This document shows, in pieces, positions 1 to 33,627 of a DNA stretch of 33,627 nt. The notes below the pieces were generated by a model. It saw only the letters and a list, made by a program, of their open reading frames with translations. It searched no databases and had not been told where the DNA came from. Numbering within the stretch: the stretch's first letter is position 1; each line of letters begins with the position of its first letter. Source of the stretch: a virus; IMG/VR virus record IMGVR_UViG_3300042868_001146, positions 1 through 33,627 of that record. One strand, written 5' to 3'. The position numbers and the translations under genes are program-made.

Positions 1-796
1 GGTCAGAAACAAGTGCTGAATCAGTTGCCCCAACATAATCAGATATGGTTCTGACCTGACCAGCGCCTGTTCCACCAGTAATTGTAATTGTTGCACCGTT
101 ATAAATATCGTCGGTAGATGAGGCAGAAGCGTCAAGAATAATACTTGTTGCTCCACCGCCTTGTGCCGTACCACTTCTTCCGGGGTTGAACGATGCAGCA
201 CTAGCAGTTAGTGTAATGTTGCCAGAAACAGCAGATGGCGTTAATGTTGCTGCGGCACTAACCAATGTTGGAGTAGTTAAAGTAAACGCATACTTTGGGA
301 TTGAATCAAGAGTAATCGTTGTCGCAGTCCAAGTTGCATCAGTAGCGCCACGCACAATCTTAATCGGCGACAAATCTGGGTGAACAACAATTAGCGTATC
401 AGCCGATTGCGTCCAGCAAATGGATGACAGCATCGCACCAGTAATTGATGAGACGGTTAAGTAGTCATTACCAGAGCCATTGATATTGGTAACTAGCGCA
501 CCGTTTTTAACAACATACATTCTGCCAGTTACAAAGCACAGCATATAACTGTCATCGACCGAAAACTCAAAAGAGATTAGACGAACGCCATTAGCGGCAG
601 ATTCACTTTCAGTATTCGGAAGCTCAAAAATATGCTTTGTGCCGGGTCTGCGACGAACGCCACCCTGTGGTTGGATGATGACGTTGGTCGCCTTTGCCAG
701 CGCATTTTCGTACTGCGGGATGTCCACACGAGCGCGTAGCAACGGGTCAAGTTCCCCGGTACTAAAGTTCGTCTGAAAATCAATAAATCGTGCCAT
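1..796 (-). CDS. Tail tubular protein B (nozzle), N-terminal part cut by contig end
   Basis: This is the 5' part of a gp12-type tail nozzle protein that assembles below the tail tube A ring of short-tailed phages. The start is ATG at 796, sharing one base with the stop of tail tube A (TGATG). The N-terminus reads MARFIDFQTNFSTGELDPLL, followed by a QGGVRRRPG segment near residues 43-51, both typical of podovirus nozzle proteins. The frame is open to position 6 (about 263 codons) and continues in frame at 33501, ending at 32067, for 741 residues in total, close to the T7 gp12 size. Bases 1-5 are not part of the true gene. Family call is confident; the exact domain boundaries were not determined. 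Confidence 0.9.
   Translation of the reverse strand, partial: MARFIDFQTNFSTGELDPLLRARVDIPQYENALAKATNVIIQPQGGVRRRPGTKHIFELPNTESESAANGVRLISFEFSVDDSYMLCFVTGRMYVVKNGALVTNINGSGNDYLTVSSITGAMLSSICWTQSADTLIVVHPDLSPIKIVRGATDATWTATTITLDSIPKYAFTLTTPTLVSAAATLTPSAVSGNITLTASAASFNPGRSGTAQGGGATSIILDASASSTDDIYNGATITITGGTGAGQVRTISDYVGATDSALVSD
6..131. repeat. Direct terminal repeat, left copy
   Basis: These 126 bases are identical to 33502-33627. Merging the copies joins the two halves of the tail tube B gene in frame, so the contig represents a closed or permuted molecule of about 33,496 bp. The length is close to a common assembler k-mer, so this is more likely an assembly overlap than the biological terminal repeat. 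Bases 1-5 do not match the corresponding positions 33497-33501. Confidence 0.95.
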
Positions 797-1410
797 CAGT
801 ATCTCACTGCGACGAGTTCATAATCCTCAATGACTTGAGGTGGCTGACCTTGTGCATCAATATTCATAGCCTGCCTAAAGTAGCCACCACGGCCATTTTC
901 AGACGGAGAGCCAATAGCAACACCTTGCCAATAACCTGTCTTTGCTTCTTGCTCAGTAATCGGATATGCCAAGTGCCAAGCCATCATATACTTAATCAAC
1001 TGGACAAAGTATTGTGGCATTGCATATTCTGGAGTTTGATAAGGATAATCAATATAGATATCCTCGTAGTTTGTCAGCAATTTGTCGCCTTCGATTTCCC
1101 ATAGCTTTACAGGACGGGCATAAGCATTTGCTGTCTCAAACACAGCACGAGGATTGCCAAGACGGTCACCCGGCAACTGGTACTCATAACGCCATTCACT
1201 TGCTGGAGTGCTTGCAAGTCTTGCTAAACGAGTTTTCTTGTATGCAAATGACCAAGGATACATTGAGAGCGTCATGTCCCGAACATCGGAATACAGTCGG
1301 TCACAAGAGTTTGCCTCGTCTGTTCCGTCGTTAAATGACGAAATAGGCTTTGCGCCCAATAGGATCAATGCGTCAGAACAAATAGCAACTGATGTATCGC
1401 CTGCTGCCAT
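796..1410 (-). CDS. Tail tubular protein A (gp11-like adaptor)
   Basis: A 204-residue protein of the T7 gp11 type, which forms the adaptor ring between portal and nozzle. The family look comes from the N-terminal pattern (DALILLGAKPISSF near residues 13-26, then CDRLY), the early SMYPWSFA segment around residues 49-56, and the central AMPQYFVQLIKYMMAWHLA helix. T7 gp11 has a similar length (about 196). ATG at 1410; the stop overlaps the tail tube B start by one base, implying translational coupling. It sits downstream of the capsid and a small capsid-linked gene, the usual order in T7-type phages. Confidence 0.9.
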   Translation of the reverse strand: MAAGDTSVAICSDALILLGAKPISSFNDGTDEANSCDRLYSDVRDMTLSMYPWSFAYKKTRLARLASTPASEWRYEYQLPGDRLGNPRAVFETANAYARPVKLWEIEGDKLLTNYEDIYIDYPYQTPEYAMPQYFVQLIKYMMAWHLAYPITEQEAKTGYWQGVAIGSPSENGRGGYFRQAMNIDAQGQPPQVIEDYELVAVRY

Positions 1411-1429
1411 ATAAACCTCTCATGTAATA

Positions 1430-1462
1430 AAGGGCTGACCTCTATATCAGAAGCCAGCCCTT
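1430..1462 (-). terminator. Stem-loop between the small capsid-linked gene and tail tube A
   Basis: An 8-bp perfect inverted repeat (AAGGGCTG at 1430-1437, CAGCCCTT at 1455-1462) with a 17-base loop lies 19 bases after the upstream stop codon. On the minus strand it is followed by TTATTACATG rather than a long T-run, so it would be a leaky terminator or an RNA-processing/stability element. Its place just after the capsid genes mirrors the T7 late terminator between genes 10 and 11. Confidence 0.45.
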
Positions 1463-1481
1463 GGTGTTACAACAACCCGGT

Positions 1482-1760
1482 TTAATCGCTGTCAGTTGCA
1501 GTGACGGTCAGACCATCAACAACGTCAACAACAGTGCCAGTGTTGGAATTTACCCAAACAAGCGTCATAGCCGGTGTTCCACCAGTGCTGGTATAGCAGA
1601 AAATGATATCGCCAACTTTAAGGATTGAAGCGATAGTATTAAAGTAACCAGAGGTGTTTACGTCAGCAATTGCGTCAGTAGTCGAGTAGGTGTGTACGCT
1701 TGGAGCTTGTCCAGACTTGGATGCGCCATGCGTATTAAAGCCAGTAGCAGAAAAAGCCAT
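1482..1760 (-). CDS. Small capsid-linked protein (possible head decoration)
   Basis: A 92-residue, Ser/Thr/Gly-rich protein without charged clusters, predicted to be mainly beta. It begins MAFSATGFNTHGASKSG and ends with VVDVVDGLTVTATDSD. Small proteins of this kind are often encoded directly after the major capsid gene in podoviruses. Here it follows the capsid stop by 15 bases, with a purine-rich ribosome site (AGGAGAC) before the ATG at 1760. It probably rides on the capsid mRNA. A role as decoration or head-fibre protein is inferred from position and composition only. Confidence 0.75.
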   Translation of the reverse strand: MAFSATGFNTHGASKSGQAPSVHTYSTTDAIADVNTSGYFNTIASILKVGDIIFCYTSTGGTPAMTLVWVNSNTGTVVDVVDGLTVTATDSD

Positions 1761-1775
1761 GATTAGTCTCCTTGA

Positions 1776-2615
1776 TTAAGTTTCACGGCAGACGATCTTG
1801 ACGATACCTTCATCGTCAATCGCAACTGCGCCAGCCGAGAACATCGACGCGATCAAGAAGGAAGTCTTCTCTGCGATGTAGTTGATCTCAGTTTTTGGAG
1901 CAATGCCTTCTGCCAGACCAATAGCGTCTTTGTGGAATGCAAAGCAGGTACGGTCATTTGAGCCGTCTTTAATCAAACCACCCTCAGTGCGGTCACCCAA
2001 AACGTGGAAGGTGAAGCCCAAGAATGTGTTGATTTCGCCCTGAACCAGCGCCTTGACAGTGTTGAAGTCAGACGAGGTAACAGCAGTCTCAGACAGCAGC
2101 GAAGCCAAAGAACTTGCATGGATGATGATGTGACGGCCATCCATTGGGACGTTGTTGGCATTCAGAGTCTGAGCAGCAGAACGCAGTTTGGCGACGTTCA
2201 TGTTGGTGTCAGTACCACCGATATCGTTGCCAACCGAAGTCGCGCTAGAAGCGGTCAGTGCATCCAGAATCAGTTGATCCTGACGGCGCCCGATTGCGCT
2301 CGACACAACCTTGACCAACTCACGACGCTCGTCGAAATTGACCTTGGCCTGCATAAAGATGTCCGAATACTCAGCAGCGATGTAGTCAGACAGAGTTGCA
2401 GTTACCTGCGAGTAAGTTACGTTCAGCGGGGTAACGTCAGTCTGTGGGATACGGATTTGAGCAACGCCCTTGCCGATCTTAGGAAATTTGTAAGTTGAAC
2501 CTTCAACACCTGAACGGATACGGACAGCCGGACGGAGAACCGCCGAAGCCTGATAGGCTTGCTTAACTTCCGCATCAAACAGGGTTACAAAGGCTGTGGA
2601 CAGATTAATAGCCAT
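1776..2615 (-). CDS. Major capsid protein
   Basis: A 279-residue protein, short for an HK97-fold capsid but within the range of small podovirus capsids. The N-terminal AFVTLFDAEVKQAYQ helix, the long charged helix with NFDERRELVKVVSSAIGRRQ near residues 92-111, and the C-terminal TEINYIAEKTSFLIASM strand before AIDDEGIVKI match the phage capsid family. ATG at 2615 is preceded by AAAGGT. The gene lies between the scaffold (separated by terminator and promoter) and the small capsid-linked gene, and appears to be transcribed from its own promoter at 2756-2783, fitting the high copy number needed. Confidence 0.88.
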   Translation of the reverse strand: MAINLSTAFVTLFDAEVKQAYQASAVLRPAVRIRSGVEGSTYKFPKIGKGVAQIRIPQTDVTPLNVTYSQVTATLSDYIAAEYSDIFMQAKVNFDERRELVKVVSSAIGRRQDQLILDALTASSATSVGNDIGGTDTNMNVAKLRSAAQTLNANNVPMDGRHIIIHASSLASLLSETAVTSSDFNTVKALVQGEINTFLGFTFHVLGDRTEGGLIKDGSNDRTCFAFHKDAIGLAEGIAPKTEINYIAEKTSFLIASMFSAGAVAIDDEGIVKIVCRET

Positions 2616-2755
2616 TTTGTTTACCTTTTGACAAAGTTATAAAGAGGTTTCTCGCTGTCGGTGAGCCGCAATGCGGGCCGGTTGCTTGCAGTAGGATGCC
2701 AGCCAGTTGGGTACAACCATCTGAGGGTCGATCATCTGATATGCCTCGGATACAT

Positions 2756-2783
2756 ATTGTAATCAGGTTTGTCTATTCCGCAA
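2756..2783 (-). promoter_or_regulatory. Sigma70-type promoter for the capsid gene
   Basis: On the minus strand TTGCGG (2783-2778) and TACAAT (2761-2756) are spaced by 16 bases. The same TTGCKG-N16-TACAAT arrangement occurs at 8681-8708. It lies immediately downstream of the scaffold terminator, and start would be near 2749, leaving a leader of about 130 bases before the capsid ATG at 2615. The leader contains a short hairpin (CCGC/GCGG around 2667-2676). Confidence 0.6.
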
Positions 2784-2804
2784 GTCTTTTTGATAGTTTT
2801 TTGC

Positions 2805-2831
2805 AAAAAAAACCCCCGAACCAGTCGGGGG
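2805..2831 (-). terminator. Rho-independent terminator after the scaffold gene
   Basis: On the minus strand, CCCCCGA (2831-2825), a five-base loop and TCGGGGG (2819-2813) are followed by eight T residues (2812-2805). The 7-bp GC-rich stem and T-run form a textbook intrinsic terminator 28 bases after the scaffold stop codon. It closes the head operon and separates it from the capsid transcript. Confidence 0.92.
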
Positions 2832-2858
2832 CGAACTCCGTGGAGGAGTGGAGACATT

Positions 2859-3650
2859 TTAACCGTACCGCTTTTGGAACAGTCTTTCAACCTTTTGCCG
2901 GTAAGACGGATCGGTTTCATACTTCGGATCGCCTACCATTGCCTGCAATTCTAGGTCAGACATCTGGCCTTCAATTGGCTGGGACTCAACAGGGATTCTA
3001 CCCTCATAAGCCTCACGGATTTTAGACAAAGCTTTGATACCACGGGCTGTGCCACCCATGATTTTGAACTCCTCAAAGTCCTCTCCTGACCAAACGCCCT
3101 TGTTGACTAGACCTCTCGCCCAGTTGACCATGCCATTGATGACAGCATCAGCATTGGGGCCAAGCGCCTTACGTTCAGCTTGAATATCGACATCAGGAAC
3201 GCCTATGGCACTTTCGGCCATTCCTCTTAGCTTCCCAGCAATATCGTCAAATGCTGCTTGAGATACGCCATTCTCAGCAGCCCAGTCCTTAAAGATCGGG
3301 ACAAACTCTAGCTGCTCGGCATTATCGCCAAATGCGGAAATATCGTACTTGCCTTCTGGTGGAGCTTTATGCGTACCCTTGGAAACCATCTTGCGAAGGT
3401 CCTTCCAAGACTTAGCCATGCCCTCCATGTCAGGCTCTTGCTTTTCTTTGTTCCAGAAGTTTTCAGGCCACCAATCAGGACGATCAACCGCCTCGTCATC
3501 AGGGATGGATTCTGAGGATCGGTGTTCTACCGCTGCCTCATTTTTGTCTACAGGAGCTTTGTCTTCACTGGCCTCTACGTTGTCAAGTAGGCCAGTGCTT
3601 TCCGCTGCTGCTGAATCACTAGGCTCGACTGCCGTTTCGTTATCGCTCAA
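2859..3650 (-). CDS. Capsid assembly scaffolding protein
   Basis: A 263-residue gp9-type scaffold, which guides capsid shell assembly and then leaves. The first 80 residues are very acidic and Ser/Ala/Glu-rich, followed by a WWPENFW segment near residues 60-66. A conserved core (GKYDISAFGDNAEQLEFVP near 101-119) and the C-terminal helix ending in VERLFQKRYG, basic as in capsid-binding scaffold tails, complete the family pattern. Its start overlaps the end of the Bbp19-like gene by four bases. It is the last gene before the terminator at 2805-2831. Confidence 0.87.
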   Translation of the reverse strand: MSDNETAVEPSDSAAAESTGLLDNVEASEDKAPVDKNEAAVEHRSSESIPDDEAVDRPDWWPENFWNKEKQEPDMEGMAKSWKDLRKMVSKGTHKAPPEGKYDISAFGDNAEQLEFVPIFKDWAAENGVSQAAFDDIAGKLRGMAESAIGVPDVDIQAERKALGPNADAVINGMVNWARGLVNKGVWSGEDFEEFKIMGGTARGIKALSKIREAYEGRIPVESQPIEGQMSDLELQAMVGDPKYETDPSYRQKVERLFQKRYG

Positions 3651-3901
3651 AAGTTCCTCGCTCTGTTGATTCGGGCTTCAATCTCTTTGACTAAAGAGCA
3701 TCGCCCCTCTAAAAAATAACCGTAGGATGGATCGCTCCCCGGTCCCCAGCATGGCTGCTCAACGGTTGTATCTCTCAACCACTTGAGCAACTTCTGCCCT
3801 TCTTCTGTGCCAAAGACTCGTAAGCACAGTTTATCCGTATCACTTGATTCTCGTGGAGCCAACGACTCCTGCATTGCCTCTAAATCATCCCACCCGGCCA
3901 T
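3647..3901 (-). CDS. Bbp19-like small phage protein
   Basis: An 84-residue protein. The segment from CLRVFGTEEGQKLLKWLRD (near 27-45) through an FLEGRCSLVKEIEARI helix (near 63-78) resembles the Bbp19 family of short proteins encoded in head operons of podoviruses such as Bordetella phage BPP-1. The function of that family is unknown; the location between portal and scaffold suggests a head-assembly or DNA-entry accessory role. ATG at 3901 is preceded by AAGGAGG at a rather short distance (3 bases). It overlaps the cupin gene by 17 bases and the scaffold gene by 4. Confidence 0.7.
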   Translation of the reverse strand: MAGWDDLEAMQESLAPRESSDTDKLCLRVFGTEEGQKLLKWLRDTTVEQPCWGPGSDPSYGYFLEGRCSLVKEIEARINRARNF

Positions 3902-4205
3902 ACGCCTCCTTATTTGGCACGATCACTCCATCTTCCTCCTCTGCCTGCTCTGTCGCGTGTATGCAGTACCAAATAGTATCTGTCTGAGTAATGATGACGT
4001 GCGACTTATGTGCTTCTATTTCTATGCAGGCAGGAGCCTTGTAAAACGTATGCTCACCGTCTATGTCTACAACTACTTCGCCTTTTGCCAAGATAGACAG
4101 GTGAGAATAAGAGTGAACGTGTTGCGGAACCGCCCACCCTTTTGGCAAAAAGTATTCTTTGGCGTAAAGTCCATCTGCAAAATGATGCTGAAGATTAGAC
4201 TCCAC
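3885..4205 (-). CDS. Cupin-fold protein
   Basis: A 106-residue single-domain protein with a recognisable cupin motif 1: H29, H31 and H35 followed by G42 and a VVVDIDG turn ending at G50; motif 2 would be around H66/H69 and H83. Cupins are beta-barrels that often bind a metal and act as enzymes or ligand sensors. The motif-1 glutamate is not obvious, so metal coordination may be atypical. Start is a GTG at 4205, overlapping the portal stop by 11 bases, with AAGGGG upstream; the next start (TTG) would remove the beginning of the barrel. The gene is inside the head operon, so it is made late with virion proteins. Its role is unknown. Confidence 0.8.
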   Translation of the reverse strand: MESNLQHHFADGLYAKEYFLPKGWAVPQHVHSYSHLSILAKGEVVVDIDGEHTFYKAPACIEIEAHKSHVIITQTDTIWYCIHATEQAEEEDGVIVPNKEAYGRVG

Positions 4206-5826
4206 CCGGCGCCCCTTGTGGCTGTCCTTCCATCATGGCTTGCTGCTGACCTGCCATAGCAAGGGCAACCTGCTGCTGCATCATCATTTGCTGCTGTTGT
4301 TCCATCAGGAATCCACGTTCTGCTGCTGTATTTCTAACCGCTGATGGGATACCCAACTTGTCACCAATGTAGTCAATCAACTCGCCTGTTTTAACTGCCA
4401 GTGCGCCCTCTGCGCCCATTGGTGCTGTAATCTGCATGAACTGGATAATGTTGTTAATCTCCTCCATGTTCTGCGCCATAGCCAGCGGGGCAACAGGGCT
4501 GACCTTGATCTCCAGACCATTGACCTTCAGCGGCATATTAATCAGACCGCGCTCGTCCATGACCTGCAAGATACGAGACACCATCGGTATCATCGTCTCG
4601 TTAATTAGACGGCCAAAGGCAGAGCCAAGGTTTTGCGCCAACTCCTTCATACGCTCAACCACCTCTGTGGCAGAACGAGCCGACATATTGTCTGGAGGCA
4701 GAGACTCATCTAACAGAGTACGCTTGATGTTGGCACGAAGATCATTAATGACGATCTGACTGACGTTAAAGTCACCAGCACGAGGCAAGGCACGAAGCGA
4801 CTCACCTTGTGGGCCACCGTTACGAGCGACAGGAATAACTGCACCCGGTACGATCTTGACCGTCTGAGGATTTAGCACCCCATCATCAGCCGCTGTGTAC
4901 ACACCAGCCACAGCCAACGATGCGTTCTTTAGCAGCAACTCAATGGTTTTATTTAGCGTCTTAATGTCGGGCATGGCTGTCAACAGTGGACCGCGACCAT
5001 AAACCTCACCGGCTACCTTGGAGTAACGGCTAATCACCCACGGTGAAGACAGCATCCGACGATAGACAATCTCTTCTTTGGTCTTGACCTCAATGACGTG
5101 ATAGCACCAGTCGCCACGCTCTGCGTCATAGACCGTTGCCTCCATCAGATCAATCTCATCTGTGGGCTTGCTATCAACCATCTGTGTCAGATAGTCAGAG
5201 AAGACTGCATCCTTCCACTGCTGCTGGATGGCTTCGGCCTTCATCCGCATACGACGGTAAATCTTGTCTACCTGACCGTTTGCGCCCTCTTCATAACTGA
5301 CCAAGAACATCGGCACAGGGATAAAGTTGATGGGAGAAACATCATCGCCCGGCTGAATCATCATGCAAGCCGTGCCAACAGCCATGTCCAGCAAGAACTC
5401 ACCGATAGCAATGTCAAAGTTCGACTGCTTGATGACAGTAAACATCTTCTCCATGTAAACATCAAAGACAGCTTGCGCTTGGTCTTTCTGTTCTGGTGGC
5501 ACATCAGAGCCGGGTTCCAGCCTGCACCACTTGCGCTGTGGCGGGAAGATGCCTGACTGCAAACGGTTAGCAAATCGCTGTGTGCTGTTGATGGCTGTTG
5601 CGTCAAATACGCGAGACATCTTCTTAGCGCCCTTGGAATTACCATCGTAATATCCGTATAGCTGGCGCTGCGGCAAGGCGAACTCATAGGCATCGGTGTA
5701 CAAAGACTCAAACAAGTCCTTGTCCCGCTGTGCTTTCTCGGCACGACGCAAAATCTCATCCGTAGGCATTTTCTTGCCTTGGTAGACCTTACGGCGCGTA
5801 CCCTTCATGTAAGACATTTCAGCCAT
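4195..5826 (-). CDS. Portal / head-to-tail connector protein (gp8-like)
   Basis: A 543-residue connector of the T7 gp8 family (about 536 in T7), forming the dodecameric ring through which DNA enters and leaves. Typical segments are the N-terminal RDKDLFESLYTDAYEFALP helix (near 35-53), FDATAINSTQRFANRLQSGI (near 74-93), the FNVSQIVINDLRANIKRTLL region, and ARSATEVVERMKELAQNLGS in the clip/wing area. The C-terminus is rich in Gln and Met (about residues 504-543), a low-complexity tail common in these proteins. ATG at 5826 shares a base with the upstream stop (TAATG). Confidence 0.93.
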   Translation of the reverse strand: MAEMSYMKGTRRKVYQGKKMPTDEILRRAEKAQRDKDLFESLYTDAYEFALPQRQLYGYYDGNSKGAKKMSRVFDATAINSTQRFANRLQSGIFPPQRKWCRLEPGSDVPPEQKDQAQAVFDVYMEKMFTVIKQSNFDIAIGEFLLDMAVGTACMMIQPGDDVSPINFIPVPMFLVSYEEGANGQVDKIYRRMRMKAEAIQQQWKDAVFSDYLTQMVDSKPTDEIDLMEATVYDAERGDWCYHVIEVKTKEEIVYRRMLSSPWVISRYSKVAGEVYGRGPLLTAMPDIKTLNKTIELLLKNASLAVAGVYTAADDGVLNPQTVKIVPGAVIPVARNGGPQGESLRALPRAGDFNVSQIVINDLRANIKRTLLDESLPPDNMSARSATEVVERMKELAQNLGSAFGRLINETMIPMVSRILQVMDERGLINMPLKVNGLEIKVSPVAPLAMAQNMEEINNIIQFMQITAPMGAEGALAVKTGELIDYIGDKLGIPSAVRNTAAERGFLMEQQQQMMMQQQVALAMAGQQQAMMEGQPQGAPGGV

Positions 5827-6221
5827 TATTTGAGCCTTTCCTTCATAAGCATTGAGCGTTCTGCCTGCCGTGGCTTCATTGCTGCACGGGCTTGCTGTTC
5901 TTCGTTGTCCATAATCACATGAATTTGCTCTGCTCTTTTCCCACCAGCAGGGCCACTGTCATAGATAGGCCAGCTACCTTTGTCTATGTCAGCCTTCCAA
6001 GTTTTATACAACTCATCTTCGTTCTTAACAATTTTGTTATTTACCCAGCCCGGCACAGTAGCAAACTTCCCTTTGTACTTACCTTCGGGTATATAGATCG
6101 TTGAGGAGTAAACAGTAATTGGGCGGCCTTTCTCATCACGACCAACATTGCCAGTAGCAATAGAGTTGCGATGATATTTAACAATATTCTGTTCTGCCGG
6201 AGTAAGTTTTAAGTCAGCCAT
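5826..6221 (-). CDS. Unknown head-operon protein, 131 residues
   Basis: Not recognised. The protein starts MADLKLTPAEQNIVKYHRNS, has a beta-rich middle (VYSSTIYIPEGKYKGKFATV near residues 38-57) and ends in a highly charged helix (RQAERSMLMKERLK). The N-terminal half looks folded and the C-terminal part helical. Start ATG at 6221 overlaps the previous gene by 8 bases and the stop is fused to the portal start, so it is translated with portal. A structural or assembly role is inferred from context only. Confidence 0.7.
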   Translation of the reverse strand: MADLKLTPAEQNIVKYHRNSIATGNVGRDEKGRPITVYSSTIYIPEGKYKGKFATVPGWVNNKIVKNEDELYKTWKADIDKGSWPIYDSGPAGGKRAEQIHVIMDNEEQQARAAMKPRQAERSMLMKERLK

Positions 6222-6543
6222 TTTCTTTCTCCAGTTTGTATTTATCCAGCATATTCCTGCCCTTGGCAGCTAACCTTCTTGCAGCACCCGCAGTTCTAGG
6301 CACAGGCTCACCCCATGCGTTTGCGGCTAATGCCAACCTTGTCGGATCGCCATCCTTATCAACCAATGGACCACTAGGGTTAGTGTAAAAGCGCGTTAAG
6401 AAAGACCCTTTGCGTCTGGCTTTCTCGCCACTGGGACTAGATTCTTTGACTCCCGGCTGCAAATTCTTGCTCTCGCCTGATGCCTCAAACTTGCGTCGGC
6501 CAGCCTCAGTCAACCCGCCTTCAGGGTCTTTGTACTTGCTCAC
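6214..6543 (-). CDS. DUF6321-like small basic protein
   Basis: A 109-residue basic protein starting with GGLTEAGRRKFEA (near 9-21) and containing KARRKGSFLTRFYTNPSGPL (near 41-60) and a WGEPVPRTAGAARRLAAKGR tail. This layout matches a family of short proteins (DUF6321 type) found just upstream of portal in T7-like marine and freshwater phages. The biochemical role is unknown; basicity suggests nucleic-acid or capsid contact. It overlaps its neighbours by 4 bases upstream and 8 downstream. Confidence 0.75.
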   Translation of the reverse strand: MSKYKDPEGGLTEAGRRKFEASGESKNLQPGVKESSPSGEKARRKGSFLTRFYTNPSGPLVDKDGDPTRLALAANAWGEPVPRTAGAARRLAAKGRNMLDKYKLEKENG

Positions 6544-6710
6544 TTCTTACCCCGTGCTGCCGCCATGTTGTCGATCAGGTTCGGGTACGGACGGCCTGCT
6601 TGCTGTGCGCGACGCATAGCATTGCGCTTTTGTCCTTCGCTCAACTTCTTTGGCTCACCCAAATCTTTTGGACGGGGCTTATCCCAGACTTCTTTTTTAG
6701 GTTTATCCAT
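6540..6710 (-). CDS. Small basic protein, 56 residues
   Basis: Starts at ATG 6710, fused to the previous stop (TAATG); an in-frame GTG at 6722 is less likely. The product is Lys/Arg/Pro-rich, with WDKPRPKDLGEPKKLSEGQ near residues 9-27 and a C-terminal GRPYPNLIDNMAAARGKK. Very similar-looking short proteins occur in the same position in other T7-like phages, with no known function. Probably binds nucleic acid or another virion protein, by charge only. Confidence 0.7.
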   Translation of the reverse strand: MDKPKKEVWDKPRPKDLGEPKKLSEGQKRNAMRRAQQAGRPYPNLIDNMAAARGKK

Positions 6711-7303
6711 TATTCGTACCACTCCAGAGCAAGGTGGGCAGCGTGTGCTGTGCCATTTACATTTGTAAGTCGAAACAAGTAAGTTGTCAGTGGTTTTAGG
6801 ACGTATTCCAATGATCCAGCATTTCCACCGCCTGCCTTCTTGCCTATGCCGCCGGGAATAATTTGCGCGTCAAGTTCTGTACCTAATGCTGTAACTGTCG
6901 GCGCAATAACCATTGCCACTTGGCTTGGGTTGCTAACTGCATAATTCCTATTTCTGCTAATTGGAATAAATGCTGTCCCACCACTGGTTGTCGAACCCTC
7001 GTAAATGTACAATTCTGCGTCCCCCAAACACAATGCATCAATCGTAATGTGAGGGATCACTCCAGTTGGGGATGCCATTGCTATGTCAATGCTTGCGCCA
7101 GCAGCAAGTTTTGCGCTAGTTGGATACATCTTGTAAGCAAACCATGCTCTGCCATCGTGATTACGCTGGTGGTTTACATCCACCATAATTGATGGAGCGT
7201 CAGCACCTGCAACAACGTAGTTACCTGCGTTGTTCTTCTGAACCTGCGTGACAAACCTAGATTTGGTTGTCAGCGATTCAAGACTGACTTCAGTAACCGC
7301 CAT
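6710..7303 (-). CDS. Beta-rich putative virion surface protein, 197 residues
   Basis: Not assigned to a named family. The protein has alternating hydrophobic strands (VDVNHQRNHDGRAWFAYKMY near 40-59; ELYIYEGSTTSGGTAF near 98-113; LEYVLKPLTTYLFRLTNVNG near 165-184) and few charges, like capsid decoration or receptor-binding beta-sandwich proteins. The ATG at 7303 is chosen over an upstream TTG because it is preceded by GAAGAGG and fused to the preceding stop (TGATG). It lies in the head operon, so a structural role is likely but unproven. Confidence 0.72.
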   Translation of the reverse strand: MAVTEVSLESLTTKSRFVTQVQKNNAGNYVVAGADAPSIMVDVNHQRNHDGRAWFAYKMYPTSAKLAAGASIDIAMASPTGVIPHITIDALCLGDAELYIYEGSTTSGGTAFIPISRNRNYAVSNPSQVAMVIAPTVTALGTELDAQIIPGGIGKKAGGGNAGSLEYVLKPLTTYLFRLTNVNGTAHAAHLALEWYE

Positions 7304-7473
7304 CAATCATCCTCTTCTTCGTCATCTTCTGGCATATCCATCTTGCCCGGCTTCTTCTTACCGTGCATCTTTGCCATCATCCGCATTGCTTTGCGCTTTA
7401 GTGCCAAGTCTTTAGCAGATGGCATCTTCTCTTCTTCGTCTTCTTGTTCTTCAATAGTGATCTTGAGTGACAT
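7303..7473 (-). CDS. Acidic/Met-rich small protein, 56 residues
   Basis: Short frame with ATG at 7473 and a stop fused to the next gene. The ends are strongly acidic (IEEQEDEEEK near 7-16; PEDDEEEDD at the C-terminus) and flank a basic, Met-rich middle (LALKRKAMRMMAKMHGKKK, near 23-41). No family recognised. It has tight coupling on both sides, supporting a real gene; the function is unknown. Confidence 0.65.
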   Translation of the reverse strand: MSLKITIEEQEDEEEKMPSAKDLALKRKAMRMMAKMHGKKKPGKMDMPEDDEEEDD

Positions 7474-7475
7474 GA

Positions 7476-7631
7476 TTAAGCCTTTTGTTTAGTCGCTTTA
7501 CGCGCTTCAGACAATGCAATTGCTTGTGCTTGCTTTGGGTCTTTGACTACTGGACCGCCCTTGCCAGAATGCAGTGAGCCAGACTTGTACTCGCGCATAA
7601 CTTTACGGACTTTTTTATCGAACTTATCCAT
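7476..7631 (-). CDS. DUF6496-like small basic protein, 51 residues
   Basis: The sequence runs KVRKVMREYKSGSLHSG (near 7-23), then GGPVVKDPKQAQAIALSEAR, the classical layout of a short family (DUF6496 type) widespread in bacteria and phages: K-V-M-x-E-[YF]-K-x-G-x-L followed by a V-x-x-x-K-Q-A-x-A-I-A-L-S-E-A-R helix. Function unknown, possibly DNA binding. ATG at 7631, shared with the stop region of the upstream gene. Confidence 0.78.
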   Translation of the reverse strand: MDKFDKKVRKVMREYKSGSLHSGKGGPVVKDPKQAQAIALSEARKATKQKA

Positions 7632-8263
7632 TACAGGGTTACTCCTTTGGATAGCATAGGTCGCTCTCTTGAGCGTTGGCTGACTGCACGAAGTTGACTT
7701 GATTTACGTTCAGCAGTTTCTCGCTGAAATGCTTGACCCAATGATTTTCGTTTAACCTGAAGTTGCTCTAGTTCTGCGTCATATTGACTTGTGTCTGGAG
7801 CTACTGGCGCTTCTTCATTAAATGTTGGTTTGGGATTTCTTTTTATTGCAGAGTCAAGTGTACCGGCAGCATTTGCAGAAACTTCCCATCCAAGTTGTTC
7901 TAAAGCATACGGCGTATAGTATTCATTACCCAAATCTTTGATGCGATACATAGTTTCTGATCGCCAATCATATTGTTTGTTGGGTTGTATTTTTACATTT
8001 TTTCCTGCATCCGGACTTGCCGTTGTACCCACACCAAAACTTAATTCTTGTATTGGACTCTTTTTATATTCCTGCAAAGCTTTTTGATAGTCTTCTAATC
8101 TTTTTTGATACTCTTGTGATTGCCCTTCGTAACCAGACAAGGCTTGAGTTTTTTTTGCAAAGGCAGACTCATATTCTGGATTTAATCCAGATAGATTAGA
8201 TTGATAATCTTTGGCAAGACGTTCGATATCGCGCTGCCTAGCTGTGAGTTTTTTCTTAGCCAT
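7631..8263 (-). CDS. Charged coiled-coil protein, 210 residues
   Basis: Not recognised. ATG at 8263 is preferred to upstream in-frame codons because it overlaps the preceding stop (ATGGCTAA). The N-terminal 80 residues are a Lys/Gln/Glu-rich helix (SQEYQKRLEDYQKALQEYKK near 49-68) and another helix rich in Arg and Gln occupies residues 158-200. A Pro/Ala-rich linker separates the halves. It could be a minor structural or scaffolding component; this is inferred from its place in the head operon. Confidence 0.65.
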   Translation of the reverse strand: MAKKKLTARQRDIERLAKDYQSNLSGLNPEYESAFAKKTQALSGYEGQSQEYQKRLEDYQKALQEYKKSPIQELSFGVGTTASPDAGKNVKIQPNKQYDWRSETMYRIKDLGNEYYTPYALEQLGWEVSANAAGTLDSAIKRNPKPTFNEEAPVAPDTSQYDAELEQLQVKRKSLGQAFQRETAERKSSQLRAVSQRSRERPMLSKGVTL

Positions 8264-8651
8264 AAGATGTACCCGCGCCAAGCATTCCAAGTTCAGGTGT
8301 CAGCCGTTCATCAGATAACAGCGCACGGCGACCGCCACGGATTCTAGCTTTCATTTTTGAAGATTCTGCTGCGCCCATTTGGCGGCGTTCAGCTTCCAGT
8401 TCGCTGGCAATACGAGCTGCTTCTTTTTCCATTGTGGATTTCTGCTCTGCGTACTTTGCTGTTTCCATTTTCAGGCGCTCAGTCGCAATAGCTGTCTGCT
8501 GCTGCTGTTGTTCGATCTGTGCTTGTGACGAGCGTTCTGCCGCTGCCGCCTCACGCTCTGCTACACGCCGTGCTTCTTTTGCGCTTTTTCTAGCTTCAAT
8601 TGTTGAATAAGCGGAACCAAGTAGCATAGCCCCCGCGATGTAAAGTGACAT
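8256..8651 (-). CDS. Coiled-coil protein with hydrophobic N-terminus, 131 residues
   Basis: First gene of the head operon. ATG at 8651 has a strong GGGAGG ribosome site and lies about 23 bases after the predicted start of transcription, so longer in-frame starts (up to 8708, inside the promoter) are rejected. Residues 3-14 are hydrophobic, then a long Ala/Glu/Gln/Arg heptad-like helix (about 18-105, including a Q-run near 48-52), then a short Gly-rich tail. It resembles the small internal virion proteins of T7-like phages in composition, but assignment is uncertain. Confidence 0.68.
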   Translation of the reverse strand: MSLYIAGAMLLGSAYSTIEARKSAKEARRVAEREAAAAERSSQAQIEQQQQQTAIATERLKMETAKYAEQKSTMEKEAARIASELEAERRQMGAAESSKMKARIRGGRRALLSDERLTPELGMLGAGTSYG

Positions 8652-8680
8652 ATACCCTCCCAACGAAATATTTGGAAGAA

Positions 8681-8708
8681 ATTGTATTCCTTTTGCAGTA
8701 AACAGCAA
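8681..8708 (-). promoter_or_regulatory. Sigma70-type promoter of the head operon
   Basis: TTGCTG (8708-8703) and TACAAT (8686-8681), spacer 16, on the minus strand. It matches the capsid promoter at 2756-2783 in -35 core, spacer and -10. It is placed between the terL stop and the first head gene. Confidence 0.6.
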
Positions 8709-8711
8709 TAC

Positions 8712-8734
8712 AATGATATCACGCAGATATCATT
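8712..8734. promoter_or_regulatory. Perfect 9-bp inverted repeat between terL and head promoter
   Basis: AATGATATC (8712-8720), loop ACGCA, GATATCATT (8726-8734). It begins 2 bases past the terL stop and ends 3 bases upstream of the -35 box of the head promoter. AT-rich arms and no T-run argue against a simple terminator; an operator, or a weak hairpin ending the packaging transcript, are both possible. Confidence 0.5.
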
Positions 8735-8736
8735 AT

Positions 8737-10290
8737 TTAAGCAAATACGTCGAAGTCTGTAGAGGCGTTGCCTTGTTGGATAAATTGACCGCCTAAACCC
8801 AGTGGGGATTTAGTCATTCGACGGTGTTCGCCGCCTCCCAGCAGCAGGTAGCCAAATGCGTCGCCAACGTGGGAGTGTTCGTTCTTGTTGGGTGCGTCGC
8901 GGAACCTCTCTTGCCCTGATCCGACAGAGACTCGCTTGAAATGGTAGCCGCCAGCCAGTGATTTACGCAGAAGCTTGCAGGATTTATCTACCAGCAGCCC
9001 CGGTTTTCCTTGGATTAGACGCTGCATTGGCATGGCGGCAGACTCCCGGCGTACTTTGAAGTCGTTACTTGGGGTAGGTTGTGCGCGTAGACCCAGTGTT
9101 CGCAGGTGGTCAAAGGCGGTTACCTCGTAAATTGCGTCACGTTGCATACCAGCGGGGTCGCCCCAGATCATAATCTGTGCCTTGGGGAACCGGGCGTTCA
9201 ACTCGGTCAGTAGTTGCTGACCAAAACGCTCCAGACCCATGTCAAAGGTGACGATTTCGTGCAAAACGTGCCATGCGCCGGGTTGAGTTTTCTGTCCAAT
9301 GACGGCGGCTGGGGTCAAACCGAAGTCGAGTCCTACTTGGATGGGCAGACTTGGGTCATATTCCAAGTCAGCTGACATCAAATTATCGTCGTACTCAGGC
9401 CAGACGGGTCTGCCTTCTTGGACGTAGGTGTATTTTCCTTCGGCGTAGCATCTGATCCAATCGAGGTTTTTCCCCAAGAGCATCTGTTGGTAGTATCCAG
9501 CAGGGAGGTTAGAGACATTTTCTGATTTGTCGTTAGGTTTCCACCATCGGCCTGCACTAAATATATGATCGTTTGCTTCAGGATTCTCTGGTAGTTCACC
9601 CAAGTCTGCCTCGATGACTCCACCCGGCTGACGGAAGAACTCCCATTTGTACGCCCCACTCATCTTCTCCTTTTCTGCCATTTTGAACCACCAATGATCG
9701 TCATCCATTGGGTTGGTATCCATGATGATGCCGTGCCAAGTAGCACCGCCATCACGCTTTGTTGGGTATCGACCGACTCGGTGAGTCAGGCCATCGATCA
9801 CTGCTTTAGGTAATTCCCGTGCTTCGTTGACCCATGCGCCCGTCAACTCCAGAGAGAGCAGCTTTCTCACATCCTTTGGCTGATCCAGCGCAAGGAAGAT
9901 GACTTCGCAGTCGATGCCAGCAGCACCGTCTCTGGCAGGTAGCCTGATATGATGGGTAATCGGTGGTGTCCACAGCAGTGGACCGAATGTCGATTCTGGG
10001 AACAGGTCTATCCATGTTTTGATGGTAGTGGTCTTTAACATAGGATAGCTGTTTCGGACAATCGCAAAGCGGCTATATTTAATACCATCCACGGGTGACG
10101 GTTTCTGCTGAACCGCCTTCATCATAATCTCAGCGCAGCAGGCGTAGGATTTCCCTGATCCTACTGGCCCCATGACACCACGCACAAATGACTTAGACTG
10201 CAAGAACTTCCACACCATTGGGCTGGTGGAGAAGTCGAGATTCAATCCTGCGGCTGGCATCACCTTGCTGCTGGCTTCTTTAGTTTTCAT
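8737..10290 (-). CDS. terL: Terminase large subunit
   Basis: A 517-residue packaging motor. The ATPase domain shows Walker A GPVGSGKS (41-48) and a Walker B-like LTGAWVNEAREL (149-160) with the catalytic glutamate in NEA. The nuclease domain has the three expected acidic residues: D322 in GLDFG, D378 in IWGDPAG and D477 in HVGDAFGYLL. It pumps DNA through the portal and cuts concatemers. The start overlaps the previous stop by four bases (ATGA). T7-type phages usually carry terL at the far end of the late region; here it is upstream of the portal. Confidence 0.95.
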   Translation of the reverse strand: MKTKEASSKVMPAAGLNLDFSTSPMVWKFLQSKSFVRGVMGPVGSGKSYACCAEIMMKAVQQKPSPVDGIKYSRFAIVRNSYPMLKTTTIKTWIDLFPESTFGPLLWTPPITHHIRLPARDGAAGIDCEVIFLALDQPKDVRKLLSLELTGAWVNEARELPKAVIDGLTHRVGRYPTKRDGGATWHGIIMDTNPMDDDHWWFKMAEKEKMSGAYKWEFFRQPGGVIEADLGELPENPEANDHIFSAGRWWKPNDKSENVSNLPAGYYQQMLLGKNLDWIRCYAEGKYTYVQEGRPVWPEYDDNLMSADLEYDPSLPIQVGLDFGLTPAAVIGQKTQPGAWHVLHEIVTFDMGLERFGQQLLTELNARFPKAQIMIWGDPAGMQRDAIYEVTAFDHLRTLGLRAQPTPSNDFKVRRESAAMPMQRLIQGKPGLLVDKSCKLLRKSLAGGYHFKRVSVGSGQERFRDAPNKNEHSHVGDAFGYLLLGGGEHRRMTKSPLGLGGQFIQQGNASTDFDVFA

Positions 10291-10592
10291 TTGAGCAGTT
10301 CCATCAATCCGATATTGGGTGAGTCGGTCTTTCTCTCAAATTTATCGTACTTGTGTGCGACCTTTGTGCCATCCTTATATTGAATATGCACGATGTCGGC
10401 CATGATGCCCCAGCAGCCGTAGTCTATTTTCTTGTTTGACCAGACGAAAAACATCATTGCCATGCCTTCGCACCACCGGGGTTTATCGCCTGTCAGGATA
10501 GTTTGAGCGCCGTTGTCTTCTGTGTAGACCCAGTAGGCATCAGCTAGACAGATCGTCGGTACGAGCGCCAATAGGCATAATAGTTTTTTCAC
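10287..10592 (-). CDS. Secreted protein with signal peptide and GCW motif, 101 residues
   Basis: Start is likely GTG at 10592: GGAGG lies 6 bases upstream, whereas the ATG at 10598 sits directly on the GGAGG. The product then starts MKKLLCLLALVPTICLADA, a signal peptide with an ADA cleavage site near residue 19. The mature part has a conserved-looking pattern: AQTILTGD, C, then DYGCWGIMADIVHIQYKDG (near 65-83), with two cysteines able to form a disulfide. Short secreted proteins with a GCW motif occur in other environmental phages without known function. It overlaps terS by 53 bases out of frame. Confidence 0.75.
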   Translation of the reverse strand: MKKLLCLLALVPTICLADAYWVYTEDNGAQTILTGDKPRWCEGMAMMFFVWSNKKIDYGCWGIMADIVHIQYKDGTKVAHKYDKFERKTDSPNIGLMELLK

Positions 10593-11022
10593 GGGCATCC
10601 TCCACATCAATGATATCTGGAGCCTTGACATTAATACCGATGACTGACGGCTTGTCTGACTCTTCTGGTGTATCTAGTAGGCCACTGGCCTTGGCAAGTA
10701 TACGAAGCACACCGACTTTATCGTATAGTTCTATGTCCAATGTCCGTACAGAACCGCCATCTTTGTCGTGACGCTCGTTGACCTTGATGGACTTAATAGC
10801 TTGCAGTGCGTGTTCTGGGATATCTTTACTGGCCTTGACCTTAATATTGCCTTGTTCGTCCCACTCCATGATGTCGGTGAGCTTGGTATTAGCAATAGTC
10901 AGCAGGGAGTAAGCGACAGCTTCCCTGTTCTTGGCGATGGTGGCCGATCCACCCAGACGTTTCTGGACGTTTTGGACACCACCCCAGTCTTTAAGTGACG
11001 GTATTTGTTTAGTGACAGCCAT
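10540..11022 (-). CDS. terS: Terminase small subunit
   Basis: A 160-residue protein. The helix VGVLRILAKASGLLDTPEES (near 104-123) is the oligomerisation-core signature of many small terminases, and the N-terminal half is helical with DNA-binding potential. The family recognises the packaging start on the concatemer and recruits TerL. The ATG at 11022 is fused to the stop of the Cys-rich gene (TGATG). The C-terminus overlaps the secreted-protein gene, which lies between terS and terL. Confidence 0.8.
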   Translation of the reverse strand: MAVTKQIPSLKDWGGVQNVQKRLGGSATIAKNREAVAYSLLTIANTKLTDIMEWDEQGNIKVKASKDIPEHALQAIKSIKVNERHDKDGGSVRTLDIELYDKVGVLRILAKASGLLDTPEESDKPSVIGINVKAPDIIDVEDAREKTIMPIGARTDDLSS

Positions 11023-11168
11023 CAGTTACAGGTCGTATTACAGTTCCCGCCGTAGCAGCAGGTAGTGCAGTAGACGCATTGTCCATTGCTGCAATAGGTG
11101 TTGTAGGTGCAAGCGGCATAAGATAGGGTGGCAGTAGCTGCCAACCAGAGTGCGAGTAGATATTTCAT
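11022..11168 (-). CDS. Secreted cysteine-rich microprotein, 48 residues
   Basis: ATG at 11168 with a GGAGGAG ribosome site. MKYLLALWLAATATLSYAA is a clear signal peptide with an AXA-type cleavage site at SYA. The mature peptide is only about 30 residues and contains eight cysteines (C-x5-C-x4-C-x2-C-x2-CC-x4-C-x3-C) among Thr, Asn, Tyr and Gly. It would be exported to the periplasm and probably crosslinked by host disulfide enzymes. No function is known; candidates include envelope modification or superinfection exclusion. It is translationally coupled to terS. Confidence 0.75.
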   Translation of the reverse strand: MKYLLALWLAATATLSYAACTYNTYCSNGQCVYCTTCCYGGNCNTTCN

Positions 11169-11383
11169 GTGGCTCCTCCAAGGATTAGGTAATTGCTGGT
11201 TTTCACCAACACGGCTGGAAAGGCTGCATTCCCAACGGCTGTGTGCAATATGCCACTATCGCCCTTCGCCTTCCCATGCGTCTTGATGCTGGGTACTCGC
11301 TGCGTCCTTAGCCCCGAACAGTTTTCCTTCGGTCATTACCAACAAGCGCATTCGGCATCCGCTTTCCCCAGTGGTCTAATATA
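11169..11383 (-). ncRNA. Structured non-coding stretch before the packaging operon
   Basis: No convincing gene on either strand. The minus-strand RNA can form several hairpins: CCGAA/TTCGG, CCCAGC/GCATGGG with one bulge, TGGGAA/TTTCCA, and GTTGGT-GAAA-ACCAGC, the last with a GNRA tetraloop. A 26-codon ATG frame exists but has a poor ribosome site. Since it precedes terS, it may hold a packaging signal, a 5' leader, or a structured RNA. No terminator T-run or strong promoter is obvious. Confidence 0.4.
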
Positions 11384-11674
11384 TCACCAAGGTATATCGT
11401 CATCCATATTATCTTTTTTATCGGCAGGGGCAAAGGCATTGCCTTTATCTATCGAATGCTGACCCATCGGCTGTGCAGGAACCATCTTCCCCAAGCTTAT
11501 TGAAAAGAACAAGTCTCCAGCCTTTGTCTTCTTCTCCCATGCTGATAGGTAAAACTCCTGACCATTTAACTTAATCTTCCCAGACCAATCTGGACTGTCT
11601 TCCTTTTTCTTTTTCTTATTTATAAACAAATTACCCTTATCGTCCTTCAGTTCATACGGTGTGACGTAATTCAT
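11384..11674 (-). CDS. SSB-like protein with acidic C-terminal tip
   Basis: A 96-residue protein. The middle (SGKIKLNGQEFYLSAWEKKT, near 31-50) has the strand pattern of a small OB-like domain, and the C-terminus is NMDDDIPW, closely resembling the DDDIPF tip with which bacterial SSB recruits partner proteins. A lysine run (20-24) lies near the N-terminus. Likely binds single-stranded DNA or competes for SSB-interacting host proteins. ATG at 11674 has a GAGGG site. It is the first clear gene after the promoter at 12043-12072. Confidence 0.65.
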   Translation of the reverse strand: MNYVTPYELKDDKGNLFINKKKKKEDSPDWSGKIKLNGQEFYLSAWEKKTKAGDLFFSISLGKMVPAQPMGQHSIDKGNAFAPADKKDNMDDDIPW

Positions 11675-12042
11675 ATATAGCCCTCAAAAGAGATTACTAA
11701 AAGTTATTTGCAGTATCCTGCCTATCTACTATACTTGATTCCGGGACCATTACCCAGTCCTCCCGTCGGTAGCTCATGACCAAGGGAATAAACGTGGCAA
11801 ATAGAACGGTACTCCTTATTCATACTCTCGGATGAGATCAAGTAGAGAATATCGGGACACATAGTTCTTGCAGAGGTTGGCCCCTCTGTTAGCCTAGATA
11901 AACAAGAATGAGCAATCCTGAAAAGGATTTCCAACCATAAATATATATGGGTTAGATTCTCTTTGCCCACCCCGTGAGGGCCTCTGACTCAACCTCCTAC
12001 CTACCGTTGATACACTGCCTGCCAACCGTCTGCTACGTCAGC
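11675..12042 (-). other. Long untranslated leader of the SSB/packaging transcript
   Basis: About 365 bases between the promoter and the SSB-like ATG contain no convincing gene. The minus strand can form hairpins including AACC-AT/AT-GGTT around an AT loop near 11929-11948, AATCC/GGATT near 11910-11926, AGAGG/CCTCT near 11870-11886 and CGGGA/TCCCG near 11742-11766. A GTG-initiated 82-codon frame (11722-11970) has unconvincing composition and no good ribosome site. A regulatory leader is the simplest reading. Confidence 0.4.
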
Positions 12043-12072
12043 GTTATATAAAAATAAGTCTTTAAACGTCAA
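12043..12072 (-). promoter_or_regulatory. Sigma70-type promoter for the SSB/packaging genes
   Basis: TTGACG (12072-12067) is followed by overlapping -10 candidates TATATA (spacer 16, 12050-12045) and TATAAC (spacer 18, 12048-12043) on the minus strand. It lies beside an AT-rich repeated tract, downstream of the replication gene. Confidence 0.6.
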
Positions 12073-12171
12073 AACCTAGACATCTAAGTTATTAAGAACC
12101 TAAAAAACCTAAAAAGTAGGGGAAAAATTGAGTTAGTCCTGCAAATCTAAAAAAATGGACGAAAAATTGAG
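12073..12171. other. AT-rich region with short repeats, putative replication origin
   Basis: Directly after the replication gene. It contains two copies of GAAAAATTGAG-[TC]-TAG (from 12122 and from 12161, 39 bases apart) and three to four copies of a [CT]CTAAAAA-like element (about 12100-12117 and 12146-12155). AT-rich DNA with iteron-like repeats next to an initiator gene is the usual look of a theta-type origin. No clear DnaA box was seen. Confidence 0.45.
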
Positions 12172-12939
12172 CTAGGTCCCCGCATCGGTAGGGGCAGGGG
12201 CGGGGGGGCGAGGGGTGGCCTCGACCGCTGGGCGCAGATGCGGCGCAAACCATGACAGCCGATGTGGTGGTTCTCTGCGATACTGCTGCCAGTCTGCGAA
12301 TACCTGCATCAGTACACGCTCAAACAATGCCTTGCTGACTCCTGCTGCACACATCGACACACCGGCAGCGCGATCCTCAGCAGTGACAATACGGGGGATG
12401 CCAGCCTTGTTACAGGCAGACTTCCACATCGACAATAGTTCCTCCACACCTAGTTCATCCTCTACCTGCCTCGTTGCCGTTACCGCAACAATGTTAAATG
12501 GTTCCTTGTGTTTATGTAACAATTCATCTGCCTGCATCTGTTGCCATGCTTGCAAGGTAGGTGGCAGGTCTTCGAACTTCACCTTGTCCATGTGGTCTGT
12601 TGTGCTGATGCTGTCGTCATATATGACTCTGAGTATTTGGGCTGTCTTGCCGTAAGTGTGGTTCTTTACCTTCTTTAAGTAACCCATCTCGACAAGCTTC
12701 TTGACCTGCCTGCCTGCTGCCTGCCTTGTGACTCCGAGCATCTTGCCCACGTTCTCATGCCCCGGCCAGCACAGGCCAGCACGGTTAGCGAATGAACAGA
12801 CAGCTAGCAATGCCCGCATGGCCGCCGGTCTTATCCGCCTGTCATTGACTGCTCTGATCGGCACGACCGTATACATCCGCTTATCAACCGGCTTTTCCTT
12901 CGTGATCTTCGGTGGCTCTGGTAGCTCAAAGCTTTGCAT
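12172..12939 (-). CDS. Winged-helix replication initiator-like protein
   Basis: A 255-residue protein. Residues about 37-92 form a winged helix-turn-helix (MRALLAVCSFANRAGLCWPG, then ENVGKMLGVTRQAAGRQVKK and a MGYLKKVKN wing), of the HTH_36 type common in phage and plasmid replication proteins that bind the origin and recruit host helicase. The C-terminal third has an alpha-helical region (VEELLSMWKSACNKAGI) and ends in a Pro/Ala-rich tail. ATG at 12939 has GAGGT 7 bases upstream and overlaps the RHH gene by 14 bases. The role in replication is inferred from family and position; a regulator is the alternative. Confidence 0.7.
   Translation of the reverse strand: MQSFELPEPPKITKEKPVDKRMYTVVPIRAVNDRRIRPAAMRALLAVCSFANRAGLCWPGHENVGKMLGVTRQAAGRQVKKLVEMGYLKKVKNHTYGKTAQILRVIYDDSISTTDHMDKVKFEDLPPTLQAWQQMQADELLHKHKEPFNIVAVTATRQVEDELGVEELLSMWKSACNKAGIPRIVTAEDRAAGVSMCAAGVSKALFERVLMQVFADWQQYRREPPHRLSWFAPHLRPAVEATPRPPAPAPTDAGT
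12191..12215 (+). other. Potential G-quadruplex at the end of the replication gene
   Basis: Four runs of four or more G on the plus strand (12191-12194, 12197-12200, 12202-12208, 12212-12215) separated by loops of 2, 1 and 3 bases fit the intramolecular G4 rule. The tract encodes the Pro/Ala-rich C-terminus of the replication protein on the other strand and adjoins the putative origin. Confidence 0.6.
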
Positions 12940-13105
12940 TGATTAACCTCTGCATCTTGTCTTCGGTGCTCTCATGCTGTCTGCAATACTCTCTGATGGC
13001 CTGCTCTGCTATCGATACCCGGCTTCGCCTCTGCTGTTCCGCCTGCCGGTCAAGCATCTCTCGGACATCTACCCGCAACCTTAATAATGTAGCTTTCTGT
13101 TCCAT
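12926..13105 (-). CDS. Ribbon-helix-helix (Arc/CopG-type) regulator, 59 residues
   Basis: The N-terminal strand ATLLRLRV is followed by VREMLDRQAEQQRRSRVS and the second helix IAEQAIREYC, the strand-helix-helix arrangement of RHH repressors, which bind operators as dimers through the paired strands. ATG at 13105. It is the first minus-strand gene from the divergent control region, so autoregulation and repression of the rightward promoter are plausible. The stop lies inside the next gene, coupling it to the replication protein. Confidence 0.72.
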   Translation of the reverse strand: MEQKATLLRLRVDVREMLDRQAEQQRRSRVSIAEQAIREYCRQHESTEDKMQRLINAKL

Positions 13106-13138
13106 AGGCTGATGCTATCACAATGCAATAATCGATTG

Positions 13139-13167
13139 AAATAATTATCTTGTTTTCCTGCCGTCAA
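13139..13167 (-). promoter_or_regulatory. Possible leftward promoter of the regulator
   Basis: TTGACG (13167-13162) and TTATTT (13144-13139), spacer 17, on the minus strand. The -10 is weak. It overlaps the rightward promoter, so the two would compete. The stretch contains ATCGAT and an ATAAT/ATTAT inverted repeat that could be an RHH operator. Confidence 0.4.
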
Positions 13168-13177
13168 GATATATAAT
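13150..13177 (+). promoter_or_regulatory. Rightward sigma70 promoter
   Basis: TTGTTT (13150-13155) and a consensus TATAAT (13172-13177), spacer 16. Transcription would start near 13184, 44 bases before the first small gene. It is the only strong plus-strand promoter seen and probably drives the whole rightward region. Confidence 0.65.
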
Positions 13178-13227
13178 GCCACTCAGCAACACACAATCAA
13201 CGTCTAAACCTGAGAGGACACGACACC

Positions 13228-13368
13228 ATGCAATGCTTCCACTTCTGCTTTTTTGCTGACGATAAAACTCAAGCTGGTGAGTTTTGGGCAGCATCCCGCT
13301 CGCACGTTGAGCAAATGATTCTCAGAGTAAACCCGAAGGCAACAGACATCCACGTCTGGCTTGTTTAA
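13228..13368 (+). CDS. Small protein, 46 residues
   Basis: First rightward gene, likely early. It starts MQCFHFCFFADDKTQAGEFW and ends ATDIHVWLV. No family recognised. The ATG has the repeated AGGACACGACACC ribosome-site cassette. It shows no membrane segment; a compact alpha/beta fold is possible. Position at the start of the early transcript suggests a host-takeover role, which is a guess. Confidence 0.6.
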   Translation: MQCFHFCFFADDKTQAGEFWAASRSHVEQMILRVNPKATDIHVWLV

Positions 13369-13375
13369 TCAACCC

Positions 13376-13391
13376 GCCCGCTTCGGCGGGC
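13376..13391 (+). other. Intergenic hairpin with UUCG tetraloop
   Basis: GCCCGC-TTCG-GCGGGC, a perfect 6-bp stem capped by the very stable UUCG loop, 7 bases after a stop codon and just before the next ribosome-site cassette. There is no T-run, so it is not a normal terminator; it could protect or partition the mRNA. Confidence 0.8.
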
Positions 13392-13414
13392 AGTCAACCC
13401 TAAAAGGAAACGAC

Positions 13415-13579
13415 ATGACATACACCAACAAATTCAACAGCAAGCTCATCGAAACTCACTGGCTTGCCAGTGTCAGCCATCATCACTACTGGTTTGATGA
13501 CTTTCGTGAACTGGTAGCGTTTCAAAGCTCACCCCAGTTCGATACCCGGATGACCATCTCATCACCAGCTACCTATTAA
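13415..13579 (+). CDS. Small protein, 54 residues
   Basis: Starts at ATG 13415 after the repeated ribosome-site cassette; an upstream TTG in the hairpin region is rejected. The product (MTYTNKFNSKLIETHWLASV, later HHHYWFDDFRELVAF) is rich in aromatic and His residues. Not recognised. It may be an early host-interaction peptide, from context only. Confidence 0.6.
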   Translation: MTYTNKFNSKLIETHWLASVSHHHYWFDDFRELVAFQSSPQFDTRMTISSPATY

Positions 13580-13586
13580 TCAATCA

Positions 13587-13604
13587 GCCCCGGCTTGCCG
13601 GGGC
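13587..13604 (+). other. Intergenic hairpin with CUUG tetraloop
   Basis: GCCCCGG-CTTG-CCGGGGC, a perfect 7-bp stem with the stable CUUG loop, 7 bases after a stop codon that is preceded by the same TAATCAA context as the hairpin at 13376. No T-run follows. Both arms differ from the first hairpin while pairing is kept. Confidence 0.8.
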
Positions 13605-13631
13605 AGTCTAAACCTAAAAGGACACGACACC

Positions 13632-13793
13632 ATGAAAATGAAGACCATTCAAGCTTTCTCGCTCATCGCACTGGCAGTAGTTATCCTTATCGGTGCTGTC
13701 ACTGGTGACTTCGATACCGCCGAATTGCTGATGTATACCGCCATCTTCGTAGGCCTGACAGCCGTTCATCTCACCACCGAAGACAATATTTAA
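13632..13793 (+). CDS. Small inner-membrane protein, 53 residues
   Basis: MKMKTIQAFSLIALAVVILI begins a first transmembrane segment (about residues 8-24); a second lies near 34-48 (LMYTAIFVGLTAV). A short polar loop separates them and a hydrophilic tail TTEDNI ends the protein. No family recognised. It has the repeated ribosome-site cassette. Membrane location is predicted from hydrophobicity; function unknown. Confidence 0.62.
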   Translation: MKMKTIQAFSLIALAVVILIGAVTGDFDTAELLMYTAIFVGLTAVHLTTEDNI

Positions 13794-13827
13794 TTATTAA
13801 CTGTCAACCCAGAAAGGAAATGACATC

Positions 13828-14475
13828 ATGCTAAAAATCTCTGTTACTTCAAAACTTGACGGCATCCGATCTTGGTCTTTACAGGCCATTGACACTTGCC
13901 CCGGTTCTGTCGCATCACCCGGTGAACTAGTAGACGCTTGCAAGGGCTGTTACGCCACAACAGGCAATTACCGCTTCAATAACGTCAAGGCACCGCGTCT
14001 GCATAATCAGGAAGACTGGAAGCGTATCGAGTGGGCGGATGATATGTGCCAAGAACTGGAAAAAGATCGCTATTTCCGCTGGTTTGATTCAGGCGATGTC
14101 TACACTCTTGCCCTTGCCGAAAAGATTCTAGAGGTTATGAAGCGTACCCCTTGGTGCCAGCATTGGTTGCCAACCCGTATGTACAAGTTTCCAAAGTTTA
14201 GACAGGTATTCGCTGAAATGCAGGCATTGAAAAATGTATCCGTGCGATTCTCATCTGACAGTGTGACCGGTCAATACACGAAGGGCTTACACGGTTCTGT
14301 GATTATCCCGTCTGCTGCTGATGCAAAGAAGGGCATGACAGTCTGCCAAGCTTACGAACATGAGGGCAAGTGTAACGGGTGCCGTGCCTGCTTTCACAAG
14401 CTTGCCAAGGTCATCGCCTACCCAGCACACGGCAAGACCATGCACAAAGTAATTTCAATCAAACTCGCGGCTTAA
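13828..14475 (+). CDS. GP88-family protein with cysteine clusters
   Basis: A 215-residue protein resembling the phage gene product 88 family. An N-terminal DTCPG and CKGCYATTGNYRF (near 28-52), the central RWFDSGDVYTLALAEKI (near 88-104) and a C-terminal C-x8-CNGCRACF cluster (near 173-187) suggest bound zinc or an iron-sulfur cluster. The family is common in phages and has no established activity. ATG at 13828 carries the ribosome-site cassette. It is the largest gene of the early leftmost part of the rightward transcript. Confidence 0.8.
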   Translation: MLKISVTSKLDGIRSWSLQAIDTCPGSVASPGELVDACKGCYATTGNYRFNNVKAPRLHNQEDWKRIEWADDMCQELEKDRYFRWFDSGDVYTLALAEKILEVMKRTPWCQHWLPTRMYKFPKFRQVFAEMQALKNVSVRFSSDSVTGQYTKGLHGSVIIPSAADAKKGMTVCQAYEHEGKCNGCRACFHKLAKVIAYPAHGKTMHKVISIKLAA

Positions 14476-14495
14476 ACCTGAAAGGAAATAGCCAA

Positions 14496-14777
14496 ATGAA
14501 AACGATCACAATCACTATCAACGTGCCAGACAATCTTAACGATCTGGAAATAAAAGACATTGAACGACAGTGCCAGACGATAGCAGACCCAGATTCAATC
14601 GCCATCTTTTGGAGTATTGAAGACGTACAAGAGGTGGCAAGGCATCTGACAGACGATCAGGCACGGGAAGTATTGGACGCAGTAAAGCGCCGCCATGATG
14701 CCACCATCGGCATTAACTGGGACGTATTGGAGACGGTAGCAGATGCCCTCTACGATGCCCCAGACGAAGACGAGTAA
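14496..14777 (+). CDS. Conserved small phage protein, 93 residues
   Basis: Starts at ATG 14496 with GAAAGGAAA; a longer in-frame extension into the GP88 gene is rejected. An N-terminal strand (MKTITITINVP), then helices including IEDVQEVARHLTDDQAREVL (near 41-60) and a RRHDATIGINWDVLETVAD segment (near 65-83), then an acidic tail. The IGINWD motif recurs in proteins of many phages, with unknown function. It is followed by the terminator at 14799-14823. Confidence 0.72.
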   Translation: MKTITITINVPDNLNDLEIKDIERQCQTIADPDSIAIFWSIEDVQEVARHLTDDQAREVLDAVKRRHDATIGINWDVLETVADALYDAPDEDE

Positions 14778-14798
14778 ACCCAGCAGAGTACTACCCAG

Positions 14799-14823
14799 CC
14801 CGGTATCCGTACCGGGTTTTTTT
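14799..14823 (+). terminator. Rho-independent terminator in the rightward region
   Basis: CCCGGTA (14799-14805), loop TCCG, TACCGGG (14810-14816), then seven T. A strong intrinsic terminator 21 bases after the 93-residue gene. No promoter is visible before the next gene at 14852, so the recombination genes may depend on read-through or antitermination. Confidence 0.9.
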
Positions 14824-14851
14824 ACCGCCATATGAACCGAAAGGAACCACC

Positions 14852-15013
14852 ATGCCAGTTACATTAGCAACCCTCTATGAGGTAGCACCAAACCTGTCAG
14901 AGCCAGACGCATTACAAGTCTTGCTACTCGTCAACCTGTCTCAGCAGCAGGGATATACCGTCAATCATTCGTTGATTGAGCGAATCATTCAGCGAGTAAC
15001 ATTTACATTTTAA
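14852..15013 (+). CDS. Small protein, 53 residues
   Basis: MPVTLATLYEVAPNLSEPDA leads to a leucine-rich helix (LQVLLLVNLSQQQGY) and a basic end (ERIIQRVTFTF). Not recognised. ATG at 14852 uses the sixth ribosome-site cassette. First gene after the internal terminator. Might be a small helix-based DNA- or protein-binding factor; no evidence beyond helix propensity. Confidence 0.6.
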   Translation: MPVTLATLYEVAPNLSEPDALQVLLLVNLSQQQGYTVNHSLIERIIQRVTFTF

Positions 15014-15026
15014 TAAGGGGTTTATC

Positions 15027-15980
15027 ATGGTCGGAAAAGTCACACCGGATACGATGCTGTCCGCATCCCGATTACCTGCTGTCATGGGATACAGCAAGTA
15101 CCGCAGTCCCAATGATGAACTATCCGCGAGCATCGATGCCATTGGCAATAAGGAAACTCCATTCGTTACAAATGAGGCAATGGAATGGGGCAATCGCACT
15201 GAGTCGATGATCCTAGAAGAGGCGGCAGTCCGATTGGGAGTTTCAAACTTAATTACCCAGCATCCAGAACCCTACTTCCATCCACTGCTAAAGCTGGCCT
15301 GTTCCCTTGATGCAACCGCAGATGGTAGCGGGATCACCGTTGCCAATGATCCAGACAAGGGCATCATGGTCATGGACGGGGATGTCATTACCCTAGAAGG
15401 AACGGGAGTCCTAGAAGCCAAGCTAACCAGTGTCGCACCAGAGCATAGCCCAGCGCTCTACAGAGGGCCGATCCAGCTTCAGGCACAGATGGATATCACC
15501 GGCGCTAAATGGGGCGCTCTATGCGTCTTATATCGCGGCACAGAGCTAAGGATTTTCCTGTTCAAACCACACCCGCCAACACTACGGGCAATTGATGCAG
15601 CCACCCTAGACTTTGAACGTAGACTTGACATCTGGAAAGCAGACAGGCATATTGAATACTATCCACCTGTCAATTCTGCCGATGCCAATCGGACATGGGG
15701 TCAGGCAGATGAGCAGACAGTCAGTCTTGGCGGCGAGTTTGAAACATGGGTACGGGATATCTGGGAAGCAAAGGCAGATATCAAGCAGTCCGAATCCATC
15801 ATCGATGACCGCGAGAAAAAGATTAAAGCTGCCATGCAGACAGCGACCAAAGCAGACGTAGGCCGGTACGAAATAAGCTGGCCGATGCGTAATTACCAAG
15901 CGACACAAGATCGCATTGTCAAAGGGAAAGCTGCGTATTCTGTGCGGCAATCCACACTAACCGTGAAGGAGAAAAAGTGA
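15027..15980 (+). CDS. YqaJ-type phage exonuclease
   Basis: A 317-residue PD-(D/E)XK nuclease of the YqaJ/lambda-exo kind, which resects double-stranded DNA ends to make single strands for the annealing partner. The start of the fold has LSASRLPAVMG (11-21) and MEWGNRTE (52-59); catalytic residues are D95 in CSLDA and E130-A-K132 in VLEAKLT, followed by Q150-L-Q152. The C-terminal 80 residues are helical. ATG at 15027 has AAGGGG. The stop overlaps the recT-like gene start by four bases. Confidence 0.87.
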   Translation: MVGKVTPDTMLSASRLPAVMGYSKYRSPNDELSASIDAIGNKETPFVTNEAMEWGNRTESMILEEAAVRLGVSNLITQHPEPYFHPLLKLACSLDATADGSGITVANDPDKGIMVMDGDVITLEGTGVLEAKLTSVAPEHSPALYRGPIQLQAQMDITGAKWGALCVLYRGTELRIFLFKPHPPTLRAIDAATLDFERRLDIWKADRHIEYYPPVNSADANRTWGQADEQTVSLGGEFETWVRDIWEAKADIKQSESIIDDREKKIKAAMQTATKADVGRYEISWPMRNYQATQDRIVKGKAAYSVRQSTLTVKEKK

Positions 15981-17053
15981 GCAATATCACAGTCAGAAAC
16001 GGGTTCCTGCCAGCTACATTCGGGGAAGCAAAGCAGTTCGCTACCGAGTTGGCAAGCAGCAACCTAGTTCCTAAAGCCTACGCAGGCAAGCCGTTAGATA
16101 TCCTAGTGGCAATTCAATGGGGTACAGAACTAGGTCTTGCCCCAATGCAATCCCTGCAAAACATCGCAGTAATTAACGGCAAGCCATCAGTCTACGGCGA
16201 TGCCCTGATGGCACTGGTACTCGCCAACCCTGCCTGCGAGGGCGTAGAGGAGTTTATCGAAGGCACAGATACATCCAACCCTGTCGCTGTCTGCATTGCC
16301 CACAGAAGGGGGCGCAAGCCGGTTACAGCACGGTTCTCAGTTGAGGATGCAAAGCGGGCAGGACTTTGGAATAAGCAGGGGCCGTGGACGCAGTACCCAA
16401 AGCGGATGTTGCAGATGAGAGCCAGAGGCTTTGCCCTGCGTGACTCTTTCCCTGATGCACTTAAAGGTTTGATAACAGTAGAGGAAGCACAGGATTATCC
16501 AGAGGATGCAAAGCCACAAGTTAAGGACATCCCACGGAACCCATTGGATGCTATCGCTCCACCAAAACCAATAGAGGAAACCTATGAGGTACTTGAAGCA
16601 GAGAGCGTTGAAGATGCCGACACACCGGAGCCAGAGACAGAGGCGGCAGTCGTGGTTGCGGAGGTTGTCGAATTTCAGGACACTGCTACCGTGGACGTGG
16701 AGGAAGCCGCTAGTCCAATCGTGGCGCAGGAAACTGGTTCCGAATGGACTCTCTTTGTGCCGGGGAAGGAACCCATACCCATCAGCACGATGGCTGAGTG
16801 GCTGGTTGAGTACAACAAGCTCGCCGATCAGGTCACGCAGGCAGGCAAGGTTGCACCTAGAAAGAGGATGACTAAACTGCGAGAACTACGGGAGGCCAAC
16901 GAGCCAACCGTCAAGCGGCTCGACACCATGATTCGGGTAGTCCTGACGCAAGCCTATCAAACCCGACTCGGCTACCTCGGAACAAAGATGAAGGAAGAGG
17001 AAGGCAAAGTCGATAACGTGAGGGAAGACAATGGACTACAACGTCAAACTTGA
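15977..17053 (+). CDS. recT: RecT-family single-strand annealing protein
   Basis: A 358-residue protein starting at GTG 15977 (GTGA overlap with the exonuclease stop). Residues about 5-190 show the RecT core: FLPATFGEAKQFATELASS, then ILVAIQWGTELGLAPMQSLQ (near 47-66), GKPSVYGDALMALV, SVEDAKRAGLWNKQGPWTQY (near 121-140) and KRMLQMRARGFALRDSFPD. It anneals complementary strands created by the exonuclease. Beyond about residue 190 is an acidic Glu/Ala/Val-rich linker followed by a second helical domain (near 245-350) not typical of short RecT proteins. Confidence 0.87.
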   Translation: MSNITVRNGFLPATFGEAKQFATELASSNLVPKAYAGKPLDILVAIQWGTELGLAPMQSLQNIAVINGKPSVYGDALMALVLANPACEGVEEFIEGTDTSNPVAVCIAHRRGRKPVTARFSVEDAKRAGLWNKQGPWTQYPKRMLQMRARGFALRDSFPDALKGLITVEEAQDYPEDAKPQVKDIPRNPLDAIAPPKPIEETYEVLEAESVEDADTPEPETEAAVVVAEVVEFQDTATVDVEEAASPIVAQETGSEWTLFVPGKEPIPISTMAEWLVEYNKLADQVTQAGKVAPRKRMTKLRELREANEPTVKRLDTMIRVVLTQAYQTRLGYLGTKMKEEEGKVDNVREDNGLQRQT

Positions 17054-17258
17054 ACTAGCCAAAGAGTACCTGCGAAGCAGGAAGAAACTTATTAGCGAAC
17101 AGATCGCTAATGATCCTACCCGCTTCATCCCATCAGCAGCCATCGAAACCGACGTAACGAGGACAATGAATGAATATCGACTATCCACCAGAAAAAATAA
17201 GGAAACCGGCTCATCGACTATTCGATTTTTTAATAAAAAATTATCGTATAAAAAGTGA
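17031..17258 (+). CDS. Small basic protein, 75 residues
   Basis: ATG at 17031, overlapping the end of the RecT gene by 23 bases. Begins MDYNVKLELAKEYLRSRKKL and continues with PTRFIPSAAIETDVTRTMNEY. The last 30 residues are encoded in an out-of-frame overlap with the HTH gene and are Lys/Arg/Ser-rich, so the functional part may be residues 1-46. No named family recognised. Confidence 0.55.
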   Translation: MDYNVKLELAKEYLRSRKKLISEQIANDPTRFIPSAAIETDVTRTMNEYRLSTRKNKETGSSTIRFFNKKLSYKK

Positions 17259-17400
17259 CCATGCGTTATCCGAGGCACTCAGTGTACTGCCATCGACCAT
17301 CTGCAAGATGAGAGCAGGTAGGCCAGTCACTGCTGCCGTTATCCTGAAGGTTCATGAGAAGTACGAGATACCTATCCGTGATATCAAGGCACTGCTATGA
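17170..17400 (+). CDS. Cro/CI-like helix-turn-helix protein, 76 residues
   Basis: The segment HALSEALSVLPSTICKMRAG (near 31-50) is a helix-turn-helix, followed by VTAAVILKVHEKYEIPIRDI, the pattern of small lambda-repressor-like proteins in proteobacteria and their phages. ATG at 17170 has GAGG 7 bases upstream. It probably regulates phage or host promoters. It overlaps the preceding gene by 89 bases in another frame and the next start by four (ATGA). Confidence 0.72.
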   Translation: MNIDYPPEKIRKPAHRLFDFLIKNYRIKSDHALSEALSVLPSTICKMRAGRPVTAAVILKVHEKYEIPIRDIKALL

Positions 17401-17576
17401 GTGAATCCAAAGACGAAACTCTGCGCTGGTGTACGTCATGCAACTGCAAGCGTGAGATGGATGGCGGGTACTGGAAGAAGTGCAACCGGACAAAGCGATG
17501 GGTGTGTATCCACTGCAAGAACAAAACATCACCCAGCTTCTACGGTAAAAGCAATGCGCTGCCTGCACTGTATTAA
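17397..17576 (+). CDS. Zinc-ribbon-like small protein, 59 residues
   Basis: Starts ATG 17397 (ATGA overlap). The sequence WCTSCNCKREMDGGYWKKC (near 11-29) and WVCIHCKNK (near 35-43) gives C-x2-C and C-x2-C pairs with extra cysteines at 17 and 29, the look of a zinc ribbon. Likely binds nucleic acid or protein. Basic overall. Function unknown. Confidence 0.7.
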   Translation: MSESKDETLRWCTSCNCKREMDGGYWKKCNRTKRWVCIHCKNKTSPSFYGKSNALPALY

Positions 17577-17766
17577 CTACAACATGAAGGACTACCCCTC
17601 CCATGCAAGGGTGGGGTATGGCAGGTGCATGGCAGCAGATTTGCAAAGAGAAGGGGCTGTATTCATGTCAATCATAGCCGAGGTAGATTGTGATGCGTAC
17701 AGCCCTGCAAAGGATGGCGTAGTCTTTAAACGAGAGGAATGGTATGAGAGCCGCAAGGGTCGATGA
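17554..17766 (+). CDS. Small cysteine-containing protein, 70 residues
   Basis: ATG at 17554, overlapping the previous gene by 23 bases. MRCLHCINYNMKDYPSHARV has a C-x2-C pair, a further C at 25 and C46 may complete a zinc site. A longer frame from GTG 17401 reads antagonistically over the zinc-ribbon gene and is rejected. Similar CxxC small proteins are frequent in phage early operons. The stop lies in the next gene. Confidence 0.62.
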   Translation: MRCLHCINYNMKDYPSHARVGYGRCMAADLQREGAVFMSIIAEVDCDAYSPAKDGVVFKREEWYESRKGR

Positions 17767-18058
17767 TAACCAGAAGGAAATAGTCAAAGCCCTGCGGGAT
17801 ATGGGTTGCTCCGTCCAGCATCTTCATGCCGTAGGCAAAGGATGCCCTGATCTACTGGTGGGATACAAAGGATTCAACATCCTGCTGGAGATTAAGGACG
17901 GATGCAAGTCACAATCAGAACAGAAACTTACACCAGACCAAACCATCTGGCACTACGCATGGCGAGGTCATGTGGATGTAGTCAATACCGTGGGGTCAGC
18001 AATACTGGCAGTGCATCGTTATGCCCGTGATCTTGCTGACTTGGATGATTTGAAATGA
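17744..18058 (+). CDS. VRR-NUC nuclease
   Basis: A 104-residue stand-alone VRR-NUC domain (PD-(D/E)XK fold). The key residues are D36 in GCPDLLVGY, E49 and K51 in LLEIKDG, with a conserved Q-x-x-W-H segment (near 66-70) behind. Such phage enzymes are structure-specific nucleases, possibly resolving branched DNA during recombination or concatemer processing. ATG at 17744 overlaps the previous gene by 23 bases, and the stop shares ATGA with a short unsupported frame. Confidence 0.87.
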   Translation: MRAARVDDNQKEIVKALRDMGCSVQHLHAVGKGCPDLLVGYKGFNILLEIKDGCKSQSEQKLTPDQTIWHYAWRGHVDVVNTVGSAILAVHRYARDLADLDDLK

Positions 18059-18091
18059 GTCTCTGGCGTAAACGTCAAGTGGAGGAAAGTA

Positions 18092-18283
18092 ATGGAGAAA
18101 CTAAAAGAATACGCAATCTTCTTATGCCTGATACCGGCATGGGTACTGCTGCTGTACTGCCTAATCGTGGTGAACATCAACCCGCCAACGAGACACAACG
18201 TCTGCACGGTAGCAGAGATAAGCCCAGACGTAACACCGGCGGAGCGTGAGCGTTGCCGTCAGATCAGGGGGCATAAGCTATGA
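18092..18283 (+). CDS. Small membrane protein, 63 residues
   Basis: MEKLKEYAIFLCLIPAWVLL starts a single transmembrane helix (about 8-28), followed by an extracytoplasmic-looking domain with two cysteines (C38, C55) in a TPAERERCRQIRGHKL end. A GGAGG site is just upstream. It is the plausible gene in this interval; the overlapping frame from 18055 is rejected. It shares an ATGA overlap with the next gene. Function unknown. Confidence 0.68.
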   Translation: MEKLKEYAIFLCLIPAWVLLLYCLIVVNINPPTRHNVCTVAEISPDVTPAERERCRQIRGHKL

Positions 18284-18489
18284 AGCCAGCAGTGTGGAGG
18301 ATATTTCAAAATGGTCGATGGAGCTACTCAGACCAGCCAAGTACAAGACACCAAGACAGACCAGCATGGCAACCATTGTATGCACACACGGAGCGTGAAG
18401 AGTACGCGCTACTGGTCGAGCAGTTAGGTATGGAGGGCTACGGCACACTGTTTATTGCTGCGGCAATCAGGGCAAGGGGGCAGGGATGA
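18280..18489 (+). CDS. Small phage protein, 69 residues
   Basis: MKPAVWRIFQNGRWSYSDQP and a PAWQPLYAHTERE segment recall the short W-x-P-L-Y proteins widespread in phage early operons. No function known. ATGA overlaps on both sides indicate translational coupling. Confidence 0.6.
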   Translation: MKPAVWRIFQNGRWSYSDQPSTRHQDRPAWQPLYAHTEREEYALLVEQLGMEGYGTLFIAAAIRARGQG

Positions 18490-18593
18490 CTGACAACGTA
18501 GCAAAGATCAAAATATACAAATCGCCATTCATCAATTGGTACTTGCGGAAGATGCTGCAACTACGCAGGTGGGTAGAAAGTGAGACGAAATGA
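18486..18593 (+). CDS. Very small basic protein, 35 residues
   Basis: ATG at 18486 to TGA 18593, with four-base ATGA overlaps to both neighbours. The peptide contains INWYLRKMLQLRRWVESE. Only the tight coupling supports it as a gene. Confidence 0.5.
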   Translation: MTDNVAKIKIYKSPFINWYLRKMLQLRRWVESETK

Positions 18594-18916
18594 ATAACGA
18601 CAAACAATGCGACCGATGTGGCGAAGTCAATCCAGCTGAGATACATACCTGCTCACCACAGGAGCCGGTGGCGTGGGTGTGGACGGTAAACAGCGGTGCA
18701 GGATACATAACCAGAGGCGTAGGGTTTGATAAGGCAGACATCCCATTTGCAAAACATACCCCGCTTTACACCGCCCCACCACAGCGCCAGCAGCGCACTT
18801 ATACGCTTCGCAAGTGGCAAGGGTTGACTGATAAGGAGATTGAAGACTGCTTAGAAATGAGTATTCATGGGACGTGCCGAGCCATTGAAGCCAAGCTAAA
18901 GGAGAAGAACGGATGA
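18590..18916 (+). CDS. Phage protein with N-terminal zinc-finger-like motif, 108 residues
   Basis: CDRCGEVNPAEIHTC (near 7-21) gives a C-x2-C..H-x-C set, then EPVAWVWTVNS and a HTPLYTAPPQRQ motif (near 56-67), a combination often seen in phage early proteins; a C-terminal helix (LTDKEIEDCLEM) follows. No known activity. Coupled to both neighbours by ATGA overlaps. Confidence 0.68.
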   Translation: MNNDKQCDRCGEVNPAEIHTCSPQEPVAWVWTVNSGAGYITRGVGFDKADIPFAKHTPLYTAPPQRQQRTYTLRKWQGLTDKEIEDCLEMSIHGTCRAIEAKLKEKNG

Positions 18917-19221
18917 ACAAGACATTCGCAGAGCGTAAAGCAGAGTGGGAAGACTACCACCGTGAGAACCCTATGGTTTGGGAATACTTCCAGAAATTTT
19001 CTTTTGAAGCAATCGCAAAACAGCGCGACAGGATTAGCCACTGGCTCATTATCAACCGGATTCGGTGGGAGGTTTACATCGTAACCACAGGCGAAGAGTT
19101 TAAGATTAGCAACAACTACATCGCCTTCTACGCACGGCTATGGCAGCAGACATTCCCCCAGCACAAAGACTTGTTTCATACCAAGCCCATGCTAGGGGAA
19201 CGTGGCCTAGTTCTTTCTTAG
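18913..19221 (+). CDS. Conserved phage protein, 102 residues
   Basis: Last rightward gene. FEAIAKQRDRISHWLIINRI followed by RWEVYIVTTGEEFKISNNYI and AFYARLW (residue range about 31-78) matches a frequently seen phage family of unknown function with an IRW...N-N-Y...YARL pattern. It is tail-to-tail with the spanin genes and overlaps Rz by 15 bases. Confidence 0.72.
   Translation: MNKTFAERKAEWEDYHRENPMVWEYFQKFSFEAIAKQRDRISHWLIINRIRWEVYIVTTGEEFKISNNYIAFYARLWQQTFPQHKDLFHTKPMLGERGLVLS
19192..19219 (+). terminator. Possible weak terminator at the convergent junction
   Basis: CTAGG (19192-19196) and CCTAG (19206-19210) could pair, followed by TTCTTTCTT. The stem is short and within the coding end of the last rightward gene. 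No better terminator for either strand was found at this junction. Confidence 0.25.
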
Positions 19222-19680
19222 GGTTTCGTATTGGTCACGGCACTGCTTGAGGAGGATTCGGAGTTCGTCCCCTCGGGCAGCTTCCCTTGCAAGAAACTCT
19301 CCATCTGGGCGGTAAAGTTCTTTTCCAGTACACCCGGTGGCAGCGGGTCTAGCATCGGTGGTACTGGGCACGGCACTGGCTTCGGCGGTGGGGCGCTCCT
19401 GCCTGTCGCGCAAGCTGTTAGACAAAGCGGTAGCACGAGCATTAAGATTCCTGATCTCACGATCCTTCTCCTGTCTTAGTTGGTCAGCACCGGCCTGCAA
19501 TGCCTGCTCCTTCTCACGGGCAGCAGTCTGTGCCGCAGCGTACTCAGCTTCCTGTGCTGCCTTTTCCTTGTCCCACTTCTGCTGGACTTCAGCCATGCCA
19601 AGTTCATGCCCTTGGTAAAGGCCAGCGCCACCAGCAGCAGCAACCGCCAGCACAAAACCAAGGATCAGCCACGGGTTCAT
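19207..19680 (-). CDS. Rz: Inner-membrane spanin (Rz-like)
   Basis: A 157-residue i-spanin. Residues about 4-22 form an N-terminal transmembrane anchor, then a long Ala/Glu/Gln/Lys coiled coil (about 32-95) that spans the periplasm, a Thr/Pro/Ala-rich hinge and a final helix. It pairs with the lipoprotein Rz1 to fuse inner and outer membranes at lysis. ATG at 19680 overlaps the preceding stop (ATGA). Confidence 0.85.
   Translation of the reverse strand: MNPWLILGFVLAVAAAGGAGLYQGHELGMAEVQQKWDKEKAAQEAEYAAAQTAAREKEQALQAGADQLRQEKDREIRNLNARATALSNSLRDRQERPTAEASAVPSTTDARPAATGCTGKELYRPDGEFLAREAARGDELRILLKQCRDQYETLRKN
19218..19460 (-). CDS. Rz1: Outer-membrane spanin lipoprotein (Rz1-like)
   Basis: An 80-residue protein fully nested in the Rz gene in another frame, the lambda arrangement. 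The signal peptide ends in lipobox LTAC with C17 as lipidation site; a Pro-rich segment (PPPKPVPCPVPPMLDPLPPG, near 24-43) follows. Its C-terminus is Ser/Thr-rich. Confidence 0.85.
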   Translation of the reverse strand: MRSGILMLVLPLCLTACATGRSAPPPKPVPCPVPPMLDPLPPGVLEKNFTAQMESFLQGKLPEGTNSESSSSSAVTNTKP

Positions 19681-19856
19681 TTCTGTCCCGGTACTTTCTT
19701 GCCTTCTAACTTCTTATGAACTTTGATGGTCTTACACACAGGAACTTCCTTGCCCTGCTTGTTACGCTCCATGTGGCAGACCTTCTTAACTTCACCGCCA
19801 GCATAGGAATTCAAACTAAATGCAGCAAATAGTGCAAGTACGATTACATTACGCAT
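19677..19856 (-). CDS. Secreted Lys-rich small protein, 59 residues
   Basis: Signal peptide MRNVIVLALFAAFSLNSYAG with a SYA cleavage site; mature part GEVKKVCHMERNKQGKEVPV, C, then TIKVHKKLEGKKVP, basic with two cysteines. Located directly before the spanins with an ATGA overlap. It is exported, and a role in envelope binding or lysis timing is possible but not shown. Confidence 0.7.
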   Translation of the reverse strand: MRNVIVLALFAAFSLNSYAGGEVKKVCHMERNKQGKEVPVCKTIKVHKKLEGKKVPGQK

Positions 19857-19858
19857 GA

Positions 19859-20371
19859 TTAAACCTCCGGTTCAGGTGCAGGTGGTGGGGCTTTCTTACC
19901 ATCGAAGCCTACGCCAGCAGCTTGCTGTGCCACAGGTTCGCCAGTAAAGACAGGGGCAGGTGGTGTCGGACGGCCAGCAGCAGCCGCAGGTGCAGCCGAC
20001 GGAACAGACTCAGGCATCGGGGTAGGTGGCTTTGCAGCCTGTGCGCTGGCCTCTTTAAAGCCTGCCATCGTGGTCTTCATCACATCCATCTGGCCTTGGT
20101 CTGTGCCGTTCAGCATGATGCCTGACAAGATGCCACAGAGGAATGATGCCACCGGGATAATGACTTCAAAAAATTTCTGGTCAATCGGGCTGATCCCTTT
20201 GAGTGGCTGGGTCACGAAGATGACCGAGTACAGGATCGTGAAGATGATACCCATCAGTGTCAGCGTCAGGCAGATACCGATGATGAACTTCAGACGAGCC
20301 ATCAATTCGTCAGTGGTGTACAGCGTCCCACGATCAAGCATCCGATCAGCAATTTTATTTAGCACAGTCAT
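19859..20371 (-). CDS. Holin-like membrane protein, 170 residues
   Basis: Two transmembrane segments (about 30-52, IIGICLTLTLMGIIFTILYSV, and about 70-86, VIIPVASFLCGILSGIML) and a long Pro/Ala-rich cytoplasmic tail. Two-helix membrane proteins next to an endolysin are often holins, but no holin family is identified with confidence. Its start overlaps the lipoprotein stop region by 17 bases. Confidence 0.6.
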   Translation of the reverse strand: MTVLNKIADRMLDRGTLYTTDELMARLKFIIGICLTLTLMGIIFTILYSVIFVTQPLKGISPIDQKFFEVIIPVASFLCGILSGIMLNGTDQGQMDVMKTTMAGFKEASAQAAKPPTPMPESVPSAAPAAAAGRPTPPAPVFTGEPVAQQAAGVGFDGKKAPPPAPEPEV

Positions 20372-20594
20372 TCCTCCCCCCTTTGTCTTCCTTCGATTCT
20401 GTCGTTACCTTGCCGCCATTGATCCACGGCTCCATGCGTTTCTGGTCTGCAAAGATATGGTCAGGGCAAGTCTGGTTCACCTCACAGACAGGCTTCTGAC
20501 ATTCCTTGTTCATCCAGTTGTCAGGGTTCTGGCAAGGGTATCGGTAGCTCTGCTCACATCCAGCCAGTGCCAGCAGGATTATCAGCCACCGCAT
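20355..20594 (-). CDS. Lipoprotein in the lysis cluster, 79 residues
   Basis: MRWLIILLALAGC is a compact signal peptide with lipobox LAGC (C13). The mature part has SYRYPCQNPDNW, CQKPVCEVNQTCP (five cysteines), a pattern seen in other T7-like phages near the lysis genes. It may be a superinfection-exclusion or lysis-inhibition lipoprotein. ATG at 20594 fused with the endolysin stop (TGATG). Confidence 0.75.
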   Translation of the reverse strand: MRWLIILLALAGCEQSYRYPCQNPDNWMNKECQKPVCEVNQTCPDHIFADQKRMEPWINGGKVTTESKEDKGGRNDCAK

Positions 20595-21217
20595 CAGTGC
20601 GCTCCCATAATATGCAAGGCATGGTTGTAGTGCTTGATCCTATCCTCCAGCCCAATGTAACCACCATTGATGCGACGGGTAAGCTCTTTGATGTCACCAG
20701 AGTCAGCCCACTTGTTCAGGCTGTTGGTCTCCCAGTACCAGCAAGCAGACTGAGCAGCACCCTCAAACGTGGCAAGGTACTCAGGCACATCGTTGATGTT
20801 CATCTCCAGACTGTCAGCAAATGCTTGATAGTTATTACGTCCGGTAAGTTGGATAAGACCACGACCACAGAAACGCCAGCCATCACCACTAGACTCATCG
20901 CCATTACCCATACGATTTGCATAGGCACGGTTAGCGATGTGCATTTGCTTGTTGAGTCTTGAGGCGTAGTCATTCGCTATTGCATCACTTTGAAAATAGT
21001 TCTTAAAAATTTTACGGAGAGTTGCAGGCTTGTAGTTCAGGTTCTCTTTCAAGACCATGAACCCACCAGACTCATGAGCGCACTGGGCTACGAAGGCAGC
21101 TATCCTGCGGGGCGTATTGATGTCGTAGTCTGGTAGCAGTTGGGATAATGCTTCGTGCCAATCAGCAACATAAGGATTCCTTGGCAGCATCTGTTTGAGT
21201 TGTTCAAGTGTTAGCAT
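20594..21217 (-). CDS. GH19-type endolysin
   Basis: A 207-residue lysozyme/chitinase-fold enzyme that degrades peptidoglycan. The catalytic glutamates are expected at E49 in AHESGGF and E58 in KENLNY; WRFCGRGLIQLTGRNNYQAF (near 113-132) is the substrate-loop motif of GH19 phage lysins. No signal peptide or wall-binding domain, so a holin is needed for export. The start overlaps the upstream stop by one base. Confidence 0.92.
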   Translation of the reverse strand: MLTLEQLKQMLPRNPYVADWHEALSQLLPDYDINTPRRIAAFVAQCAHESGGFMVLKENLNYKPATLRKIFKNYFQSDAIANDYASRLNKQMHIANRAYANRMGNGDESSGDGWRFCGRGLIQLTGRNNYQAFADSLEMNINDVPEYLATFEGAAQSACWYWETNSLNKWADSGDIKELTRRINGGYIGLEDRIKHYNHALHIMGAH

Positions 21218-21468
21218 TACTCGCCTCTCATTCTCTCTTCAATAATCTGCTTGCGTAGCTCTCGCATCCTCTTCGCCTCATGCACTGCTGCATTCATAGC
21301 ATTGTTCATGTCCATGTACATAAAGCCTAGCAGCGGTATGACAATAACAAACGTCAGAGCCATAACTAATACACATAGTACGAGAGCGAACGATACGTCT
21401 GACTCTCCCGAATTAGAACTAGCACGGCGAGGAGCCACACGACTACGAAAAAAACTGCGCCAAACCAT
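21217..21468 (-). CDS. Small membrane protein overlapping the upstream gene, 83 residues
   Basis: ATG at 21468 has GGAAGG 9 bases upstream. A basic N-terminus (RSRVAPRRAS) precedes a transmembrane segment (about 29-52) and a charged helix (AKRMRELRKQIIEERMRGE). The first 103 bases overlap the 230-residue gene in another frame. It abuts the endolysin start, so a holin or antiholin role is possible. Confidence 0.6.
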   Translation of the reverse strand: MVWRSFFRSRVAPRRASSNSGESDVSFALVLCVLVMALTFVIVIPLLGFMYMDMNNAMNAAVHEAKRMRELRKQIIEERMRGE

Positions 21469-22058
21469 GTTGCATATTCCTTCCGCTTCCTCAGTAACCT
21501 ACGCCTGTTCAATCTCTCCAACTGCAACCGAGATGTCTCACGCTTGTGTGCCTCGTCCTGCTCGACAATGATCTGCTTCCACATCTTCTCGTACTTCGTC
21601 CACAAGTCACCCAACTCAGGCGGTGCTTTGTAGACCATCGTCTCACGCAGCTCAACGATCATGGCATCCAGCCTTGCCCTGATGATTACCCGGTTCAGCG
21701 CACGTTTACCTATTGAGTCTGTGCCTGTGTACACTTCCTTTGCTTCTGCTTCCTGCTGGATGAATGCCTTGCCGATAGCATCGTAAGCATCCATCAATCC
21801 ACCAAGGTCATTGCCGATCCGCAGGAACACATCGTTCGGATCAGCCTTGGCAATCTCCTGTACCCTTGCAACCTCCTCGTTGTACTGAATCTTCTGCGCG
21901 TTACTCGGATTCGGTATCTTCTGGAACTGCGACTTTAGGTCATCCAGTACATCCTTAACCTCACCGGCTGCGCCCTTGATGTCCTTGTATAGCTGGCATC
22001 CTTTCTTGACGGCAGCAACAGCAGCATTGGCAGCAGCTAGTAGGGTTAGTGGGTCCAC
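21366..22058 (-). CDS. Membrane-anchored helical protein, 230 residues
   Basis: Starts MDPLTLLAAANAAVAAVKKG, a common opening of a T7-like phage protein located between fibre and lysis genes. Residues about 20-190 are charged helices; a C-terminal transmembrane segment (about 199-215, FGAVFFVVVWLLAVLVL) follows a basic stretch. C-tail anchored topology. Function unknown, perhaps lysis or envelope access. It lies 3 bases after the stop of the preceding gene. Confidence 0.65.
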   Translation of the reverse strand: MDPLTLLAAANAAVAAVKKGCQLYKDIKGAAGEVKDVLDDLKSQFQKIPNPSNAQKIQYNEEVARVQEIAKADPNDVFLRIGNDLGGLMDAYDAIGKAFIQQEAEAKEVYTGTDSIGKRALNRVIIRARLDAMIVELRETMVYKAPPELGDLWTKYEKMWKQIIVEQDEAHKRETSRLQLERLNRRRLLRKRKEYATWFGAVFFVVVWLLAVLVLIRESQTYRSLSYYVY

Positions 22059-22061
22059 ATA

Positions 22062-22343
22062 TTAGAACAGGTGCAGTTGCTTTTTCATTGCAATGATCTC
22101 GTCGCGCAAGGCATCGTTGGCCTCCTCGCACCTACGGTTCTGCTCCTCAACAGTAGCCAATCTCTCTGACAGGCGTGTGACTTCCTCGCGCAGGGTAGTG
22201 ATGACCTGCTGCCATGCAGCGTCAGTGGCATCAGCGGCCTTGTTGTTGCGGCTGTCGGCCATAATCTTCTGGTACATACCATAAGCACCAGCACCAGCAG
22301 CACCAATGGCTACCCCGACATTGGTCAAAAAATCTGCGTCCAT
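22062..22343 (-). CDS. Small membrane/coiled-coil protein, 93 residues
   Basis: MDADFLTNVGVAIGAAGAGA gives one hydrophobic segment, followed by a coiled coil (EEVTRLSERLATVEEQNRRC near 53-72). Such short one-helix proteins next to the fibre are often called holin-like or spanin-like, without proof. ATG at 22343 overlaps the fibre stop by one base. Confidence 0.62.
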   Translation of the reverse strand: MDADFLTNVGVAIGAAGAGAYGMYQKIMADSRNNKAADATDAAWQQVITTLREEVTRLSERLATVEEQNRRCEEANDALRDEIIAMKKQLHLF

Positions 22344-24274
22344 TATGAGAATGTTCCAGCAGCGTCAAGAGGAGAAATGCGCCATATCTTTTGATATGAG
22401 CCAGCAAGCGGAGTTATTGTTCCAGCACTATTAGTTACTCTAAGTTTCATTAAAGAGGATGTGATTGCATTCGTTTTAATGATGCCCCTGATTCTATAGG
22501 CATGGTTTGTCGATAGGGTCAATGAGCCTGTGTTTGGCAATGCTGCTGCGGTTGACGTTGATTTAATCAATGCCGCAGTTTGTGGCGCACCAACTACGCC
22601 AACACCACCGACAGGGCTACCCATATATTCAGCTGAAAGTAACTGAGGAGCTTGGTCAGTAGCAATAGTGAAAGTTAATGTTCCAGCCGTAGTCTTGGTA
22701 AAGTACAAGACATACTCAAACTCATACCAACTATCAAGAGCTAAGTTGGCTTGTGATGTTGCGCCAAAATAATCAGCAATGGCCGAGCCTATTGCTGTTC
22801 CGTCTGCGCTTAGTTTCTGGTGGCGCTGTAGTATTGGGTAGTTATATAGTCCTTCTGTTGCAAAATCATGTGTTTCATAAAAAAATCTAAGACTGCTGTC
22901 ATACTGTTTACTTCCGTATGTATACCAAGTCTCACTTGCGGTTGACCCATAACTAATTGAGGAGTTAAAGTTTACGACGTTAAAAGTTGCTGATGCGTTT
23001 GCTGTCAAAGCACCAGAGTTTGAGATTGTCAATCTGCTTGTGTCTGGGCTGGCAGAATCCTCAACCCGCAGAACATCGCCTGTGCCAATTTGCGTAAGAC
23101 GCAGTGCTGTCTCTGTGCTATTAATGTTAATAGCAACCGGGTCATCAATCGATCCTTTAATCTTTACACCAGTAGTATGGACTCGCGTTCCAACCGTATG
23201 GCTTGTTGAAGTCGTACCGCTTTGCCCTCTTGTAATACCAGTAAATGTTGTCGCAGTTTTGCCAGTGTAAGCAATGATTTCAGAATCAACTTGGAATAAT
23301 CCAGATGACGGGAACCCAGTAGTTGATGCCACTGTAATATCGCCAGTTCCTGAAGTGCTAATTAAAACGCCTACCGTTGTATTTACTCCAATGGTTGCAG
23401 AGTTGTTGATTGTTGTAGCGCCGTTTAATGTGGTAGCGCCGGTAACAGCAAGGGTATTTGACAAGGTTGCTGCACCAGTAACATTTGCTGTACCTCCAAC
23501 AGACAAGTTACCCGACAGGTTTGCAGCGGCCACTGTTGCTGTGCCAGTAATCGTAGGGCTAGGCAGTGTCGCGCTGGTTATGTTTGTCGGTCCGATAATG
23601 CTTGGCAGTGTCGCGTCATTGACAACAGTCAGCGTTGAAACAGTGCCACCAAAATCTGTCAGCGCCACCCAACTTGTGCCATCGTAAACACGCATCTCAC
23701 CAACAGCCGTGTTGAAATACAAATCACCAGCAGTTAATGGGTTGCCAGAATTGTCTGCTGTTGGATCAACAGAAGCGCCACCAATATAAGCATCGGTAAA
23801 TGCTTCGGATACGCTAGGATTGCCGTTAGCATCAAAACTCAAATACTTATTTGCCCGTGATGTAGCCGTAGGCAAAGTCATATTGATGCTGGTTGGATCA
23901 GTGACAGGAGCCTTCAAGCTACGCTCTGCCGTCTCTGCTACTTGCTGGATGTAGATAGTCTGAGCATCCAACTCATCGTTCAAGGTATTGGCAAAAAAGT
24001 CACCGCCTGTCACAAAGTCGGTTGTTCTTTGAATGGTCTTCGCACCAACAATAGCAATGTTGTCTGTGCCAGCAGAGGCCACCAAGGTAACAGAGCCAGT
24101 GCCATTGGCGTTGATCGTCACTGAGTAATCAGTGGTCAGCGTCAGGAGCGTCGTGCCTTTGTAGACGGCAATGTCAGCCGCAGCTAGGATTTCAAACGTG
24201 AACGCATATGGGCCTACGCCACTAGGGGCGAAGACCACTCGACGAGGTACGTTTGAGATTGCGTAATCAGCCAT
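22343..24274 (-). CDS. Tail fibre with T7 gp17-type N-terminus
   Basis: A 643-residue fibre. Residues about 1-150 match the T7 fibre attachment domain (ISNVPRRVVFAPSGVGPYAF, then ANTLNDELDAQTIYIQQVAE near 95-114), which binds the tail. A GDLYFNT...MRVYDGTSWV module lies near 183-203, followed by Thr/Ala/Asn-rich repeats (about 240-305) and a FPSSGLFQVDSEIIAYTGKT module (near 321-340). The C-terminal 200 residues presumably contact the receptor. It is a lone fibre gene without a recognisable chaperone. Confidence 0.88.
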   Translation of the reverse strand: MADYAISNVPRRVVFAPSGVGPYAFTFEILAAADIAVYKGTTLLTLTTDYSVTINANGTGSVTLVASAGTDNIAIVGAKTIQRTTDFVTGGDFFANTLNDELDAQTIYIQQVAETAERSLKAPVTDPTSINMTLPTATSRANKYLSFDANGNPSVSEAFTDAYIGGASVDPTADNSGNPLTAGDLYFNTAVGEMRVYDGTSWVALTDFGGTVSTLTVVNDATLPSIIGPTNITSATLPSPTITGTATVAAANLSGNLSVGGTANVTGAATLSNTLAVTGATTLNGATTINNSATIGVNTTVGVLISTSGTGDITVASTTGFPSSGLFQVDSEIIAYTGKTATTFTGITRGQSGTTSTSHTVGTRVHTTGVKIKGSIDDPVAININSTETALRLTQIGTGDVLRVEDSASPDTSRLTISNSGALTANASATFNVVNFNSSISYGSTASETWYTYGSKQYDSSLRFFYETHDFATEGLYNYPILQRHQKLSADGTAIGSAIADYFGATSQANLALDSWYEFEYVLYFTKTTAGTLTFTIATDQAPQLLSAEYMGSPVGGVGVVGAPQTAALIKSTSTAAALPNTGSLTLSTNHAYRIRGIIKTNAITSSLMKLRVTNSAGTITPLAGSYQKIWRISPLDAAGTFS

Positions 24275-24302
24275 GATTTATTGCTCCTTGCTAAATTGTA
24301 AT

Positions 24303-27300
24303 TTACTTGCCGTATAAGCTATAGAACTTTTTGGTCTTGTCAATAGCAGCACCCAACTCTGGGAACTCAACTCGCTCGTCCAAGAACCCGTACTCAGTTT
24401 GATCTGGCACTTCGGTCTGACCAAGCTCTGGACTAGGGTCAAAACCAATCATTCTCAGTTTGGCAATGCGCCGGTATTTCTTGATGACGCTATCAGCAAA
24501 TTTCTGAGCATCGCCTTTACCAAAGGTTTGACCATTCTCAATAGCGTACTTCTCTTGCTCTTTAAGCAAGTAAGGCAATGCCATCTCCAGATTCATAGGA
24601 GCGCCTGCTGCCGTCTCGACGATCAAGGATGGGTCAATCTTCACCTCTTGTCCGTAAAGCTGCTTGTAGCGGTTGTATTGCGGTCCTGAGAGCCTTACGC
24701 CATCCCATGTGTCTCTGGGCTTAGATACCCCGTGGTCAATAGCAACCATTGTTTCCATGAACGGATCACGCTTACCCTTTGTGCCTTGGATGATGGGGAT
24801 AGCATTTGCCGTAAATTCAAACATATTGTTTTCGGCATAGCGGCGGCGACCAATGTCATCCAACTCGGCAGGCAAGCCTTCTGAGAATACGGGCATACGG
24901 CTCTTCACCCGGTTAAGCTGCTCATAGAATATGCGTAGATGTTCTGGCGCATTCATCTGGTCAGTACGGGTAGACCGGATAAGCGGGTCATTTAGGCGCT
25001 CAATGTGAGCCACAGCCGAAGCATTGGTTGAACCAAGGATTGGTGTGCCGGTGTACAAGACATCCAGATATTGTTTACCAATCTTGTTGAAGAACTCGTA
25101 AACCTTTTCACCGCCATCCTCATGCTTTGTGCGAAGAAGATTTACCAAGTCGCCAATAGCCTGTGCTGATGGCAAATTCTTGATGTACTCCATGTTTGAC
25201 CCAGCATAAGCCAGCGCCAACTTAGACCACTCGTCCTCATCTGGCTTACCAACGTGGAACTTCTGAGCATCCGCAAAGTCAGCGCCCAAAGCCAAGACAG
25301 GACTAAACACGCTAAACCGGGCATAGCTGACAAAGGTGTAGCCGCTGAAGTTACCTTGGCCGGGAGTAACCTTGGTTATCTTAGCCAGCCTGTCAGCAAC
25401 ATCTGGGTTTATCTCGCCGGGGCCAAAGACGATGGAATACTTCTGCCAGCCAAGTGCCTCCAATGCTTTGACATCTTGGAAGCTCGATGGGCCAGAGCCA
25501 GTTAGTCGGTTGTCCGTAGCAAACTGCAATGCGGTATAGCCAGCCATGCCACCCAAGGCCAAGCGGGTAAAGGCTAGATCACGCTCCTTACCACCAGCAT
25601 TCCATGCGTCCCAGAACTTAGGGCTAATCACGTTCATGCCGGGAGTCGCCGCTGCCGTATGCAAGAACTCCTGCGTAATTGCACGAGAGAATGGCAGGAA
25701 TGGCTTTAATACTGTGCTTTGGAATAACTGATCTGTTTTCCAGTAAAACTCATTGAGCTTAGTCTCACGATTAAAGTCTTCGGTAAACGTAGCTTGCTGC
25801 CTTGCCTTGTCCATATTGGCTTGCAATGATGCTGGGCGCTCATCCAAGAACGAAGCAACTACCCTCTGTGTTTCCGCAAGCGCATCATCAGCAGTTGACC
25901 CAGCAGCAACAAACTTATCGTATTCATTCTGAGCAATGTGCCACGCTTCCTCGTGCATTTGCATACGGGAAACAGTCATACCGATAAAATCGTCCGCTGC
26001 TCTCATTGCCCTAAATGGAACGCTGTACATATAACCCATTGCATCCAAGCCTTTACCTAGAAAGCCGCTAGTAAAGTCAGGAGTACGGAACAATTCTTTA
26101 GAGCTAAATGGCAAACGCACAGGCACATCACTAAATGCCGCACCAGATATTGGCGCAACAGAAGCATCACCCTTGGCGGATGAACGCAAGCCATAGTCTT
26201 TGCTAAATGGAGTCGGCAAAGTAAAGTCCACGCCCATGCTTGGAACTTGAACCCTTGGGCCTCCTTTTGCCAACGTTACCCATGCGTCAACAACACCGGG
26301 GAAAAAGCCAGATAACCGTGCCTGCAAATCAGACAAATAGAATCTTTCACCAGAAGATGCTTTGCCAGTAGCGTGAGCTACGCCTTCCCTTACCATACCA
26401 GTCGGAATAGCAAACAACCGTTCCACTGGCGCACGAGCTGTGTTTAATACACCCGAGGTAAAGCTGACTGCATGGGGTGCAATATCGGTCAGCAGATTTG
26501 ACTGCCATGTATTAATCCACGCATCACGCAACCGCTTACCAAGGCCAACTTCGATAAGCTGGTTCTTGCCCTTACGATTCGGCAATGCAATGTAGTCATT
26601 TGCAATCTGAAGCAACGCCTTCTCACCACCAACTTCATCAAGGATTGCCCTCATGTCGATAGGACGGAAACCGGGGCCACCATCTCTGACGCGCTTAAAC
26701 ACGTTCATAGAACGAGCAACGTCAACCTGTACGCCCTTCATGGTACTGGCAATAACATTGTGGAACGCCATCTGCTGACGGAGTTCTAGCTGACCTGCTT
26801 GGTCTAGCTGACCAGCAGCCATTTTCTCCATTAAGCCATCAAGCTGCTTTGCGCTTTGGTCATGCAATTCAACCACACCAGAGATGGTCTTAGCCAATTC
26901 AGACGAGCCAACAGTAGACTCAATCGGCAAGCCTTCAAGAATACGGCCAGCAATGTTCTCAGGAACACCAGCATTCATCATCCGCATCTTGATAGAACGC
27001 AGCGACATGGTTGGATCACTCTTGACTGAGTTCTCTGCCATTACGCGAATAGTCGCTTGCAGGCCATCATTGTCAAAAGCAAGATTACTGATTGGTGTTT
27101 CTTTTGGGCCAGCAGCAGGGCCAGCGCCTTCCATTGCCTTACGCTCTTGGACAAGACGTTGAGTTTCGTCTAACGGAACAGGCGCAATGCTTGGTTTAGT
27201 AGTCGTTGTTGTTGCCCCCTGTTTTGGAGACTGGGTAACAGCAGCAGGTTGCGGTGCAATCGGCGGCGGGTCAGCAACAATCTTTGGATCAGGAGTGGCG

Positions 27301-27530
27301 CGAGCGCCTTTTCTAAGTAAAGGCTTTAAGGCCGTTTTAGGAGTTAGCGTACTTCTAATCAGACCAATACCAAGGCCAGCTTCCTGTTCGTATTCAGGGA
27401 ACTCAAGGTTTTGCTGGACAGGCATACCCTCTGTCGGTTCATTTGTCGCAGGCTTTACAGCCTCGCTGACGATATCCTCTGGAGCTAGAACGCTGTTTAG
27501 CCGAGCCTCAAGCGATTTGTTGATAGCCAT
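24303..27530 (-). CDS. Large internal virion protein, 1075 residues
   Basis: The largest gene, matching in place the gp16-type ejection protein that leaves the head first and builds the DNA channel. The N-terminal 130 residues are Pro/Thr/Ala-rich; most of the rest is helical with alternating hydrophobic segments. I see no lytic transglycosylase motif like the one in T7 gp16. It starts at ATG 27530, sharing one base with the preceding stop. Identification rests on length and position. Confidence 0.75.
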   Translation of the reverse strand: MAINKSLEARLNSVLAPEDIVSEAVKPATNEPTEGMPVQQNLEFPEYEQEAGLGIGLIRSTLTPKTALKPLLRKGARATPDPKIVADPPPIAPQPAAVTQSPKQGATTTTTKPSIAPVPLDETQRLVQERKAMEGAGPAAGPKETPISNLAFDNDGLQATIRVMAENSVKSDPTMSLRSIKMRMMNAGVPENIAGRILEGLPIESTVGSSELAKTISGVVELHDQSAKQLDGLMEKMAAGQLDQAGQLELRQQMAFHNVIASTMKGVQVDVARSMNVFKRVRDGGPGFRPIDMRAILDEVGGEKALLQIANDYIALPNRKGKNQLIEVGLGKRLRDAWINTWQSNLLTDIAPHAVSFTSGVLNTARAPVERLFAIPTGMVREGVAHATGKASSGERFYLSDLQARLSGFFPGVVDAWVTLAKGGPRVQVPSMGVDFTLPTPFSKDYGLRSSAKGDASVAPISGAAFSDVPVRLPFSSKELFRTPDFTSGFLGKGLDAMGYMYSVPFRAMRAADDFIGMTVSRMQMHEEAWHIAQNEYDKFVAAGSTADDALAETQRVVASFLDERPASLQANMDKARQQATFTEDFNRETKLNEFYWKTDQLFQSTVLKPFLPFSRAITQEFLHTAAATPGMNVISPKFWDAWNAGGKERDLAFTRLALGGMAGYTALQFATDNRLTGSGPSSFQDVKALEALGWQKYSIVFGPGEINPDVADRLAKITKVTPGQGNFSGYTFVSYARFSVFSPVLALGADFADAQKFHVGKPDEDEWSKLALAYAGSNMEYIKNLPSAQAIGDLVNLLRTKHEDGGEKVYEFFNKIGKQYLDVLYTGTPILGSTNASAVAHIERLNDPLIRSTRTDQMNAPEHLRIFYEQLNRVKSRMPVFSEGLPAELDDIGRRRYAENNMFEFTANAIPIIQGTKGKRDPFMETMVAIDHGVSKPRDTWDGVRLSGPQYNRYKQLYGQEVKIDPSLIVETAAGAPMNLEMALPYLLKEQEKYAIENGQTFGKGDAQKFADSVIKKYRRIAKLRMIGFDPSPELGQTEVPDQTEYGFLDERVEFPELGAAIDKTKKFYSLYGK

Positions 27531-29119
27531 TATTTCTGTCCTTCGTCACCAGTGAGTGCTGCGCCTGTTGCTGTTACTGCTGCGCCTTTTTTGATGTTGG
27601 AAATTGTCTTCTCTCGTTTAACCTTTTGTTGCCTTACGCGATTAGCAGATTCAGCAACATTTGAACTACGAACCAACATACCAGTTTGAAGTTCACCAGA
27701 GCCATCAATAACAGAACTTAATCCTTTTAAGACTGGAGCATCAGATGTCAAACCAAAAGCTCCTTTAGATTTTTCTTTAAACTCACCAAGCCAAACCTTA
27801 GCTTTGCCAATCCATGAGCCAGCCTCATACCTTGATTGCATTAACCTTGTTGCATTAACAGCCCAATATTCAGATGGATTTACAAACTGGTAATGTTTTT
27901 CGTAATTCAAAACACCATTCTTAAATCCATTCAAGATTTCTTTTCGAGCATTGCTATCGCCGTTTATTGCTTTAGGAATAAACTTTAAATAAGCTTTAAC
28001 TTCTGGCGTTGCTTCTCTAAATGCTTTTAAATAGCCCTTAGTCCATGCGTCAGTAACTCCATTTTGAACTTCAATGGGCATCATCTGTTCTGTATGGTGC
28101 AATATTTCATGGACAGCAGTTGTTTCCCTTGCCCCGCTTGCAAATATAGTAGCAACCTTATCAATTAAATTATCACCTGTATCAGTAGTATATTTACCAG
28201 CCGAAGAACTTTGCTTGCTTCCAGCCCTTATGGAGATTGCAAGCTCATTCGCAAGCTGTGGATTATTGTCTAGTAACCATTTAGCAAATCTGACCGTTGG
28301 TTCTTTTAATTGAATTTGAGCTGTTGGACTTAGTGATGCAAGCAAGCGGCTAGTAATTTGATCTGCCCCGCGAACCCTATCTTCTGGAAGTACCTTCTCC
28401 GGTCTTTTCTGTAAAGCGTCATTAAGCAGCTTTGTGCCTTCTATGTATGATTGCTCATCCATAGTCCCAGACTCAAGCTTCTTAACCAAGGTTCCAAGAC
28501 TGCGCTTGGGCTGTACGATGTAGCTCGTCAATCCTGTTGTAGCTGCGTACTTTTCAAAAGCTTCACCGACAATAGGGGCAACTTCTTTGGCGACAACCTT
28601 TACGCCTTGTGCGATGTTTTTGCCAGCCTTTACATAGCCACCGGGGGCCATTACTTCACCAATTGTTTCGTAGGGGTTGTCGCCCTTGCCAACCTTACCT
28701 ACATTGGTATCAAGCCATTTCTTAACGTCTTCAGTGGTTGCAAATATTGTTTCTTCCTGAAGGCCACGCAAGAAAGCCTGAACTTTAGTCTCGTCTCCAC
28801 CGCGATTAAAGATAGCGGTAACAGCCCTGCCAATTAACTCAATGTCACCGGGAAAGCCAGCAAATCCTTGCACTGCACCTTTAGCAGTTGCCAAACCAAT
28901 CTCACCCATACCTTTGCCAACAGTCAGCAAATCTTTACCAGCATCAGTAACATTCTCGATTGCTGATTGACTTTCAAATTTCTTAATCTGTTCTGTGCTT
29001 GCGCCACGGCTACCCATAGCAAGCTGCATCCCGTCCATGATTTCATTCTGGTCAGGAGCATCAGGATATTCACGGAAGTACGAATACTCTCCGTAATATT
29101 TAAAATCGTCATCCATCAT
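27530..29119 (-). CDS. Internal virion protein with zinc metallopeptidase motif
   Basis: A 529-residue protein. H337-E338-I-L-H341 (in TTAVHEILHHTEQMM) is a zincin signature, and E417 in PSEYWAVNAT is a good third zinc ligand in the downstream helix. The N-terminal 200 residues are Gly/Ala-rich and could be membrane-active. Start ATG 29119 follows AGGAG and overlaps the previous stop. In place of a transglycosylase, this could open the envelope or act on virion proteins. Not matched to a named family. Confidence 0.7.
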   Translation of the reverse strand: MMDDDFKYYGEYSYFREYPDAPDQNEIMDGMQLAMGSRGASTEQIKKFESQSAIENVTDAGKDLLTVGKGMGEIGLATAKGAVQGFAGFPGDIELIGRAVTAIFNRGGDETKVQAFLRGLQEETIFATTEDVKKWLDTNVGKVGKGDNPYETIGEVMAPGGYVKAGKNIAQGVKVVAKEVAPIVGEAFEKYAATTGLTSYIVQPKRSLGTLVKKLESGTMDEQSYIEGTKLLNDALQKRPEKVLPEDRVRGADQITSRLLASLSPTAQIQLKEPTVRFAKWLLDNNPQLANELAISIRAGSKQSSSAGKYTTDTGDNLIDKVATIFASGARETTAVHEILHHTEQMMPIEVQNGVTDAWTKGYLKAFREATPEVKAYLKFIPKAINGDSNARKEILNGFKNGVLNYEKHYQFVNPSEYWAVNATRLMQSRYEAGSWIGKAKVWLGEFKEKSKGAFGLTSDAPVLKGLSSVIDGSGELQTGMLVRSSNVAESANRVRQQKVKREKTISNIKKGAAVTATGAALTGDEGQK

Positions 29120-31368
29120 CTTGCGCTCCTGCGACGGTTTATTGTCTCAATATAAACTTGCTGCTGGATTATTGCCGTAACAATTGAATCAATTTCTGAT
29201 TGAGATGCGCCACCTCTTTTAAGGCTATCCTGCAATGCCTTACGATAATCGTCCGTAACCTCAACTGTTTTTCCGGTTTTAAACTTAGGTTGGATTGATA
29301 CCAAATCAATCTTGGCTTCTTTTACAGACTTTGGCAAAACAGAGCCATTTACTCCGTAATTAGTCACAAGACTAGATTTTGTGTTGTCTATCTTCTTTTG
29401 CTCTTCCTGATCGTTAAACCTTTTTGTGACAACACGCTTCGCATCCTCAATAGTTGGTGGACTTCCCTTAGAGCCATCAGCTTTCCAAGAACCTACCATT
29501 TTTTCATGTTCAGCCAATATAGCTTCTTGTCCTTCAACTTTAATGCGAGCTTTAGTAGCTGGATTGCTTGAGCCAGACAAATCTGCCATGTCATTCCCAC
29601 CAGACCTTGCTGATGTTTGAAGTTGCAGCCTACGATCACCAACACGTTTTTCTAAACCAATAACAGTTTCTGGCTTAATTCTTTTCCCTTTAGCAGAAGA
29701 ATAAACTTCTGCGGCAGACACAATAATATTGTTGTCAATTTGATCTACGATTGTGGCAACAGCCGCAGGATCATCATCTGGCTCTTCAGGTTTGGCAGCA
29801 AGTAGCCCTGCTAGGTTATCAGGAGCATCACCCAAATCAATGCCGCGAATCGTGTATGAAGCACGAACGTCATCAATTGATTTAATTGGCTTTTTTGTCA
29901 ACGGATCAATTTGTTTAGTCCGGATTAAATATTCAACTTCCTGAATCTTTAAAACATCTACTTTTGCCTTTTGATCTTTTGGCAAATAGCGGCCAGAAAT
30001 TTCTAAGGCAGTCTTTGGTTTAATCCCATTGGCATTGGACCAAGCAAGGATGGCTTCTGTCGTTCTTAATGTTGGGTCTTTATCACGCAACTTGTCTTCA
30101 AGTTTTGCAACATTCTCATAATTATCCTCAACTTCTTCTTTTAAGAATTTGTCATAATCAACTTCAATTGCTTTTGCCGATATAACTTCTGGGTATCTAT
30201 TAGATATGTCACGTAATCTGTTTTTAATAGAAGCTCTTTCAACATCAGTCGTGTTTTTATCCAAAAACTGCATTGTCAATGTATTAGCCAAAATAACATC
30301 GTCTTGTTTATTGACTTCTCTGTCCTTGGCTTTTATATCAATCATTTGCTGATATTGAGCAACCATCTTGTCCCGCGCTTCTTTTTGCTGCGGAACTGTC
30401 AAGCTATCCCAGACGTTCTGCAAATCTACCGGCAAACGATTTTCTCTTATTAGAGTTGTCAGCGTAACCAAGTCACCACCAATATCCTGACGGCGAGAGA
30501 TTACAGCCTCCTCAAGAATCCCTAGCTTGATACCTTTTTCAATAGCATCTGATCTTTCTATTGCATATTGAACAGCATCAGCACCGCCAAGTGGGAGCGC
30601 TCGGCTAATTAACGCTTCACGTTCTTTGGCAATTTGTTCATTAACGGTTATATATCTTTTATTTTTTTCACTATATATATTGCCGCCACGAATAATATTC
30701 GTAATGGTGTTTGTAAACTCACCATCTACATCAGCAATAATCTTTACTTTATTTTTTGTTAAAGCTAATTGGTTTTCTTTTTTAGCCGCAGCAACAATCA
30801 ATCTATTGGCATGAGTAGCAGCCGTGGCTCTGTATTTGTATGAGGCATCAGGACTAACTTGAGCCAAAGACGAACTCCAGCCATCGGTCATGGCTTTAAA
30901 GTCCTCAATAATCTTCTTGGTATCTACCTGATAAACATTGCCATTTTTGTCTCTGCCAAGTTCAATATTTTGCTGGACTTCATTGGCTTTTGTAATAAGA
31001 TCAATTTCAGCATGAGCAGACAGTTCGTTTGCTCTGTACTTTTGCACCGCAGCAGAAAAAGCATTTAAACTAAATTCCTGCTTAAACTTGCCAGCATTAC
31101 CTTGACTCATCGCCTCAAGCTGCTCTTCACTTGGCGGGTTCTGAACAGCAAACTGAGCGCCAGCAACATCAGCCAACTTCTCGGCCTGTCCAAACATACT
31201 GGTTGACAAGTTAGACAGCACACGAGAAAGATTACTTGCATAATCAGCCTGTGCTTGAAATTCTACTTCTGGACGACGCTGCCCAAAGTTAAGGTTTGGC
31301 TGCGGCAAACTAGACACACCAGCAACTTGTGTCCTGCCAGATTCTAGTCTTTGAATAGGATCAGCCAT
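29116..31368 (-). CDS. Internal virion protein, 750 residues (gp15-like)
   Basis: By size and order equal to T7 gp15 (747 residues), part of the ejection channel. Mostly charged helices; begins MADPIQRLESGRTQVAGVSS and contains QPNLNFGQRRPEVEFQAQAD near 23-42, typical of T7-like internal proteins of environmental phages. ATG at 31368. It is 2 bases downstream of the gp14-like gene. Confidence 0.75.
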   Translation of the reverse strand: MADPIQRLESGRTQVAGVSSLPQPNLNFGQRRPEVEFQAQADYASNLSRVLSNLSTSMFGQAEKLADVAGAQFAVQNPPSEEQLEAMSQGNAGKFKQEFSLNAFSAAVQKYRANELSAHAEIDLITKANEVQQNIELGRDKNGNVYQVDTKKIIEDFKAMTDGWSSSLAQVSPDASYKYRATAATHANRLIVAAAKKENQLALTKNKVKIIADVDGEFTNTITNIIRGGNIYSEKNKRYITVNEQIAKEREALISRALPLGGADAVQYAIERSDAIEKGIKLGILEEAVISRRQDIGGDLVTLTTLIRENRLPVDLQNVWDSLTVPQQKEARDKMVAQYQQMIDIKAKDREVNKQDDVILANTLTMQFLDKNTTDVERASIKNRLRDISNRYPEVISAKAIEVDYDKFLKEEVEDNYENVAKLEDKLRDKDPTLRTTEAILAWSNANGIKPKTALEISGRYLPKDQKAKVDVLKIQEVEYLIRTKQIDPLTKKPIKSIDDVRASYTIRGIDLGDAPDNLAGLLAAKPEEPDDDPAAVATIVDQIDNNIIVSAAEVYSSAKGKRIKPETVIGLEKRVGDRRLQLQTSARSGGNDMADLSGSSNPATKARIKVEGQEAILAEHEKMVGSWKADGSKGSPPTIEDAKRVVTKRFNDQEEQKKIDNTKSSLVTNYGVNGSVLPKSVKEAKIDLVSIQPKFKTGKTVEVTDDYRKALQDSLKRGGASQSEIDSIVTAIIQQQVYIETINRRRSAR

Positions 31369-31370
31369 AA

Positions 31371-32066
31371 TTACTCTTTCGATGTAGAACCAAACAAATC
31401 AATACCCTTTGATGGGAAAGTCATAGCAAAGTCGGTTGTAGATTTTGCCAACTGCGCCCCAGCCAATAGACCACCACTCTTAACCGCGATATCGCCTGTA
31501 CGCTGCAATGTACGAGCATTAACAATAGCTGCCTCACGGTCATAAAACGCGCTGTCATAAGACGATTTAAGCATTGCAGTGGCATCTTCCAACCCAAGGA
31601 TTCGCGCTGTCATAGCGTTCAAATCGGTAATACCAACGTCCTGATAAACCTCGCGTACATTAACGCCACGGATGCCAGCAATAGAGCCTTGGGTAGCTAC
31701 CACACCAGACGCATAGCCACGAGCCAATGCGGTCGCATTTGCGCGACGTAACTGATTAAGTTGTGTATTAGCCTGAATCTTGTAGTTTAGCGTCTCATAC
31801 TCAATCTTCAGCAAATTGCGCTGAAACGCTGCCTCACCGTACTCAACAGTTTTATCTGCTCGAAGCCCAGCCATTCGCAAGTTTTCCTGCGCTTGCACGG
31901 CATAACCAGCTTGCTGATAATAACCCGTGGCCTGTTGAGAGTAGGCTGCACCAATGCCAGAGATAAGGCCACTTAGTGCATACGCGCCCATCGCAGTAAC
32001 GGCTGGTGTTCCAGCAGTATTTGCAGCGGCTGCATCACCAGTAGGTGGAACGTAAGGAGCTACCAT
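31371..32066 (-). CDS. Internal virion protein, 231 residues (gp14-like)
   Basis: A 231-residue protein, close to T7 gp14 (about 196). An N-terminal small-residue hydrophobic segment (AMGAYALSGLISGIGAAYSQ near 25-44) is followed by an Ala/Gln-rich helix, the composition of membrane-inserting ejection proteins. ATG at 32066 is adjacent to the stop of tail tube B. Assigned by order between nozzle and gp15-like genes. Confidence 0.75.
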   Translation of the reverse strand: MVAPYVPPTGDAAAANTAGTPAVTAMGAYALSGLISGIGAAYSQQATGYYQQAGYAVQAQENLRMAGLRADKTVEYGEAAFQRNLLKIEYETLNYKIQANTQLNQLRRANATALARGYASGVVATQGSIAGIRGVNVREVYQDVGITDLNAMTARILGLEDATAMLKSSYDSAFYDREAAIVNARTLQRTGDIAVKSGGLLAGAQLAKSTTDFAMTFPSKGIDLFGSTSKE

Positions 32067-33627
32067 TTATGTCCCCTGATTCACAGCAACCTTATATTCA
32101 AGACCAAGTAAGGTCATCTTGAGTGGCAAGGTTTGCGTAACTTCAATGACTGCATCGCGGCTATAACCACGAATGCCGTTTAATCGTTTAATGCCTGTAA
32201 ATGGCGCAATTGCAATATCAAGCAATGGATTGTCCAAATTCTGGAATGGAACCGGCTGGTTGTTAATGTTCAAGTGCTGCGACTGATTGACGATCACATT
32301 AACCTCAACAATGCGCTTCTTGAACCCAACCCTTGTGCCAGACTGTAACTTGACCTCAACCGGCATTGTCTTTAAATACACCGTCATTGGCAAGCCAACT
32401 TCATAACTGCTGGTCGATGCCCGGTCAAAAGTAACTGAGCCTTCATTACTAACAGTCTCATCGCCTTGCGGAACACCATCACAGATGACGTTTAGCGATT
32501 TGCCAACGTGTGGTAAACCAGTAGCAGTATTTGAGACACCACCAATAAAGGCACAGTCAGTAAAGCGGCTGTCGCTAAAAAGCTCAAGAAAGTACCTAGT
32601 CGTGCCATTAAATACTCGTTTAACCACCGTATAAATATTTGTGACATCGACGCTCACATCAAGGAATTCCCCGTCCGTTGTAAACTCAGACGGGGCAACA
32701 ATCTGCTGTGACCGGAGAATAGAGTACACAGCCATTGTTCCATCTGTCTCATTGGTAATCAGCAGCAAGTCGCCTTCATCCGTTGATGTTGCGCGACGCA
32801 AAGCTAACCGAGTAGGCTCCTTTAAAAGATGCCCAGACAACAACGATATCCTCTGTGTCACATAAGTAAGCTGTGTGTCAGAGAACAAGAATTCATTTAA
32901 AGACTTGCCTTGCTTTTGCACAAACAATGAGCCAGACTCAAGTGCCTCAACCCGTGTGCCAATCCTTGAGCCATTACGGCTAACCTGCTTAAAAGTAAAC
33001 GTCAGCGGAGTAATCGGGTCTGTGCCTTGCTGTGGAACGTAAAACTCGCCACCTGTCGTGAAGACCTGCAAGTCGCGGCCAGAGATAATATCAACAATAA
33101 TATTAAGCTGATTAGTATCAAGGGTAGCTTCAACAGCATCATCGTCCAAAAACTCAGTCGGCTTAAAGTCAAAGAAGAGGGCCACCTTACTGCCCCAGAT
33201 CGTAGACGGGCGTGACTTAGAGCCGCCGAAATAGAGCCGACCTTCATGGAACGATACACTGCGAGGCCAGCCCCGCGAGTCTGACCAGACATCTTCATAA
33301 CCCGTCTCTAGTTCCCAACTACCAGCAGCAATAGCAGTTGTATTAAAAAATGGATATTCGGTAATTGCCTCGCAGACTGTCTCAGAATTTACTTTAGTTA
33401 TTCTGACCCGGCCTTGCGGCGTAGCATTGATGTACTGATCTACTAAATGGGAATTAATAGTAAATGTAGAAGTGTTGTTTGGAACAGTTGTCCAAGCTAC
33501 CGAAACAAGTGCTGAATCAGTTGCCCCAACATAATCAGATATGGTTCTGACCTGACCAGCGCCTGTTCCACCAGTAATTGTAATTGTTGCACCGTTATAA
33601 ATATCGTCGGTAGATGAGGCAGAAGCG
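32067..33627 (-). CDS. Tail tubular protein B (nozzle), C-terminal part continued from the contig start
   Basis: Continues the gene that starts at 796 on the other side of the contig join. The frame is open from 33627 to the stop at 32067; the ATG/GTG-like start at 33185 is an internal Val, not a start. Recognisable blocks include GYEDVWSDSRGWPRSVSFHE, RLYFGGSKSRPSTIWGS and a C-terminal IRGYSRDAVIEVTQTLPLKM, all typical of podovirus nozzle proteins. It ends one base before the gp14-like gene begins. Coordinates 33502-33627 repeat 6-131. Confidence 0.9.
   Translation of the reverse strand, partial: ASASSTDDIYNGATITITGGTGAGQVRTISDYVGATDSALVSVAWTTVPNNTSTFTINSHLVDQYINATPQGRVRITKVNSETVCEAITEYPFFNTTAIAAGSWELETGYEDVWSDSRGWPRSVSFHEGRLYFGGSKSRPSTIWGSKVALFFDFKPTEFLDDDAVEATLDTNQLNIIVDIISGRDLQVFTTGGEFYVPQQGTDPITPLTFTFKQVSRNGSRIGTRVEALESGSLFVQKQGKSLNEFLFSDTQLTYVTQRISLLSGHLLKEPTRLALRRATSTDEGDLLLITNETDGTMAVYSILRSQQIVAPSEFTTDGEFLDVSVDVTNIYTVVKRVFNGTTRYFLELFSDSRFTDCAFIGGVSNTATGLPHVGKSLNVICDGVPQGDETVSNEGSVTFDRASTSSYEVGLPMTVYLKTMPVEVKLQSGTRVGFKKRIVEVNVIVNQSQHLNINNQPVPFQNLDNPLLDIAIAPFTGIKRLNGIRGYSRDAVIEVTQTLPLKMTLLGLEYKVAVNQGT
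33502..33627. repeat. Direct terminal repeat, right copy
   Basis: Exact second copy of 6-131. It lies inside the tail tube B reading frame, which stays open through the join. It shows the contig is circularly closed but does not locate the packaging ends. Confidence 0.95.

Follow-up and report, generated by a model that had tools for sequence, protein, structure and literature searches.

A candidate gene-exchange connector with an apparently non-terminating stem between small early genes of an environmental phage

Hairpins of the CUUCGG type are common in phage intergenic regions, and one of them stabilises the gene 32 mRNA of bacteriophage T4 (Tuerk et al. 1988, as cited in PMC8948821). In cluster K mycobacteriophages, the SAS/ESAS elements consist of a conserved ribosome-site motif before a subset of the non-structural genes, with an inverted repeat just upstream of about half of them; this repeat is imperfect and 17 bp long, and its authors see little support for an RNA hairpin (PMC3203893). 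The promoter early stem-loops (PeSLs) of T4-like phages are presented in the titles of the original reports as composite promoter-terminator motifs (Arbiol 2010; Comeau 2014; both via PMC4503421).

The locus described here lies in a window of 33,627 nucleotides, by which we mean the whole stretch of DNA analysed (IMG/VR record IMGVR_UViG_3300042868_001146). Methylophilales phage MEP301 has a terminase that shares 77% identity with the one encoded here, so the phage of the window is probably near the MEP301-type group and methylotroph-virus-like, and a presumptive host can be named from this relative alone. Three small ORFs of 46, 54 and 53 aa, separated by two junctions (13366-13417 and 13577-13634, plus strand), are apparently the head of an early mini-operon. 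RecE-like exonuclease and RecT-like annealing protein genes are encoded downstream of the mini-operon terminator. Elsewhere in the window, two 38-nt direct repeats that are 74% alike (12099-12175) lie beside the end of an O-like replication gene on the minus strand. The parts of the mini-operon are listed below, where R1 denotes a covariance model trained on eight copies of the joint with 5-bp stems, the window copies being left out.

13150..13177, plus strand: likely sigma70-type promoter of the mini-operon, TTGTTT-16 nt-TATAAT, inferred from aligned leaders and conserved in relatives.
13192..13227, plus strand: leader with the same ribosome-site cassette and without a hairpin (AATCAACGTCTAAACCTGAGAGGACACGACACC), from direct repeats; R1 match at 13190-13230, E 0.003.
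13228..13368, plus strand: gene 1, a variable first-position small ORF of 46 aa; unrelated genes occupy the same place in relatives.
13366..13372, plus strand: TAATCAA, 5' edge of joint 1, containing the gene 1 stop (direct reading).
13373-13375, plus strand: CCC linker of joint 1 (direct reading).
13376..13391, plus strand: hairpin 1, GCCCGC-UUCG-GCGGGC (direct reading, shuffles and folding).
13392..13414, plus strand: AGTC (13392-13395) and ribosome-site cassette of joint 1 (AACCCTAAAAGGAAACGAC), followed by ATG at 13415.
13415..13579, plus strand: gene 2, a small ORF of 54 aa.
13577..13583, plus strand: TAATCAA, 5' edge of joint 2, containing the gene 2 stop (direct reading).
13584-13586, plus strand: TCA linker of joint 2 (direct reading).
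13587..13604, plus strand: hairpin 2, GCCCCGG-CUUG-CCGGGGC (direct reading, shuffles and folding).
13605..13631, plus strand: AGTC (13605-13608) and ribosome-site cassette of joint 2 (TAAACCTAAAAGGACACGACACC), followed by ATG at 13632.
13632..13793, plus strand: gene 3, a small hydrophobic protein of 53 aa (MKMKTIQAFSL...), recurrent in relatives.
13791..13827, plus strand: hairpinless joint variant ahead of the GP88-like gene; R1 match at 13791-13830, E 1e-4; folds weakly.
13828..14475, plus strand: GP88-like protein (PF17338, 215 aa, Pfam E 2.7e-29), anchor gene of the mini-operon.
14797..14824, plus strand: intrinsic terminator of the mini-operon, CCCGGTA-TCCG-TACCGGG then T7, with equivalents in relatives.

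A 93-aa ORF lies between the GP88-like gene and the terminator. Gene 1 has no convincing family match, gene 2 no family match, and gene 3 no Pfam or PHROG match above the cut-off. The GP88-like protein, a PF17338 member of unknown function, anchors a variable operon in many different phages.

The initial annotation reported the same layout at both junctions, and direct reading bears it out: TAATCAA, three nucleotides, a perfect GC stem with a tetraloop, AGTC and the ribosome-site cassette. At both joints the small ORF upstream terminates with the TAA of TAATCAA; the element begins at 13366, and the start first proposed, 13369, clips this stop codon. The stems, described as different, do differ in their distal part and have GCCC...GGGC in common. 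The 33.6 kb of the window contain two all-GC tetraloop stems of 6 bp or more, located exactly at the two junctions, against a mean of 0.18 and a maximum of 2 in 60 dinucleotide shuffles. In RNA folding the two joints reach z-scores of -2.6 and -3.6, whereas neither the leader (13192) nor the junction next to the GP88-like gene (13791) folds better than shuffles. A search of the window against Rfam gave no match above the gathering cut-off. With their conserved ribosome-site motif and inverted repeat 5' of it, the joints recall SAS/ESAS, from which they differ in motif, in the phages concerned and in their short perfect stems with stable loops: the window cassettes read AACCCTAAAAGGAAACGAC and TAAACCTAAAAGGACACGACACC instead of the 13-bp GGGATAGGAGCCC, and perfect 5-7-bp stems with nearly always 4-nt loops stand in place of the imperfect 17-bp repeat with its variable spacer. 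Since both motif and repeat length differ, the joints are not members of SAS/ESAS.

Relatives were drawn from 80 loci with a GP88-like protein and from two pattern scans of IMG/VR. The expectation that related phages would carry further copies was borne out, as many copies of the joint were found, with the stem 7-8 nt past the stop in the homologous ones. The stem of hairpin 1 recurs in L007, L009, L085 and L092; other copies carry GCCCC-UUCG-GGGGC (L005, L006, L016, L087, L098, L100, L104), GGCCC-UUCG-GGGCC (L014, L093, L112) or GCCCC-UUC-GGGGC (L101, L109, L113), and GCCCCGG-CUUG-CCGGGGC is that of hairpin 2. R1 recovers both window joints (E 6e-12 and 3e-11) and matches homologous joints in 17 further loci, eight of these sequences being its training set; its weaker matches are mostly hairpinless cassettes of the same operons. 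Over whole contigs, full joints number one in each of nine related records and two in the window, the records of L004, L011 and L013 hold hairpinless cassettes only, and all matches that could be placed fall within the early operon. Searches of genome_contigs with the joint pattern and with the GP88-like protein retrieved no relative, and hence no prophage or host copy there. AGTC is limited to the window. The homologous hairpin joints detected in other phages all read TGTC, which explains why an exact-pattern AGTC scan gave one chance match alone (L082). The A shared by both window joints (13392 and 13605), where all the others have T, hints at copying of one from the other or at conversion between them, though their stems differ. 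Pattern matches in L088, L090, L091, L094-L097, L099, L103, L105, L106, L111 and L115 were set aside as chance or unrelated. Separately, GC-rich stems with CGGTT-like 5-nt loops occur between early genes of L100 (6677-6700 area), L016 (3514) and L022 (3962), some stems of this type being followed by short T-runs.

The genes on the two sides of the joint vary widely. Upstream ORFs fall into 12 families without detectable mutual similarity, and downstream there are 7 different gene families. All upstream genes end on the TAA of the joint except that of L007, which ends at a TGA directly before it; TAATCAA is still retained there. Between the window and L085, identity is 90% in the promoter-leader, 50% in gene 1, 96% in the joint and 61% in gene 2, the background for random pairs being 59%; phage pairs with different first genes likewise conserve the promoter-leader and the joint, with the genes between them at background. 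L005 and L006 do not share the promoter region, and their leaders are 63-69% identical to the rest; their joints are 80-96% identical to others. Empty sites also exist (L002, L004, L008, L015), in which gene 1 is absent and the leader runs directly into a gene found elsewhere 3' of the joint. Leader and joint cassettes follow a common pattern, GTC-AAMCC-TRAAAGGA-...-GAC, in nearly all distinct cassettes, so that gene 1 is flanked by direct repeats. The initial annotation missed that the element is a whole joint, one that links interchangeable genes and has a homologue in the first gene's hairpinless leader. A hairpin is lacking at the joint of L003 (TAAACCCGTCAACCC), at the second joint of L085 and at the junction before GP88, and the stem is therefore optional or dispensable. 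As an observation apart, the ribosome-site cassette has a potential weak helix of its own, pairing GUC with GAC and CCU with AGG (13393-13413 and 13606-13627 in the window, and in other cassettes), that would partly cover the ribosome site; it is kept in most cassettes, and its pairs hardly vary.

The constancy of the joint between unrelated genes, the empty sites and the homology of leader and joint could also arise if the joint were conserved purely as a homology patch for gene swapping, the hairpin hitch-hiking without an RNA role. The weak covariation of the stems agrees with such an origin. Because MAFFT misaligns stems of unequal length, pair counts were confined to the 5-bp copies, and among the eight distinct ones a both-sided change occurs at one stem pair only, a count not above shuffles (69 of 500 do as well). 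Moreover, in L101, L109 and L113 a one-sided change costs the stem a pair, a loss that only a slipped helix with a 3-nt loop (UUC) would avoid. Together these results make covariation suggestive rather than demonstrated: of the proposed covarying hairpins, what stands is that pairing is kept across stem replacements. Indeed, pairing survives larger distal replacements (GC-UUCG-GC, CGG-CUUG-CCG, C-UUCG-G), albeit in few independent events. UUCG closed by C-G and CUUG closed by G-C are known stable tetraloops, and on the transcribed strand every distinct homologous copy has one or the other, except the L101 type. In L030 the corresponding position is taken by a different stem, capped by GCAA and apparently not homologous. 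A recombination patch without RNA function leaves unexplained these replacements with pairing kept, the correct closing pair of UUCG and CUUG on the transcribed strand only, and the GCAA stem of L030; we regard it as unlikely, even though the hairpinless joints (L003, the second of L085, that before GP88) and the broken pair of the L101-type copies count against an RNA role.

Placement just past a stop codon is where a terminator would be expected, and the real terminators at the operon ends are also GC-rich tetraloop stems, which would suit an attenuator, that is, a leaky or factor-assisted terminator or a pause site that lowers transcription into the next gene. The initial annotation noted that a T-run is lacking, and none follows either window stem (2 T in 10 nt). 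T-runs are equally absent from all homologous copies, with AGTC or TGTC in their place and the conserved WGTCAACC 3' of the stem, in operons that themselves end in a stem followed by T7. Given these true T7 terminators alongside, termination at the joint stems is unlikely, and an attenuator appears decidedly improbable. The view that these are selected elements, not terminators, thus gains support from the copies in relatives, none with a T-run, and from the T7 terminators at the ends of the same operons.

Another phage group (L025 3521, 4059, 4620; L027 6031, 6649, 7219; L121 3189, 3822, 4074) carries repeated cassettes of promoter, stem and ribosome site, in which a strong stem that varies from copy to copy starts 7-9 nt past the -10 and several copies have a palindrome between -35 and -10. 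These have a PeSL-type look and would make a better covariation data set than the joints. By their model, in which TATAAT precedes the stem by 7-9 nt and a ribosome site follows right after it, the stop-overlapping NNTAAT of the joints could be the -10 box of an active or relic promoter, the stem being the 5' end of a new transcript; TTTAAT and ATTAAT do lie 6 nt before the window stems. Yet the first two bases of this hexamer belong to unrelated genes and vary, and the window joints have neither a -35-like match nor a promoter call, so that a promoter is very improbable. The joints resemble the PeSLs, which are short stem-loop regulatory cassettes linked to small early gene shuffling (PMC4503421): shuffled small genes are indeed associated with the joint, with 12 upstream and 7 downstream families, but the one promoter-like feature is a -10-like TAAT that comes through the stop codon. 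Having no recognised promoter and no T-run, hence no terminator, the joints are not PeSL members; the L025, L027 and L121 cassettes fit the promoter and stem-loop part of the published description better.

The stems lie no more than 450 nt into an early transcript whose terminator precedes recE/recT, as might be expected of a site for a phage RNA-binding protein, whether a boxB-like antitermination site or a translational operator. Their loops (UUCG, CUUG) and distal stems vary, unlike those of a protein-recognised hairpin, and the conserved flank yielded no boxA candidate on inspection; we hold this to be the least probable explanation. A translational bypass of the T4 gene 60 type (stop and tetraloop hairpin) was rejected, as the upstream genes end in V, Y, I, K and others and not in a GGA take-off codon, and integron-like attC sites were dismissed since the joint stem is far too short.

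The T4-type intercistronic CUUCGG hairpins are akin to the joints (PMC8948821): both are intergenic stems with a C(UUCG)G closure that need no T-run, and the joint hairpins sit between same-strand ORFs upstream of one terminator. On the transcribed strand, hairpin 1 and almost every copy from relatives carry the C(UUCG)G cap, and hairpin 2 has G(CUUG)C. Unlike the T4 hairpins, the joint stem is embedded in a longer conserved unit with a fixed stop codon, linker and ribosome site. Bacterial REP and other intercistronic mRNA-stabilising hairpins are similar in having a GC-rich intercistronic stem without a T-run. REP elements are longer, conserved in sequence and chromosomal, unlike the joints.

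On balance, we favour the reading that both junctions are copies of a single modular connector, about 50 nt long, that combines a non-terminating RNA stem with a gene exchange site. In order, it comprises the stop TAA, a TCAACCC-like linker, a GC-rich stem with a very stable tetraloop, WGTC, a ribosome-binding cassette and ATG. Homologous exchange within the connector and the similar leader would allow small genes to be inserted, swapped or dropped at the first positions of the operon; that the joint serves as an exchange patch is the most likely interpretation of the sequence pattern, from which recombination itself is read, and the RecE-like and RecT-like proteins of the window phage were considered in its support. 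The hairpin would act in the RNA between cistrons, without terminating transcription, by keeping the ribosome site that follows insulated from the reading frame that precedes it, by shielding the flanking message from nucleases, or both; separation of cistrons through insulated translation and/or slower mRNA decay is most likely from the anatomy of the joint and by analogy with known phage CUUCGG hairpins. An inserted gene and the one next to it would then both be expressed. That the leader of the first gene has no hairpin speaks against 5' stabilisers being needed in general. More tentatively, the joint may be a standardised plug-in in which the incoming gene's stop, a non-terminating insulating stem and the next gene's ribosome site let RecE/RecT-type phages swap accessory genes, which is conceivable although we would not yet lean towards it; if true, accessory and possibly anti-defence genes could be exchanged at the head of the early operon while the genes next to them are expressed as before.

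The locus offers a near-complete view of a hypervariable small-gene slot in an environmental phage lineage, in which turnover affects the genes between a constant promoter-leader and a constant joint. The joint, which appears to differ from known intercistronic hairpins by uniting a fixed stop codon, linker and ribosome site in one exchangeable unit, is a handle for finding accessory early genes, as 12 families came from one 50-nt motif. Close relatives carry this junction with a hairpin, without one or as an empty site, which makes the role of non-terminating CUUCGG hairpins between phage genes testable.
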